This document shows positions 1-64,000 of a DNA stretch of 64,000 nt, piece by piece. Position 1 is the stretch's first letter; each line of letters begins with the position of its first letter. A program made the position numbers and the translations under genes. The notes under the pieces are model-generated. The model had not been told where the DNA came from and did not search any database. It was given only the letters and a program-made list of their open reading frames with translations. The DNA comes from Sabellastarte sp. h YS-2021. Taxonomy: Eukaryota > Annelida > Polychaeta > Sabellida > Sabellidae. Where the stretch lies: assembly GCA_964017235.1 (NCBI GenBank), contig OZ024935.1, positions 87,139,052 through 87,203,051 of the forward strand, given 5' to 3'.

Positions 1-976
1 AATATTTTTTAATCTCTCTGTGTTCTACTAATCCTGGCCTTCGAATCCAGAGGTTAAATTGGTCGCATTCGTGGACCAAAATCCAATTAATTTAGACCTT
101 TTATTGTTATATTTTTATTGAACTTGAAAGCTCTTCCGACCACTGAATATAACATTGTTTTAAAAGAATAAATATAAGTCTTAACTAAGTGTAAAAACTT
201 AACCTAAGTGCATATGTTATAAATATTAGATTCTATAGAATTTTTAAAGCCCAGCCTTGTTTCTCGCTGACTTTTCTTGGACTCCTACGAGACTTTTATG
301 ATATAGCATGGGCCTAAGATTAGATTTCGCCAATGATATTGCTTAGAATGCATTTACTATGTAATTTTGAGACACTAATTAGTAGTGATTATTTTTGTTT
401 GTGGCTACTTATTTTAGTATTTTAATTTAAGTAATTTAATTTAAAACATTACAGCTTTTGTTGCTAATGTTGCTAAATAAACTCGTTTACATTTCTGCTT
501 ACACAGCTTGTAATTACTCCCTTATATTTCTCCTTTTTCTCTGTTCTGTTGCTAAATTATATTCTTTAATTTTTCAATAATTATTGGTTTACTTGTCATG
601 TGAATTAGTTCCTGTGGTTTATCATTTGGCCTAGTCTGTAGCCTTAAAATATTACTGGAGACTTCTAGGCAAAGACTCGCTGCTGGTACCTTGCTAGGTT
701 CTGTGCTGCACCATATGAGCTCAAAATTGTGTCTGCCTTTAGACTTACTCTAAATGTTATCTAGAGTGGCAGAATCCAACACCCAGTCTGCATTGCTAAA
801 GTAACTTTATTGTTAATTTATTCACCTATTATTTGATTCAAAAGCCTTGAAGCTAGTATGTAATCACAATGGATGTATACTGTCTTTAAATTTTGAATGT
901 GTATACTGCTTGTAGATTGAATAATTCACTGGAATTAAAATAATAAATTTATTTATTTAGTGTTTCACATCATGTC
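1..976. other. Noncoding AT-rich stretch, no gene seen
   Basis: No open frame of useful length and no recognisable repeat family was found. A short polypurine/polypyrimidine texture and scattered A/T runs are all that is visible. Confidence 0.6.
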
Positions 977-979
977 CAG

Positions 980-1422
980 GGCCGGTATTCACAAAGGGTC
1001 TTAGCCAGGGCTTAGGCTTAAAGTTGAGACCTTTGTCTCAAGTTTCTGCCCAAAAACTGCTAAGACTTTTGTCTTAGGCTTAGTGGTATTTGCAAAGAAT
1101 TTAAGACCGGTCTTAGGCTTAGCCAAGGGTTCAACTTTAAGACTGGCAAGTCGGAGGCTTATATATTAACATGATATGTGTTTGTTTACATAGCCTTGAC
1201 CTTACACAAAATCATGCACTGCATTGTCAGTGAAGATTTGATTGGATGGCAGGCATGACTTTAATATTGGTGGTGTTAAGGAATTAAGACAAAAGTCTCA
1301 GCTGAGTCCTCTTTTGTGAATATAGATTAAGACAAAACTTAGCTGAGACAAAAGTCTCAATTTTAAGACCACATTTAAGCCTAAGACCTGGCTAAGTGTA
1401 AGACCCTTCGTGAATACAAGAA
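980..1422. mobile_element. MITE copy 1 (Harbinger-like, CWG target duplication)
   Basis: The two ends are long imperfect inverted repeats. The left end starts GGCCGGTATTCACAAAGGG and the right end, read in reverse, carries GTATTCACGAAGGG at the same offset. CAG flanks both sides (977-979 and 1423-1425). Subterminal sequence is rich in CTTAGGCTTA / TAAGCCTAAG and AGACAAAAGTCTC motifs. The termini match the elements at 30,683 and 59,930, but the centre (about 1,160-1,270) differs from theirs, so this is a separate subfamily. There is no coding capacity. The last five bases of the right end are mutated. Confidence 0.75.
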
Positions 1423-3000
1423 CAGTACATTTTTGTGTTATATTGGATGGGTAGTTGGAAGGGCAGAGGAAACCAGAGTATCCAGTTGGTGACGTTTCTG
1501 TACTGTAAACTGCTGACCAGTGACAAAGAACTACCAGATTTCCCACATGAGTCAGGCTGTGATTGGAAACTGCAACATAAAAAAATAGATGCAAACACAC
1601 ACCATTCTTTCGTTGGATCTTTTGCACCTCTGGGGACTGTCTTGTGAATTCCCATCCGTCTCAGTGGTCACCAATGAGCAGTTTCACAATCGTTTGTATT
1701 ATTTTCCATGTCATATATAATGTTTGTGGTGTCAAGAACAACCATATAAAAACATATCTCTGCTAATACACAGCCAAGTACTTACAATAAAAAGTGACAG
1801 AAACTGCCGCAAATATATTTAAAATGGAACAAACAAATTAATATCAATACATTTCAATATAGATGATTTACTATGTAATTTATTGCAAAAGAGAAGAAAA
1901 ACACAATATTGACATATAATTTCTGATGTGTAAAAACTCTATGTAAAGTATATAAAAAGACCACTAAAATAACTTTTCTTTGAAATTCTATCAGGAACTT
2001 CCTGACATCCGTATTATTATATACTATAAGCTATATTTCACGCATATAGCAGGGCCTATGCAATAGTACACCATTCATTTTTTACAAAAGGTATACATTT
2101 GTATCTGGTTATTAATTGAGGCTCATGTTTGCTTCCAGTAAGGTTTCACCATATAAGTTACAAGTGTTTAAAACACAAAATTTTGTTCATTTCAAAGCTG
2201 ATGAAAATGGTTTCATTATCTGCAAATGTTCCAATCCTATCATTGATAAATTTGTAGATATGTTCCATTGAAAAAGGGTACTTTTACAATGTGTTCATAG
2301 AATTACATCCAGAAATATGAGAGCATCAGAAGTTATCAATTTCAAGCGAACTATTTTCATGTCTATCTGGTACCATTTACTGAACATTAAGAAGCTCTGA
2401 TTTTGTGCAGATAAAATAAGCAAGATTCTGCTTAAATATACTATTACAAGTTTTCCCAGTCACCACGGGTTAGCAATATAAATTAAACTGGTGTAAATTT
2501 TCAACTTTTATTTATAAATGCCAGCTGCTAAATCAAGTCTATCAGAGAAGTTCATTCCAGTTTTTAAAAACCATGCAAGTGAGCATTTTATGACCAATAA
2601 TTTCAGTTATAAGTCACAGTCAACCTGTCTTAAGGCTGTTGTTCCTTATCTTTAGGGTGTTACATCATATCACTTGACTGTTATGAATACTACTTTATAT
2701 GTTTCTGTATTAATGGAGCCCAGGAATCTTGTTCCATCAGAAGATTAGTCACACCAGTACAATTAATCTTATGAACTTCACAAAAAGGGTTTGTTTGTGC
2801 AACCCAGATTTATGAATCATATAACAGCCGCGAGCAACTTATAATAGTTATATTTTCAGTCTTTATGATTTTCTTGTTCACTTGACACAAAGTATATGTG
2901 GTATTTTCGAAGTAATCACAAGTGAAAAGACTTTAATTCATAACTCTTTACTTTTATAAGGTTGTATCAGCTTGGTTGCAATACAGAGACTGATCTTTCT

Positions 3001-3100
3001 TTTGTTCACAGTCCCTGATGTCATTACATTAATATTCAGAATTATGTTATTTTGTTCACAGTCTCTGATGTCATTACATAAATATTCAGCACTATGTGAA
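3001..3100 (+). repeat. 50-bp tandem duplication
   Basis: Positions 3001-3050 and 3051-3100 are two head-to-tail copies of a 50-bp unit beginning TTTGTTCACAG. They differ at a handful of positions. No function is evident. Confidence 0.85.
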
Positions 3101-3342
3101 ACAATTCATGTGATGATTCAATGAATGCAAATACAGATCTAAAATGTACCGGTATAGATTTGTTACAAATGAGGACATTATGTCATAAACAATACAGCAT
3201 ACATTTTACAAAGATATAGAATACAATAAAATAGGTCATTAAAATGCCAAAATCTATCAAAATATTTAGTGACACTTAAAAAGGTGAATTTAAAAAAGAC
3301 GATTGTATGGTTCATTGAACAATAATCCTTTTATTGCACATC

Positions 3343-3427
3343 AAAAACTAGAGAGTTCTGTAATTCTTTTTATTTCAATTGGCAGATAGTTCCAAAGTTT
3401 AGGTGCACTTCAAGAAAAGGATCTGTT
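3343..3427 (-). mobile_element. LINE reverse transcriptase C-terminal fragment
   Basis: Read on the minus strand, this stretch encodes NRSFS, one stop, then SAPKLWNYLPIEIKRITEL. That pattern (RSF-x-AP-x-LWN-x-LP) is the usual C-terminal end of metazoan non-LTR reverse transcriptase proteins. Only about 28 codons survive and the upstream part is absent. It is a short dead fragment inside the duplicated block; the clade cannot be assigned from this much. Confidence 0.55.
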
Positions 3428-3829
3428 GCTTGTGGTTCTGTGGATTGACTTATGAACAGTGAGAAACAAGTCAGAGGATTTTATTTTCTTGTAAAGTGAA
3501 ACCTCGCCTTTTTGCAAATATACAATTCTTTAAAAAGCACATATTATTGAGGCAGTGTCATGACCCTATTTCAGCGGAAAATATTTGATACATAATATAA
3601 CAACTATCTTAGGAATGTCATTTTATTCAATAATAAATTATAAATTGACTTAACAGACTATAATGGTAGAGTTTGCAGATTTGCCAGGCAACATGTGACT
3701 ACACTTATCTCTAAATAAACGGCCAACAGCCTTGGGTGGGAATTTGAGAAATCTGATGCAGGCTGTCTGGCATCAAAGCTGAATGTAACAGTATGTTCCA
3801 GTAAAGAGGCACATGTACCCACGACCAGC

Positions 3830-4526
3830 TTAGATACTTGCCTGTGTTACAATGTATGTGTGATAACTGCTGTAATATTCTCCATCTTTGTAGATATGGT
3901 GTGTGATGGTGAATTACAAAAATTCTTGTATGAACATAATGTTCCTATGTAGATTGCAACAGAAGTCGATTGCTTTTGGCTGTTGCCCTTGGTTGCAAAA
4001 TTTTACTGTATCTTTGAAAGAATCTGTGAAAGCAATCTTTCAACCAAGAGTTGTTATATTTTTTATTTATAGATCAAATATGCATCTGGCAAATTATAAT
4101 ATGAAATGCCACTGTGTGAGCTATGACGACACAAAATGTTTAACATGAATTTTTTTATATCATTCTACTCATTTGCTGCTGGAAGGGATGTCCTTTATAC
4201 ATGAAAGGTTAAAGAAACAGTAATAAGCATGTGTCTCACCTCTGAATGTTCTGTTAACACACTTGTCAAGGACTGCACCCACATGTAAATGAAGCATACA
4301 TTACATATTTAGGTCAATGTTTCAAAGCAGTCCTAATGATTTGGAGGTAAGCAAAACTACAATTACGCCAAACCAAAACTTGCAGTTTGGGATCTACTGA
4401 ATTTTATACTTCAGCATCGTCCAGTATTTTAGTGCTCTTATGTTATCCACCCTGGTTAGTGTCTTTAGATGTATATGTTATTTGCATTCCATATAAAAAA
4501 TCTGAATGTTGATAATCATCAAAGTT
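3830..4526. other. Noncoding stretch before the YR retrotransposon
   Basis: Only an 81-codon frame with no family resemblance (3903-4148) is present. I see no gene. The segment ends at the left terminal repeat of the Ngaro-like element. Confidence 0.5.
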
Positions 4527-4737
4527 TAGAAGTAATCACCCCTGCAAGTGATTAACATTCAGTCATTTTGGGCTAATCCGCGCCTATTAGACTCTTCCTC
4601 TTGCGTATAAGCCAATAAAATGGCCTGTTAATTAATGACCAATCAAATGGTGCGTGACAAGTTCTATGCCTATATAAATAGTTCACACCTGTGTTTCTGC
4701 GCATTGTAAAGTTGTTTTATCAAAAGTGAATTTTAAT
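4527..4737 (+). repeat. Split direct repeat A1 (left end of Ngaro-like element)
   Basis: This copy begins TAGAAGTAATCACCCCTG and ends just before the leader of the first ORF. It is repeated at 9526-9735 with roughly 96 percent identity by eye. It carries the element's promoter elements. Confidence 0.9.
4639..4680 (+). promoter_or_regulatory. CCAAT/TATA promoter of the Ngaro-like element
   Basis: A CCAAT box (4639-4643) lies about 30 bp upstream of a TATA box, TATATAAATA (4671-4680). A start about 25-30 bp downstream would give a leader of some 65 bp before the ATG at 4766. A2 keeps the same CCAAT and TATA sequences, so the promoter is duplicated as part of the repeat. Confidence 0.6.
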
Positions 4738-4765
4738 TTTTGGAACAAGACTTTTATCGGCTATA

Positions 4766-6322
4766 ATGGCAACTAATGTGACATTGGATAAACAAACAGT
4801 TCTCTGTAAGAAATACTGGATTGATCATGAAAGGCCCGTCGGTTCAAAGTGTGAAAAAGTGAAAGTTAGTAAAGAGGAAAAGAGGGACACTAGTAAAGAA
4901 GTAGTTCGTAAAACACCACATGGCAAAGGTGGTGACGTAGCGTCACAAGAAAAAGTGCTTGAACTTATGGTGACTACCATGACAGATTTTATGGATAAAT
5001 TGAATGCTATGGACGAGAGGATATCAGGTTTAACTTCTCGTTTGGATAACCCCTCTGTTCCCCAGAAGCCAGTAAGTAGGAAGTCTCGCTCTCGCGAGAA
5101 GATAAAAAGGATCAAAATTTCTGACATTGATGAGAAAGTACCATGCACGTCAAGTCTGTCCGCTGTGGCTGAGGACGGGACAATTTATTCTCAGACATTT
5201 CCAGATGTGGCCGTGACTTTACAACCAACTCCCGCAAGACCAAAGAAACTCAAGGCGGACCCAGAATTGGGTGTTGTTCCACTCGTTAAACCAACTTCAT
5301 CACAGGTAATGGGAATAAAATCTCTACCCTTCAACCATAACTGCCTCTGTCAGATGGGATGCGCCAGACCAAGTGAACTTTTCTCAAACCACTGTAGTCG
5401 AGAAACCCCTCCCTCGTGATGTGAACTTTAACTTGCCCACATACTCAGATCAGTATGGTAACCCTGTACAAGTGCATCCCCTGACTGACATGGGGGGACT
5501 CCAAATACAGAATATGCAACTTCCTGTGAAAAAGACACCTACTACAGGGGAACAAGCTGTGTACATACCCGTTCATGAGAGCTCGTCAACAACCACGGGA
5601 ACCTCGCTTGCTTCTACTACTACATTGAAGGCACTCAAAGCCAACCCATTTATACAGCAACTGGTGGAGGAGCGCGTCGCGGTGCTGGAATCAAAAATGA
5701 AATCAGAATTACAACAAGGTAATACACATAGAAAGAAAAGTGGCAGGTACAACGTGGCTGACACGCCCTGTGGGACTCTGCATTTGAGGTGGCCTAGTGA
5801 GTCATGTCCAGTGGGGATAAATAGAAAGAGAACAGTGCCTGATGATCTGTCATTGGGCCAATTTACAGTAGGCTTCTTAGCGAACATTCTCGATACTTCT
5901 CACCATGATACCTGTAGACACACGATTCATGAGCTGATGGAAACGATAAAATTAGCTGAAAACCTGTCCTGGCCCATTGCCAGGGGGCCTTTGCTGTGTC
6001 AATGCACAAATTGGAAGACGAGACTTTAACTTGGAGCGACAGAAGAACTTTAGCGGATAATAGACTGACTTATTCACAGTCAGCAGTATTTAGCAGTTCA
6101 GTCACCCTATCTCTGAAACCGACCCAACAGACTGCACCCCTTAGAAAACATGTAGTGTGTAAATGGTGCAATGAGGGCTCGTGCCCTCATCAGCAAGATC
6201 ATACAGACACCACGGGACTTACAATGTTTAGCCATGTTTGTATGTATTGTTTCAAACAACTTAAGAGGAATAACACGCATACGGAGGCAGAATGTAACAA
6301 TAAAAGGAAAGCTACAGACTAG
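4766..6322 (+). pseudogene. Gag-like ORF1 of Ngaro-like element, two frameshifts
   Basis: The first ATG after the promoter opens a basic, Lys/Ser-rich protein. An early Cys-His-Cys cluster (about residues 14-29) is followed by a likely coiled coil near residues 68-95 (VLELMVTTMTDFMDKL...). The frame then shifts near 5,370-5,400 and back near 5,990-6,030. The last part (about 5,996-6,319) ends in a cysteine/histidine cluster, CKWC...C-x-H...CMYC...H...C, resembling a nucleic-acid-binding finger. A TAG at 6,320 closes the frame and the RT frame continues directly behind it in the same phase. Function as a nucleocapsid-like protein is inferred from position and finger motif only. The copy cannot make an intact product as read. 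Confidence 0.65.
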
Positions 6323-8344
6323 GATCTAACCGGCTGCATTTCTCAGGATAACATTTATCAAACTTTTGGTGATCGGTCTGATTTTAGGGCTTCCCCCCAT
6401 TTGTGTCCTCACGGGGACAGTCAGCAGTTGTATTTGACACTAAACATTCTCTCTGAATTTCATAAGTTTGGCCCTTATGGCAACTTGAAAGACGTTCATG
6501 TACTTGATTATATTGGTGTACCATTGTTTAATTTGTGTGTTAATCCTTCACTATGTGGTGAGGCCCAGAGTATTGGTATGCATTCACAAGTTGTTCATAT
6601 AAATACATTTCAAAGGACCCACCACGAGAGCAGGTCTCCCATGTCGTTTGTTAATAAAGTTGCATTCAATAGATCTGTGGGGTTTGTATGTCCTGATTCA
6701 TTTTGTGATGAGATACTTACCACTAAAACTGTTAATATGTGTAATTCATCTGATTACCTTCAATTGGTTTCTCGTGTACTGGATTCGGGTCGTCCAAATT
6801 GCAAGGGTGAGCATGTTCCTCTCGCTTCCTCTTTTAACTTGGATTTCATCAGGTCTGAAATTCATAATTATCATGATAAGAAACTTTTAGATTATCTGTC
6901 CTTTGGCTTTCCTTTGGGACTTGATAAGAACATACTTATTTCCAATAATGCTGAAGAAAATCACCAGTCGGCATTACAGTACCCAGAGTCCATTGATGAA
7001 TATATTAACACAGAATTACAACTGTGTGCCCTATTAGGACCTTTTCACCAACCCCCTCACCCTTGTTTTACTTGGTCACCATTAATGACCTGGCCTAAGG
7101 GGGCAGGCAGACATGTCATTCTGGACTTATCATTTGGGGATTTTTCAGTTAACAAGGCCACTAAACGTGTACATTATGGTCACACCCCCTTTTCACTGAA
7201 ACTCCCAAATTTGGACGGGTTGATTAACACACTTAATACTTTGGGAGATCACGCGAGACTTTTTAAAGTAGATATTTCTCGCACATTTAGGAATGTCAGA
7301 ATTGACCCAGGTGATGCAAATCCACCTAGGCATTAAGTGGAGGCATAAATTTTATATTGATCAAAACCTAGCATTTGGGGCTGTGCATGGCACGGCCATA
7401 TTCGAAAGGATAATAGATTTTGTTAGGTTCCTCATGGCAGAAAAGGGTTTTCAAATCCACAATTGCATTGATGATCTGTATGCATGCTGCCTTGAAGATG
7501 AGGCAGAGGTTGCGTTTATTTCCTTGCTCGATATTTTAAATAATTTAGGCCTTCCTGTTAATCCAGCTAAAGTTTTTGCACCCACCAAGCGTCTCGCTAT
7601 CATGGGGATTATAGCAGATGTGGAATCTCGCACGTTCAGCATAGAACAAGAGAAATTAAACGAAATCTCAAGAGAATGTGTTGCAGCCTTTGTGGCCACT
7701 AGATTATCCAAACGAGATTTACATTCGTTACTGGGAAAGTTGCTGTATATATCCCGGTGTGTCAAGAACTCTCGAGGTTTTTGAATAGGATGATTCAAAC
7801 TCTTAGGGACCATCATGATGTACAACATATATACCCAGATGACCCATTTTACACGGATGTCTTGTGGTTTCTGAAATATTTGAACTCATTTAATGGGGTT
7901 ATCCGCTTTTGTAAAGACCCAGTGGCTTATATCGTTCATGTTGATGCAACACTCACACACATAGGTGGGGTTTGGGGCTCTCGCGTCTATGCAGTCGACA
8001 TCCCATTTGAAGGTCTGGCTATTACCCAGTGCGAGATGTATAACATAGTTGTAGCTGCAAAACTGTGGAGGCTTGAATGGGAGAACAAAGTTGTAAATAT
8101 TAAATGTGATAATGAGAGTGCAGTAGTGGTGTGTTCCACAGGTAAAACTAGGAATGAACTTCTAAACACATGTTTGTTTAATTTGTGGCTTATTACTGCA
8201 AAATATAACATTGAACTCCGGGTGTCACACATTAAAAGGGTAGATAACACAGTAGCCGATGCCTTATCACGTGGTAATTTCAGAGGCTTGGGGGCGGTTA
8301 CTTGGGAAGGAGTATCAAATGAGATCTTGTCTTTATCTTTGTAG
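6323..8344 (+). pseudogene. Reverse transcriptase-RNase H region, frameshifted
   Basis: The reverse transcriptase would copy the element's RNA in the nucleus or cytoplasm. Visible motifs in order are RHVILDLSFGDFSVN (fingers), LFKVDISRTFRNVRIDP (motif A, catalytic Asp), LAFGAVHGTAIFERI (motif B-like) and NCIDDLYACC (motif C with both Asp, normally YIDD or YVDD). RNase H follows with VHVDAT, QCEMYN, CDNESAVV and VADALSRG, so the D-E-D-D residues are all present. The frame changes near 7,320 (an apparent extra base) and near 7,775. These read as simple indels and not as programmed shifts, since each restores a well-conserved continuation. No methyltransferase domain is seen downstream. Confidence 0.85.
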
Positions 8345-9300
8345 GGTGCCACATCAATGCTCCAGTGCACTAACGTCAGCCCTGAGCCTGGCATCGTCAG
8401 CCATTAGACCACACACCAAAGGCCCAGTATGCAAGACAATTTAAGTTATATCTCGCTTTTGTCATCTTGCAAGATCTTAAAGTATGTGACAGTTCTGCGT
8501 GTGTTATCATGTTCCTGGAGTTTTTGGCCAGCAATGGCATGACTTTTAGAGTGGTGAACAATTATGTATCTGCCCTGAAGTATGCATTCTCTACCTATGG
8601 TTGGGATTCCAAAGTGTTTGAGTGTGCTTTGGTTAATCGATTATTGAAGGGTATCAGATTTTCATGCCATCGTCAACCAAGTCCAAAGGCATTTACCCAG
8701 GTGCGTGAGATTGCGCGTCTTTGTCAGATTTTTGAAAACACACTGGGCCGCATACCTCCTTGCCTTTTATGGAATGCTCCGTATTTCAAACATTGCTCCT
8801 CCTTTCCCTAAGGCTTTTGATCCTACAAGCATCTCTTATGTAGGGACATTCAATTTAAACACCCAGGTATCTACCTCCATTTGAAATGGGCCAAAAATAT
8901 CCAAGCTCCAGAAAAGACTCATACAGTTAAATTGCCAGTCATTAAAGATTCAGTCCTTTGTGCGGTTACTACTTTGCAGGCCCTATTAGAAAAGCTGGTG
9001 TTGTCACCAGACCAACCACTATTTGTGTTGGATGATTTCACCCTTCTTACACAACCAATGCTTTGTAAACGTCTAGCTACTTTTCTTAGGATGATGGATT
9101 TACCCTTGTTGGGATATGGCTTTCATACATTTAGGAGGTCCGGGGTTACAATTGCTTATGATGTGGACATTTCAGTAGATAGCATTCAAATGCCTGGGGC
9201 CTGGCGTAGTAAATCAGTTTGGTCATACATCTCAGATAACACTTCCCAGCCTCTCCAGGTCCCATTAGCATTACAAACCCTTGCCAATTCTCTACCATAA
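8345..9300 (+). pseudogene. Tyrosine recombinase of Ngaro-like element, broken
   Basis: The recombinase integrates the circular cDNA without making a target duplication. The N-terminal SAM-like part is readable from about 8,425 (QYARQFKLYLAFVILQDL) and continues to 8,811, where a stop interrupts it. The catalytic part resumes at 8,881. It ends with HTFRRSG (the H-x-x-R box) followed by PGAWRSKSVWSYI, supplying the W/H position and the nucleophilic Tyr. The stop and the change of frame near 8,345-8,425 mean the copy is not intact. The terminal stop at 9,298 lies just before repeat B1. Confidence 0.85.
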
Positions 9301-9315
9301 TGCTGTTGGGCTTTT

Positions 9316-9528
9316 GGGGTTTTCTTAGTCATTTTATGTATCAACTTCATTTATATATTTAATGTGCTAGTGAATTAATAAAATGTAGTGTACCCATATT
9401 GTGGTATTTATTGTCACAAGCTACAATTGTCATGGTCTTGCATAAATCTTACGAGAATCTGAAATCTCACGAGAACATGAAATCTCATTCTTTGTCACTT
9501 TTCGCGGGCTTACAAGAATGACTGTAGA
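9316..9528 (+). repeat. Split direct repeat B1
   Basis: It starts GGGGTTTTCTTAGTCATTTT and ends GACTGTAG, abutting A2. Compared with B2 it has one extra 18-19 bp unit of the type ACGAGAAYMTGAAATCTC. It contains AATAAA (about 9,377) that could serve as poly(A) signal. Confidence 0.85.
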
Positions 9529-9735
9529 AATAATCACCCCTGTAAGTGATTAACATTCAGTCATTTTGGGCTAGTCCGCGCCTATTAGACTCTTCCACTT
9601 GCGTATAAGCCAATAAAATGGCCTGTTAATTAATGACCAATCAAATGGTGCGTGACAAGTTCTATGCCTATATAAACGGCTCACATCTGTGTTTCTGCGC
9701 ATTGTAAAGTTGTTTTATCAAAAGTGAATTTTAAT
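9526..9735 (+). repeat. Split direct repeat A2
   Basis: Second copy of 4527-4737, including the CCAAT and TATATAAAC sequences. It overlaps the end of B1 by the TAG trinucleotide, which is also found at the outer ends of A1 and B2 and is a plausible recombination core. Confidence 0.9.
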
Positions 9736-9773
9736 CCTCACCCCCACCCTGTTTGTGATGCTTGTGTGAAACG

Positions 9774-9968
9774 GGGGTTTTCTTAGTCATTTTATGTATC
9801 AACTTCATTTATATATTTTAATGAGGTAGTGAATTAATAAAATGTAGTGTGCCCATATTGTGGTATTTATTGTCACAAGCTACAATTGTCATGGTCTTGC
9901 ATAAATCTCACGAGAACTTGAAATCTCATTCTTTGTCACTTCTCGCGGGCTTACAATAATGACTGTAG
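9774..9968 (+). repeat. Split direct repeat B2 (right end of Ngaro-like element)
   Basis: Second copy of B1, beginning GGGGTTTTCTTAGTCATTTT and ending GACTGTAG. A 38-bp C-rich spacer (9736-9773) separates it from A2 and is not duplicated. Confidence 0.85.
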
Positions 9969-11000
9969 CTGTATAACATAATTTTGTGATGTTATACATA
10001 AATAACCCTGTTTATGATCATATTTGGCTACTCCACTTTGCTAGTTTGTTGGGGAACCATCCTGAATGGTTATTTGTTATTATTGTACCAGGCTATCCTT
10101 GCTCAATATTGATAATGGACCAGTGTCATAAGTGAATGTTCCAATCCCTAAAGGTATTATCCATAATCTATTTCAGAACTCTGCATGAATAAATTTTCTT
10201 TTTTTTCATTCCTAAGATATATATGAGCACTATTTGACAAAGTATTTGAGAGATATGACATCGAGGCCATTCCATCTTGCTGTTTGATAAAGTACATTTT
10301 CGTAGCAAAGCATCATGTATCACTTTGGTTAAGGTCACATAAGGTTGACACACTGTCTACAAGTTTAAAATTTTCGGCAGAGAACTCAGACTTCCCCTAA
10401 AGTATGAATGTGTGCAATTACATGCTGGGGCATTAAAATTTTCATCCAGTTTAATAATACTCAGAAGTTTACATCTTGGCTTACAGTGAAGACAAAGTCT
10501 GGAGACATTGATCATGGATGCTCATAAAATTGTGTACTGCAGAGGTTTTGAAAATGTTATAACTCACATAATTTTTACTGAAATATGTATACATTATACA
10601 TAGAAATGCATAAAACATAGAATAAGTGTCACAATATTGATTTAATCAAATGTGCCCAGTACAGGTGTTTCTAATTCTAATTGAACTGATACAGCCTCTA
10701 ATCTATGTCGTGAATATATGTCCTAAGGTGCATAATGAAAAGCATCAAACACTATCAAATATCCAGGGATATACGCCGAAGGCAGCACCATATCAGATTA
10801 TAAAGACCGGAAATGCGCAGACTACAGAAAACAATGCAGTGCGCATATTTTTGCGTACAATTATCTGAGGCAATAATTGGACGATCGCCGATAATACAGA
10901 ACCAAACGATACAGAGAAAATATAGTGCGCCAACTAGGTGTGTACAGAAACATATTTACAATAATATTTATGGATTAATAAATGAAACCGGTCTTTATAA
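9969..11000. other. Noncoding stretch; start of second duplicated block
   Basis: No gene is seen. From about 10,630 the sequence resembles 29,590-29,670 (shared CAAATGTGCC and CTAATTCTAATTGAA segments), so this is part of the duplicated host unit. Confidence 0.5.
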
Positions 11001-11155
11001 TAGAAATAAAGTCCTCTGTTTAGTGATTTATAACCCTAGATAATTCACAAATTTCCGGCGAATAACGGACACGCGCTACGCGCTCGGCCGTTATTCGCCG
11101 GAAATTTGTGAATTATCTAGGGTTATAAATCACAAAACCTCGGACTTTATTTCTA
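11001..11155. repeat. 155-bp near-perfect palindrome (foldback hairpin)
   Basis: Arms of roughly 70 bases starting TAGAAATAAAGTCC pair with the reverse complement ending GGACTTTATTTCTA. The core ACGCGCTACGCGCTCGG is CpG-rich, unlike the AT-rich surroundings. Only a few mismatches separate the arms. No coding content is visible and no clear target duplication flanks it. It is probably a hairpin-type MITE. Confidence 0.85.
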
Positions 11156-11162
11156 CAGTAAA

Positions 11163-11187
11163 CATTATTCTATTCTATTCTATTCTG
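11163..11187 (+). repeat. (TATTC)n microsatellite
   Basis: About four to five TATTC units directly follow the hairpin element. Confidence 0.85.
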
Positions 11188-11650
11188 TACTTTTATAGCG
11201 CTTAATCTCTGCAAGAGAAAGGGAAATCATTGCAAACTTTTGGGTGATCATAATCAAAACTAAGGCCTTGTGGCCTTATAAATTTATGTCCTGATTGAAC
11301 AAACTGTAGAACATCAGACACAACTCAGTTTGCCGGACTCCTGCAAGTAGTATACATGATATGTCTGAATTTAAGAAAAAAAGTGATACAAGAATAAGTA
11401 GAGGCATGTTACATTGTGCTAGTTGATGGTTGAGACTAAGCCAGAGGAAGTCAGTTTGAGAGAATCCAGCTAGGGTTTATCTTGGTCAACCTGGATAAGT
11501 GATAATAGTTAACCTGGGTCCGTCTTAGTCTTTCACAGTCGTAATTGGTAACAGTGATTTGAGGCCCATAGGTGGTGCCATGCTAACACATTCTCCTCCC
11601 ACCTCTGAGATCAGAGCTCAAATCAATGCACTATGTCTAGTAGTTACTTG
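11187..11650 (+). repeat. Duplicated host block (empty-site copy)
   Basis: This segment aligns by eye with 29,650-30,031 and then directly with 40,447-40,610. Shared landmarks are the TAGC(A/G)CTTAATCTCT start, AACATCAGACACAA, CTAAGCCAGA and the CCCATAGGTGGTGC SINE head. It runs through without interruption at 11,472-11,477, where the other copy carries a 10.4-kb insertion. It thus serves as the internal empty site. Confidence 0.7.
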
Positions 11651-11755
11651 CATTGACAAACTGTATATATTGGTTTCCTCATCCTTCCAGCTACCTGTCA
11701 CAATATAACTATTACACATGTACTTTGTGTGATGCAAAACAGCTGAATCTAAATT
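11553..11755 (+). mobile_element. tRNA-derived SINE, diverged
   Basis: The head GGTGGTGCCATGCTAACAC...CTCCCACCTCTGAGATC matches the SINE family at 25,488, 25,953 and 50,583. The B-box region (AGCTCAAATCA) and the tail are decayed. It is shared with 40,534-40,620 and so predates the segmental duplication. Confidence 0.6.
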
Positions 11756-14250
11756 TTGTTAGAATGATTAGTAATCAACACCTCGAACTGCCAATACGAG
11801 GGCATATTTGAGGGACCACATTATTGAAAAGCCAGGATTGTCTGTTGGTAACTAGGGTGAGCCTGTGCTGCCAATTAATTAGATATGATATGATATGATC
11901 TTGAACTCAAGACTAAAGATTTGAGAGTAAAGTGATAATTTGTTAATATTTACTCAGTCACGGTAGGAGTGATTATGAAAATCTTAACTTTTCAGAAATG
12001 CTTGATAATATTTTGGGAAAGGTAAAATAAGTAAAAAAGTTAAAATGGTACAGGAATTAGCACATGTAAGACAAGAAATAACACAAGTGATGGGTTTTAT
12101 ATTTCTATTTATACTTCTTTTGACATACGCACAATTTAAAATATTAGTAATACTGAAATATCTGGCATTGGAAAGAACTAATCATGAGATTGACCTCCAC
12201 ACTAAGGTCAAGGTCTAAAGCTGACCTGATCACATGACCTTGGAGGTAACAGAAAACATGATCAATACAAAAGGTGAAAGGTCAGAGTTTGTAACCTTGA
12301 AATAACCAGCATGTCAGTGACGCTGAAAACAATACCCAACTGATACAGCAATTTTTTACCCAATAATGAATACATGCACAAGTTCGTTGCAATGCCAGAA
12401 GTTACTGCTGTTCTCAGGTCATGGTGGAGGAAAGGTGTGTTACACACACGTAAACCAGTGATCAAAATACTAGCCTGAATTATATCTACATGGCTGTTGA
12501 TGATATAAACTGAATTAATAAGTGTAGAATTATCTAATTTTTCAGATGAAGAGTTCACCCAAAACCAAGTAGTACTAGGAGCGTAGGGCTGACTGAAAAG
12601 CGAGAGAAACAGGGGATGAAATGAAAGTGGAAGAAGAGAGGTATGACCATGAAGCATCAGATTTCCAGGTGAGGTTACAAACCGTATAAATCAATATACA
12701 ATCACCAGGAGAAACTTAAGACCCAAGAAATTGTTTTACAAATGTTTACGTAGCTTTGACATTTGGCTTCCAAACACAAAATCTCATAAGGATCATCTTT
12801 ATTTATAATAATTTTAAAACATGTTTAAAACGATTGGGGATGCTAGCAATCACTGTCGTATATTCCATCATAACTGCAACTTCCAGTCCCAAGGATTTCC
12901 CTGAACATTCCGATTGTGATTTACAAGCATTCAGACGACGACCAGAAATAGACCTCCCAGACACTCCATTTAAACACAGTATGATTTATGTAGCCTACAA
13001 TGCCAGCAAAAAGTTGTTAGTGCATGTACATATGTATGTGTATACTTGACATGGATATGTTCTGACATTACCACATTAAATCCACCTGTAGGCTATGTTT
13101 TGGGTGCATTTGTTTTTGTTTGTATGTTTATTTGTTTTTGTGGCCGACTGTGGTATTAAAAAAAACCAGCAAAAGTAATGAACATAATTTTCATAAATTT
13201 TATGTTGGAAACAGAGGACGATGTGATCCTGTCATGTAAAAACTTTATTTTTTATGTGGGATTCTGCCAATACTGCTACAAAAATGTGCAGACACTCAGT
13301 AAAACTGACTTTCTGATGATATAAGTTGTATCTTTGTAATACACATAATTGAAACATTCAATGAAATGTTGACCCTTGTTTGCCAAACTAAAAATAACCA
13401 TTATTATGCATAGTAAGTTCCAACGTGAAAACAAGAATGTTTTTCCTGATCTGTATTTAAATAAAATATCGATTGTGAGGGAAAAAATAGAATGCTCCAT
13501 TTAAAATTAGATATAAAACCACAACCTGTTTCAAGCTAACTTGTGTAGATAACTCGTATCTAAAATATTATTCACACTTTCACATTGAGTAATACAGATT
13601 GTCACATACATTAACAAGTATACAAATAAAAAACATATTCAATTGGTTTTATCTGTTGAACGTACTAGTACTTGCCATCGTAGTGGTTACACATGAAGCT
13701 TAAAGGGCTAACATTTCAGATGCACTGACAAATTTAGCATATGAGGTTATTTAAAACAGTTAACAAGTTCCAGAAAACAGATCTCAACTATGGTAAATTT
13801 AAATAACACATATTTCTGTTTGTGTAATTATTTAAATGATTATTTGGTTTAATCATTTTAGCTAATTCTTTTTTTGTTGCACGTGTCTTATGTAGGTGGT
13901 AGCTGTACACTGGAATTCTTATGCACACTGTGAGGTTGAGAAAATGAGGTTAAGACACCATGAAATAAGCAGATAAAATCATAATAATGGTTTGTATTTT
14001 AAAACCAAGTCACTTCAAGCTATTCATTGCACTTTAAAAAGTGCACATTTAATGAGGGAATGATTAAGCATAATTTGGGTGTAATATCCTGCAAATGTCA
14101 TTATATGATCTAGTTTACACACACACACACCTAAATTTATTTACGGAACGACAAGTAGGTCTAGTTTACACACACAACATATGTTATTTAAAGAATGCCA
14201 AATAGGAACTATGATATGTTTAGGAAAGACTTAGTAGTTTGGATTACATC
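11756..14250. other. Noncoding region upstream of orphan gene A
   Basis: There is a short GATAT run near 11,884 and a CA run near 14,117. Frames at 12,262-12,657 (minus) and 12,840-13,049 (plus) show no family motif and were not accepted as genes. Confidence 0.45.
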
Positions 14251-14258
14251 ACAGTCAG

Positions 14259-14324
14259 TCTCGCGAGAGTGCCTGCATGTTTTCCCTCTCGTGGGATTGT
14301 CAGATTATCGTCACTGTATAAAAG
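14259..14324 (+). promoter_or_regulatory. Promoter of orphan gene A: twin CGCG-box motifs plus TATA box
   Basis: TCTCGCGAGA (14259-14268) is an exact palindromic CGCG element, the motif bound by the BEN-domain factor BANP in mammals. A degenerate second copy, TCTCGTGGGA, lies at 14287-14296. TATAAAAG follows at 14317-14324. Transcription would start near 14,345. The same motif-motif-TATA order, with mutated motifs, is found before genes B and C. Confidence 0.7.
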
Positions 14325-14344
14325 ACTGACTGATGTGGGACAAG

Positions 14345-14435
14345 TTAACAGTTAATAATATTCTGTTACAGACAGTAGTAGTATTCTTTTCGTAGGAGAG
14401 TTGGGGTATTTGGTGTCTTTTGGATAACTTTTCCA
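14345..14435 (+). other. Noncoding first exon of orphan gene A
   Basis: The stretch from the expected start to a donor CCA|GTGAGT (GT at 14436-14437) corresponds in position to the first exons of genes B and C. No coding frame leads into exon 2. The start is approximate. Confidence 0.5.
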
Positions 14436-15003
14436 GTGAGTATAATAAATGTATTATATGATTTAGCTATCTGCTAGGATTTATTTTAGATTGAATCTTT
14501 AAGTTGTAAATTAGTTAACTCACTGTAAAATAACCCTGACAAAATGGCTCTTTTGCTATAATATACATGTTGAATTAAAAATAAGAGAAGTGCTGGGATA
14601 ATCAAACTGAGTTGTTCTACTCCAGTTTAAAAATTATAGTTTAAATATAAATCACCAACTGAAATTTTAGCACTATGGTCTTAAGTAATTAGGCGCTATG
14701 GTCACCCTGTTTTTTTTTTGCACATTCAGTTACTACAATCTGAACTTCGTTTGTACAAACCTGGTCCTTGGATATACAAAACCTATTTATATTTTTTGCA
14801 TGTGATATTTGTACATTTAATGCTTAATGTGGAAGAATCTTTAAATATGCTAGCACTTTAACCAATGTGCCGAAACTGAAAAGTAACTTATCAAAAAAGG
14901 TTATCATGAGTGTCATTCTACTAAGATTTGATTGATTTTTGTCTTTGATTATTTACAGATATCCTGAAGCCATTTGTATTCTCAGCATTGTGCTGATAAG
15001 AAG

Positions 15004-15225
15004 ATGGTTATTATTGTGAAAGTTGTCATGATGGCTGAGCCAGACTTAACCGTCTCTATCTCTGTGAAAATTGAGACATCCAATGCAATCTGGATAAAAT
15101 TATCTATTCACTATAAAGAGATGTGTATTAACCATGAGATTTATTTCTCTGACCATGCAAGGACAGCTGATGTCCCAAGTACCATACTGGATATAGAATG
15201 TGTGGAAAACTGGTGTATGGATTAA
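15004..15225 (+). CDS. Orphan small protein A (73 aa), second exon
   Basis: Exon 2 begins after the acceptor TTTACAG (AG at 14957-14958). The initiator used by B and C is lost here, and the first ATG in the aligned frame is at 15,004. The product is 73 residues with alternating hydrophobic residues suggesting beta strands (VSISVKIET, IKLSIHYKE) and ends ECVENWCMD, matching the YVE-x-CF end of B and C. Identity to B and C is low but the frame, the LSIHYKE/LS(I/V)(Y/H) core and the C-terminal Cys align. No signal peptide, membrane span or known domain is visible, and I do not recognise the family. The intron is only about 520 bp and lacks the SINE present in B and C. It may be a diverged functional copy or one losing function. 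Confidence 0.55.
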   Translation: MVIIVKVVMMAEPDLTVSISVKIETSNAIWIKLSIHYKEMCINHEIYFSDHARTADVPSTILDIECVENWCMD

Positions 15226-18200
15226 GACATGACCACCTAGGAATTGTAGAGAAGATTGCAGACATCTTTCAGAGACATGTTTTTCTTTTATAGTTTATTT
15301 TTATAGTTTTCTATGTTAAGTTAAAAGAACGTTATTCAATATTGCTAAAATTAAAGCATTTCGGAAAACAAAATAGCACATCTTTCTGTTTCCATAAGTG
15401 TTACATGTTTTTACCTTTTGTGGGATACTTAAAGTAATATTTTTCAGCAAAACATATAGATATTGATATAGTGAACTATTTACTGAATTGCATTGACAGT
15501 AAAACTATTATGCACGTTACAGTTACATTCAAACATAAACAGATTTGTAGTGGTAACTGATACATGAACATAAACTTTAGTTGTTTTTTGAAATTTCTAT
15601 TTTATGAATGAAGATTAATAATTTATTGCTTTTACTATACTGTTAAAATGACCAATAATAAACTCTCTTTTATATACTTTTGTTTTGAATAGATTCTTGA
15701 CAATAAAATCAGATAGCCAAATGGCTGCAAAAGCAGAACTGTAAACTATTACCACTGAAAATGGTGGTTTTCAGTGTAAAACTGACTTTTTACACTGACT
15801 TTTTTGTGTGTACTGATTTTGTCCCATCCCTCAATAACACCTCATCATATGATCTATAAAATTGTGTTGTGATCAGTTTGAAACTAAGGTCAATCAAAAA
15901 TATTGATATTTATCTTTTAAAAGAAGACAATGGAAAAAGTAATAATATTCCTGAAAATATCTTACACTTTAATACCCCAATTCCTTAATCTTGATCGATC
16001 CTAAGGTTGAGGTAATGTTAATTTTGTGGGAGGGGCTGGGAGGGGAGGCTGACTGCAGTAACTGATCTCGTCAATAAAAATAGTGGGAAAAACTGTAAAA
16101 GCTGGATTTTGTTCAGTGAAAAGGTCAGCTCCTACAACCGGAAATGTAAGATTATATAATCTACCCCCAAATACAAATGATTCATAAGATCAATTGAAAC
16201 ATATCAGTATCTCCCTTGGAAAGCAAAGAACATTGAAATGACCTCTGCGACCTAATACACCCCAAGTCTTACAATAAATAAGAAGATGGAATTGGGGTTT
16301 CTTTGCACAAAGTTTGTACTTTTAACGTCATGTTTAACAGCCAGGGTTATATTTTGGCATGTCTGCTGGATGTGCCCTGTTATAAGTCAAAACTTCCTTA
16401 AAATCTTAAGGGAGTCCAAAGGCTATGAGATCGACTAGCTGCTGATTATAAATTTCTAAACGGAAATGCCAACATGTTTGATATATTGTGGCAAAGTCAA
16501 AGTTTTACATCCCGTTCAACAGCCAGGGACATTTTGGGAAATAATATATTATGGCGGTATCTTTTAATTGTAACAATCCTAATGTTTGTCCTTTGGGTAT
16601 GTGTGATCCCATACCCGATTTATTTGTATGTATAATTTTAAATTGGCTTTTTGAATTCCAGCATTCAGAGTCAGGATATGCAAACAGCGTATTACCTACA
16701 AACACAAAACAGGCCGTGCAGATACGTCTATACAGAATACCACATGTATCTGTGCTCTTTGAAAAATCACATTAGTCCTGGTTAAAACAGTAGCAAGATA
16801 TTGATTTGGATGCTTCAATATATGACCTTTTTATTTTAAAAGATTTGGCTACCGTTCGGCTGGTGCAGGGTATGTCTTTCGGGTATTTGCCGGTCATGTT
16901 CTGTCTAATTTGTCAACCAGGAAGTTTGAAATTCCAATTCCTCCATCCAAACGTGACAGAACGAGACCAAGTGATTGGCTTTTACCACGTTCCAATAGAA
17001 GTCAGTAGCATCATCCATTAAAGAGATAAACTAGTACAGCATATGTTTGCTGATGTTTAAGTGTTGCACTTTACAAAGCAAGCACTGTGAGACTGACAGT
17101 TGATCACATAGAACCTCTTGATATTGTTCTGAACCTATATGAATTCATGTGGCCAGCTTACATGGATTACTACTAAAATATTGACTGATTCGCCCCCAGA
17201 GATTAAATAGTTGACAAGCTTTATCTTTCGAAATCTGCAAGCTCCCATAGCCGTTCATCTACATTACCTATACCAGTAGGCATAATGGTAGGCATGCATG
17301 ATTGCACTATTGTGTGGTGAGGCTTCATGAACCTTGGATTTCTTAATCAGTTTATTCTTTATTTTGTAGCATCTAAGGTCAATCTCCACTATTTTGTCCA
17401 CCTGTTGATCAGTGTTATGTAACTGTGCCAAAATTTGCTCATTAATTATTTGTTGAGCATTATCATCAGCACTGACAGACTGGCATTTTTAAGCATCATA
17501 CAGGTTGTCACCCATGTGAGTCTGTGACTCTGTGATTCCCACAAGTGACAATGCAGAGGATCCTGGATGTTGAACAGTGCATACAAAACCAACCTTGACC
17601 TTTGGCCTGAGTCAATAATTTCACTACAGTTGAGCTTTCTGCCGAAGATATCAGAAACACGTGAATTTGTTTTGTATCTTTGTAGTTGCATGGGTACTTG
17701 TAGACAATCAGCTCTTGTAGAACGCAAATTATGTTGCTTGTCAGCTTCAACCACAACACAAAAGTAAAATTTATAATAATTAAAATATATTATACAAAAC
17801 TAAAGGCAGAATCAATCACAGTTCAATTGTGAATGTTAGCTACTGTCCTTTTATCAAAGGAATGGCAGAGGACTGACCAGCTCCTGACGCTCACCAGTGT
17901 CTCGGCCAATAAGAACACAGTTTACAAATTCAAAGCAGGGAGTTTCTATGTCCTTTCAAACGGGCAATAATGGACCCCTCAGGAAAGCCCCTACCTGCAC
18001 CTTGCAGAATGTATCTTGTTCTACAGGCAAATAAGTCTGTAAAATCTATTACTATTATTTTATTAAATTACAATACTGTTTACTTAAAATGAATCAATAT
18101 ATTAAAATATATAAGTAAAACGATATCACACAATGATAATGTTTCAGTTAAAGCTGTAAAACATATGTAAATACACATTATAAGCTAAAATAATATTACG

Positions 18201-19428
18201 ATTAAAAGTTCAATCATGTCCAGGAACATCAATGAAAATAACCACACTGGGAAAACCCAGATATATTTTTAGAGACTTCAGAGGTTCAGAATATGTCTAC
18301 ACTTTTTCACATAGTCCTTTGTAAATAGTAGCAGAGAGAATATATGGCAATGTAGTGTTCTTGACTTAAGTAGTTTCAAAAATAACTCAAGAGATGTTAT
18401 ACTATCTGTCAAAACACCGATATTTAATGGTAACATTACTTATATTTTTCTAAACGACTTCATACTGATGCAAAACATACATCATACAAACACATAGGTT
18501 ACACTTGCAGGGAATTGTAATGCAGTCTGATAGCTTATACTAAGATTACCTCAGACTCATAGCATATATGCCTTTATACCCGTTAATCTGTGTTGTGAAA
18601 ACAAATTACGCAAGCATGACATAAATGCATGCCCAAAAACAGCAATCGCTTTATGCATGGTAGAGTTTTGGGCCATATCGGTTTAAAATTGAGTGTGTTT
18701 AATAAAATATTATCATTCATATAATTACATCTTATGTATGCAAATTCAGAACAAATTGAAGTAGGGAGACACACATAATGCAAGATTACGGGGATGTTTT
18801 TTATCCTTTTGAACGATATAATTTAAAAATTTTAAAACTTACATAGAGTGTAAATTTGCATTTATTATCCACCAATTCTTTTTAGTAATAAGTCTATATA
18901 TACAGAAAGAATGGCTGACAATTGAATGAAGATTATTCATAAATATGGGATACCAGTGAAAATAAATACTTTCAATTTTTCACTTTAAATTTACGTGATA
19001 GGCACAAGTCTGTGAAGCAGGGGATTCTTCCTTTTTTCACAACTACTGTTACTATAGTTGTCTTTTGTAAGCTATATGCTGATTGGATCACTTCAAGGCG
19101 CTGACTTGTAGAAATTGTATGTATGATTTCTTAGAAAGCAATTTTGATGTTTGGTTAGTTGATTGGTCTATGTACATGTTATGCTTTTGTTTGTGCCTAT
19201 TATAATTTAAAACTTATTTTGATTTATCTAAAATAGGCACACATAAGTCTGTTGTCCATTTGTGATGAATGACTGTGGGGTTACAACTTACACCATTCTA
19301 ATTCTCTGTGGCTCTAAAAGGCTGCTGTGCCAATGCATTGTGGTTTAATTGGATTCAATATTACTGCAGTGTAAAGTATGTAGGGGAAAAGAAATCGATA
19401 TTGTTATCGCCTTAAAAAAATAAACCAT
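15226..19428. other. Noncoding region between orphan genes A and B
   Basis: AATAAA near 15,655 may end gene A. A motif resembling (A)TTTAACAGCCAGGG...TTTTGG occurs twice about 180 bp apart (16,330 and 16,512). A similar CATCC-TTCAA-AG core recurs near 22,570 and 50,270 and probably marks old SINE debris. Short frames at 16,505-17,021 and 17,446-17,767 show no family features. Confidence 0.45.
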
Positions 19429-19505
19429 TCTTACGAGATTGGATATTTACATTTGGATTCTTCATTCACATGAGAATGGAAATAAGGTAATAATGACATA
19501 TAAAG
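19429..19505 (+). promoter_or_regulatory. Promoter of orphan gene B: decayed CGCG boxes plus TATA
   Basis: TCTTACGAGA (19429-19438) and TCACATGAGA (19466-19475) sit where gene A has TCTCGCGAGA and TCTCGTGGGA. ATATAAAG follows at 19498-19505. The changes are largely those expected from loss of CpG. Confidence 0.5.
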
Positions 19506-19524
19506 TCATGGTTATGACAGGAGT

Positions 19525-19597
19525 TTACTCAGTCGCTGCATGGTATGCAGTTGTTACAACTTGGCTCACAGTTTAACATTCTTGGATTTTGAAACAG
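19525..19597 (+). other. Noncoding first exon of orphan gene B
   Basis: The exon ends TTGGATTTTGAAACAG at 19597 with donor GTTAGTG. Gene C has the identical last 16 bases and donor at 43244. The only ATG inside gives a short frame that does not join the exon-2 frame, so the exon is read as 5' UTR. The start is approximate. Confidence 0.6.
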
Positions 19598-19929
19598 GTT
19601 AGTGTGTTTGAATGCCTATGTTATCTGTTATATTTCATATTTTCATCTTGTATTTTTTGTTTAAAATAGCTCTCTAATTAAATGCATTATATTATATACA
19701 TTATGTAGATATATTTGTAATGTCCGTTAGTTAATCAACATTCATCTTATTGATTCAGTTAAAATACCGTTCCAATGAATCTGTCAAGTGTGACGTGATT
19801 AAAGCAATCTTTGAAAGATACATTAAAACAGCATTCACATTTTAAACTCAATTGTCAGTCTTGGGTTAATGCCAAATATAAACCACATCAGTATTTTACA
19901 GATTTATTGACTTTCAACCTTCCTTCTTG

Positions 19930-20070
19930 TATTAGGAGCCCGTGACAAGGTGGGTATAACACCTGCCTCCCATATCTCAAGTTCTAGGTTCCATTCCCAA
20001 CCTAAACTTAATGTGACAGAGCTGGTAGTTCCTTTATCAACAAGTTCACTGCATGACATATCCAGTAGGT
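19930..20070 (+). mobile_element. Old SINE in intron of gene B
   Basis: GTGGGTATAACACCTGCCTCCCA, GGTTCCATTCCCA (B-box-like) and GACAGAGCTGGTAGTT follow the SINE consensus in this window. The same insertion lies at the matching place in the intron of gene C (43,570-43,690), so it predates the B/C duplication. Confidence 0.6.
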
Positions 20071-20428
20071 GACAGCCATGTTACACCCTATTCAATCAAT
20101 AGACTCTTTCTTGGCATCTTGTGTCAAGTTTGTTCAGTATACAGCTGATTGCAGTGTTTGTACTGGTTTTAATGGGATTATATATTGTGATTGTATCAGA
20201 ATACATCAGGATAGATATTGTAGGTAACATTTGTAGATTCTGTTAACCGCTAAGAGAAAATATATGTTATGAAGTGGGTGGGCGGAGTTATTGCTCAAAT
20301 CTAAGGTACTGTGTTCAAATTGACACATGTGCCTCAAGTGGAAGTGAGTTGGTTGATGTTTTTCAGTGTCTGTAGATTTACAGTTAAGATATTGATGTTA
20401 AGATACAGGACCATTCCACTATGACGAT

Positions 20429-20507
20429 TGCCCCCCCACTCCCCCCCCCGCCCCGATGGGTTTACAAACCTATATTTTTTATTTATTTTTATTTATTTAT
20501 TTATTAT
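20429..20507 (+). repeat. C-rich run and (TTTATT)n microsatellite
   Basis: A run dominated by C (20429-20455) is followed by TTTATT repeats (20473-20505), both within the intron of gene B. Confidence 0.8.
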
Positions 20508-20689
20508 AGTGACATGCAATTCACAAAAACATGTTTTAAACAAATTACACCAATTGCCCAGCCCCCAATGGGCGTATAAGTCACTTCAAATACACAGTAT
20601 TTCATTTGTTGGTTGATCATAATACAATTCCATAATTAGTTATGTAATACAAATATTTTTGATTTAAGTCTGAAAACATGGTAGTGACA

Positions 20690-21120
20690 ATAATAATAAT
20701 AATAATAAAAAAAAACAACAAAAAATAAAAACAAAAAATAAACACACACACACACACACATTGAATATTAAATTCAGCATAAAAGAGAATAGCAAACTGT
20801 ACAAATTTATCTATTGACTATAGTTTGTCTAATATTCCAGGATGTCTTTAAATAATCAATTAACAAGTTCTCAAAATCTCTTAACACTATTTGAAATTTT
20901 TCTTCATCAGTCAAACTTGCAAAATTTTTTACCTTAAGACATATCTCATTGAACATTTTTTCCCTTGGCTCCTTATATATACAACATTTACAAAGAAAGT
21001 GAATTTCATCTTCCACTGATTCTGTATTACATATGAGGCATGTTCTTTCTTCAATATTAAGCTTTCTATATTTTTTAGTTTGTGAATCTTTAATGAAGTG
21101 ATATCTTCCAGTTTCTTATA
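20690..21120 (-). mobile_element. LINE 3' end with zinc-finger C-terminus
   Basis: The minus strand encodes ETGRYHFIKDSQ, then ERTCLICNTESVEDEIHFLC, a C-x2-C...H-x3-C motif at the end of many non-LTR reverse transcriptase proteins, then KTSWNIRQTIVNR and a stop at 20,807. A simple-repeat tail (AAT and CA runs on the plus strand, 20,690-20,763) lies at the 3' side. The copy is 5'-truncated, as LINE insertions usually are. It sits in the intron of gene B. A relative with the same C-terminus is at 52,540. Confidence 0.75.
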
Positions 21121-21625
21121 ACTGGACTGTTCTGGAATAATTTTAAATCATTCTGGACCAAATCCTCACCGAGAACCAATCAGAACATTTATCAGATATT
21201 GTGTTGGGGTAACTATTGCAAACACTGCAAACATTGCTACTCTATTGCACTCTATTGTACTATTTGCAAAGTGATCCTATTAACAAAGTAATCTATTCCA
21301 TCTTAAGTCGATGTTAATGGTTTGCAAGCCATTCAGATGGATTCAAAACCTATCACAGCCAATTTGGAAAGGTATACAAAATATTGAAAAGTCGTATTTA
21401 CAAACACCCAAGGTTGTTTTCCCAGTTGGGAGGTAGATTTACAATCAGATCAGCCATAAATGAACAAACCTATAATAAATAAATATTCTTTTGACATAAA
21501 TCAGTTTTTAAGATTATCAGAGTGGATGTTGTTATGCATAAGGGAAGACAGATGTACTCTGTTATATTCAACCTATTTTCAATTTGTGTTGTATTATTTT
21601 TTTAATTTTCTTTTTCAGATACGAT

Positions 21626-21874
21626 ATGGAATCTGAAGGTGTGGAAAGAAAGATGGAAGTGACCCTGGAAACAACATTCAGTGCTCGGCCAAACGGAAGT
21701 CTCCACATTGCTGCCAATCTTAGGAGTGATGATGACTCTCGTGTAGAATTGTCCATCTACCATGATGAAGAACACATGAGCCACGGCCACTTGGTCACCA
21801 GTGATGCAAGATTCAATGAAGCTCCAGGCACCAGAATGGAGATAAATTATGTTGAAAAATGCTTTGAGATATAA
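21626..21874 (+). CDS. Orphan small protein B (82 aa), second exon
   Basis: The acceptor TTTTTCAG (AG at 21617-21618) is followed seven bases later by the ATG. The protein starts MESEGVERKMEVTLETTFSA and is identical to gene C at 45 of 80 aligned residues, without gaps. Conservation is strongest in residues 1-43 (EVTL-x-TTFSA, S-x-HIAANLR-x-DDD, VELS) and at the end (YVE-x-CF). Strand-like alternation suggests a compact beta protein. There is no signal peptide or membrane span, so it is probably cytosolic or nuclear. AATAAA at about 21,980 fits a short 3' UTR, and the UTR segment around it (AAAGAAGTAAAG) is also conserved in C. I recognise no domain. The intron (about 2 kb) holds a SINE and a LINE fragment. 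Confidence 0.7.
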   Translation: MESEGVERKMEVTLETTFSARPNGSLHIAANLRSDDDSRVELSIYHDEEHMSHGHLVTSDARFNEAPGTRMEINYVEKCFEI

Positions 21875-22558
21875 AACACAATGTGAACATACAGAGACAA
21901 AATAGACTGTACAGTGTACTATACATATACTTCTTGTACATGGTGCTATTTCTCATTATTTGCCATTGAAATTGTGACTGAAAATAAAGAAGTAAAGACG
22001 ATTGCTGTAAGTTAGTAATATGACCAGATGTTCCGAACAGTGATGTTAAATGTACTATTGGCGAGTTTATTTTCTTTTTACTTTTTTTTGTTTCGTGTGG
22101 AATAAACCATTGGTTTTTCAAAGAATACAGGTTGGCTAGCTTACATAGGACCCATCAAGTAAAAGTGTTGCTTGTTTTGTCACTTAGTTGAGGAAAGCTA
22201 TGACATATAGTACACCACATGCAGTAATCAACTGAATTTATTTTTTCTTTGTATGTTTGTACAGTAAATATCACCAGTTGTAAAATTTTGCCAAAAAACA
22301 CGTTATTTTTAGTGACAAACCTTTTTAATGCTTTGCAATTGATAATGTTTCATTATTCTAAAATGAATTCCAACTGCAGTTTGTGAAGATATGATTAAAA
22401 TACAAAGCAACAAACTTGTAATTCCAACATATTTTACCCTTCTCCATGCATTCGAGTACTGCAGAGTGCGCCTTCCTTGCTGTATTGAGATATAATTCAA
22501 ATAGATCTTGCTTTAGCAAAGAAAAAATACTCCATTTTATTTTTTGTGTGAAAGTTAA
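21875..22558. other. 3' UTR of gene B and noncoding flank
   Basis: Apart from the AATAAA near 21,980 and UTR similarity to 45,040-45,150, nothing distinctive is visible. Confidence 0.5.
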
Positions 22559-22559
22559 G

Positions 22560-22705
22560 TTTAATTCTGGCTTTTACATCCCATTCAATAGACATATTTG
22601 GACAGATCCTCAGTATTGTCATTTGAGTGAGTTGAACCAGCACAGAAGTGACACACTCAGATTAGAAGCCCAACATCCTAACCACTATGTGCTCGTGGAT
22701 CATAA
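22560..22705 (-). mobile_element. tRNA-derived SINE of a second family (minus strand)
   Basis: Read on the minus strand, CATAGTGGTTAGGATGTTGG resembles a tRNA A box and anticodon arm. CTGGTTCAACTCACTC follows as a B box at about the right distance, then GGATGTAAAAGCC. The head differs from the SINE family at 25.5 kb. The 3' limit is approximate. Confidence 0.5.
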
Positions 22706-22740
22706 AAAATACAGAACAAAAATCCCTTTTTCTATTGTTT

Positions 22741-23389
22741 ACTAGTCATCTCATGTACAGGTTAGTTTTAACCAGTAGTCAACATGCAAACATAATGAGG
22801 TCAATTAATGTGAACCTTAACCATGTTGTGCTGTAAATCTATCTGATTGCAGATTAGTAGAGGGGTTACCTGCATACTTAAATCTAGAATAGTTTTATTA
22901 ATCCTGGATTCAGCTACCCACCTCAGCCTGGAGTGTGGTTTCAGCCTTGACGACTTTTAGGCACAGTCATCTATCAGTGCTGGATTCTATAAAGGATCCT
23001 GAAGCACTGGCTTTAGGCGAGCTACGGGAACAAGGTACAGCTGAGACATCACTCAAACTGTAGCCTTGCCACAGGCGTTTATGTGGACAATATAGACGTA
23101 CAACTGCTTGATTGCGTTATAAGAATTTTTCACAATGTTCTCATATATTTACTTAGCCTTGCTTGCTAAGGAGAACCAGCCTAGAAAGGCCTCTGATACA
23201 GTGTGAATTATTGCAAATTGTTAAATATTGCAATAGTTCACGTTTGCTTTATGGTTCAGACAGCCTGGAATGCCAGGCTACTCAAACGATTCCTATCCTC
23301 CTTCTTAATAGTGCTCTCATCCTGGATTTTTATTGATTTAGTCACTTTTTGACCACCTCAATCAAAATATACCACTTATATGTACAACA
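22741..23389. other. Noncoding stretch
   Basis: No gene or clear repeat was found between the second-family SINE and the duplicated block. Confidence 0.45.
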
Positions 23390-25487
23390 ATCAAATTAAG
23401 ACTAATACATTTCAATATATATGTTTAACTATGAAATTTTATTGAAAAAAAAACAAAACAAACAAGCCAGTATTTTATTATTGTCACATTAGGTCTGATG
23501 TACACAAATATCCACATTAAGTATTAGTAAACTAAGTTAATGTTCCTTTAAAATTTTATCAACTACTATTAATAGACACCATACTGTTTATTTCACCCAT
23601 ATGTCAGGACATCTCTGCTTGCAGTAAGATTTTACCAGTGAGAAGCGTACAAAACACACAAATTTTGTTCATCTCAAAGCCAAAGAAAATATTTAAATTT
23701 ATGTAAATTGTCCAACCCTATCATTGATAAATTTTGAATTTATGCTCCATTAAAATGGTATTTTTACAGTGGCATCCAGATCTATTTATAAATACTGATT
23801 TTGTGCAGAAAATGATTTTTCCAAAAAATAAGTAAGAATCTGCTTAGACTATAACGAGTTTCCACAACCACTCCAATTTTGTGGTCTGAAGAAAATTTAG
23901 TAGAAATTGTCCTTATCTATTTACCCAGCTACTAACTATTTGATTAGCAAATAACTCTTGTCTATCAGACTTACTTTTCGGTGGCTATGACTGTAGTTCT
24001 GCATCCTCATGTATTGATGGATCTGATTAATCTTGTTTCATGAGAAGGTTATTCACATAACTATGCCGATTAGAATTCTCTACTAAAAATAAATAAATAA
24101 ATAAAAAAAAATAAATAAATTTTCAGTAATTTACCTTCTCTCCTGGGACAGATTATGTATTTTGTCAGCAGTCCCCATGGCCTCCCATTAAGACAATGAA
24201 ACAGCAGCATGGGTTAAATTTTCTATTTGATCTACTTGCAACTTTGATATGCACATAAAATATTATAACTGTATTTACACAAAATTGTATAAGTCTAATT
24301 TTATACCAGATATTATTAAAAGTATTCATTATGCTGACCATACTGAATGTCATTGGTTGAAGGAACTTGGAAGTAAGAGATCAAACTGAATGAACTAAAA
24401 GCACCAATGGACTAAAAGGCCACGGTGAAAATGTAAATAGGTGTAAGTTGAGGAAAACAAAGCCGTAGCCTGGTAAGCATTAATTTGCACTAAGTTTAAA
24501 TGTCAGGAAAATATGTAGTTTTGCGAAAAAAAAATTTTAAATAGAACAAATGCAGTTAGCTGTGATATCCACTTTGTCAGTCTGTTCCGCTCTTTTTCAA
24601 CAGATCAGATACAGGTTGTAACTGGGGTCTAACTTGCAAATATGTTTAAGTATAACAGCAGGATTGTCACAGTCATTCTGCTAGTAAAATTGATATAAAA
24701 GTGAATGAAATATTAGAGATTGATATGCATGCATGCAAATATGTAAAGTTCTATCACAGGGCAAGTTTTGTCCCACTGAACATTTCATACCGGAATGAAC
24801 AGTTCAGACATCGCAATTATATTAATAGACATCTTATGGAATTGTACATGAAATGGTGGAAAGTGAAAGTAAAACAACCTTGGCATGTATATTTTAATGT
24901 TTTATCACTCGGGAAAACAAAGCACATATTATCCTTCCTTCAGACTGAGATTGTAACAATTTGTCTTTTCTCTACTGATGAAAACATCAAAATGTCCCAA
25001 GTGTAATTTCCCGTTTTTGTCATTACTTTAACGACTTTTTCAGTCACAAATATGTAAAACATGGATAATTAAAAGGGATTTTATAACGATTCTTCTTATT
25101 TAAACAATTGTATTTTCAATACCCAAACACTACCACAGAATGTAGAAAACTAAGATAGCCCCTGTACTTGCGACAATTAAACTTCGCCACTTGCAGATAT
25201 ACATTCATTTAAAAAGTATATATCATTGAAGCAGTGTCATGACTCTATATATGCAGAAAACATTTTGTACATATTTTTAAAGCTACATTAGGTGGCTAGT
25301 TCTTACTTTACCGGTACCAGATTTGGGCGATAATATAATTTATGTTTTAATCAATTCCATCTTTTTATTTTTATTGTAATACACAAGAATACCATTTATG
25401 GGGGTTTGGGGCTTGCCCCCATTTATAACTCTGTTAATTTAATTTCATATTTCATATTACTGCGTAACAGGCTTCATTGAACTGATG

Positions 25488-25715
25488 GAAGCTATGGTGG
25501 TGCAGTGATAGCACACTTGCCTCCCACCTCTAAGGTGCTTGGTTTAAACCCTGGACCTTATGTGAGAAAGTTGATAGTTGCTTACTGATGGTTGGCAGTT
25601 TACTGTACAGAGTCTTTACCAACTATATGTACTGGTTTCTTCTGCCCATAAAACTACCCATCTTGATGTAACCTATACAGTGTTAAAAGTGATGTTAAAA
25701 CCCAAATAAGTAAAT
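25488..25715 (+). mobile_element. tRNA-derived SINE with 13-bp target duplication
   Basis: The head TGGTGCAGTGATAGCAC (A-box region) and GGTTTAAACCCTGG (B-box region) are followed by a GTACTGGTTTCTTCTGCCC core and an AAATAAGTAAAT tail. CATTGAACTGATG (25475-25487) and CATTAAACTGATG (25716-25728) flank it, with one mismatch. It was inserted by a LINE machinery. Confidence 0.85.
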
Positions 25716-25952
25716 CATTAAACTGATGTATGGCTGATGGTGACAGAGTTCCTTAGTACTTGCGACAATATGTAATGACATGTATACACAGAGGATGCCG
25801 CAATAAACTTCGTAAAACAAAATAAGTATGTGCAGAATAGTGCAGTTTACTGGCATATTCTTAAATAGGCAAATATTAGTGTTATTGAGACAATACGCCT
25901 TACTTGCTGGAGTTTGGACATCAATTTGTGGCATTTATTCTACAAACATTTA

Positions 25953-27324
25953 GGGGAGGGAGCACGGTGGCAGAGTGGTAATGTTGGGCGCCAATGCCCG
26001 ACAGGGAACAACTCGAGTTGTTCCTTGCGCCAACTCAACGGGGTGAGTTGTGGCAAACATCTCGAGATGTGTGCGCCATCTTGAGTTTATCAGTAACCAC
26101 CTGGCTTATGACTGGTCTGTTATCCATTCCAAATTTGGCTTCTGTCTTAAGATGTGGCTGTACCAATATAATCCTATATTGTAAGAGGGTAATTATTTAC
26201 TCTCAGTTTTGGCTGGAAGTTGTTAAGTATGAAAGGAAGACCGTTAATTTCAATTAAGTTACAGAACATATGTCCAATTATATTTGCAAACTAATTATAT
26301 TTCAAAAACTGCAACTTGTAAACATGATTTTTGGTATCTTTCTTAACAGGATAAGAATATATATTGCAAATAAATGATTAAGCTTTATCCATTTATATAG
26401 AAAAATGTGTAACAAAAGAAAAAAATTGTGTCAGTTTAATCAGTCAGTACTGTAAACTAATGTTGATTTTTAGTGTTTGTTGTTAATTTGTACCATTTCT
26501 GTACTTATTCAATTTAATATATATGTCCAAAAAGGGCTGGATAGCTTTAATAAGGTTATTTTGCAAGCTTTACTCTATGTAAAGTATAATACAATCACTT
26601 CAATAATAAACTTAATTTAAATATCTAAAATTGTTATTAATATAACAATATATAATTGTTTATAGGAGTTATGAAAATATAAAACAACATCTTGACACAT
26701 AATATTTTGATATATGTGTGTATTAATTCACTATTGTATTAATAAATGTTTCAAAAGCTTATACCCAAAGTGATAATCATTTGACAAAAAAACAATCTTA
26801 GACCTAATAGCAATCGAGAGACAAGCCAATCATTGTAGTGGCCCCTTATCCTTAAATGCAATTAAGAAACATTCAGAATAATATAATAAAACAGCCACGT
26901 ACTGTACTTCAAAACTATTAATTGTGTACATAACATTCTCTTCCACAGAGATTAAGCTCTATGAAATGTAATTAGGTTGAATTATTGGATAAAGTTGGTG
27001 CAGGACCCACTCACGATGTGGCAGTACATCCCAAGATGTTTTCCACAACTTCCCTCTGCGAGTCGGCGCAAGAAACAACTCGAGTTGTTCCCTGCCACGA
27101 GTTGGCACCCAACAGTAACACTCTTGCCTCCCACCTCTGAGGCCGGGGTTCGGTTCACACCTCTACCTCAAGTGGGAAAGCTGGTAGTTCCTTGCCGTTG
27201 GTCGGAAATTTACAGTACAGAACCTTGACCTACTGTATGTACTGGTTTCCTCTGCCCTTCAAACTTCCCGTCACGATATGACCTGTACAGTGTTGAAAGC
27301 GATGTGAAACCCCAAATAAATAAA
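25953..27324 (+). mobile_element. SINE split by a nested TIR element
   Basis: The SINE head (TGGCAGAGTGG A box) ends at 25,981 and its body resumes at 27,115 (CCTCCCACCTCTGAGGCC, B box GGTTCGGTTCAC, tail AAATAAATAAA). Removing the insert leaves about 235 bp, the family's normal size. A perfect 14-bp target duplication, TCTACAAACATTTA, flanks the whole (25939-25952 and 27325-27338). Confidence 0.9.
25982..27114. mobile_element. 1.13-kb nonautonomous TIR element inside the SINE
   Basis: Both ends read TGTTGGG(C/T)GCCAA inward, with inverted repeats of about 100 bp (25982-26084 and 27010-27114). GTAA flanks it on both sides (25978-25981 and 27115-27118), a 4-bp target duplication that restores the SINE when collapsed. 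Each terminal repeat contains the palindrome AACAACTCGAGTTGTT (26007-26022 on the left). The 0.9-kb interior is AT-rich and has no coding frame. The superfamily is not clear to me. Confidence 0.85.
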
Positions 27325-28550
27325 TCTACAAACATTTACAACATTATCCTGCATTTAAATTGTTTATCATAACTTATTAACATTTGACATTCACTGTCAG
27401 AGAGAGTTATTATAATCTAATTTAATCTACTGCTTTGCAGGCTCAATATCTTCCCCATGAAGGGGAACTCAGTGCGCTGACTTAACAAAATCATTGTCAT
27501 AAGGAAAGTCAAGGGGTGTTCAAGGTCAGTAATCCAGAGTTGTGGGTGTGACCAAGAGGGAAGGAAACTTCTGCTACTTGTGTAAATATCGGTTTAAAAC
27601 AAAGATATGCATCAAAATATTCAGGAAAACCAGTTTGAATTTTAGACCAGTGAGGCAGTTTTTAACACCGGGTAATAACCAATGGCCTACTAATGCAATG
27701 TCATGAAAATAAGAGTAACAATGGCATATCTGCTTGCATTGGATACAATTGTACCAGCACTGTTTTCAATAAATCATTCTCAATAATGAATTATGCCTAG
27801 TAGGAAGCAAATCATCATGGCCTCATACAGGACATTGTTACACTGTCTGGATGAAAAGACCTGCCTCTAGGTTGCAAAGACTGTGTTTAGCCATATTAAA
27901 TAAAAGTGGTGCTGTTGTCAGTTGATAAGCACAATGTTGAATATTTACTATATTTCACTGACATAAAAGAACTGAGTAAATTAAAGCATATTTTTTATGT
28001 TAAATTAACATTTTAGTGGTGAAATTATGTTTATTTGTGAAATGCAGCCCACAGTAGGAACTGTTTCATCTTGAATACTAATTTTGCAATGCTAATATTT
28101 TAAATGGCACTGACAAAATGTCAAGTTGAGACCTTGTTTATCTGCCACCATGCATTGATCAATATGATTTCAAAAACACATACTTTCAATGGATTAGCAT
28201 TATCAGTATTTCTGTGAAATGTGTCTTCACGATGTGCTCTTATAGGGTTATTACTTAATACTGATACTTCAATCTGACTCTTCAGAAGACTTTTACTTGA
28301 CTTACAGTCAACTAAACCAGGTAGGTGACCAGGTCAGCTTCCAGATATTAGAAAGTTTGGAAGGCCCAGCTCCTCACCATATCTGAACAATCTGAAACTG
28401 ACAAACCAAAGTAAGCACCAGATAATAGTTTTGGGGAGAAGGGTCAATTTGGGTGGGAGCAAAAAATCTGATGCAGGCTGTCTGGCATCAAAGCTGAATA
28501 TGACTGTATGGTCCAGTGAATAGGCAGGTTCAGAATAAAAATTCAATTGA

Positions 28551-28952
28551 ACTAGACAATAAACACTACACCATTCTCTAATTTATTATCCACCATGAGC
28601 CATATTTGACCAATATAGATGGGTATATGGCACAGGATATATTTATTGTGTGTACAACGGCGCCTCCGTAACATGGATAATAAGTTTCAATAACTTCCGG
28701 TTTTTCACTGATATCTCTAAAACTGTATTAGCTACAAATATGTATTATATATTATTAGAAAGGTCTTCCTACAGTGTTTCATATTTGTGATATAAACTTC
28801 CATGCAGAAATAACTGAGATATTGCAGGTTAAAGATTAAAGTTCTTTATTCCCTGCTGCTCATGCTGTTTGACAGCCTTTTTCACATTATCTCATTAAAT
28901 ATTCACATAAATTAACCCATAAATCCTGCAAAATGACATCAGACATATACAG
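28551..28952. other. Noncoding stretch
   Basis: No gene or clear repeat family was found here. Confidence 0.45.
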
Positions 28953-29042
28953 TAAAAATATATCACTCATGAAGATTAACAATATGATACTAGTTCGTTG
29001 CACTCACATAATATTGTCATCTTCATTCGTGATATATTTTTA
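28953..29042. repeat. 90-bp hairpin
   Basis: TAAAAATATATCAC starts an arm of about 32 bases that pairs with GTGATATATTTTTA at the right. The loop is about 25 bases and a few mismatches are present. It may be the terminal hairpin of a larger element. Confidence 0.8.
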
Positions 29043-29109
29043 AGTGCGAGCCACGAAAGTGCATGCTTCTGCAGATCACTTTTTTTCTCCGGACTTTCAT
29101 CATTTGTGG

Positions 29110-29215
29110 CGCATCGTGATGAGTATTTGTCTGCTCAATGAAGTTATGCAGCAATGGGCTATGTTAGTACTTGGATGGGTGACTGTCTGAGTTCTAGACC
29201 AGCTATGGGATGTGT
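29110..29215 (+). mobile_element. 5S rRNA-derived sequence (SINE3-type head)
   Basis: GTTAGTACTTGGATGGGTGA is essentially the conserved C-box region of 5S rRNA. It is preceded at the proper spacing by AAGTTATGCAGC (A-box region) and a decayed 5' half, and followed by CTATGGGA, the end of the gene in decayed form. There is no T-run terminator directly behind it. Unrelated sequence (GGGACCAAAGCACCTTTTGG) follows to about 29,340. A 5S-headed SINE or a 5S retropseudogene explains this better than a working gene. Confidence 0.7.
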
Positions 29216-29589
29216 CTGGGTTAGAATTTATTTGTGTCCCCACATTTTTGTAAATTCTAGTGCGCTACTTGATCTCTGACGGCTTTGTGCTCACGTTAGG
29301 GGACCAAAGCACCTTTTGGCCTTGTTTTCTGTATATATAATTTGGAAAGATTTCGTATTATGTATGCATTAATGAATTATCATCTCATCTGAGACTAGGA
29401 GAAAGCTCCGCTGGGATAGGATTATTGGTTCCCTTGACTCCTCTTTTGATGACATAGTAACCAGTTCAAATTTGAACTTTGCAGGGAGTGCAGGAAGTGC
29501 TGTATTCCACAGTAACTTGTCTTCTACATGAAAATTTTGAATAATTAGAACCATCAAAGCACCTTTACTTCGAAATGTCTCAAACAGGT

Positions 29590-30031
29590 CACACATATTG
29601 CCAATATTGATTAAAACAAATGTGCCTAATACACTAATTCTAATTGAATTTATATAGCACTTAATCTCTAAAGTCAACACCACAAGAAAAATGTAGAAGA
29701 TAAAAATTTCTAAACTAGGGTGGGTGTGCTGATGCAAAGAGCTAAAATTTTATCCTCATTCCAACTGAGAAAGGGGGAGTGTCAGCATTCCAAAGCTGTG
29801 GATGTTCATAATAAAAGTGAAGTCAAAGTTGCTCAGCAGGCGTATGACTCAAACAAACTGTATGACATCAGACACAAGTCAGTCTATATGACTTCTGCAA
29901 GAAGTATATACAATGTACCTGGGTGAAAGAAAAAACAAGCGATACTAGGACAAATAGAAACATGTCAGGTCATGTTAGTTGTTGGTAATTGAGCCTAAGC
30001 CAGATGAATTCAATTTGAGAGTGCCCAACTA
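29590..30031 (+). repeat. Duplicated host block, left half of interrupted copy
   Basis: Paralogous to 10,630-10,690 and 11,187-11,472. It stops at the TA (30030-30031) where the 10.4-kb element begins, and resumes at 40,447. Confidence 0.7.
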
Positions 30032-30235
30032 ATGCTGGTGTTCCGCTGTAGCCGACCCTATAACCGACCTTACGACTCTGTGGTGAAAGTCGTGGGAACC
30101 TTTAAAAAGGCAGGAAAATACTGAGTTGGTTAAGAAGTCCCTGACAAGATGGTACACTTACAGACAGAATGTTATGATTTCACCAACAAGATGTAAGGTC
30201 GTGGACGTGTATTGCACGGTCAGTTGTAGAAGTAG

Positions 30236-30301
30236 TACAACAAGCCCTAAACCCCCAACAGACAAGCCATATCGGACAAGCAGTAAAGACAGACAAGCCG
30301 A
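30236..30301 (+). repeat. Left subterminal ACAAGCC motif cluster
   Basis: Variants of (A)CAAGCC occur four times in 66 bp, spaced about 17-23 bp. Their reverse complement GGCTTGTC / GGCCTGTC dominates the right subterminal cluster at 39,880-40,262. Such clusters are typical transposase-binding regions. Confidence 0.5.
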
Positions 30302-30682
30302 GAGCATGTTCCAGATCCATACTGACAGGACTGATTAATTTTGTGGGTCGGTCTGTATAGTTGGGATCCAGAATTTGGATCAATATCACACTGTATCAAC
30401 CGATTTCACCAGGGATGTGACATTCATTTCACACTGCAAAGATGACAGCAACACATTAAGTTGAGCGTCTTTTGGTTTTTTATTGATTTGAATATGTTAC
30501 TTTTTCATGATTTCAAGAATTTACCCCCACCTCAGTAAGTTACCCACAAATGTCAGGAAGCCACTGAAAGTCGGATTGTGCGGGCTAAGGAAACCTTGTC
30601 TTTTCAGGTCCCTGTGGAACCCTGCTTTATGAGTAAATCAGACATGTATACTATTAATGCTGTATCACTACGCATAGGTCTG

Positions 30683-31260
30683 GGCTGGTATTCATGAAGG
30701 GTCTTAGCCAGGTCTTAGGCTTAAATGTGGTCTTAAAGTTGAGACTTTTGTCTCAGCTAAGTTTTGTCTTAAATCCATATTCACAAAAAGGAACTTAGCT
30801 AAATCCAAGATTATCAAATAACCACAGTGGTTTTATGTGTCATGTGACCTTTCTTTTCTATTTCAAACTATACTATTGGTGATATATATCATTAATTTAA
30901 TGCATTTTATCAAAGGAAAAGTGCTGTTTTGAAATGGAAAACCTTGTTACTACACATAAACTCCCAAAGACTGCTTTAGTGAGGTGTTCTGTATAATTAT
31001 ACTTTATTTACAGCCATTTCAAATTTTGAAGTGGAGAAAAGTTTATGGCGGCCATATTTAAGTCCTCTTTACAAAATTTAAGCCCACTACCAACCAGTCT
31101 TAAAGTTGACCCCTTGGCTAAGCCTAAGACCGGTCTTAAATTCTTTGTGAATACCACTAAGCCTATGACAAAAGTTTTAGCAGTTTTTGGGCAGAAACTT
31201 GAGACAAAAGTCTCAACTTTAAGCCTAAGCCCTGCCTAAGACCTTTCGTGAATACCGGCC
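30683..31260. mobile_element. MITE copy 2 (CTG target duplication)
   Basis: The left end GGCTGGTATTCATGAAGGG and the right end, read in reverse, GGCCGGTATTCACGAAAGG are inverted repeats of well over 100 bp. CTG flanks both sides (30680-30682 and 31261-31263). The centre, including a GCGGCCATATTTAAGTCC stretch, is shared in reverse orientation with 59,930-60,430. It is inserted inside the 10.4-kb element. Confidence 0.85.
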
Positions 31261-31359
31261 CTGGTCATTACACTGGACTTTGATTCTGTGAACACTAAGT
31301 GTACAAAAAATTTGTAAAGAAAATCTTTGTGCTTTGTATTTTTAGGTAATTCACCAGTT

Positions 31360-32322
31360 GAGATGTGTCTTATGCAGTCTGTTAACTTGCATCTCAAGGC
31401 AACTCACACCAACAAGTCAGCTCGTGCATATCAGGCAATTTTCAAAATTTTCATGTCATTTGCCATATTTTGTTGAATTTAACCTTTCCTCCTGTTTCTG
31501 AACACCACGTTCTGTTATTTGTACAATTTTTATTGTATAATGACTTGTCTTATCCATCTATTCTAAATTACTTATCTGCCTTGCGTTTCAAGTTTCAATG
31601 GTATGGCTGGTCTGTGCAGCCCCTTAATAGCTTCAGGTTATCTCTCTTGCTCAAGTCAATTAAAAATAACATTCGTTGTCTGCCTAAGCTTAAAGGTGTG
31701 TTTCATATTGCTACATTAGTGGCCATCTGTCCAGAATGTGACTCACAGCCTTTTGGCATGTGTATAAGTTCATGTTTCTGTTGGCCTATTTGGCCTTCTT
31801 TAGGCTCAGTAACTTGGTTCCTCCACTGAGTAAAGAGTTCGACATAACAAAACATTTATGCAGAGGTGACTTTATATGTGATGAATCAAGTGCCACAGTT
31901 TTAGTTAAGTGGAGTAAGACTCTCCAGTCCCTTAGACAGTGGACTCTGGTTAGGGTTCCTTTTCTTTCACCTAGTCCTTTATGCCCTATTCGGGCTTTTC
32001 AGGTAAACTCCTCCCTTATCCCTGCCTCACCTAATCATTCATTATTCGCCCTTCCCCCTGATTTTCCCCTCCTTCCAAGGCCAATGTGCGAAAATTTTTG
32101 GCAAAAATTATGTCCAATTTGGACCTGGATCCATCAAATCATACCTTTCATTGTTTTAGGCGTTCTGGTGCCTCTTTTGTATTTAATAATGACGTTCCCC
32201 TTCGATCCATAAAAATTCATGGCACATGGACTTCAGATGCCGTCCATAGATATATCCCCTCTGACCTCTCACAAACGGCTTCTGTGGCTTCTACTTTCCA
32301 ACGTCTCCTACATCCTACATAA
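31360..32322 (+). pseudogene. Tyrosine recombinase without reverse transcriptase, frameshifted
   Basis: The N-terminal part is readable from about 31,365 (LHLKATHTNKSARAYQAIF) to 31,800, where the frame shifts. The middle (LAYLAFFRLSNLVPPLSKEF) continues to about 32,100, then shifts again. The C-terminal catalytic part has FHCFRRSGASF and HGTWTSDAVHRYI, supplying the H/R box, the W position and the Tyr. No reverse transcriptase or RNase H precedes it; a MITE does. It may be a 5'-truncated DIRS/Ngaro copy or a Crypton, which carries only such a recombinase. The similarity to the two RT-linked recombinases in this window favours the former. Confidence 0.8.
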
Positions 32323-32568
32323 TTTGGCCCTTTGGTGGTTTTTCTGTAAAGTTATTCAGCCACAGTAATGTGGTTCGGTGTATATTATAAAAGTTGTGGG
32401 GTTAACATATAAGTAGCATCTGCTGCCTCTTACCCGATGGGGTGTTTGTCTTCAATTTTATGGAGTTTTGTGTACAGCATGGTTTACTGGGTGGAACAAG
32501 TTTTAGTAGTGTAAAGTTATTAGTGTACTTGTATGCTAAAGGCTTGACTGTAACTATTGTTGTGTGTA

Positions 32569-32930
32569 GGCCCTGTTGGGCTGTTGGGCATTGCCACAGT
32601 TTTATTAATAGTAGTTTTATCGATACATTATGTATCTGTAATATTAGGCGTTTTCAGGAACTTAATTTTAGTTGGTAACCGTTTTAGCCCCTTTCAGGGC
32701 TTTGTAAACTGTTATTGTTTAGTTACACATTAGGCAAATTATGGCCCTGCTGGGCCCAGACGTTTGGTGTTGTTGCTAAATCCTGCATTTTATTGTGTTA
32801 CTTGGTGCATTATGCAAGTTTGATGTCGATATTAGTGCATTGTGACACTTTTCGTGTGATTTGGCCCTGGGCCAGGTTGGTGTGTGTATGTGAACCATTT
32901 GCTTTATACTGGCCCAGGGCTTTGTTATGT
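32569..32930 (+). repeat. Cluster of short GGCCC/GGGCC hairpins downstream of the recombinase
   Basis: At least five short palindromes with a GGCCC...GGGC(C) core occur: near 32,570, 32,690 (GCCCCTTTCAGGGC), 32,741 (GGCCCTGCTGGGCC), 32,863 (GGCCCTGGGCC) and 32,912 (TGGCCCAGGGC). They are spaced 50-120 bp in otherwise AT-rich DNA. A TTAATAAAATA poly(A)-signal-like stretch follows at about 32,960. Confidence 0.6.
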
Positions 32931-33023
32931 AGGTACGTGTTTAATATAGTTTGTTTTTATTAATAAAATATTTTGTTTCCAATGCCTGTGTCTTTATTGG
33001 GTGTTGGGGGCTTCCTCTGGGGC

Positions 33024-33960
33024 GACTGAAACTGGCAGTAACTTTGAGACACTTATCAACAGGAGAAAGCTACACTTCACTACCATACCACTTAAGGGTT
33101 GGAAGAACCAAGATTTCTAAATTGTCCCCCCGGTCTGCAAAGCCATCTTACAGGAATTTCAACATGAATATATGATTTGTCCAACTGATACTGAAAACTG
33201 GAAATCAATAGATGAGAAATTTAGAAACAGATTGAATGTCCCCCATGCAGTAGGTGCACTAGATGGCAAGCGTATTGCTCTGAAGAAGCCCAAGAAGTTG
33301 GGCATTAATATTTCAACTACAAGGGTTACTTCTCTCTGGTACTGTTAGCCCTGATTGATACAGAGTACCAGTTCCTGTGGGTAAATGTGGGCGCCAATGG
33401 TTCATCATCTGATGCTCAGATATTCAACCGTAGCAAATTGAGAAGAAAAATTGAGAACAAAACATTGGGACTACCACCACCAGAACCACGTGGTCCGGGG
33501 GGATGGGCAAATCTACAATACTTCCTCTTGCTGGATGATTCCATTGTCCTGATGCCTTGGTTGGTCAAATACTATTGCAGAAGACAACTGACCAGAGAAG
33601 AGAGTAGCCAACTACAGGATATCCAGGAGAAGGAGAGTGGCCGAGAATGCCTTTGGGATAGTAGTGGGAAGGTTCAGGGTGCTACTGACCACCATGGAAC
33701 AGAGGCCAAAAGTAACAGACACTGTGTTAACATGAGTGGTACTACATAACATTCTGAGAAGCCATCAGGGGAGCGGAGAGACCACCCATTCCAGCAGATG
33801 ATATACAACCACTACAGAATCACCAGGGGGAGCAGGGACAGATTGAAAATGTCAGAAATCAACTGAGGCAGGCCAAACATCAATGGGACCTACTGAAAGA
33901 CTATTTCAACAACCTCGAGCACTGGCTGGGCAGGAGGACAAAATTTAAGAAGACTGAGGG
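33024..33960 (+). pseudogene. Harbinger/PIF transposase (DDE), broken
   Basis: Fragments of a HARBI1-like nuclease are readable in order: RHLSTGESYTSLPYHLRVGR, NVPHAVGALDGKRIALKKP (first catalytic Asp), WVNVGANGSSSDAQIFNRS (second Asp region), then [19 protein letters not shown] (final Glu) and LHNILRSHQG. At least three frameshifts and a stop in the last section break it. It would cut and join the transposon ends in the nucleus with the help of the Myb/MADF-type partner encoded at 38.2-39.6 kb. The 5' end is cut off at about 33,010 by the recombinase-derived sequence. Confidence 0.85.
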
Positions 33961-34246
33961 GGGGAACAAGCTGTCATCTATTAGTCCTTGTAAGGATTAC
34001 CCAAATAATCCAAGAACTTTTATTGCAAAAGTGTTACACAAACACTAAACCCAATTTTCAATCAAGACCAAATTATGAAAAAACAATTCTCCTGAAAAAA
34101 ATATTCTGAAAAATGTGATTGCAAAAGTTAAACACAGTCTCACACAGACTGAAACCTAAGTCCTCCAATGTCAAATTCAAATCGCAAGCCCACATGAACT
34201 AAAATTATTACAAAAATAAAAGAATAAAGTATCCCAAGAAAAAAAA

Positions 34247-34490
34247 CAGATTGATTTTTAAACATTTCCTTGTCCTTTTATTAATTTATAACAGATCTTT
34301 GCAACATATAATAGACATAAGAGCATGGCAAGTAACATCATAAACCCTGTCACCTGACACATAACAAACACAAGTTTAGCCCCACAAATTCCAATGAAAA
34401 TTGTTCTCAAACCCCCAGATTCAGGGCAGTAAAGAAGTTTAATGACCCGAAAGACAAAATATGAAATATTATAATAATTTAGAAGAACAA
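34247..34490. repeat. Direct repeat unit 1 (empty site of the foldback element)
   Basis: A unit running from GATTTTTAAA to ATATTATAATAATTTAG is repeated at 35,607-35,806 plus 37,694-37,720. Shared landmarks are AACAGATCTTT, CCCTGTCACCTGACACATAA and AATTCCAATGAAAAT. Unit 1 is uninterrupted where unit 2 holds the foldback. Confidence 0.75.
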
Positions 34491-35606
34491 GTAACAAGTA
34501 AACATTACAACTTGACGTGGTAAGCCGTCTGCAACACTTTATAAGTTGAGTTCATAATGCCCTAATACAGAATTTAATGTAAATTAAAAGTTGCAGGGCT
34601 TTATGTATAACTGAATATATTGTATAGATTTGTAGCTAATTACTAGATCTTGCAGATATTTGTAAAAGAAGTGTCTGCCACAATTTTAAGACAAAGACCA
34701 CACACTGCCGAAACCCTATCATAAGGTAATGTCTGGACAGGTGACCCAATTTTCTATAAATTTAACAAAAGTACTTGCATAACCATACCATGCATAACAT
34801 ACGATGATGTTGTATTATAAAATTCATGTATAAAATACTATAAATATCTAAACATCACCAAGTAATATAAGAGCAGGCGTTTATGTTAATTATCGAATTA
34901 TGTAAAAATACTAAAAGAAATACTAAAATTAAGTATTTTCTTATAAAGTCATACATATCTGAACTACTGCTTCAGAAACTTCTATACCACTACTGCTAAC
35001 TGGCAAACTGAATCTAGAGTTCTAATAATTAATATAATATAAATGAAGGGAAAATGACCCGCACACAACTTAAAGTGGAAGCTGAAGAGAGGTATTAGCT
35101 GTTCTTGACGCTCATTACACAAGGTAGGAACACTTCCATAATAAGATGGCAACTGTCACACACTCATAAAAGCAAGGAAGTACTTGCTACTCCATCCAAA
35201 ACGTTAAACATCTCAAGGCTGGTCCAACCAACCGAGGCAACCATATAGTTATGTGGTCAACCTAGTGGCTACCATTAACTAGAAGAAGCAGTTTCAAGTG
35301 GACAACGCTAACCAATTACCACTGTCATCCATATCTGAAAATAAACTAATAGCAGTCATCTGTTCATTATCTCATAAAGGGTGGAACCCATGAGACAAGG
35401 GGTGGGGGTAAAACATGTAAATGACAGGATGAAAGATTAAAATCAGAGAGGACCCATGCTTGACCATTTGACCAATGAACATGCATATGTAAATAATGTG
35501 AAGTACTAGTTGCAAAGTATAGGGTTGCCAGAAATGATCTGGATGACACACGAATGCCATCCCGCACATTTCTCTTCAGCCCACTCAAGTCAGTAAGAAA
35601 TAATAT
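34491..35606. other. Noncoding interior of the 10.4-kb element
   Basis: No gene family was recognised. A minus-strand frame (35,367-35,828) mainly reads through the repeated unit and was not accepted. Confidence 0.45.
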
Positions 35607-35806
35607 GGGTTTAAAATTATTTTTATTAATTTGTAACAGATCTTTACAACACATAATATACATAAGTGCAACATAAACCCTGTCACCTGACACATAACGA
35701 ACACAAAGTTTACCCTCATAAATTCCAATGAAAATTTTTATCAACCCCCCCCCCCCCCCTCCCAGATTAAGGAAAGTAAAGAAGTTTGAAATATGAAATG
35801 TTATAA
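35607..35806. repeat. Direct repeat unit 2, interrupted by foldback
   Basis: Second copy of 34,247-34,490, with a C-run at about 35,745. It ends in TTATAA (35801-35806) at the foldback boundary and resumes with TTATAATAATTTA at 37,694. Confidence 0.75.
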
Positions 35807-37693
35807 TACGGAAGCTCTGGACTGCCAAAGTGTTTTTATTTTACTAACTTGAATATACGAGTTAGTTAACTTGAATATTCAAGTTAATAACTGGAATATT
35901 CGAGTTAGTAACTTGAATGTACAAGTTACTAACTTGAAAATACCAGTTACTTAACTTGAATATACCAGTTAACTAACTTGTATATACGAGTTGGCTAACT
36001 TGAATATACGAGTTAGCTAACTGGAATATACGAGTTAATAACTGGAATATACAAGTTAGTAACTGAAATATACAAGTTACTATCTTGAAAATACCAGTTA
36101 ACTAACTTGAATATATGACTTAGCTAACTGGAATATATGAGTTAACTAACTGGAATATACGAGTTAGCTAACTGGAATATACAAATTAACTAACTGGAAT
36201 ATACGAGTTACTAACTGGAATATACAAGTTAGTAACTGGAATATACCTTTTAGTTAACTGGAATATATGAGTTAGCTAACTTGTGCATTCAAGTTAGCTA
36301 ACTGGTATTTTCCAGTTACCTAACTGGTATATTCCAGTTACTAACTCATATATTCAAGATAATAACTTGTATATTCAAGTTAGCTAACTCATATATTCAA
36401 GTTAGGTAATTTGTATATTCCAGTTGGCTAACTTGTATATTCGAGTTAGCTAACTCGTATATTCCAGTTATTAACTGGTATATTCCAGTTAGCTAACTGG
36501 TATATTCAAGTTAGCTAACTGGTATATTCCAGTTAGCTAACTGATATATTCCAGTTACTAACTCATATATTCCAGTTATTAACTCCTATATTCCAGTTAG
36601 CTAACTCGTATATTCGAGTTAGTTAACTCATATATTCGAGTTAGTTAACTCATATATTCCAGTTAGCTAACTCATATATTCCAGTTAGTTAACTGCTATA
36701 TTCAAGTTAGTTAACTCGTATATTCAAGTTAGTAATTTGTATATTCCAGTTACTAACTGGTATATTCCAGTTACTAACTTGTATATTCCAGTTAGTAACT
36801 CGTATATTCCAGTTAACTAACTCGTATATTCCAGTTATTTAACTCGTATATTCAAGTTAGTTAACTGGTATTTTCAACTTAGTAACTTGTATATTCCAGT
36901 TACTAACTTGTATATTCCAGTTAGTAACTCGTATATTCCAGTTAACTAACTCATATATTCCAGTTATTTAACTCGTATATTCAAGTTAGTTAACTGGTAT
37001 TTTCAACTTAGTAACTTGTATATTCCAGTTACTAACTCGTATATTCCAGTTAGTAACTCGTATATTCCAGTTATTTAACTCGTATATTCAAGTTAGTTAA
37101 CTGGTATTTTCAACTTAGTAACTTGTATATTCCAGTTACTAACTCATATATTCCAGTTAGTAACTCGTATATTCCAGTTAGCTAACTCGTATATTCCAGT
37201 GAGTTAACTCATATATTCAAGTTAGCTAACTCGTATATTCAAGTTAGTTAACTGGTATTTTCAACTTAGTAACTTGTATATTCCAGTTACTAACTCGTAT
37301 ATTCCAGTTAGTAACTCGTATATTCCAGTTAGCTAACTCGTATGTTCCAGTTAGTTAACTCGTATATTCAAGTTAGCTAACTCGTATATTCAAGTTAGTT
37401 GACTGGTATTTTTAACTTAGTAACTTGTATATTCCAGTTACTAACTCGTATATTCCAGTTAGTAACTCATATATTCCAGTTAGCTAACTCGTATGTTCCA
37501 GTTAGTTAACTCGTATATTCAAGTTAGCTAACTTGTATATTCAAGTTAGCTAACTGGTATTTTCAACTTAGTAACTTGTATATTCCAGTTACTAACTCGT
37601 ATATTCCAGTTATTAACTCGTATATTCCGGTTAGCTAACTCGTATATTCAAGTTAGTAAAATAAAAAAGCTTTGGGAGTTCAGAGCTTCCGTA
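35807..37693. mobile_element. 1.89-kb foldback element built of satellite-like repeats
   Basis: The unique ends are inverted repeats of about 50 bp starting TACGGAAGCTCTG. TTATAA flanks both sides (35801-35806 and 37694-37699). The interior is a tandem array of 21-22-bp units of the form AACTCGTATATTCCAGTTA. The left arm (about 35,845-36,270) holds them in one orientation and the right arm (about 36,285-37,660) in the other, so the whole can fold into a long hairpin. Each unit contains small palindromes such as AGTTAGCTAACT. The right arm has a higher-order period: the landmark GGTATTTTCAACTT starts at 36,867, 36,996, 37,103, 37,254, 37,405 and 37,556, the last three steps being 151 bp. There is no coding capacity. 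Confidence 0.85.
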
Positions 37694-38169
37694 TTATAAT
37701 AATTTAATACCAAGAAACAAGTATCAGGGTAAAAAACAAGTACCAGGAAAAAAGAATGATTTTTAAATATTCCCTGGTAATTTTGCAAAACCCAAACAAA
37801 TAATTTCATTAAAAACCTAATAAAAATAATAAATAAATTGGTTTTTGTGTGTCACTTCATTTCGTTTTTTTGGTGGGGTAATACATTATATATTTACTTT
37901 TTTGGGGGTGTGGCGAAAGAAGTTTCTTTTAAAGTTTTTTGTTGGTGAGTGTGTGGGTTTAAATGAATTTTATTATTTCTTGTTAAACATTCATTCACTC
38001 ATTCACACTATTTTTGATATGTATTTGGGCCAAGTGTAAGTGTTGGACGGTGTACTATTTATTTTGTTTTTTTGGATAAACAAACAGCTTAATAATTGTT
38101 TTGGAAAGATTTGGGTGGCCCTTAAAAGGGCCAGTTGGTGCGACTTAATGCAGGCTGATCTGCTTATTT

Positions 38170-39600
38170 TCGCTTATTCAGCTGGATGGACTGGCTGTGA
38201 GGTCTTGACTGTTCTTGATGAGTGGAAGATGACACTTGTGACAGTGCTGGTTGAAGTTGAGAGGGCGAAAATGGTTGTGGTGTGTCAATGTGCATGTACT
38301 ATAGTACACTTGGAATCCCTCCAAAGAGGCTTGACAATCCAGAAGTGTGGTGTTGAGTGTCTTCCTGTTGTTCTGATGCAATGGAAGGCAGGTTAACTGT
38401 CTTTGATGGGCTCAAAGTAAACATCAGTTGTCTCAAAGTCCCAGGCTCCAGGTCATCCACAACTAGGAAAGATGCTGGCTGTGCTGATGCTGGCCTTGAT
38501 GGTTGCTGTACTTTGGCAATCACTGTAGCAGGCTGTGTTGTGGCTATCTGAGTAGGCGGCACAACTGGTATGGAGACTGGTTGAGTATATGGTATGGTGA
38601 GTATATATTCACGTCCTGCTGTGGCCTGTGCTGCTTCTGGAAGTTGAAATGTGACCTGTTGACTTGTTGTAACCTGTCTCTTGCATTCTTCAGCCTTACT
38701 TCACTTCACTGGGAAGATTCACTGTCTCATTCCTGAAGGTAGAAGAATCTCGCTCCTCCAGGTGTTCAATCTCGTAGCGGAGATAGTTGCAGGACGACTG
38801 TCCTGGACTTGGAGTAAGGTGCTGAACTGCACTCAAAAAATTTGAAATCACCAACCTCATCTGCTGAAATTGCCCTAAAAGTGGATCTTTGGCAGCAGTA
38901 GTGGCAACTGCAGCTGGTCAGAGTGAATGACTTGTAGTCGATGGATGATGAGTAACATCTAATGCCATTCTGATTTCCATGTCAGATTCAGTCTCTCTTA
39001 AAACATTCGGAACTGACTCTGTGGCTGCTGAAGGTCACAGTGGTGACTTCAACTTGGAAAACGTAGACACTCCCTTCCTTCTAAGGTGACCTCATAGAAA
39101 ACTGAAACTGTCCTTCAACCAGTTCTGTCTTTCAGTGTTCTTGGCTGCAGCTTGTCCGGACTTCGTCTATGTGAGTTTTCCATATCTAGTACGTTGAGTC
39201 TCAAACCAGTTCTTGACAGTGTTTACAAATAAATTCCTTGTAGCTACTGTTTCCAAGAGCCCTCTTTCCACTGCTTGTGTGAGTCTTGTCATACAGCACC
39301 TTGTGTTGTACAACGAAATCCATGATGTCTTCCTCATCAGAATCACTCAGAAAGATAGACATCATTTGTCCCTTCTTCAGCTTGGATTGAGTGCATTCTG
39401 GATCTGTATCTGTGTCCGTTCGAGGTCGCTTTTCTCCACTTCCTTCAGTCTCTGCTATCTGCTCAGTCGCTTCTGCCCTCTCTCTTTCCAACCTCTCTCT
39501 CTCCCTCTCCTGCTCTTGTCTCTCCCTATTTCTCTCACCACTCTCTCCCGTCTTTTTCTCTCTATATCCCCATCAGTATCTCCTAAGTCAAACTGTGGTT
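38170..39600 (-). pseudogene. MADF/Myb-like partner protein of Harbinger, broken
   Basis: The minus strand first encodes an Arg/Glu-rich stretch (RERERLERERAEATEQIAE). It continues with LSDSDEEDIMDFVVQHKVLY, NWFETQRTRYGKLT and NWLKDSFSFL, a pattern I know from the MADF-like DNA-binding protein of Harbinger transposons. A Ser/Thr/Pro-rich tail follows down to about 38,300 (PPTQIATTQPATVIAKVQQP). Several stops and shifts break the frame. The partner is thought to bring the transposase into the nucleus and to the transposon ends. Its convergent orientation to the transposase at 33 kb is the usual Harbinger layout. Confidence 0.7.
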
Positions 39601-39869
39601 GAGAATTTGCAGGTACTTCAATCTTTTTTTCTGTCCCTTGGTATGCTGATCAATTACATGTACAGCTTCTTAAAAAAAAAACTTAAAATTAAAAGTGAAA
39701 CCTCATAGAACAGGTTTAACTCCCAGCCAAGTCCAGCCTAGCTCAAACTTAAGCTAATTTGCAAAGAAATGAAAACTTAAAACTCAAATGCTGCACACTA
39801 GTTGTCTCTGGATAAATCAACACCCAAATGAATGAAGTGTGTGTGCCAACTGGCCCCTTTGTAGGACAG

Positions 39870-40265
39870 ATTTTGAAACCAACAAGCCATAAGACATATT
39901 GCTGGCCTGTCGATTATACCTCATGGCTTGTCTGTTACTGTAACAGGCCTGTCGGTTGTTGTTTACGACTTGTCTGTTTCACTTTAGGGCTTGTCAGTTA
40001 TAAAAATTCCTAAATCTATTACCTAGAGGTAAAAAGTTCCCAACTGGCCTGGAAAAGTTACAGGCCTGTCAGGAACATTTACAAACAGGCCAGCTAAAGT
40101 TACCAACTGTGCAGTTATTTCCTGCACAGTCTGTCATCAGGTACAGTCTGTAACTCCATATTTAGGACAAGCCAGATACTTGCTACAGACAGGCCTGTTT
40201 TATTAACTGACAAGGCGGGAATTGTAACTGACAGGCCATTAAGTTAACCGACAGGCCTGTTAGTA
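39870..40265. repeat. Right subterminal array of GGCCTGTC / GACAGGCC motifs
   Basis: About twelve copies of GGC(C/T)TGTC(A/G)GTT-like motifs occur. They are mostly forward in the left half (39,910-40,000) and reversed in the right half (40,050-40,262), giving the stretch a loose inverted symmetry around AGAGGTAAAAAGTT. It lies just inside the right TIR of the 10.4-kb element. Confidence 0.6.
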
Positions 40266-40446
40266 GGTGGATGAAATTAGGTTCTGTTACAAGGGTCAGA
40301 AATGGTCGTAGAAATATCAAACATGTTAGATACTTCACCGATTCTTGCTGACAAGCACTGAAACTGCAAGTTACTCTTACCAACTGTGTAAACATTGATC
40401 CTGACTCGCAAAAAGACATAGTTATCAACCAGTGGAACACCCGCAT

Positions 40447-40620
40447 TAGGTTAGCTTGTTCGACCTGGTCAAATTGGTAGTTAACCTGTGCCAGTCTTAG
40501 GCTTTCAAAGTTGTAAATTGTAACTGTCATTTAAGGCCCATAGGTGGTGCAGTACTAATACACTCTCCTCCCACCTCTGAGATCAGTGTTCAAATCCCTG
40601 CACCCATCACCTTTACTCCA
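40447..40620 (+). repeat. Duplicated host block, right half, with SINE head
   Basis: It continues the paralogy with 11,473-11,650, through GTTAACCTG, TTTAAGGCCCATAGGTGGTGC and the SINE segment CTCCCACCTCTGAGATCAG. Confidence 0.7.
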
Positions 40621-42324
40621 GATAGTTGACTCGAACCTTTTGGATCTATAATTGAAATATGGGGATAAATGCATGGATAGTAAATTATTGTGGACTCACC
40701 AGTTTGGTGGTTTACGTAGCAACCAAGCTCTGATGCTCCATGCATTTCATCCGTAATTAAATTTGGATCATGATGATGTAAAAGTAACAGATTCAAGTCC
40801 AAGTTTTGAATTCACTGGGGCTGAATATGGAAGTTGACACTTATAGTGAAGGATTTCCAGTGAATGAAAGTTCAGCCACTGGTCATAGTTGTGCATATGA
40901 AATTAAAATATTGCCCAGGACACCCTATTTCATCAAATTACAATGACTTACACTGTGTTTCTAAATTAAAAATACAAAAGTTCAAAGATCCAAATTCATT
41001 GACAATCACAGACAGTTTATAGTAAAATATGCACACTGCTCAAGCAAACTGCTTGCAGAACACATTAAAGCAAAACAATTAGAATGCATTCATTCAGTGC
41101 TATGACAGTGCGTTGTGATGTTGGCAGAAGGGCAGTCCATCAATCTGAATTGCCTTTTAATCCTGGTGTTTATGAGATAGCGTTTTAGTCATTAACTCAT
41201 TTGACTGAAGCAAGTGAGGCTATAATTTCCACTGTCACCATTGTGTCTTCTTGGTATGGCTTGCTATGCCATTGGATTGATGATAATTTGATAATTACCT
41301 TGTTCTATCTTCAGCTGCACCTTAGTACCTGTCAATTAATGGAGATTATGTACAGATTAAATTAGATTAGGTTAAGTGACAAATGTTGAGGACCTGATCC
41401 AATTTGACCTTGACTGTTGAATCAGACATTAAACCACAACTTTGACTGTTGACTTTGGCTAGCTATTAACTGAAGAATACCAATGTATTGACCATGCATT
41501 ATAATACAGATAACAATTCATGGTTTACCAGTGTCACCACAAAAGTGTATTCATTTAGAAAATCCATCATAAATCGTGTTAAGGCGCATTAGTAGAATAA
41601 AAACTGAACCCCAAAAAGCCTGGTAACAAGTAGGCCAAGTTGTTAATTATTTATATTTAGATGTACTCTTATTGCTAATTGTTCCTATATATTCATATTC
41701 TTAAGGATACACAAAAACCTCACTTGCTTCAACTAAACATAGCACACAATTGTGACTCACATATCGCAGTCATGTCATTAACCAGACATATTTAGTCAAG
41801 ACGTCATTAAGCCACTTCTTATCCATTTTGTCAATTATTTTGTTGCAGTCATAAAGACTCACTGGAATGATTATCTTTTGCCTAGTTTTATTCATCTATT
41901 ATAACAAGATAAATGCAAAATTTAAAATGCTATCATACCATGTGATGAGTTCTGAGAGTTGTAAAATCATGCAAATTTATACATACCAAGAAATATTTTG
42001 ATATTACAACGGCAACAAGAAAATTAACGTCTTTTGAATAACCACAATGGGGAATCCCAAATATGTCACCTTCATATATATTTATAACTTTACACTTGAC
42101 ACTCTGTAGCGTGAAATAACTTCCTCGGTTCATGTTGATCTATGGGCATTGATCTTTGTTATAAGAGGCAATTTTCCGTACAAATTACAGTGTTTGTTTT
42201 GTCACTGACAAATTTCCACATGAAAGCAACAAACCATGGGGTCACACAAGTAGTTGTGTATACCTTTGGTACAGTATTCTGACCAGATTCACTTGATTTT
42301 TAATTTGTTTGACATTTGACATGA
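40621..42324. other. Noncoding region
   Basis: No gene or recognised repeat was found. Only short frames without family features are present. Confidence 0.5.
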
Positions 42325-42455
42325 AAAAATATAGTGTCACTCAAACTGTCGACCAATGGCAAGCAAATACCAACTTTCCCCACATAAGGCCGGGGTTTGA
42401 ACCGCCAACCTCAGAGGTGGGAGGTGAGTGTGTTTTTTTCCTACTGGGCCCCTTA
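42325..42455 (-). mobile_element. tRNA-derived SINE, partial, minus strand
   Basis: On the minus strand CTCCCACCTCTGAGGTTGG, GGTTCAAACCCC (B box) and GTGGGGAAAGTTGGTA follow the same SINE consensus. The A-box half is damaged and the 3' half is missing. Confidence 0.7.
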
Positions 42456-43054
42456 GTCCCACTGAGAAATGTACACAAGTTATTACGGGGCTGGTGTTAC
42501 AAGTTACTTTGATAAATTACAGAAGTCTTACGATGGTCATAGGTATTGTAAAACCTAAGTTTTGACTTAGGACAATTTTTTTTTACACTTTCACCCAGTC
42601 TTCTTAATGATGACCAGACATAACGGCCTCCCCAGATATAAATGGGCTAAACAGGGTGTTAAAAGTGTATGCATAGTTTAATCAATTTTGATGACTCTAA
42701 ACTACAGCAGTATTTTTGGTGGGGTTTATGCTGATGGTTGGTTCAAACAAAGTTTAAGGCGCCAAATTCATTTAGACATCATCGCAAAAAAATGTAATGA
42801 TAAAGATATTGTTATAACCATTGTGATAACTGGGATTTAAATAAACTACAAACACATAAAGAGTTTGTTTTCAAGTGGCGATAATGACTGTGTTAGTACT
42901 ACAGTTTACACATTTCTAGCCCTATGTCTGTTAGAAGGCTGCAGTAATAATAATAAGTTTGGAGAATCTATGAATAAGATTCAACACAAAAGTGCGAAAG
43001 TACGTTGACAAAGAAAGCGAAACCATTATCACCAAGATATTGATTTAGAACCAT
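42456..43054. other. Noncoding flank upstream of orphan gene C
   Basis: From about 42,890 the sequence resembles the flank of gene B at 19,265, so the duplicated unit includes this upstream region. No separate gene is seen. Confidence 0.45.
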
Positions 43055-43143
43055 TCACTCGAGACTGGATGTATATCATTCTCGTGAGATTGGGAAGGGG
43101 GGGGGGGGGTTATCTTGTTAATTTTACAAATAGAATATATATA
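43055..43143 (+). promoter_or_regulatory. Promoter of orphan gene C: paired CGCG-box relatives plus TATA
   Basis: TCACTCGAGA (43055-43064) and TCTCGTGAGA (43080-43089) hold the places of the two motifs of gene A. A G-run (about 43,095-43,109) has expanded between them and a TATATAG-like box at about 43,136-43,143. Confidence 0.5.
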
Positions 43144-43169
43144 GAATATAGTTATGTCAAAAATGATTC

Positions 43170-43244
43170 AGTTGTAGTGTGAGAGTTTAGTATGCCATTG
43201 TCATAACTTGGATTTAAATTTAACATTATTGGATTTTGAAACAG
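43170..43244 (+). other. Noncoding first exon of orphan gene C
   Basis: It ends TTGGATTTTGAAACAG|GTTAGT at 43244, the same exon end and donor as gene B. The start is approximate. Confidence 0.6.
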
Positions 43245-43569
43245 GTTAGTGCTTTAACGTTAGTATCTGTGGTATTTTGTATTTGTGTGTTGCCTTTAAG
43301 TTTTAAAACTGCTGATACATTATGTGGCTCATGTATTTATGATGCAGGTGAAGATTAAGTCTGTTAATCTCTGTAGATGCACACAGTTAAAAATATTCCA
43401 AGGTGTGAAACCGATGGTGTGAATAAAAACGTTTTGAGAGATGTTTGTAAAAGCATTCACATATTATTTAATGGTCACTTTTGGGTTCATACAAAATATA
43501 AATTGCACCTGAAATTTACAGATGAATTGACTGTTAACCTTCCTTCGTCTATTATAGGCACAGTAAATT

Positions 43570-43690
43570 AGTGGGTATAACACTAGCATCCAATATGTCA
43601 GGTTCTGGGTTCAATTCCCGGTCTAATATGACAGAGCTGGTACTTGCTTAGTAATACATGGTGGTTTTCAGTGCTGACAATTGACAGCAA
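43570..43690 (+). mobile_element. Old SINE in intron of gene C
   Basis: GTGGGTATAACACTAGCATCC, GGTTCAATTCCCGG (intact B box) and GACAGAGCTGGTACTT match the SINE at 19,930 in gene B at the same intron position. Confidence 0.7.
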
Positions 43691-44569
43691 CTAGTATGAA
43701 CTACACTCCTCATTCTGCTGAGCTACCCATTTACTGCATAACCGATTCATTGTGTTACAGCTATGTTACACCCCAATCAATCAAGTTTATTCAGTGTATG
43801 GTCCATATTGCGAACCATATCCTCTCCCTCAAATAGGAGAGTTGTTTTTCAGTGCCCGTTGATTGAGATATAAGAAAGTAAGATTTATATAACTGTTCCA
43901 TTGTGGTTATAGTCCTCCCTGGTAGGTTTGCAAACCTGTTTGGGAGGCAATTGGAATGTTCGCAAAACAAATTGAATTATTCATAAACTATTCAGGACTC
44001 CTGACCAGGAACCAAGGAGATATGTCTGGGGTTGGATCCCAATAATATTAAATCGTTTAATATTATTGTAAACTGGTAACAATCCTTATCTGACTTTGCT
44101 TTGGCGAAACCTTTACACACCAATGTCATACTTATTGTACCGTTCATAAGGTAATCTTATTACTCGTCTAACAATCTTAACATTCAAAAAGGCATTTTTT
44201 ATCTTTAGTTGAAGCTATGGGGTTTTAACCCATTTAGAAGGTAATTATTCTTAAGTTTTGAGGGGCAGATTAGAAGACTTCTTGAACCAATCGCAATGTC
44301 ACTGGGAAAGGTATCAAGATAACATTAGGAAGCTATATTTTAAATTTCAAGGATCGTGAATGGTTTTATTTTTCGATTTGGTAAGTAGGATCACGGTTGG
44401 ATCACCATAATGGTACAGCCCCAGAATAAATAAACACTCTATTTCCCCAAATCAGTATTAAGATTATCAGAATGGATGTGGTTCGGCATAATGGAAGGCC
44501 GGTGTACAAGATTTACCTTACTTTTTTGGTTTGTACTGATTCAGTATTGTTATTTTTTTCAGATACAAT

Positions 44570-44812
44570 ATGGAATCTGAAGGTGAGGAAAGGAGAATCG
44601 AAGTGACCCTGAAAACAACATTCAGTGCTCAGCACAACAAAAGTGTCCACATTGCTGCCAATCTGAGGTGTGATGATGACACCCATGTGGAATTATCTGT
44701 CCACTATGAAGATGAACATGTGAGCTGTGTGAACCAGTTCATAAGGGAGGTCAGATTGGACATTGTTCCAAGCACCACAGTGGAGATAACCTATGTAGAA
44801 CAATGTTTCTAG
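44570..44812 (+). CDS. Orphan small protein C (80 aa), second exon
   Basis: The acceptor TTTTTTCAG (AG at 44561-44562) lies seven bases before the ATG, as in gene B. The product starts MESEGEERRIEVTLKTTFSA and keeps the S-x-HIAANLR-x-DDD core and the EITYVEQCF end. Differences from B include many conservative changes (K/R, I/M, V/I, H/Y swaps), and there is no indel across 80 codons, which argues for selection on the protein. The second half (residues 52-66) varies most. No signal peptide, membrane span or known domain is visible. The poly(A) signal of gene B reads AACAAAG here, so the 3' end may have moved. It could be an ageing duplicate; expression data would decide. Confidence 0.7.
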   Translation: MESEGEERRIEVTLKTTFSAQHNKSVHIAANLRCDDDTHVELSVHYEDEHVSCVNQFIREVRLDIVPSTTVEITYVEQCF

Positions 44813-45589
44813 GTATGAAGCACAATGTGACAAATGCTGACAGAAAATTGACTAGACAGTATTTTATGCATGTGTGTATAAATATTTTGCATGGGGGACT
44901 TTTTTCATTTTGGTTTCTAATTTTAATGGGTTTGGTTATATCGTCTAAGCTAATATGTGTTGTACCATAAAGATCAGTGTTAAATGTTTTGTCCATTTTA
45001 CCAACTTAATATACTATTGAGTAAACAACTAAATGTTTTTGTTTCTGTGACATTTTGTTTACCTACAAATTAAATCTTTACTGAAAACAAAGAAGTAAAG
45101 CTAGGTGCTATTCACCTTGGTAATTTTACTAATTGTACTTAATAGTGATGTTAATTGTGAAACTATTTATCGTTGTGGATTCTAATGGTTTGGTTGCATC
45201 ATAAAAGCTAATATATCTTGTATCATACAGTAAAGAACAGTGTTGGATATATTATCACTTTTAACAAACTAATGTTTCCATTGTGTTAACTATGAAATGT
45301 TTTACTTCTACTTCCCACAAGTGGTTAGGGCTTGTAGCTATAACTTTTAATTATAAATCATAATAGTCAGGAACCACTTGTAACACCCATGTTTTCAGTT
45401 GTTCATTTTTTCATAATATTAGTTGACATCTTATGCAGGTGTATGTTAAATGTTGAATAATGAAGATAAAACAACACGTGGTTTGGTGTGTGTATTTTTA
45501 AGATTTTTTTTAATAAAATGGGCAAAAGACATAATATCAGTCTTGGAGTGTGATTATTTGTCATATCTTGTTAAAAACCTTAAAATGGC
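44813..45589. other. 3' region of gene C
   Basis: The stretch to about 45,150 corresponds to the 3' UTR region of gene B (GAAGTAAAG and AGTGATGTTAA segments). Nothing else is recognised. Confidence 0.5.
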
Positions 45590-45870
45590 ACAACTCACTA
45601 GGATAATTTTTGTATATATACAAGATTCTAAGTCATGTATATGTATGACCCAGTAAGCTGTATATACAATAAAGCAATTTTTATATGCCTCCTAATACTA
45701 AATTGAATATACCATTTATAAAGAGGTATATACAAGATACTAAGTAAAAACAAACAGGTTACTAAGCTGTATATACTAATTATTATGTCATATGTACGAG
45801 TTAGTAATCATGTGCTACCTAATACAAAATTGAATATATGAGTTAAGTTGTGTATACAAATATAAGATAA
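45590..45870. repeat. Left half of tandem array of ATATAC-AAGT-TACTAAG units
   Basis: Loose 20-30-bp units such as GTATATACAAGATACTAAGT recur. A longer landmark, CTACCTAATACAAAATTGAA, occurs near 45,818, in diverged form near 45,690 and again at 49,445, all in the same direction. Confidence 0.65.
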
Positions 45871-46283
45871 GACATTACTTATGTATTGCCACCGAACTCA
45901 TTACCCATTACTGCACCAATGCAAGTTAGAGAATAAATTTTACAACAAAGATTTAGTAGCAACACTGGCAGAAAGATAACAGATAATTTTTGTGTGACAA
46001 AGTCAACTGCCAGTATGAGGCCAAGTGTGTCCATGGATGTAACCAATGCCAAAACATAAACCAGGGGGTGAATTTTTGTGACCTCCAACAAGGTTACCCA
46101 ACATACTTTGCAAAGCATAGCGGTAAGAGGAATTGTTTAGAAAAGCAGAATTGGCCTAAATCTTTAAAATGTAAATGTACATGGTCTATCAAAAGACTTT
46201 GACATGTTAGTCTGATGGAAAAATGAAGATTTTGGAGGAAATTATGAAGGAAAATGCAGACTGTAGATTGTGAAGAGTCCCAC

Positions 46284-46892
46284 TCAGGAAAGTAGGTGCT
46301 GTTGGAAAGTAGTGGAAACCACAGAGGGATTTTTTGATAAATCATTAATGTATTTCCAAACTGAATCGGATTTCCAGGCGTCATGGTGCATAAATTGGCT
46401 GAGTGGAACACCATGATGGAAGGCCCAGGTAGCCCCAGACCTTCTGAAATCATGAAAAGTGAGATGAGGAGAAAGGTTTAAAGCATTTAATAGAGTATGA
46501 AGGTGCCTGCGTGCAACAGAGTCAGTCAGGGGAATTAAGCCATGAGCCCTGGGAATCTGAAAAAGTGGGGCATTGGAATCACGAGGAGTGGCTTTAAGTA
46601 GGGAACGGAGTGCTTTTGACAAACCCAGAATGGGAAGGCTAATGGTTTGAATATCTTGTCTGTTTTGTATGGTTTTCGACAATTTAATGACCACCAACAC
46701 TTGGTCCTCAGCAATAATGATATCACCCTTTGCCAAATGACGAGTGTTGTTAAAGTCTGTGACAGTATGTGGGAGAATATTGGAAAGCCTAAGAAATGAG
46801 AAATGGGCTAAAATGTACAGGGGCTTGAACAAGTTTGGATGTTCTAGTGTATCTGTGATGTGAATGAGACTTGTGAGAAAATTAAATATCAA
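46284..46892 (-). pseudogene. Tyrosine recombinase, C-terminal part
   Basis: A 202-codon frame carries LAHFSFLRLSNILPHTVTDF (with the first catalytic Arg), VVIKLSKTIQNRQ (beta-hairpin Lys), FHDFRRSGATWAFH (H/R box) and HDAWKSDSVWKYI (W and nucleophilic Tyr). The whole catalytic domain is thus readable. The N-terminal domain upstream is interrupted by stops. Confidence 0.85.
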
Positions 46893-47279
46893 TATTTCTA
46901 TGTATCTTTGGCTATAAGGACCTGTTTATTTTAGTGATCTCAAAAATTACTGAATCTGCTGGTGTTGGAATAGCTAGTATCCAAATCAAAAACTATACAC
47001 TGAGCTCTGAAGCCTGCCAGGTAGTTTGCAGGAGAAATTTAATTTAATACCAGATACTCTATGAAAGCAGGTAAAACAATATGATTTACCTGACCAAGTT
47101 GGAACCCAGCCGCCACCAGGAAGACAAGGAATTCTCTAAACATTCATAAGTATGCCTTCTGTGTGGCTGGTCTGAAGGCATGATACAACCTAGCTTGAGC
47201 CCTTTTTGCGAGCTGGGCCATGGGGTCGGGGAGACTTGAAACATATTAAATATCATAATTTAATGCTGTGAGATTAATA

Positions 47280-47560
47280 TGAGTATTAATCCATGTGAAT
47301 TGTGGCAATAATTGTTTCAGCTTCTCTTCAGTATTTACAGTTAAGCTCCTCCTGGATAATAAGTCAGCTACTATTTCAACTTTTGTATTTTTCCATAGTT
47401 TTGTCTAGACTTTGAGAGCCACCACTATGTTGAGCATTTCCAATTTTGTTATATGGAGATCTCTAAAATGATCACCCAAGGGTAGTGCATATACCATAGG
47501 GCCAAATTTGGCCCCAAAACCTGTAAGTGAGGCATCTAGATGAACCTTAATGTATTTTTA
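47280..47560 (-). pseudogene. RNase H remnant with internal deletion
   Basis: VHLDASLTGFGAKFG and ITKLEMLNIVVALKV supply the first Asp and the Glu. VADLLSRRSLTVNTEEKL supplies the end of the domain. The segment that should carry the D-N-x-A catalytic motif between them is missing, so roughly 50-60 codons have been deleted. Confidence 0.75.
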
Positions 47561-47689
47561 TTTTCCTGTAATTTTTCTTGAGGTATAGAGATAGTTTTCT
47601 CCACAGTATTGATTAGTATTCCTAAGCAAATTACTTCTGTGGAAGGTGGAACTAATTTTTTGTGACTAACCTCTAAACCTAATTCCTGA

Positions 47690-48609
47690 AGTAAGGATAG
47701 TAAAATTAGTAGGATTGATGAATGTTTGAGGGCAATCCAATATGTATAAGATCATCAACATAATTTAAGAATTTGCATTATGACCATGACACTTCATAAT
47801 GTATCTTATAGCATCGCTGCATCTCTCAAAAAATCCAGATCCGAGATGAAATCCGAATGGGAGAGATCCGTCCAGATAGAGGTTATTATGCACTATACCT
47901 AGCAAATTTATGTCTCCTGGATCTATTCTAAGATGTCTAAATGCCCTGCTTATGTCTACTTTATATAACAAAGCCCCAGGGCTAAGATCCTTTAATTTCC
48001 TTGTAATTTGATCTATAGACAGATACTGCAAAGTAAAATAAGTATCTAAATATTTGCATTTATGAACAAAGTCATTAACCGAGGCCCCATCGGCCAACTG
48101 AGGTCAACTATAGTCCACCTAGTTGTGGAATTTTGCTTTTCTCTGGTCATAAGTGGAGAGATATGAACAGGGAAAGAAAGATCATCAAATGGGCCATAAA
48201 GAGCGCCATGTTTTAATTCTTCCCTAATATAAGCACCTACATCTGCTTGAAATTGATTTACAGATGTATGGTTAGCACTTGAAGAGCTCAAAACGCTATC
48301 TCTATGAAAATCTAGGGGGAACCCAAACTGCAATAAATCGGGCAATTGCTGGTCCCAGTAGTCTTTTAGGTAGGTTCTCCATGTGTTAGAATTCAAGTTG
48401 GTCTCCACAGGGATACGACAATTTAGAAAATTTGGCACCCCACTTTGTCTGACAAGATTATGTGCCTCAATAATATCAGGTACTGTGTCCCACTTGACTG
48501 GAGGGCCAGTATATACTTTAAGATTGGTTAAGGGGACATAGCCAAAAACTTCTTCACTATTAGAGAGGCAAGCCTTATAATCTTTACAATATTCTTTCTG
48601 ATTCCACAC
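47690..48609 (-). pseudogene. Reverse transcriptase relic
   Basis: WTIVDLSWP (fingers), ALLYKVDISRAFRHLRIDPG (motif A, Asp), GSLPFGFHLGSGFFERCSDA (motif B) and LNYVDDLIHIGLP (motif C with YVDD) are in the right order. One frameshift lies near 48,070 and another around 47,760. Upstream, LLQFGFPLDFHRD resembles the LSFGFPLGLDKN of the 4.5-kb element. Confidence 0.85.
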
Positions 48610-49350
48610 CTACAATGGAATTTTTTCTTCCCTAACATACTGGCAAGAGGTGAGGTAGAGAAGGGCGGTACCGAATGCCTGGCCAGTCTCTAGAATTGGC
48701 TGGAACCAAGGTCCTCTATCTCCCAGAGTAGCCACATGTTGTATACCTGTATTGGAAGCATTTTCTATGACAACACCTACTTTGACACTAGTAGTTAGAG
48801 AAGTTTGGTTAGCTTTGTTAGTGTTGCTTGGTACCCTAGTTGCATGTTTGGAAGAGATATTAGTATTTTTTACAACCTATGAGCTGTTGTGAGTGTTTCT
48901 AGCTTTCTGACCCTGCATTATATTTTTTTGCTACTATTTTTATAGTTGTAGGAACAGCTAAGGCTGTGACCATACCATCCAGACCACTGGGTGCATTCTC
49001 TTGAGTCTCAAACAAATATTCGTGTGAATCTTCTAATACTTTAAATCTATTTTTAATTGGAACTTGAGATGTGCCAGAAAACTTATCAAAAGCATGTTTA
49101 TCCCTAGCTTTTGATTTGAGACCAGATGAGGAAGCAGTACTCACGGGTCTGGAGGGTTTAACACTAACACTGTTTGGGTTTAACACCAAACTTGGAAGAA
49201 GTAACAAAATCGGCATTTGCATTTCTTTGAAGAACAGTGATGATGCGAGTACCCTTTCCGTTATGTCACTGGTTAGCAGAATAACCCTGGGGTCGGTAAC
49301 TTGTCTTGCTGTATTTTGACTTAGGAACCTTAAATTCTTGTTTGAAACTT
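48610..49350 (-). pseudogene. Gag-like ORF1 relic
   Basis: A minus-strand frame includes SRPVSTASSSGLKSKARDKH and PIKNRFKVLEDSHEYLFETQ, a basic Ser-rich region followed by an NRFKVLED-type segment common in ORF1 proteins of such elements. The open frame seems to run on into the tandem array, but that N-terminal part is just translated repeat. The role is inferred from position upstream of the RT. Confidence 0.5.
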
Positions 49351-49436
49351 CCAGCAATTTTTGTCTGCTATTCCATACAATTCTATGGCCAAAACATGTA
49401 CCAATGTGTTGACTCACGCCCAAGTTTACTCGTTTA

Positions 49437-49690
49437 TATGTGCTACCCAATACAAAATTGAATATATGAGTTATTAAGTGGTACATACAACATTTTAAGT
49501 TGTATATACAATATACTATATCGTATATATGAGTTACTAAGTCATATATACAAGATACTAAGTCATGTATATGAGTTATTAAGTTGTATATACGAGATAC
49601 GAAGTCATTTTTACAAGTTATAAATTCACATAGATGAGACACTAAGTCATATATACGAGTCATTAAGTCATATACATGTATATGTTATAA
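49437..49690. repeat. Right half of the tandem array
   Basis: Units such as GTCATATATACAAGATACTA and GTCATGTATATGAGTTATTA recur every 20-30 bp. The landmark ACAAAATTGAATATATGAGT is shared with the left half. Confidence 0.7.
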
Positions 49691-49879
49691 TGTCGTATAT
49701 TCGACTTAATATCATAACAAATTTTGGCAGTCAAAAGCTTCGGTAGAATATGTATCACTAGAAAGGTATTTTCATAATTTTTCTGCTCATTTAAATATTT
49801 GCATTTCAGTCGATCCGCACTTGCACTGGCATATAGAGGTTCCCGAATGCAGAAAGTTAAAATTGTCAATATACTTGTA

Positions 49880-51870
49880 AAAATTCAAACTTGCTATTTA
49901 CCAATATACCATTCTGCTATTTAGACAGTGTCATCGCATTTATCAACAGAAAACAGCTGATCTATATTATAACAACTACTTAAGCAGTGTTATTTTATTG
50001 AATACAAAATCATAAATAAACTTAATTAATGTACAATAATGGAAGAGATTGTAGATTTGCCTGTTCAACATGTGGCAACTCAGACACATTTAACTTGATT
50101 TCAGCATTATCTGACAACAGTTTTCTGTAAATACAAGAGAAGCAATCTTTAACTTCACAACCCATGCATGTGCGTGCTTCTGTTTTAGTTTCTATGGGCA
50201 TTTAATATTTATTTCATAACTTCCTCTACAGTAAGGAAACCTGGAAATTTTATGTTAGTCAACGCTACATCCTGTTCAACAGCCACAACAGTATCCTGTT
50301 CAACAGTATTAAAGAATGTTCTTCTGCAAACTGAATGATAATTGAGAAAAATAGACCATTTTACACAGTAACTGCATAACTTGATTGTAATCTGTTACAT
50401 TTTAATTGTGAATAACATGGGAGAGGGATATTTCTGTTTGATCATGCTATGACAAGGGTGACAACTTCTGAAGTGATATCTGAATAAGTGTGATTAACAC
50501 ACATCAAGGATGTTTGGATGCTGTGCTCAATCCCTTTTAGTCTATGTTAGCCACTCATTTATGTGAATCACTCAAAGTCCAAGGGGCCACAGTGGTGCAG
50601 TTGGTAAACACTTGCCTCCCGACTCTGAAGTCTGCGGTTTAAACCATGGACCCTATATGGGAAAGTTGGTAGTTGCTTACCAATGCCCAGCAGTTTACAG
50701 TACAGAACCTTGACAAACTGTATGTATCAGTTGCCTCTGTCCACATACTGATACCTAATAGGATATGACCTATACGGTGCTGGAAGGAATGTCAAAAGCC
50801 AAATAAATGAATATTAAAAGTGCAATGGCATCGAATACACAGAGTTTATACTTGTGATTGTAACTTTTGTGATCTTTGGCATTAGTTTAAAATATTCTTT
50901 TGATTGGTCTGGTAACTCTACTGTGTTGAAGGAAACAGTCTGTTTTTAGTGTCCACCATTGAATTATATGGTCAAAACATGAATAAATAATTTATATTTA
51001 TTATTATTAATTTAATAATCTCAAGTCTAGTTTTCCAATTATATTCTGAAATTACAATTTTATATAATATTGATATCTATCATCATTATTACTATTATTA
51101 TTAATTATTATTATAAGCTTGGGGTTTATAATTATAATGTTGCATGTTGAATATTTCTGGCCAATATTGAAAGGAAGAACAGTCAATTTCTGGGGGCTTA
51201 TTTAAAAAGATTTTCAGAGCCTCAGGCCATTAAGTTTATATAACGGAGCGCCACTTGGTAATTATCTATATAAGAAAAGCTGAGATAAAAACTGGCCATC
51301 TTGGCTACCTCAAAGCCCTGAAACATACTTGCATAGGATTTTCACTTTGTTATCGAAGTGATACAAGTTCCTGTCACCATCATTCGACTGATGTGTGGCG
51401 GATAGCGACAGAATTCTTTAATGCTGGAAAAAGTTGAGAATATCTAATAACATGAACAAACAGTGCATGAGGCAATAAACTTCATGAAATAAAATAAGTA
51501 TGTGAAGCATATTGCAGCTCACCAATATAGTTTCAAAATATGGGAGCATGGCGATATTAGGTTAACTTTTGGACTACATGAGGAACTGTTGCATCATGAA
51601 TACCAAATATGTAATACTAATATTGCAAAAAGTACAGTCAAAATTTTAATCAAGACCATATATACTGTAAACCTTGTACAACATGTTTTCATACTAGGCA
51701 CCATGCATTAGAGCATTATGATTTCAGAAACAAATTCCTGCAATGTGTGCGCATTATCTTTGTTTCTGTGACTTGGGAGGTCATTATTTGCTTGTAAAGG
51801 GGTTGTTACTTAAACTTCAATCAGACTCTTTCAAAGACTTTTACTTGAACTAAAGTGTAGATGTGGTAAT
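49880..51870 (+). repeat. Segmental duplication block, copy 3
   Basis: Paralogous to 1,800-3,820 and 23,390-28,550. Landmarks are ATTATAACAACTACTTAAG (near 49,968; 3,596 in copy 1), GGCAATAAACTTCATGAAAT (51,471) and CTTCAATCAGACTC (51,810). A SINE is inserted at 50,583. No gene is visible. Confidence 0.6.
50583..50812 (+). mobile_element. tRNA-derived SINE, near full length
   Basis: CAGTGGTGCAGTTGGTAAAC (A-box region), GGTTTAAACCATGG (B-box region), the TGTATGTATCAGTTGCCTCTG core and a CCAAATAAATGAAT tail match the family. Imperfect flanks AAAGTCCAAGG and AAAGTGCAATGG may be the target duplication. Confidence 0.8.
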
Positions 51871-52535
51871 TATTTGATTAGTTAGACAGATTGCAACATA
51901 TTGCCAATATCCTCTTCCCTGTTGCATTCAAATCAAGGAGAAAGGATGTTAAATTCAAAGAAACATTTTCAAATAAGAAAACAAGTCAAACAATAAAAAC
52001 TAAAAAATCAAATAGTACATATTCCTACACTTGCACCCCACTGCTTCCCCACACTGTGCCATAACCATTACTACTATCTGGTTTTGCACCTCCTAAGCCC
52101 AAGTCACACCTCAGCAATTTTAAAGGATGACTCTCAGCAATGAGGTTATCACCAGTCATGCAATAATCTGTAGAAGTTGTCCAGTTCTTTCTGTCATCTA
52201 ATTATTTGCCACCTACCTTTTTGAGTGTCGCATTTTTAACTGGGTGAAATTGTTGCCATCAGTCATCACTTTGATTTCTGCCTTTGTCAATCCTTGTATT
52301 GTCTCTCCTTTCCATACTAAATCTAACAAGCCTGTACCAATGTCATCATCTGACTTTTTATCAGTCGTCAAAATCTAAAGATCTGACATATGTCACTGCT
52401 GGTGATGAAAAATATATAAGTCTCTGTACTGTCCTTATTAGATATGTCAGATGTGTATCAAAATCAGCAACCATGTGATTTAAATCTGGCCTTAAATAAA
52501 TTGGAATCTGTCAACTAAAATGGAAACAAACCCTG
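51870..52535. other. Noncoding stretch
   Basis: No gene or identified repeat was found. Confidence 0.45.
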
Positions 52536-53172
52536 GATTTGAAACCAAAGCTACGTACATACCAAACATTTAAGGATGATTTTGCTACAGAGGATTATCT
52601 TAACATTTTTCTTACTCGGTGTCAGCGTTCACTCTTGGCACAGTTTAGAGCAGGAATTCTCCCACTAGAGTTGAAACTGGTCATTTTCATACCTTAATTG
52701 ATCCATCTACAAGAAACTATAGACATCTAAAATTACATGAGTGTATTTGTCAATTGTGTAATATGGGAAGCACTGAAGATGATAATTGATGATAACAGTA
52801 TTACATGCTCTGTTATCAATTTCAGTGAAATGAGTAATAATGATAAATTTCAATACATTAATAAAAATCACCAGAAGGGTTTGGCAAAGTTTTTGCAAAA
52901 CAGTTGGGAAAGACGGAAAGGTATCTTGTTTACTAATGCAATTTGAATGTTATTAAAATGTTTGTAGATGTACAAGAACAGTATCTTATGTAGTAATGTT
53001 ACTTGAGTGCCATTGAAAAGTTTCTAGATGTAAAAGAAAATCTTCACACCTTTTGTTAAACAGTGACTTATAAGCCCATGTAGGGCTGGGTACCTTTAAA
53101 TCATTGTAATATGGATTATAATATGTACATATTATGTACAAGTCACTATAATAAATAAACTATCTATCTATA
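52536..53172 (+). mobile_element. LINE 3' end, same C-terminal type as at 20.7 kb
   Basis: KPKLRTYQTFKDDFATEDYL, RSLLAQFRAGILPLELK and ECICQLCNMGSTEDDN can be read in order, then stops, then NDKFQY and LQNSWERRKG further on. The C-x2-C motif and the NSW end match the minus-strand LINE at 20.8 kb. The 3' UTR has GCCCATGTAGGGCTGGGTAC and ends in AATAAATAAACTATCTATCT. It is 5'-truncated and dead. Confidence 0.75.
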
Positions 53173-53440
53173 TCCATACTGGCCCATTTACAAAGATCGG
53201 CAGAGTAATACTGTTCCATTCTGTCAAGTGGATTAGTAAGATACTGGTTCTCTTGTCAGGGCAGATCTGGAGCGGGTCTGATTTTGGCCTGCCTGGGCCA
53301 TCGCTGTAGGTTCTCTGGGTTATCTTGTATTTTTTCTGAAACTCAGCATCTGGGCCAATTCTAAACATTGAGTATTCCCTGTTTCCCAGCATGGACCCCA
53401 GGTGACCATTGGCTACCAGGCTATCTGTAACAATATTGTA
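53168..53440 (-). other. Unassigned coding-like fragment
   Basis: The minus strand is open for about 90 codons with unusually balanced composition for this AT-rich region (GPDAEFQKKYKITQRTYSDG, then PGRPKSDPLQICPD). I recognise no family. It could be a lost exon, a processed gene fragment or part of an unlisted repeat. Neighbouring exons were not found. Confidence 0.25.
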
Positions 53441-56440
53441 TCTGTAATTGTAATTTTTAATTAATGCATGTCATGCTTTCTATAAAAATAAATTAAAATG
53501 TCCCAATTTGTCTGAGAGCTGCCCTTTTATACTGTTATTTACAATAACAGGAGAGGATCAGTTTGAATTGGTGGAATACCTGGTGGCCTGCAGGTATCAG
53601 CATGGGTAGCTTGTGCCTCATCCCGGCGAGATTAAGCTTGTTAGGTCTGTCCTTTACCTCAAACGTGGCAGACATGGCCAAACATTTGAGAAATGTGATA
53701 ATAATCACAGATACCAAGCATACTTCCAGTAATCGCCTGATACATACCCCGCAAGCACCCCATGGAACCTTTTTTTCACGAAAAAAGTTTGGTTACGAGG
53801 GTAATTGCAGAGGTCATAGTCACTTTTCTAATTGTTTTAACATGTTTAGATACCTGAGTAAGTGAGCAGAGTCAAGTAAACTGGTCTTTTCCGCTATAAA
53901 TTACCCACAGCTAAGTAAACCTTTGTTTTCCATCTTTATGGTGCATTACTTATCTTAGTGGTAGGACAAATCTTTCACACTCTTTTCTGAAACTTGAGTT
54001 CCATACAAGATTAATCTTGCAAGTTTGCCTTCTGATGCACAGGACTTATCATGGTTTGGTATTATGACTGGTTCCTTGTAAATTCCAACCATCACGAGCA
54101 GTTTACAAGAGCAATTTTTATTTTGTCTGTATGACCTATCTTTTCACTCGGAAGAAGCTTTGGTTAATGACAAATTTTACTGGAGTGGGTGCTCAAAAAT
54201 GTTGAGGTGATACATGCATACCAAGTTGTGTTTTAAGAGTCAGCATTATTGTTCTGGTAGTTTTGTTCAGATATTTGACAGAACGGTCGTCAAAACAAGT
54301 GCTTTTCTCAGTACTCTTAGACTAAGTGCAAAGTACTTTCTTAGTACACTATGATTTATTGAGAATATTTCCCCAAGACAGTTGCAAGAATGTAAAATTC
54401 AAGCTGTTATAAAAATGTACTCATTCATTGTCTTATAAATACAATAAAATGAAGATTTGTGAACAGGTCTGCAGTACTGTGTGTGTAATGTGTTTATTAC
54501 ACCTTAGCGTTGGGAGGGTTAGTGAAGTGAAATTGAAGGAAATTATTGAAGGAAATTGTAAACTTAATTATTCATGCCCAGTTTCACAAAAGTATGTCTT
54601 TGTTTACTCTTGCAATTAGCTAGGCAGTAGATCACTAGCTGGCTATATCGAATCTTAAACTCTGACAGACTGTAAAATATGTGATGTTTGAAAAAGTAGG
54701 TAATATGACACAGCTATCATTTAATTATTTCTGATAAATGAATTTCTGTGTATTTAAAATGTAAACTATTACATCAAGGTATATTTAGGGAGATGCATAA
54801 CATTGCAATTTAATTATTTGTGAATATTTGTAAATACCTAGGTTGGGAAGTGGAAGGACTATCTTTCAGGAATTTTACCATCTGAGAACTCTGTAACTTG
54901 TACACCAACACACAAATGTATTTCAGTAAATAAAACTTACGTCACATCAGTTTGATATGACTGGCTTTCATTAGCTCTCGAATCTTAAATGTCTAGACCC
55001 TTTAATATTCTATGATTTAAAAACTATTGGCAAGTTTAAATGCATCCCAACCTTTATACACTAGCCTTGCTTAAGGCTGTGCTTTATATATAAATATATT
55101 CCAAATTTTATACAAATACCTTGGCTTACAGGTTTAAATACGTCTGCATAAATGTGATTTGCAAAATATTAATATAACTATTTATATAATGTATGTTGAA
55201 ATGACATGACAGATTATGTAACTCTGATCATCCATTTGGAAAAAAGTGACAAGTATTTAGTACAGATTATTTCTCCCACCACTAGTTCTTTGGCACTAGA
55301 TTATACCAGTTTACCTATAAATTTGTCATGTTGTTTTCACACTGGAAATTTGCTATACTCATAACCAATGGTAAATCTAGTGGTTTTTAGAAATTAGGAA
55401 AAATAGACCTGTTACATACAAAAACATTGTTTATGTCAAATGCTTTTATTTAAAATGAACCACGTTTACATAGTACATAGAGTGTTATTGGATGAAATTA
55501 AAATTTTCTTGCACAATTATAGCATTTGACAATTTATTGATGTATAATTCTCACTACTTATGTTTAATACATCTCTCATATAAAAGTTTTATACCTTTCA
55601 ATTTTGTGCTATCGCACAATTAATAGTGAAAGTGTAAAACTCACTAGAAATGAATGAAACATACACATATAAAATATCCAGCATTGGTGCACACAGAAAG
55701 CAATGCAAGTTTTTAACAAGATATACAAGATATACAAGATATACAAGATAATTTAGCCATGATGACAGTGTAAAATCATATACCTACAAAATAAATCATG
55801 GTTTACTCTAGTAAATGCATTATTATCCACTGAAAAAACTAAAGATTAAAGATATTAAAGATAAAACACAACTTAATGAATATTTTGCTGGATATTACAT
55901 AAAGTCAACAATTTTTTCTGAATAATCACTTTCTGGAGTGGCAAACATTAAAAACAAAATTTAAAAACATCAACTGTAGAAACAATTAACTTAGGTTAAA
56001 CCATATTTGCAAAATATTCTTGACATTTGTTTATTGTTTTTGATATATTTTGTCGAATCAGATGGGTATATTATACTGTATATTCAGTTGTTCTTTTTCT
56101 ATTTTTTCTATCTTCCAAACGAACTCTCTACTTCCCCATGAATACTTTTAATGGTTATCAAAAATATTTTCATCAAAAGCAATTTTATTGCGTGCAAGCA
56201 TTTTATTATGCTGCGTATGTATCTAGCTAAAAACATACAAAAATAGGCTAGAAAAATATAAATCACAAATTGTTCAATATATTTAATTCATTACTAATAT
56301 TACTATATTTTTATTCATACACAAAGGTATAATTATGAAATAAACTAAATACACAGCAAAAGTAAAAGCGGAAGGAAGAAAGAAAAAAGCTGAATAACAA
56401 GCATAAGAACATAACAAGGGTCCAGTGGTTGGCCTTCACC
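53441..56440. other. Noncoding region
   Basis: No gene was found. (ACAAGATAT)n makes a small tandem run at 55,716-55,750. Confidence 0.5.
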
Positions 56441-56449
56441 CAACCACAC

Positions 56450-58020
56450 AGTCGAATCTTAGGACAGCACTGGGTGTTGAAATCTGTAAACTCGGTATTA
56501 TCGCCCGCATTTGGAAACCGCTTCCACAGAAGTTGTTTTCAGATTTGTGTAGTGAGATGGGTATTTATAGTGACGTGATGTGAAAGGTTTACAAATATAA
56601 AGGGTCTGTCGATGCGCAGATTTACAAGGCTGGTTTAAGATGAAAACCACCTGCATATTTCCTGTTCACGGACTTGCCTCATTAATATTAATGAGCAAAC
56701 ATGCGCAGTCACGGCAGTTCTTTGAGGGGGTTTCCCGAGCCGTTTCCCGACAATATTTTACAAAACTACGAGCATATTCCACGGACTTGCAGTTTGAAAT
56801 TTGATTTTGAAATGAGAAGACATAGTATTTCAATTTTGAAGCGTGGATATATAGAACTGTATATGGATATTTTACAGAAGCAAATTGTAAGTATTTAAAT
56901 TGTTGTTTCTATTGCTACAATGAGCGAAAATAGGGAGCCACAGATTATACTGTATTTTACCGATGACAATATTTTACAAGGCTGGTTTAAGATGACAACT
57001 ACCAGCATATTTCCTGTTCACAGACTTGCCTCATTAATATTACTGAGCAAATATGCGCACGGCCGTTCTATGTCTTCCAAATTGTTTTATATTTACAAAA
57101 TAAACCAGTTTGTCAGTAAAAGATCTACGTAGTATTTGATCTTTGTCGAAAATATTGTCAGGAATAACAGGGGAAATCCGTGACCTCATATCTTCTCATG
57201 AATATTAATGACTTGGGTGCTATCGCCGTGAGTTCTGTAGCTTAAAGTATCTGATCTTTGTCGAAATGTCCATTTTATAAAATATTGTCAGGAAATAAGA
57301 TTAGCGAACAGGTTTATTTTGTAAATATACTGTAAAACAATTTGGAAGACAACTTCTTCCAAAATAAGAAACGGATTGACGGAAGAATGAAATCACGTGA
57401 TAACTTCTCGGACATGCAAAAGCGCCTTCGAGTGGTTGAATGTAGAACTACGGAGTTTGAATGCCAGAGGTGTCCTCGATTTTGATTGGCTAAACAAAAA
57501 ATGTATAGTACTACCATGACGTCACTTCATTCATTAATTTCTTTGCGGTTTATTTGTTTGACAAATGGGTAGATGCGCAGACAACAATTTTACATTAACA
57601 GTCACTGCGTGATACACCAGCAGACAAATAAATTAATTGGGGGTTCACGTCTAGAAACCAGCAGACGAAACGGTTAAAAAAGACTCGTTCGAGTAGACCA
57701 TTACAATAGCAAAAACAATAGTTTCTAGGACATCCGGGACTTTACAGAAAGCCAGACGTAGTGCTAGACATGCTTTTTACTTCATAAAATATAACTTAAT
57801 AAAGGCATTAAAAATCTTCAAAATGGCAGAGTGTATAATATACACCTTGATGTACAGATATGTGAAGAAATATTATGCAGAATTTGATATTTAAGGGCTT
57901 AAACGGCGAATTTAAAATAGCGGCCGCAACTCAGTACATAACTCGAATCAAAGATTCGACTAAAAAAACGGAATTGATGATCACAGTATGAGACCATCAA
58001 TCGTCAGTCAAGTAAACAGA
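56450..58020. other. CpG-richer region with direct and inverted repeats
   Basis: CpG-containing words (GCGCAC, GCGGCCGC, TCGAATC) are denser than in the surroundings. An 87-bp segment at 56,619-56,706 is repeated at 56,966-57,060. An inverted pair lies at 57,071-57,106 and 57,311-57,351. No convincing coding frame is present. This may be an unmethylated promoter region or a compound repeat. Confidence 0.4.
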
Positions 58021-58336
58021 CCAACCAACTGAAAAAAACAGATTTAAAGTCTATTTACATAAGTTATCGTAAATACAGATGTGGTATTACAATGATCACT
58101 GATAGTGATCAGTACAAGACATGTGAGATATCATGGATAGATTTATATACAACTATTATTTCCATGTCTGTCGCACTATATTGAGCTCTGTTTAATGTGT
58201 GCACAGAGTGAGTGAAGTGCCTTAACTTACTCTACAGCAGGCTGCTCTACAGTTGGTTTATTCTCTACTTAAATGATGCATGAATGTTTAACAAGAATAA
58301 ATATCATGTTTTAACAAGAGCACCCAAAGAGCACAG

Positions 58337-58707
58337 ACCTCCGCCACGGAAGCTCAATCCGAATCACTCCCAATATATTGTTCATGGATCCAGACAGTGA
58401 TTCAGATCACTCCCAAAATCTAATCACTCGTCATTCCCTGTCACATTTAGGACATATCCTGAAAATTTCATCAAAATCCGTCCATCAGTTTTAGAGTTAT
58501 CTGTCTTTAAAAATTACATTTCATGGATCCAGATCCAGATAGTGATCCGGATCACTCACCAAATTTAATGATTTCTTCCTTTTACCTTTTCAGACATATC
58601 CTGAAAATTTCATCCAAATCCGTCCATAAGTTTTTGAGTTATCTTGTTCACAAACAAACAAACACACAAACCAACTGACATGAAAACATAACATCCTTGG
58701 TGGAGGT
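58337..58707. mobile_element. MITE-like repeat with CCTCCRCCAMGG ends and an internal duplication
   Basis: ACCTCCGCCACGG at the left is mirrored by CCTTGGTGGAGGT at the right. Between them a segment of about 130 bp containing CATATCCTGAAAATTTCATC and AAATCCGTCCAT occurs twice in tandem. This repeat type is common in invertebrate genomes. There is no coding frame. Confidence 0.7.
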
Positions 58708-59926
58708 AATTATCATAGTATTGTGGTACTGTAAAACATTGATCATACAGTGATACCAAGTTTGTGATAACTTCTCTACATGGGTCACTTGGTGGTATCA
58801 TGGTTATAACCTGTGAGATAGATGGGTACACTTTCTGTAAAATCTTTTGTAAGAACTTAACATCACATCCTTACAAGTACCCAACAGTTTCCCTTCAAAC
58901 TTCCCTTCAAATACACATCAATTAAAATTAAACTGTGTGACTGTGATGAACACTTATCAGACAAAAAGAGATATGAAAATAGGTAACCATTATTGTTCTT
59001 AATATTTTTAGAGTACGACACAAATAGTAGTACATGTTAGAACAATGGATGCAAATAATTCAAATAAGCAATTACATATTTATAGACTAAATAATGATAC
59101 ATAAAAACACACACATATACACAAAAGTACATTTTTCAGTATATGCATATATTACAGCAAATCCAAACATTTAGGACACAATATGCAGCCAAAATGATTA
59201 TAAAATACAATGCAATATATAATTGCAAAAATACTCCCAATTTTCCTCATACACTGTAGTTGTTTTGTTGGCAATATCATATTCCACAGTATTACTAATA
59301 TTAAATACAGAGACACAAATAACTAATGTTATTCATTATTTACACACATATCCACAAAGAACTAATTCTGTAATGTGTGCATACACAGTTACACTGATAC
59401 AGTTTATCATACTATTTAAAATAATATGTAATCAATTTGGGAATTGCAGTACAACACACACACCAGCAATAGGAAATCATATCCTGTCATTCAAGAATGA
59501 CAAAGTGTCTAACATACATGTCTATCATACCTGAACATAATAACTATGACATATACAAAAATGATACAAATTTCCACACAGAAAATAACCTATGAGTTAA
59601 ATATATACAGTGATTAGATAGGTATTTCAGATGATAACAATATATTCAATCAACTTGCCATGCACTAGTTTAATACTTTCTAGAAAAAAAATTCCACCAT
59701 GTCAATAGCATAATAATTAGGAATATAAAATAACAAAAAAGTAATGCGATTCTGGACTCAGCCAAACAATTCTTAACTCCCCCCCCCCAAATTAGTTTTT
59801 TTTTGTTGGAAAATGAGGTTAATATCGTTCCACAAAACCTATGTGTTGCAAGCATTATACACTATTCAAGAAAATCAAGAAAATGATATATTATTCACCT
59901 TTTAGGATCAGAATATTACTATAAAT
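58708..59926. other. Noncoding region
   Basis: No gene was found. A C-run lies at 59,779-59,787. Short frames at 59,223-59,534 and 59,670-59,855 have no family features. Confidence 0.5.
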
Positions 59927-59929
59927 CAG

Positions 59930-60430
59930 GGGCCGATTTCATGAACGGACTTAAGCCTGGTTTTGGGCTTAAGTTTAAAACTTTGGTCTTAAATTCTGTC
60001 AAAAATGTGCTAAGTTAGCGGGCTTAGATTTAAGTCTGGGTGGTAGTGGGCTTAAATTTTGTAAAGAGGACTTAAATATGGCCGCCATAAACTTTTCTCC
60101 ACTTGAAAAAATTTGAAAAGGCTGTAAATAAAGTATAATTACACAGAACACCTTACTGAAGTAGTCTTTGGGAAGTTTATGTGTGGCAACAAGGTTTTCC
60201 ATTTCAAAATAGCACTTATCCTTAGATAGAATGCATCAAATGAAGGATATAAAAGGTCACATGACACAGAAAACCACTGTGGTTATTTGATAAGCTTGGA
60301 CTTAGCTAAGTCACCTTTGTGAAATCTATTTTAAGTCCCACACCCAGCTAAGACCAAAGTCTTAGATTTTTTAAGTCCCTGACTTAGCCAATAAAGGGAC
60401 TTAGTTTAAGTCCTTTAGTGAAATTGGCCC
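59930..60430. mobile_element. MITE copy 3 (CAG target duplication)
   Basis: The left end GGGCCGATTTCATGAACGG and the right end, read in reverse, GGGCCAATTTCACTAAAGG are inverted repeats. CAG flanks both (59927-59929 and 60431-60433). The interior is a reverse-oriented relative of 30,683-31,260. It may fall in the 3' region of the BEN-domain gene. Confidence 0.85.
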
Positions 60431-60965
60431 CAGTATGCTACGAACAGGAAAACATTCACAGAATATGGCCAGTTTTTACATCAGATGAACACTGACCAAG
60501 TATAATGACAAAAAGTGTATCCTTGCATGTTTTTAAGTTAGATTAACAGTGATCAATTATAGCGGGAACAAATGTACACTTGAAGGTAATACCAGCAAGT
60601 TCTTGATTAGATTAATAAAAAACAGAACTACATAACTACTAGGGCAATATTTACACAACACATTATGGCTATCACATAAATGTCCCATGTTATAATGCAT
60701 ACAATTTAAATCACTGAGCATTGCTAATTTTAGCAACCCAACTTACTATGTTTGGTCTGATTGGAAATGACTAATTTACAAAAGAACAAATATAAGCTAA
60801 GTAAAGTGAGGATCGGTCCTGATATGACCTTAGCTATTAAAGAACGTATAATAGTTTATGATGTCATTTTGTGATCCACATTTTCCTCTGAAGCACTTCC
60901 TACTTGTCATCAATACCAGATAAAGTCTTAATTCAATAAATTTGTAGGTTCACTTTTATGATAAA

Positions 60966-61684
60966 TTATAAATCACCTTCAGAAGCCTTAGCACTTTTGT
61001 ATTTTTTATGATCTTCATATTCTTCATCGAACACATCTTGTTTCCTCTTCATGGACTCTTCTTGTTTCCCTTGTGTACTTCCACTTGTGGGTTGCATTGA
61101 CACTTCACTGCTTGTGTAAGAAGTGGATGGCACACTGTTTGCCGAGAATACAGGTGGCCCCTCAGTAGATGTATCAACGTTAGTAGTTTCAGCTGTTTGC
61201 CGGAGAGACATATCCTGGCATTTTGTGTCATGAAAGTTAACTGTGCAATTTTTCATGACAATATTAAAAGAACTTTGTCCATTGGTTCCAAACTGAATAT
61301 TTTCATTAGTCATAGAAAAGGAACCTTTTCTTTGGCACATTTGGTTACAGGAATATCCGCCTCTGTGTTTCAAATCTGAGTTGCCTTGACAAGTATTCCT
61401 TGATTTATCAGTGGCATCATTGTGACACGTTTGTAATGGCATATGGCTGCTTGAGGTTGAAGTTGTAGCAGAAGAAGCTGCTAGAGTTGATGTATGTTTT
61501 CTTGTCTGAGTTTGGTCAGGCACATGTGGATTTGTTGCATGGGGTTTTGATCTTGGAGCTTGGAACTGTATCACATTTACTTTTGACTTTCCATTTGACT
61601 TTTTCCTGACATCTGCACATTTCTGATTGATTGAATCAAGTATGTACTCACGGCTGACTGTGGTATATTGTCGTCTAACAAAAC
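60966..61684 (-). CDS. BEN-domain gene, last coding exon
   Basis: Acceptor TTTGTAG precedes 61,684. The exon completes the BEN domain (FVRRQYTTVSREYILDSINQ, KCADVRKK) and then encodes a low-complexity Ser/Thr/Gln-rich tail with scattered Cys. It ends AKASEGDL and a stop at 60,966. No clear AATAAA was located on this strand close behind it. Confidence 0.8.
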
Positions 61685-64000
61685 CTACAAATAAAAGTTA
61701 TAATAATCCAATTGCAAATATGTGAAACCTGGCAACTGCACAGTATTTATGATCAAATTTGGTTTGGTATGCTAAAAAATAAACTGCAAGTGAGCTTTGA
61801 TCAGGTGTTACAGAAATAAACATTTTCCAAAACGAAATCATCTATTTAAACCACAATGTAAAAATAGAACAGCAAATTAAATGCAACCATTCACACAATA
61901 CATGTATATTTAGATGGGTGTTAACTACACACTTGTCAATATTTTTATGGGGATGCCATTAATATGCCACACATGATGACCAGAATAACTAGATGTTATT
62001 TTAATTTTTTTGTGCAGGATCATAATTATGACTTATTTATATTTAAAATGTCTTTGTGAGCCAATAAAGCTTTTTATACTGATTCTCATTTTTAGAAATA
62101 AATGGCGGGTTCCCGAATTCTTAATACTCACCAATGCATTCCTCTACAATTTTGTGATTGAGTTCTTGGTATTTGGAATAATCTCTATACACTGAGCTCG
62201 ATGCAAGAATGTCTTCACTGAAAAATATTCCAATAAGACATCGGACCACACTCCGTGCAGTATTCTCCATCCGTTTTAAGGAGGGCACAATTACGTTCTC
62301 ATCACAAGGAAAACCAGTTCTTGTTATGAACTCAAGGACATCCTGAAATATTCATGAAGCAGTAAAGTATCTGGTTTATGTTACATAACAAAAATTAATA
62401 ATAAAACTGTGATATAGTGATGAGAAAATAATTACTAGCTTGCCCTTTTCTTTCATCATTAATTGATCTTTACTTGCAAAACGTAAAATTCACCAAGGAA
62501 ATCATGAGATCAAAGAAAAGACTCAAATGGTAATCAATCCTAAAGTTAAAATAAAATGTATCACAAATCATCTACATTTGAATGAGATAATTGGATTAAA
62601 TTGCTGTCCAAAGAGACATACTTATAGGACCTTATTTCATTATAAACTGGACACAAACCTTCTTAATTGGGTCAGTAAAGCTGTAGCATTGTGATAAAGT
62701 CTTTCTTTCCACAGTATGGGGTCTGTGTGGGTTTGCTGCATTTCGTTGCTTGAGATTTTGTTTCCTTTCTGAAGGTGGGTTATGTTGCAAGATGTTACTC
62801 TCACAATGCTCTTTGTTTTCCTGCTGTTGTTTTAACTGAACAACCTTTTTTTGTAATTCTGAAACACAGCTGTGGGAGCTTTTATCTCCCTTTATTGGCA
62901 CATTGCAAGTGGTACAGATAATCTGGTGGGTAGTTGCTGTATTCTGTTCGACAACACTGAAAAAAAGTAATAACCATATGAATATTATTGGATTGATTGT
63001 ACATAGTTAACTGAATGGATAAGTCAAATAACTAGGTACAAATAAAACAGTGCAGAATGTTTTGTTCAGTAATGTTCTGTATTTTATGTACATGAATTAC
63101 ACAAAACACATATTTATTAAGGAGTGGTTATTACCTCTACCAAGGAGATATTTTCATGACTGTTTGTCTCTTTGTTAACAGAATTACACAAATACTTTTT
63201 GGGAACTATATTAAAAGAAACCAGGAGGTGGATCTCTGTCCAACTTAGACCCCATTTAATTTTTAGAATGATCTGGTTTACTAAAAACAACTGGATTTTA
63301 ACATTAACTTATTATTATGTACCTTGGCAGAGGTAGCACTACTGAATTTGCATAGAGCATTTCAGAAAACCGCTAAAATATTAATAAAAATTTTATTATT
63401 ACTTGTTATAGTAATCTTGAGTAATAAATATATCTGTAATCTGGTAACAGCCATTTCTTTAACAGATTGCAGTGTAGGTGTGCAGATGAGTGACAACTGA
63501 AAGTTACTTTGTTACCACATCAACCATATGACAAGATATCTCAATCTTGTGCAGGAATTATTTACTGACTTATAAAGTTACTTACAATTAATCAAAACAT
63601 TTTTTTGAACAGACACATTTTAGGGGATAATGTGCATCACATTTAACAAATCTGGTTTTACAAAACCATGCAAAAGGTATCATGCTGATAACCATGTATG
63701 TTGTAAACACTGCAAAAATAATAACAGTTATAAACATAACAAATGCATTGCTTTCTACCACCATTGGTGGTGTCTCTTTTAGCATCAATTATACAATAAT
63801 TGAAAGCAGTGCTTATATATAATATAATACATATATCACCCAAAAAGAAAGCAAAATACCTTGTGTATTGGCTAAGTGTTGATTCATTTTGAAAATCATC
63901 AGCACTTTGTAATATAGATCTGGATGAATCACTAGTTTCACACTCACTATCAACAAAGTTGTTCTTTTTTTCATTTTCTGAAACAGTTTGGTTTCCATGC
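60966..64000 (-). CDS. BEN-domain protein gene, 3' part (at least four exons)
   Basis: Exons read on the minus strand are 64000-63860 (continuing out of the window), 62956-62659, 62342-62132 and 61684-60966. All junctions are GT-AG and keep one frame (intron phases 2, 0 and 1). About 455 residues are visible. They start with an acidic Ser-rich stretch, then ICTTCN...HSC (a C-x2-C / H-x-C pair), then a Gln/Lys-rich likely coiled coil (SELQKKVVQLKQQQEN), a linker and a BEN domain. The domain runs from TGFPCDENVIVP to SINQKCADVRKK. A Ser/Thr-rich tail ends in a basic and acidic segment (MKRKQDVFDEEYEDHKKYKS), possibly a nuclear signal. BEN domains bind DNA or bridge chromatin factors, so a nuclear regulator is likely. 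The partner and target are unknown. Confidence 0.8.
62132..62342 (-). CDS. BEN-domain gene, exon with the first two thirds of the BEN domain
   Basis: Acceptor ATATTTCAG precedes 62,342 and donor GCATTG|GTGAGT follows 62,132. It encodes ITRTGFPCDENVIVPSLKRM, RSVVRCLIGIFFSEDILASS and KYQELNHKIVEECIG. The core FFSEDILASSSV resembles the LFSxEELAxSSV of BEN domains. Confidence 0.8.
62659..62956 (-). CDS. BEN-domain gene, exon with CxxC/HxC motif and coiled coil
   Basis: Acceptor TTTTTCAG lies directly before 62,956 and donor AAG|GTTTGT after 62,659. One base plus 99 codons are encoded. ICTTCN and HSC may hold a metal ion. The following Gln/Lys-rich stretch is likely helical. The exon ends DPIKK and joins in phase 0 to DVLEF. 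Confidence 0.75.
63132..63335. mobile_element. MITE-like repeat with TACCTCTACCAAGG ends in a BEN-gene intron
   Basis: TACCTCTACCAAGG (63132-63145) is mirrored by CCTTGGCAGAGGTA (63322-63335). The interior GACTGTTTGTCTCTTTGTTA and ACAGAATTACACAAATACTT belongs to a repeat type widespread in invertebrates. Its ends resemble those of the 58,337 element. It is inserted between the two upstream exons. Confidence 0.7.
63860..64000 (-). CDS. BEN-domain gene, upstream exon (cut by the window end)
   Basis: The frame HGNQTVSENEKKNNFVDSEC continues open to a donor ACACAAG|GTATTT. It ends two bases into a codon that the next exon's first T completes to Ser. Composition is acidic and Ser-rich, with no domain. 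The competing ATG frame in the same stretch has no matching splice phase. Confidence 0.65.

Follow-up and report, generated by a model that had tools for sequence, protein, structure and literature searches.

The 64-kb window (the whole stretch of DNA analysed here) holds an element of ~1.9 kb at 35807-37693, whose termini read TACGG...CCGTA, which is flanked on either side by TTATAA and whose body consists of inverted arrays of a 21/22-bp unit with higher-order blocks. A paralogous unit with an empty site lies upstream of it, and a related array with one TIR lies downstream. The features are listed below in window coordinates, with the strand where one applies and the basis in brackets.

34276-34500, plus strand: paralogous unit with the empty site, in which TTATAA occurs once, at 34469-34474 (match to the joined flanks)
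35801-35806: TTATAA, putative left target-site duplication (sequence; border-model scores against the empty site)
35807-35844, plus strand: left TIR, part outside the array, TACGGAAGCTCTGGACTGCCAAAG... (sequence and TIR alignment)
35845-36276, plus strand: left arm, ~20 units of 21/22 bp, consensus TAACTGGAATATACGAGTTA (array splitting, unit consensus)
36277-36298: unit at the orientation switch, where the arms abut without a unique middle (array splitting)
36299-37656, minus strand: right arm, ~63 units of 21/22 bp in the opposite orientation, with 107/129/151-bp higher-order blocks distally
37657-37693, minus strand: right TIR, part outside the array, ...CAGAGCTTCCGTA (sequence and TIR alignment)
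37694-37699: TTATAA, putative right target-site duplication (sequence; border-model scores against the empty site)
45600-45865: third and most degenerate array, no TIR seen (sequence; 63 bits)
49462-49692, minus strand: diverged 21-bp array of a putative second, degenerate copy, with units of unclear orientation (TRF; tile scores)
49693-49745, minus strand: TIR of the putative second copy with its first unit, TACCGAAGCTTTTGACTGCCAAAAT... (80% over 54 bp against the left TIR, 75% over 53 bp against the right)

Several further features were recorded in the window. A retroelement at 4527-9968, which we take to be of DIRS/Ngaro type, contains ORFs resembling reverse transcriptase and RNase H, neither of which reaches the Pfam cut-off, together with direct repeats at 4527-4737 and 9525-9735 that are 96% identical. 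A 196-bp inverted pair (972-1167 and 31073-31268) matches at 91%, and a dispersed 44-bp repeat beginning GGGCCGGTATTCACAAAGGG is found at 979-1022 and 30682-30725 (91%) and at 1080-1123 and 59930-59973 (64%). Upstream of the element, 33309-33746 encodes a transposase fragment with a match to DDE_Tnp_4 (Pfam), presumably Harbinger-like. Downstream, the minus strand carries a histone 3' UTR stem-loop at 38091-38137 (37.3 bits, above the Rfam gathering score); no histone was recognised by eye among five minus-strand ORFs read beside it, and the ORF at 38299-38700 had no match in a PDB sequence search.

At the ends of the element, TACGGAAGCTCTG occurs without mismatch at only two sites in the window, 35807-35819 on the plus strand and 37681-37693 on the minus strand. 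The left and right TIRs are 93.3% identical over 60 bp, a span covering TTATAA as well as part of the first unit, and the portion lying outside the array amounts to 38 bp on the left and 37 bp on the right. Between these ends TRF identified 84 copies of a 22-bp unit at 35844-37656 (units of 21/22 bp, ~1.8 kb in total), within which the stop-to-stop ORF list of the window (120 ORFs) contains no ORF of at least 70 aa. Unit counts per arm were obtained by dividing arm length by mean unit length, a few units being split irregularly. The two arms can be told apart by short motifs: all 10 occurrences of GAATATAC fall inside 35851-36239 in the left arm and all 41 occurrences of GTATATTC inside 36327-37642 in the right arm. 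Furthermore, reverse-complementing the left consensus TAACTGGAATATACGAGTTA (15 units, all with perfect ends) yields the right one (53 units) exactly. The unit is itself an imperfect palindrome in which 16 of 20 positions equal its own reverse complement, so that the evidence for opposed arms comes from a few asymmetric positions; three left-arm units carry a symmetric core that is uninformative on orientation. The segregation of orientation-specific motifs by arm, and the exact complementarity of the consensuses, bear out the opposed arrays of a 21-22-bp unit described in an earlier, sequence-only reading of this DNA. The hallmark of a foldback element, long inverted repeats built from tandem units, with a middle that is short or missing, is present in the form of abutting 393-bp arms (flank included) that are 90% complementary. 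Taken with the TIRs, the flanking TTATAA and the paralogous empty site, these opposed arms confirm the earlier description of a foldback made of satellite units.

A higher-order pattern is superimposed on the units. In the right arm, the blocks between signatures measure 129, 107, 151, 151 and 151 bp, with a 100-bp end piece in addition, and the left-arm signatures are spaced 151 bp apart; the lengths 107, 129 and 151 bp differ by steps of one 22-bp unit. Identity among six right-arm pieces is 94-97%, and two left-arm pieces match these at 87-95%, with end pieces in this alignment compared over ~100 bp. Two further inward pieces, one per arm (L_in_36247 and R36716_151), are not counted in these ranges; they match the other rows at 86-91%. 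Read from the ends inward, the arms mirror one another at an identity of ~0.90 for ~380 bp (90% over 393 bp including flank), which then falls sharply to ~0.3. With the mirror offset by 151 bp the match is equally good (0.899 versus 0.901 without offset), so the arms may have been homogenised rather than copied once. The mirror pattern is thus compatible with a single inverted copying and with later homogenisation alike.

We then examined the borders against the sister unit, which lies 1.3 kb away. Aligned to the joined flanks, it agrees with them at 176 of 196 ungapped positions, and the alignment has several gaps. Against this unit we scored five pairs of borders, allowing for duplications of 0-10 bp, and compared the models with equal flanks. 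The symmetric TACGG..CCGTA ends with a 6-bp duplication scored highest of those tried (49), an asymmetric 8-bp model one point lower (48), and models with a 2-bp TA or AT duplication, or none, reached 23-31. The fixed borders and 6-bp duplication of the sequence-only reading are therefore well supported, with 6 bp as the best reading and 8 bp nearly as good, each judged from a single insertion. The empty site that it had placed in this unit also stands in that TTATAA occurs once there and twice at the element, with the caveat that the unit is a paralogue ~10% diverged and not an allele. ISL2EU elements duplicate AT. According to an excerpt of PMC10045372, TA is the duplication of Mariner/Tc1. 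Both 2-bp duplications were set aside, as the empty sites they predict fit the sister unit much worse (29 for TA and 31 for AT, against 49), and the same applies to TTATAA as part of a longer TIR (29 versus 49).

Related arrays are present elsewhere in the window. Tiles at 49.0, 45.5 and 49.5 kb matched the element with 83, 63 and 55 bits, respectively, and were the only ones outside it to score above the best of 40 shuffles (33.7). Next to the array at 49.4 kb lies a TIR whose matches within the window have E-values of 1.1e-7 (left TIR plus first unit) and 2e-4 (right TIR). Without its array, this match at 49.7 kb scores 34, barely above the maximum of 32 in 60 shuffles; the 13-bp end, allowing up to three mismatches, has 14 matches in the window against 7.07 expected, the one at 49733 having three mismatches. 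As the TIR-only match barely exceeds the shuffles and the 13-bp end by itself cannot be told from chance at this site, the case for a second copy rests on TIR and array together. Contrary to the earlier claim, the TIRs are not unique, given the diverged one at 49693-49745, and this related TIR-plus-array copy, 12 kb away, speaks against the element being the sole bearer of such termini. Neither a left end nor a GAATAT duplication of the 49-kb copy was found with exact short patterns.

The window contains one complete copy and two further arrays, of which one carries one TIR and the other shows none; these two degenerate arrays look like decayed copies. They flank, on either side, the remnant of a tyrosine-recombinase retroelement, and it may be that the arrays at 45.6 and 49.4 kb are one old copy split by the insertion of this retroelement. 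The remnant itself occupies 45810-49490 on the minus strand, with a Phage_integrase match within 46284-46925 (Pfam), and a 53-bp near-direct repeat starting ATGTGCTACC is found on both sides of it (87%).

As to classification, we consider 35807-37693 to be a foldback DNA transposon that is non-autonomous and probably belongs to the IS3EU (GingerRoot) superfamily. In the excerpts of the papers cited here and below, TA..TA termini are a constant feature of complete IS3EU families, whose target-site duplications are usually 6 bp long (PMC10045372), and a set from rust fungi has the ends TAYGG..CCRTA, TIRs longer than 30 bp and 6-bp duplications (PMC12730594). The element begins with TACGG at 35807 and ends with CCGTA at 37693 (the degenerate copy reads TACCG at 49745), its TIRs extend for 38 and 37 bp outside the array, and a 6-bp duplication fits its one insertion, while exact short patterns revealed no duplication for the 49-kb copy. 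It is this match of ends and duplication to the published features of IS3EU that leads to the superfamily reading, an assignment beyond the sequence-only reading, which named no superfamily. Among the 20 of the window's 120 ORFs (at least 70 aa) that were scanned with Pfam, no IS3EU or integrase-type transposase was detected, which is no proof of absence. Kolobok was set aside, as it duplicates TTAA and has 5'-RR ends (excerpt of PMC9587614).

If this classification is correct, an IS3EU transposase encoded elsewhere would bind the 38-bp ends and act in trans, and the element would move by cut-and-paste, leaving a 6-bp duplication, here TTATAA. One arm, including its higher-order pattern, would at some point have been copied in inverted orientation, after which the right arm would have grown as single 22-bp units and blocks of 107-151 bp were gained and lost, through unequal exchange or replication slippage aided by the near-palindromic units. 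As the ends decay, the arrays would persist as degenerate tandem repeats, and those at 49.4 and 45.6 kb could represent such a decay series. That elements of this kind seed satellite DNA is compatible with these data, and goes no further than that; the TRF-listed arrays of the 64-kb window include no long stand-alone satellite, and the related arrays are short and degenerate. We tentatively raise the possibility that an IS3EU foldback family with arms made purely of near-palindromic 21/22-bp satellite is the source of the genome's satellite of that unit, with insertions delivering arrays, arms expanding in place and loss of the TIRs freeing the satellite. Should this be true, both-TIR, one-TIR and no-TIR stages would lie within 14 kb of each other, the last two perhaps being one split copy. 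With its paralogous empty site, readable arm blocks and decayed relatives nearby, the locus offers a compact place for testing how satellites begin.

The opposite order of events, in which a transposon captured a satellite that already existed, is compatible with the anatomy of our best explanation. The capture of existing tandem repeats by MITEs has been proposed by Scalvenzi and Pollet, as described in an excerpt of PMC12628747, and the array remnant without a visible TIR at 45.6 kb would suit such a history. We nevertheless regard it as rather doubtful, since the diverged copy at 49.7 kb shares the TIR-array junction, and TIR and array were thus seemingly together before the copies separated.

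Returning to the assignment of the element to IS3EU, it could instead be a foldback belonging to a different superfamily, such as Mutator, P or hAT, in which the TA ends and the apparent 6-bp duplication arose by chance. Most described foldbacks seem to be Mutator elements, with exceptions (PMC4079207), and Galileo belongs to the P superfamily (PMC3573991). In addition, the asymmetric 8-bp duplication TTATAATA scores almost as well as the symmetric 6-bp one, and the 20 scanned ORFs include no transposase that would fit IS3EU. Against this, the symmetric TACGG..CCGTA ends agree with those printed for the IS3EU set of PMC12730594, and the 6-bp duplication agrees with both that paper and PMC10045372, so that we judge an origin in another superfamily unlikely. 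That no transposition took place, and that this is an ordinary inverted satellite or an artefact of the assembly, is highly improbable: the units are near-palindromic and the window alone leaves room for an assembly fold-back, but the arms are unequal in length and 10% diverged, unlike a simple fold-back artefact, and a plain satellite would not be expected to have TIRs outside the array, to be flanked by a 6-bp duplication or to have a paralogous empty site.

Searches of viral contigs with a 23-base degenerate TIR pattern and with a 21-base array pattern returned no matches. The lone match to an 18-base TIR pattern, on viral contig L001, was attributed to chance, as it diverges right after the 18 bases and no array follows in the 250 bases read.

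Both foldbacks that carry tandem arrays and satellites derived from such elements are already known. Tetris of Drosophila virilis is a non-autonomous foldback with tandem repeats in its TIRs, and its repeats also occur in satellite-like arrays; the element described here resembles it in the first two respects. According to an excerpt of PMC4079207, Tetris has units of ~220 bp, flanking and middle domains and 8-10-bp target-site duplications and is placed in Mutator by its authors, whereas our element has 21/22-bp units, no middle domain and a 6-bp duplication as its best reading. Galileo likewise has long, internally repetitive TIRs, and in its F subfamily a single copy has different repeat numbers in its two TIRs, but its tandem repeat region is ~210 bp and its transposase is of P type (excerpt of PMC3573991). 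Models leading from MITEs to satellites are reviewed in PMC12628747. In Table 1 of PMC8268682, two satellites of Crassostrea gigas, CgiSat47 (129 bp, 69.8% AT) and CgiSat35 (690 bp), are annotated as DNA/IS3EU; the likeness of CgiSat47 to the 129-bp block of our element (72% AT) is one of length and composition, and is a lead only. In the open-access literature searched, we found no foldback assigned to IS3EU, an absence that is weak evidence, and the present reading would extend the foldback architecture to this superfamily. Of the 35 papers there in which IS3EU is mentioned, only the oyster-satellite paper PMC8268682 also contains the term foldback, and that among its references. With IS3EU the element shares TA..TA ends and a probable 6-bp duplication, its TACGG..CCGTA falling within the TAYGG..CCRTA of the rust-fungus set, and it stands apart in that it contains no internal transposase and its whole body is an inverted tandem array.
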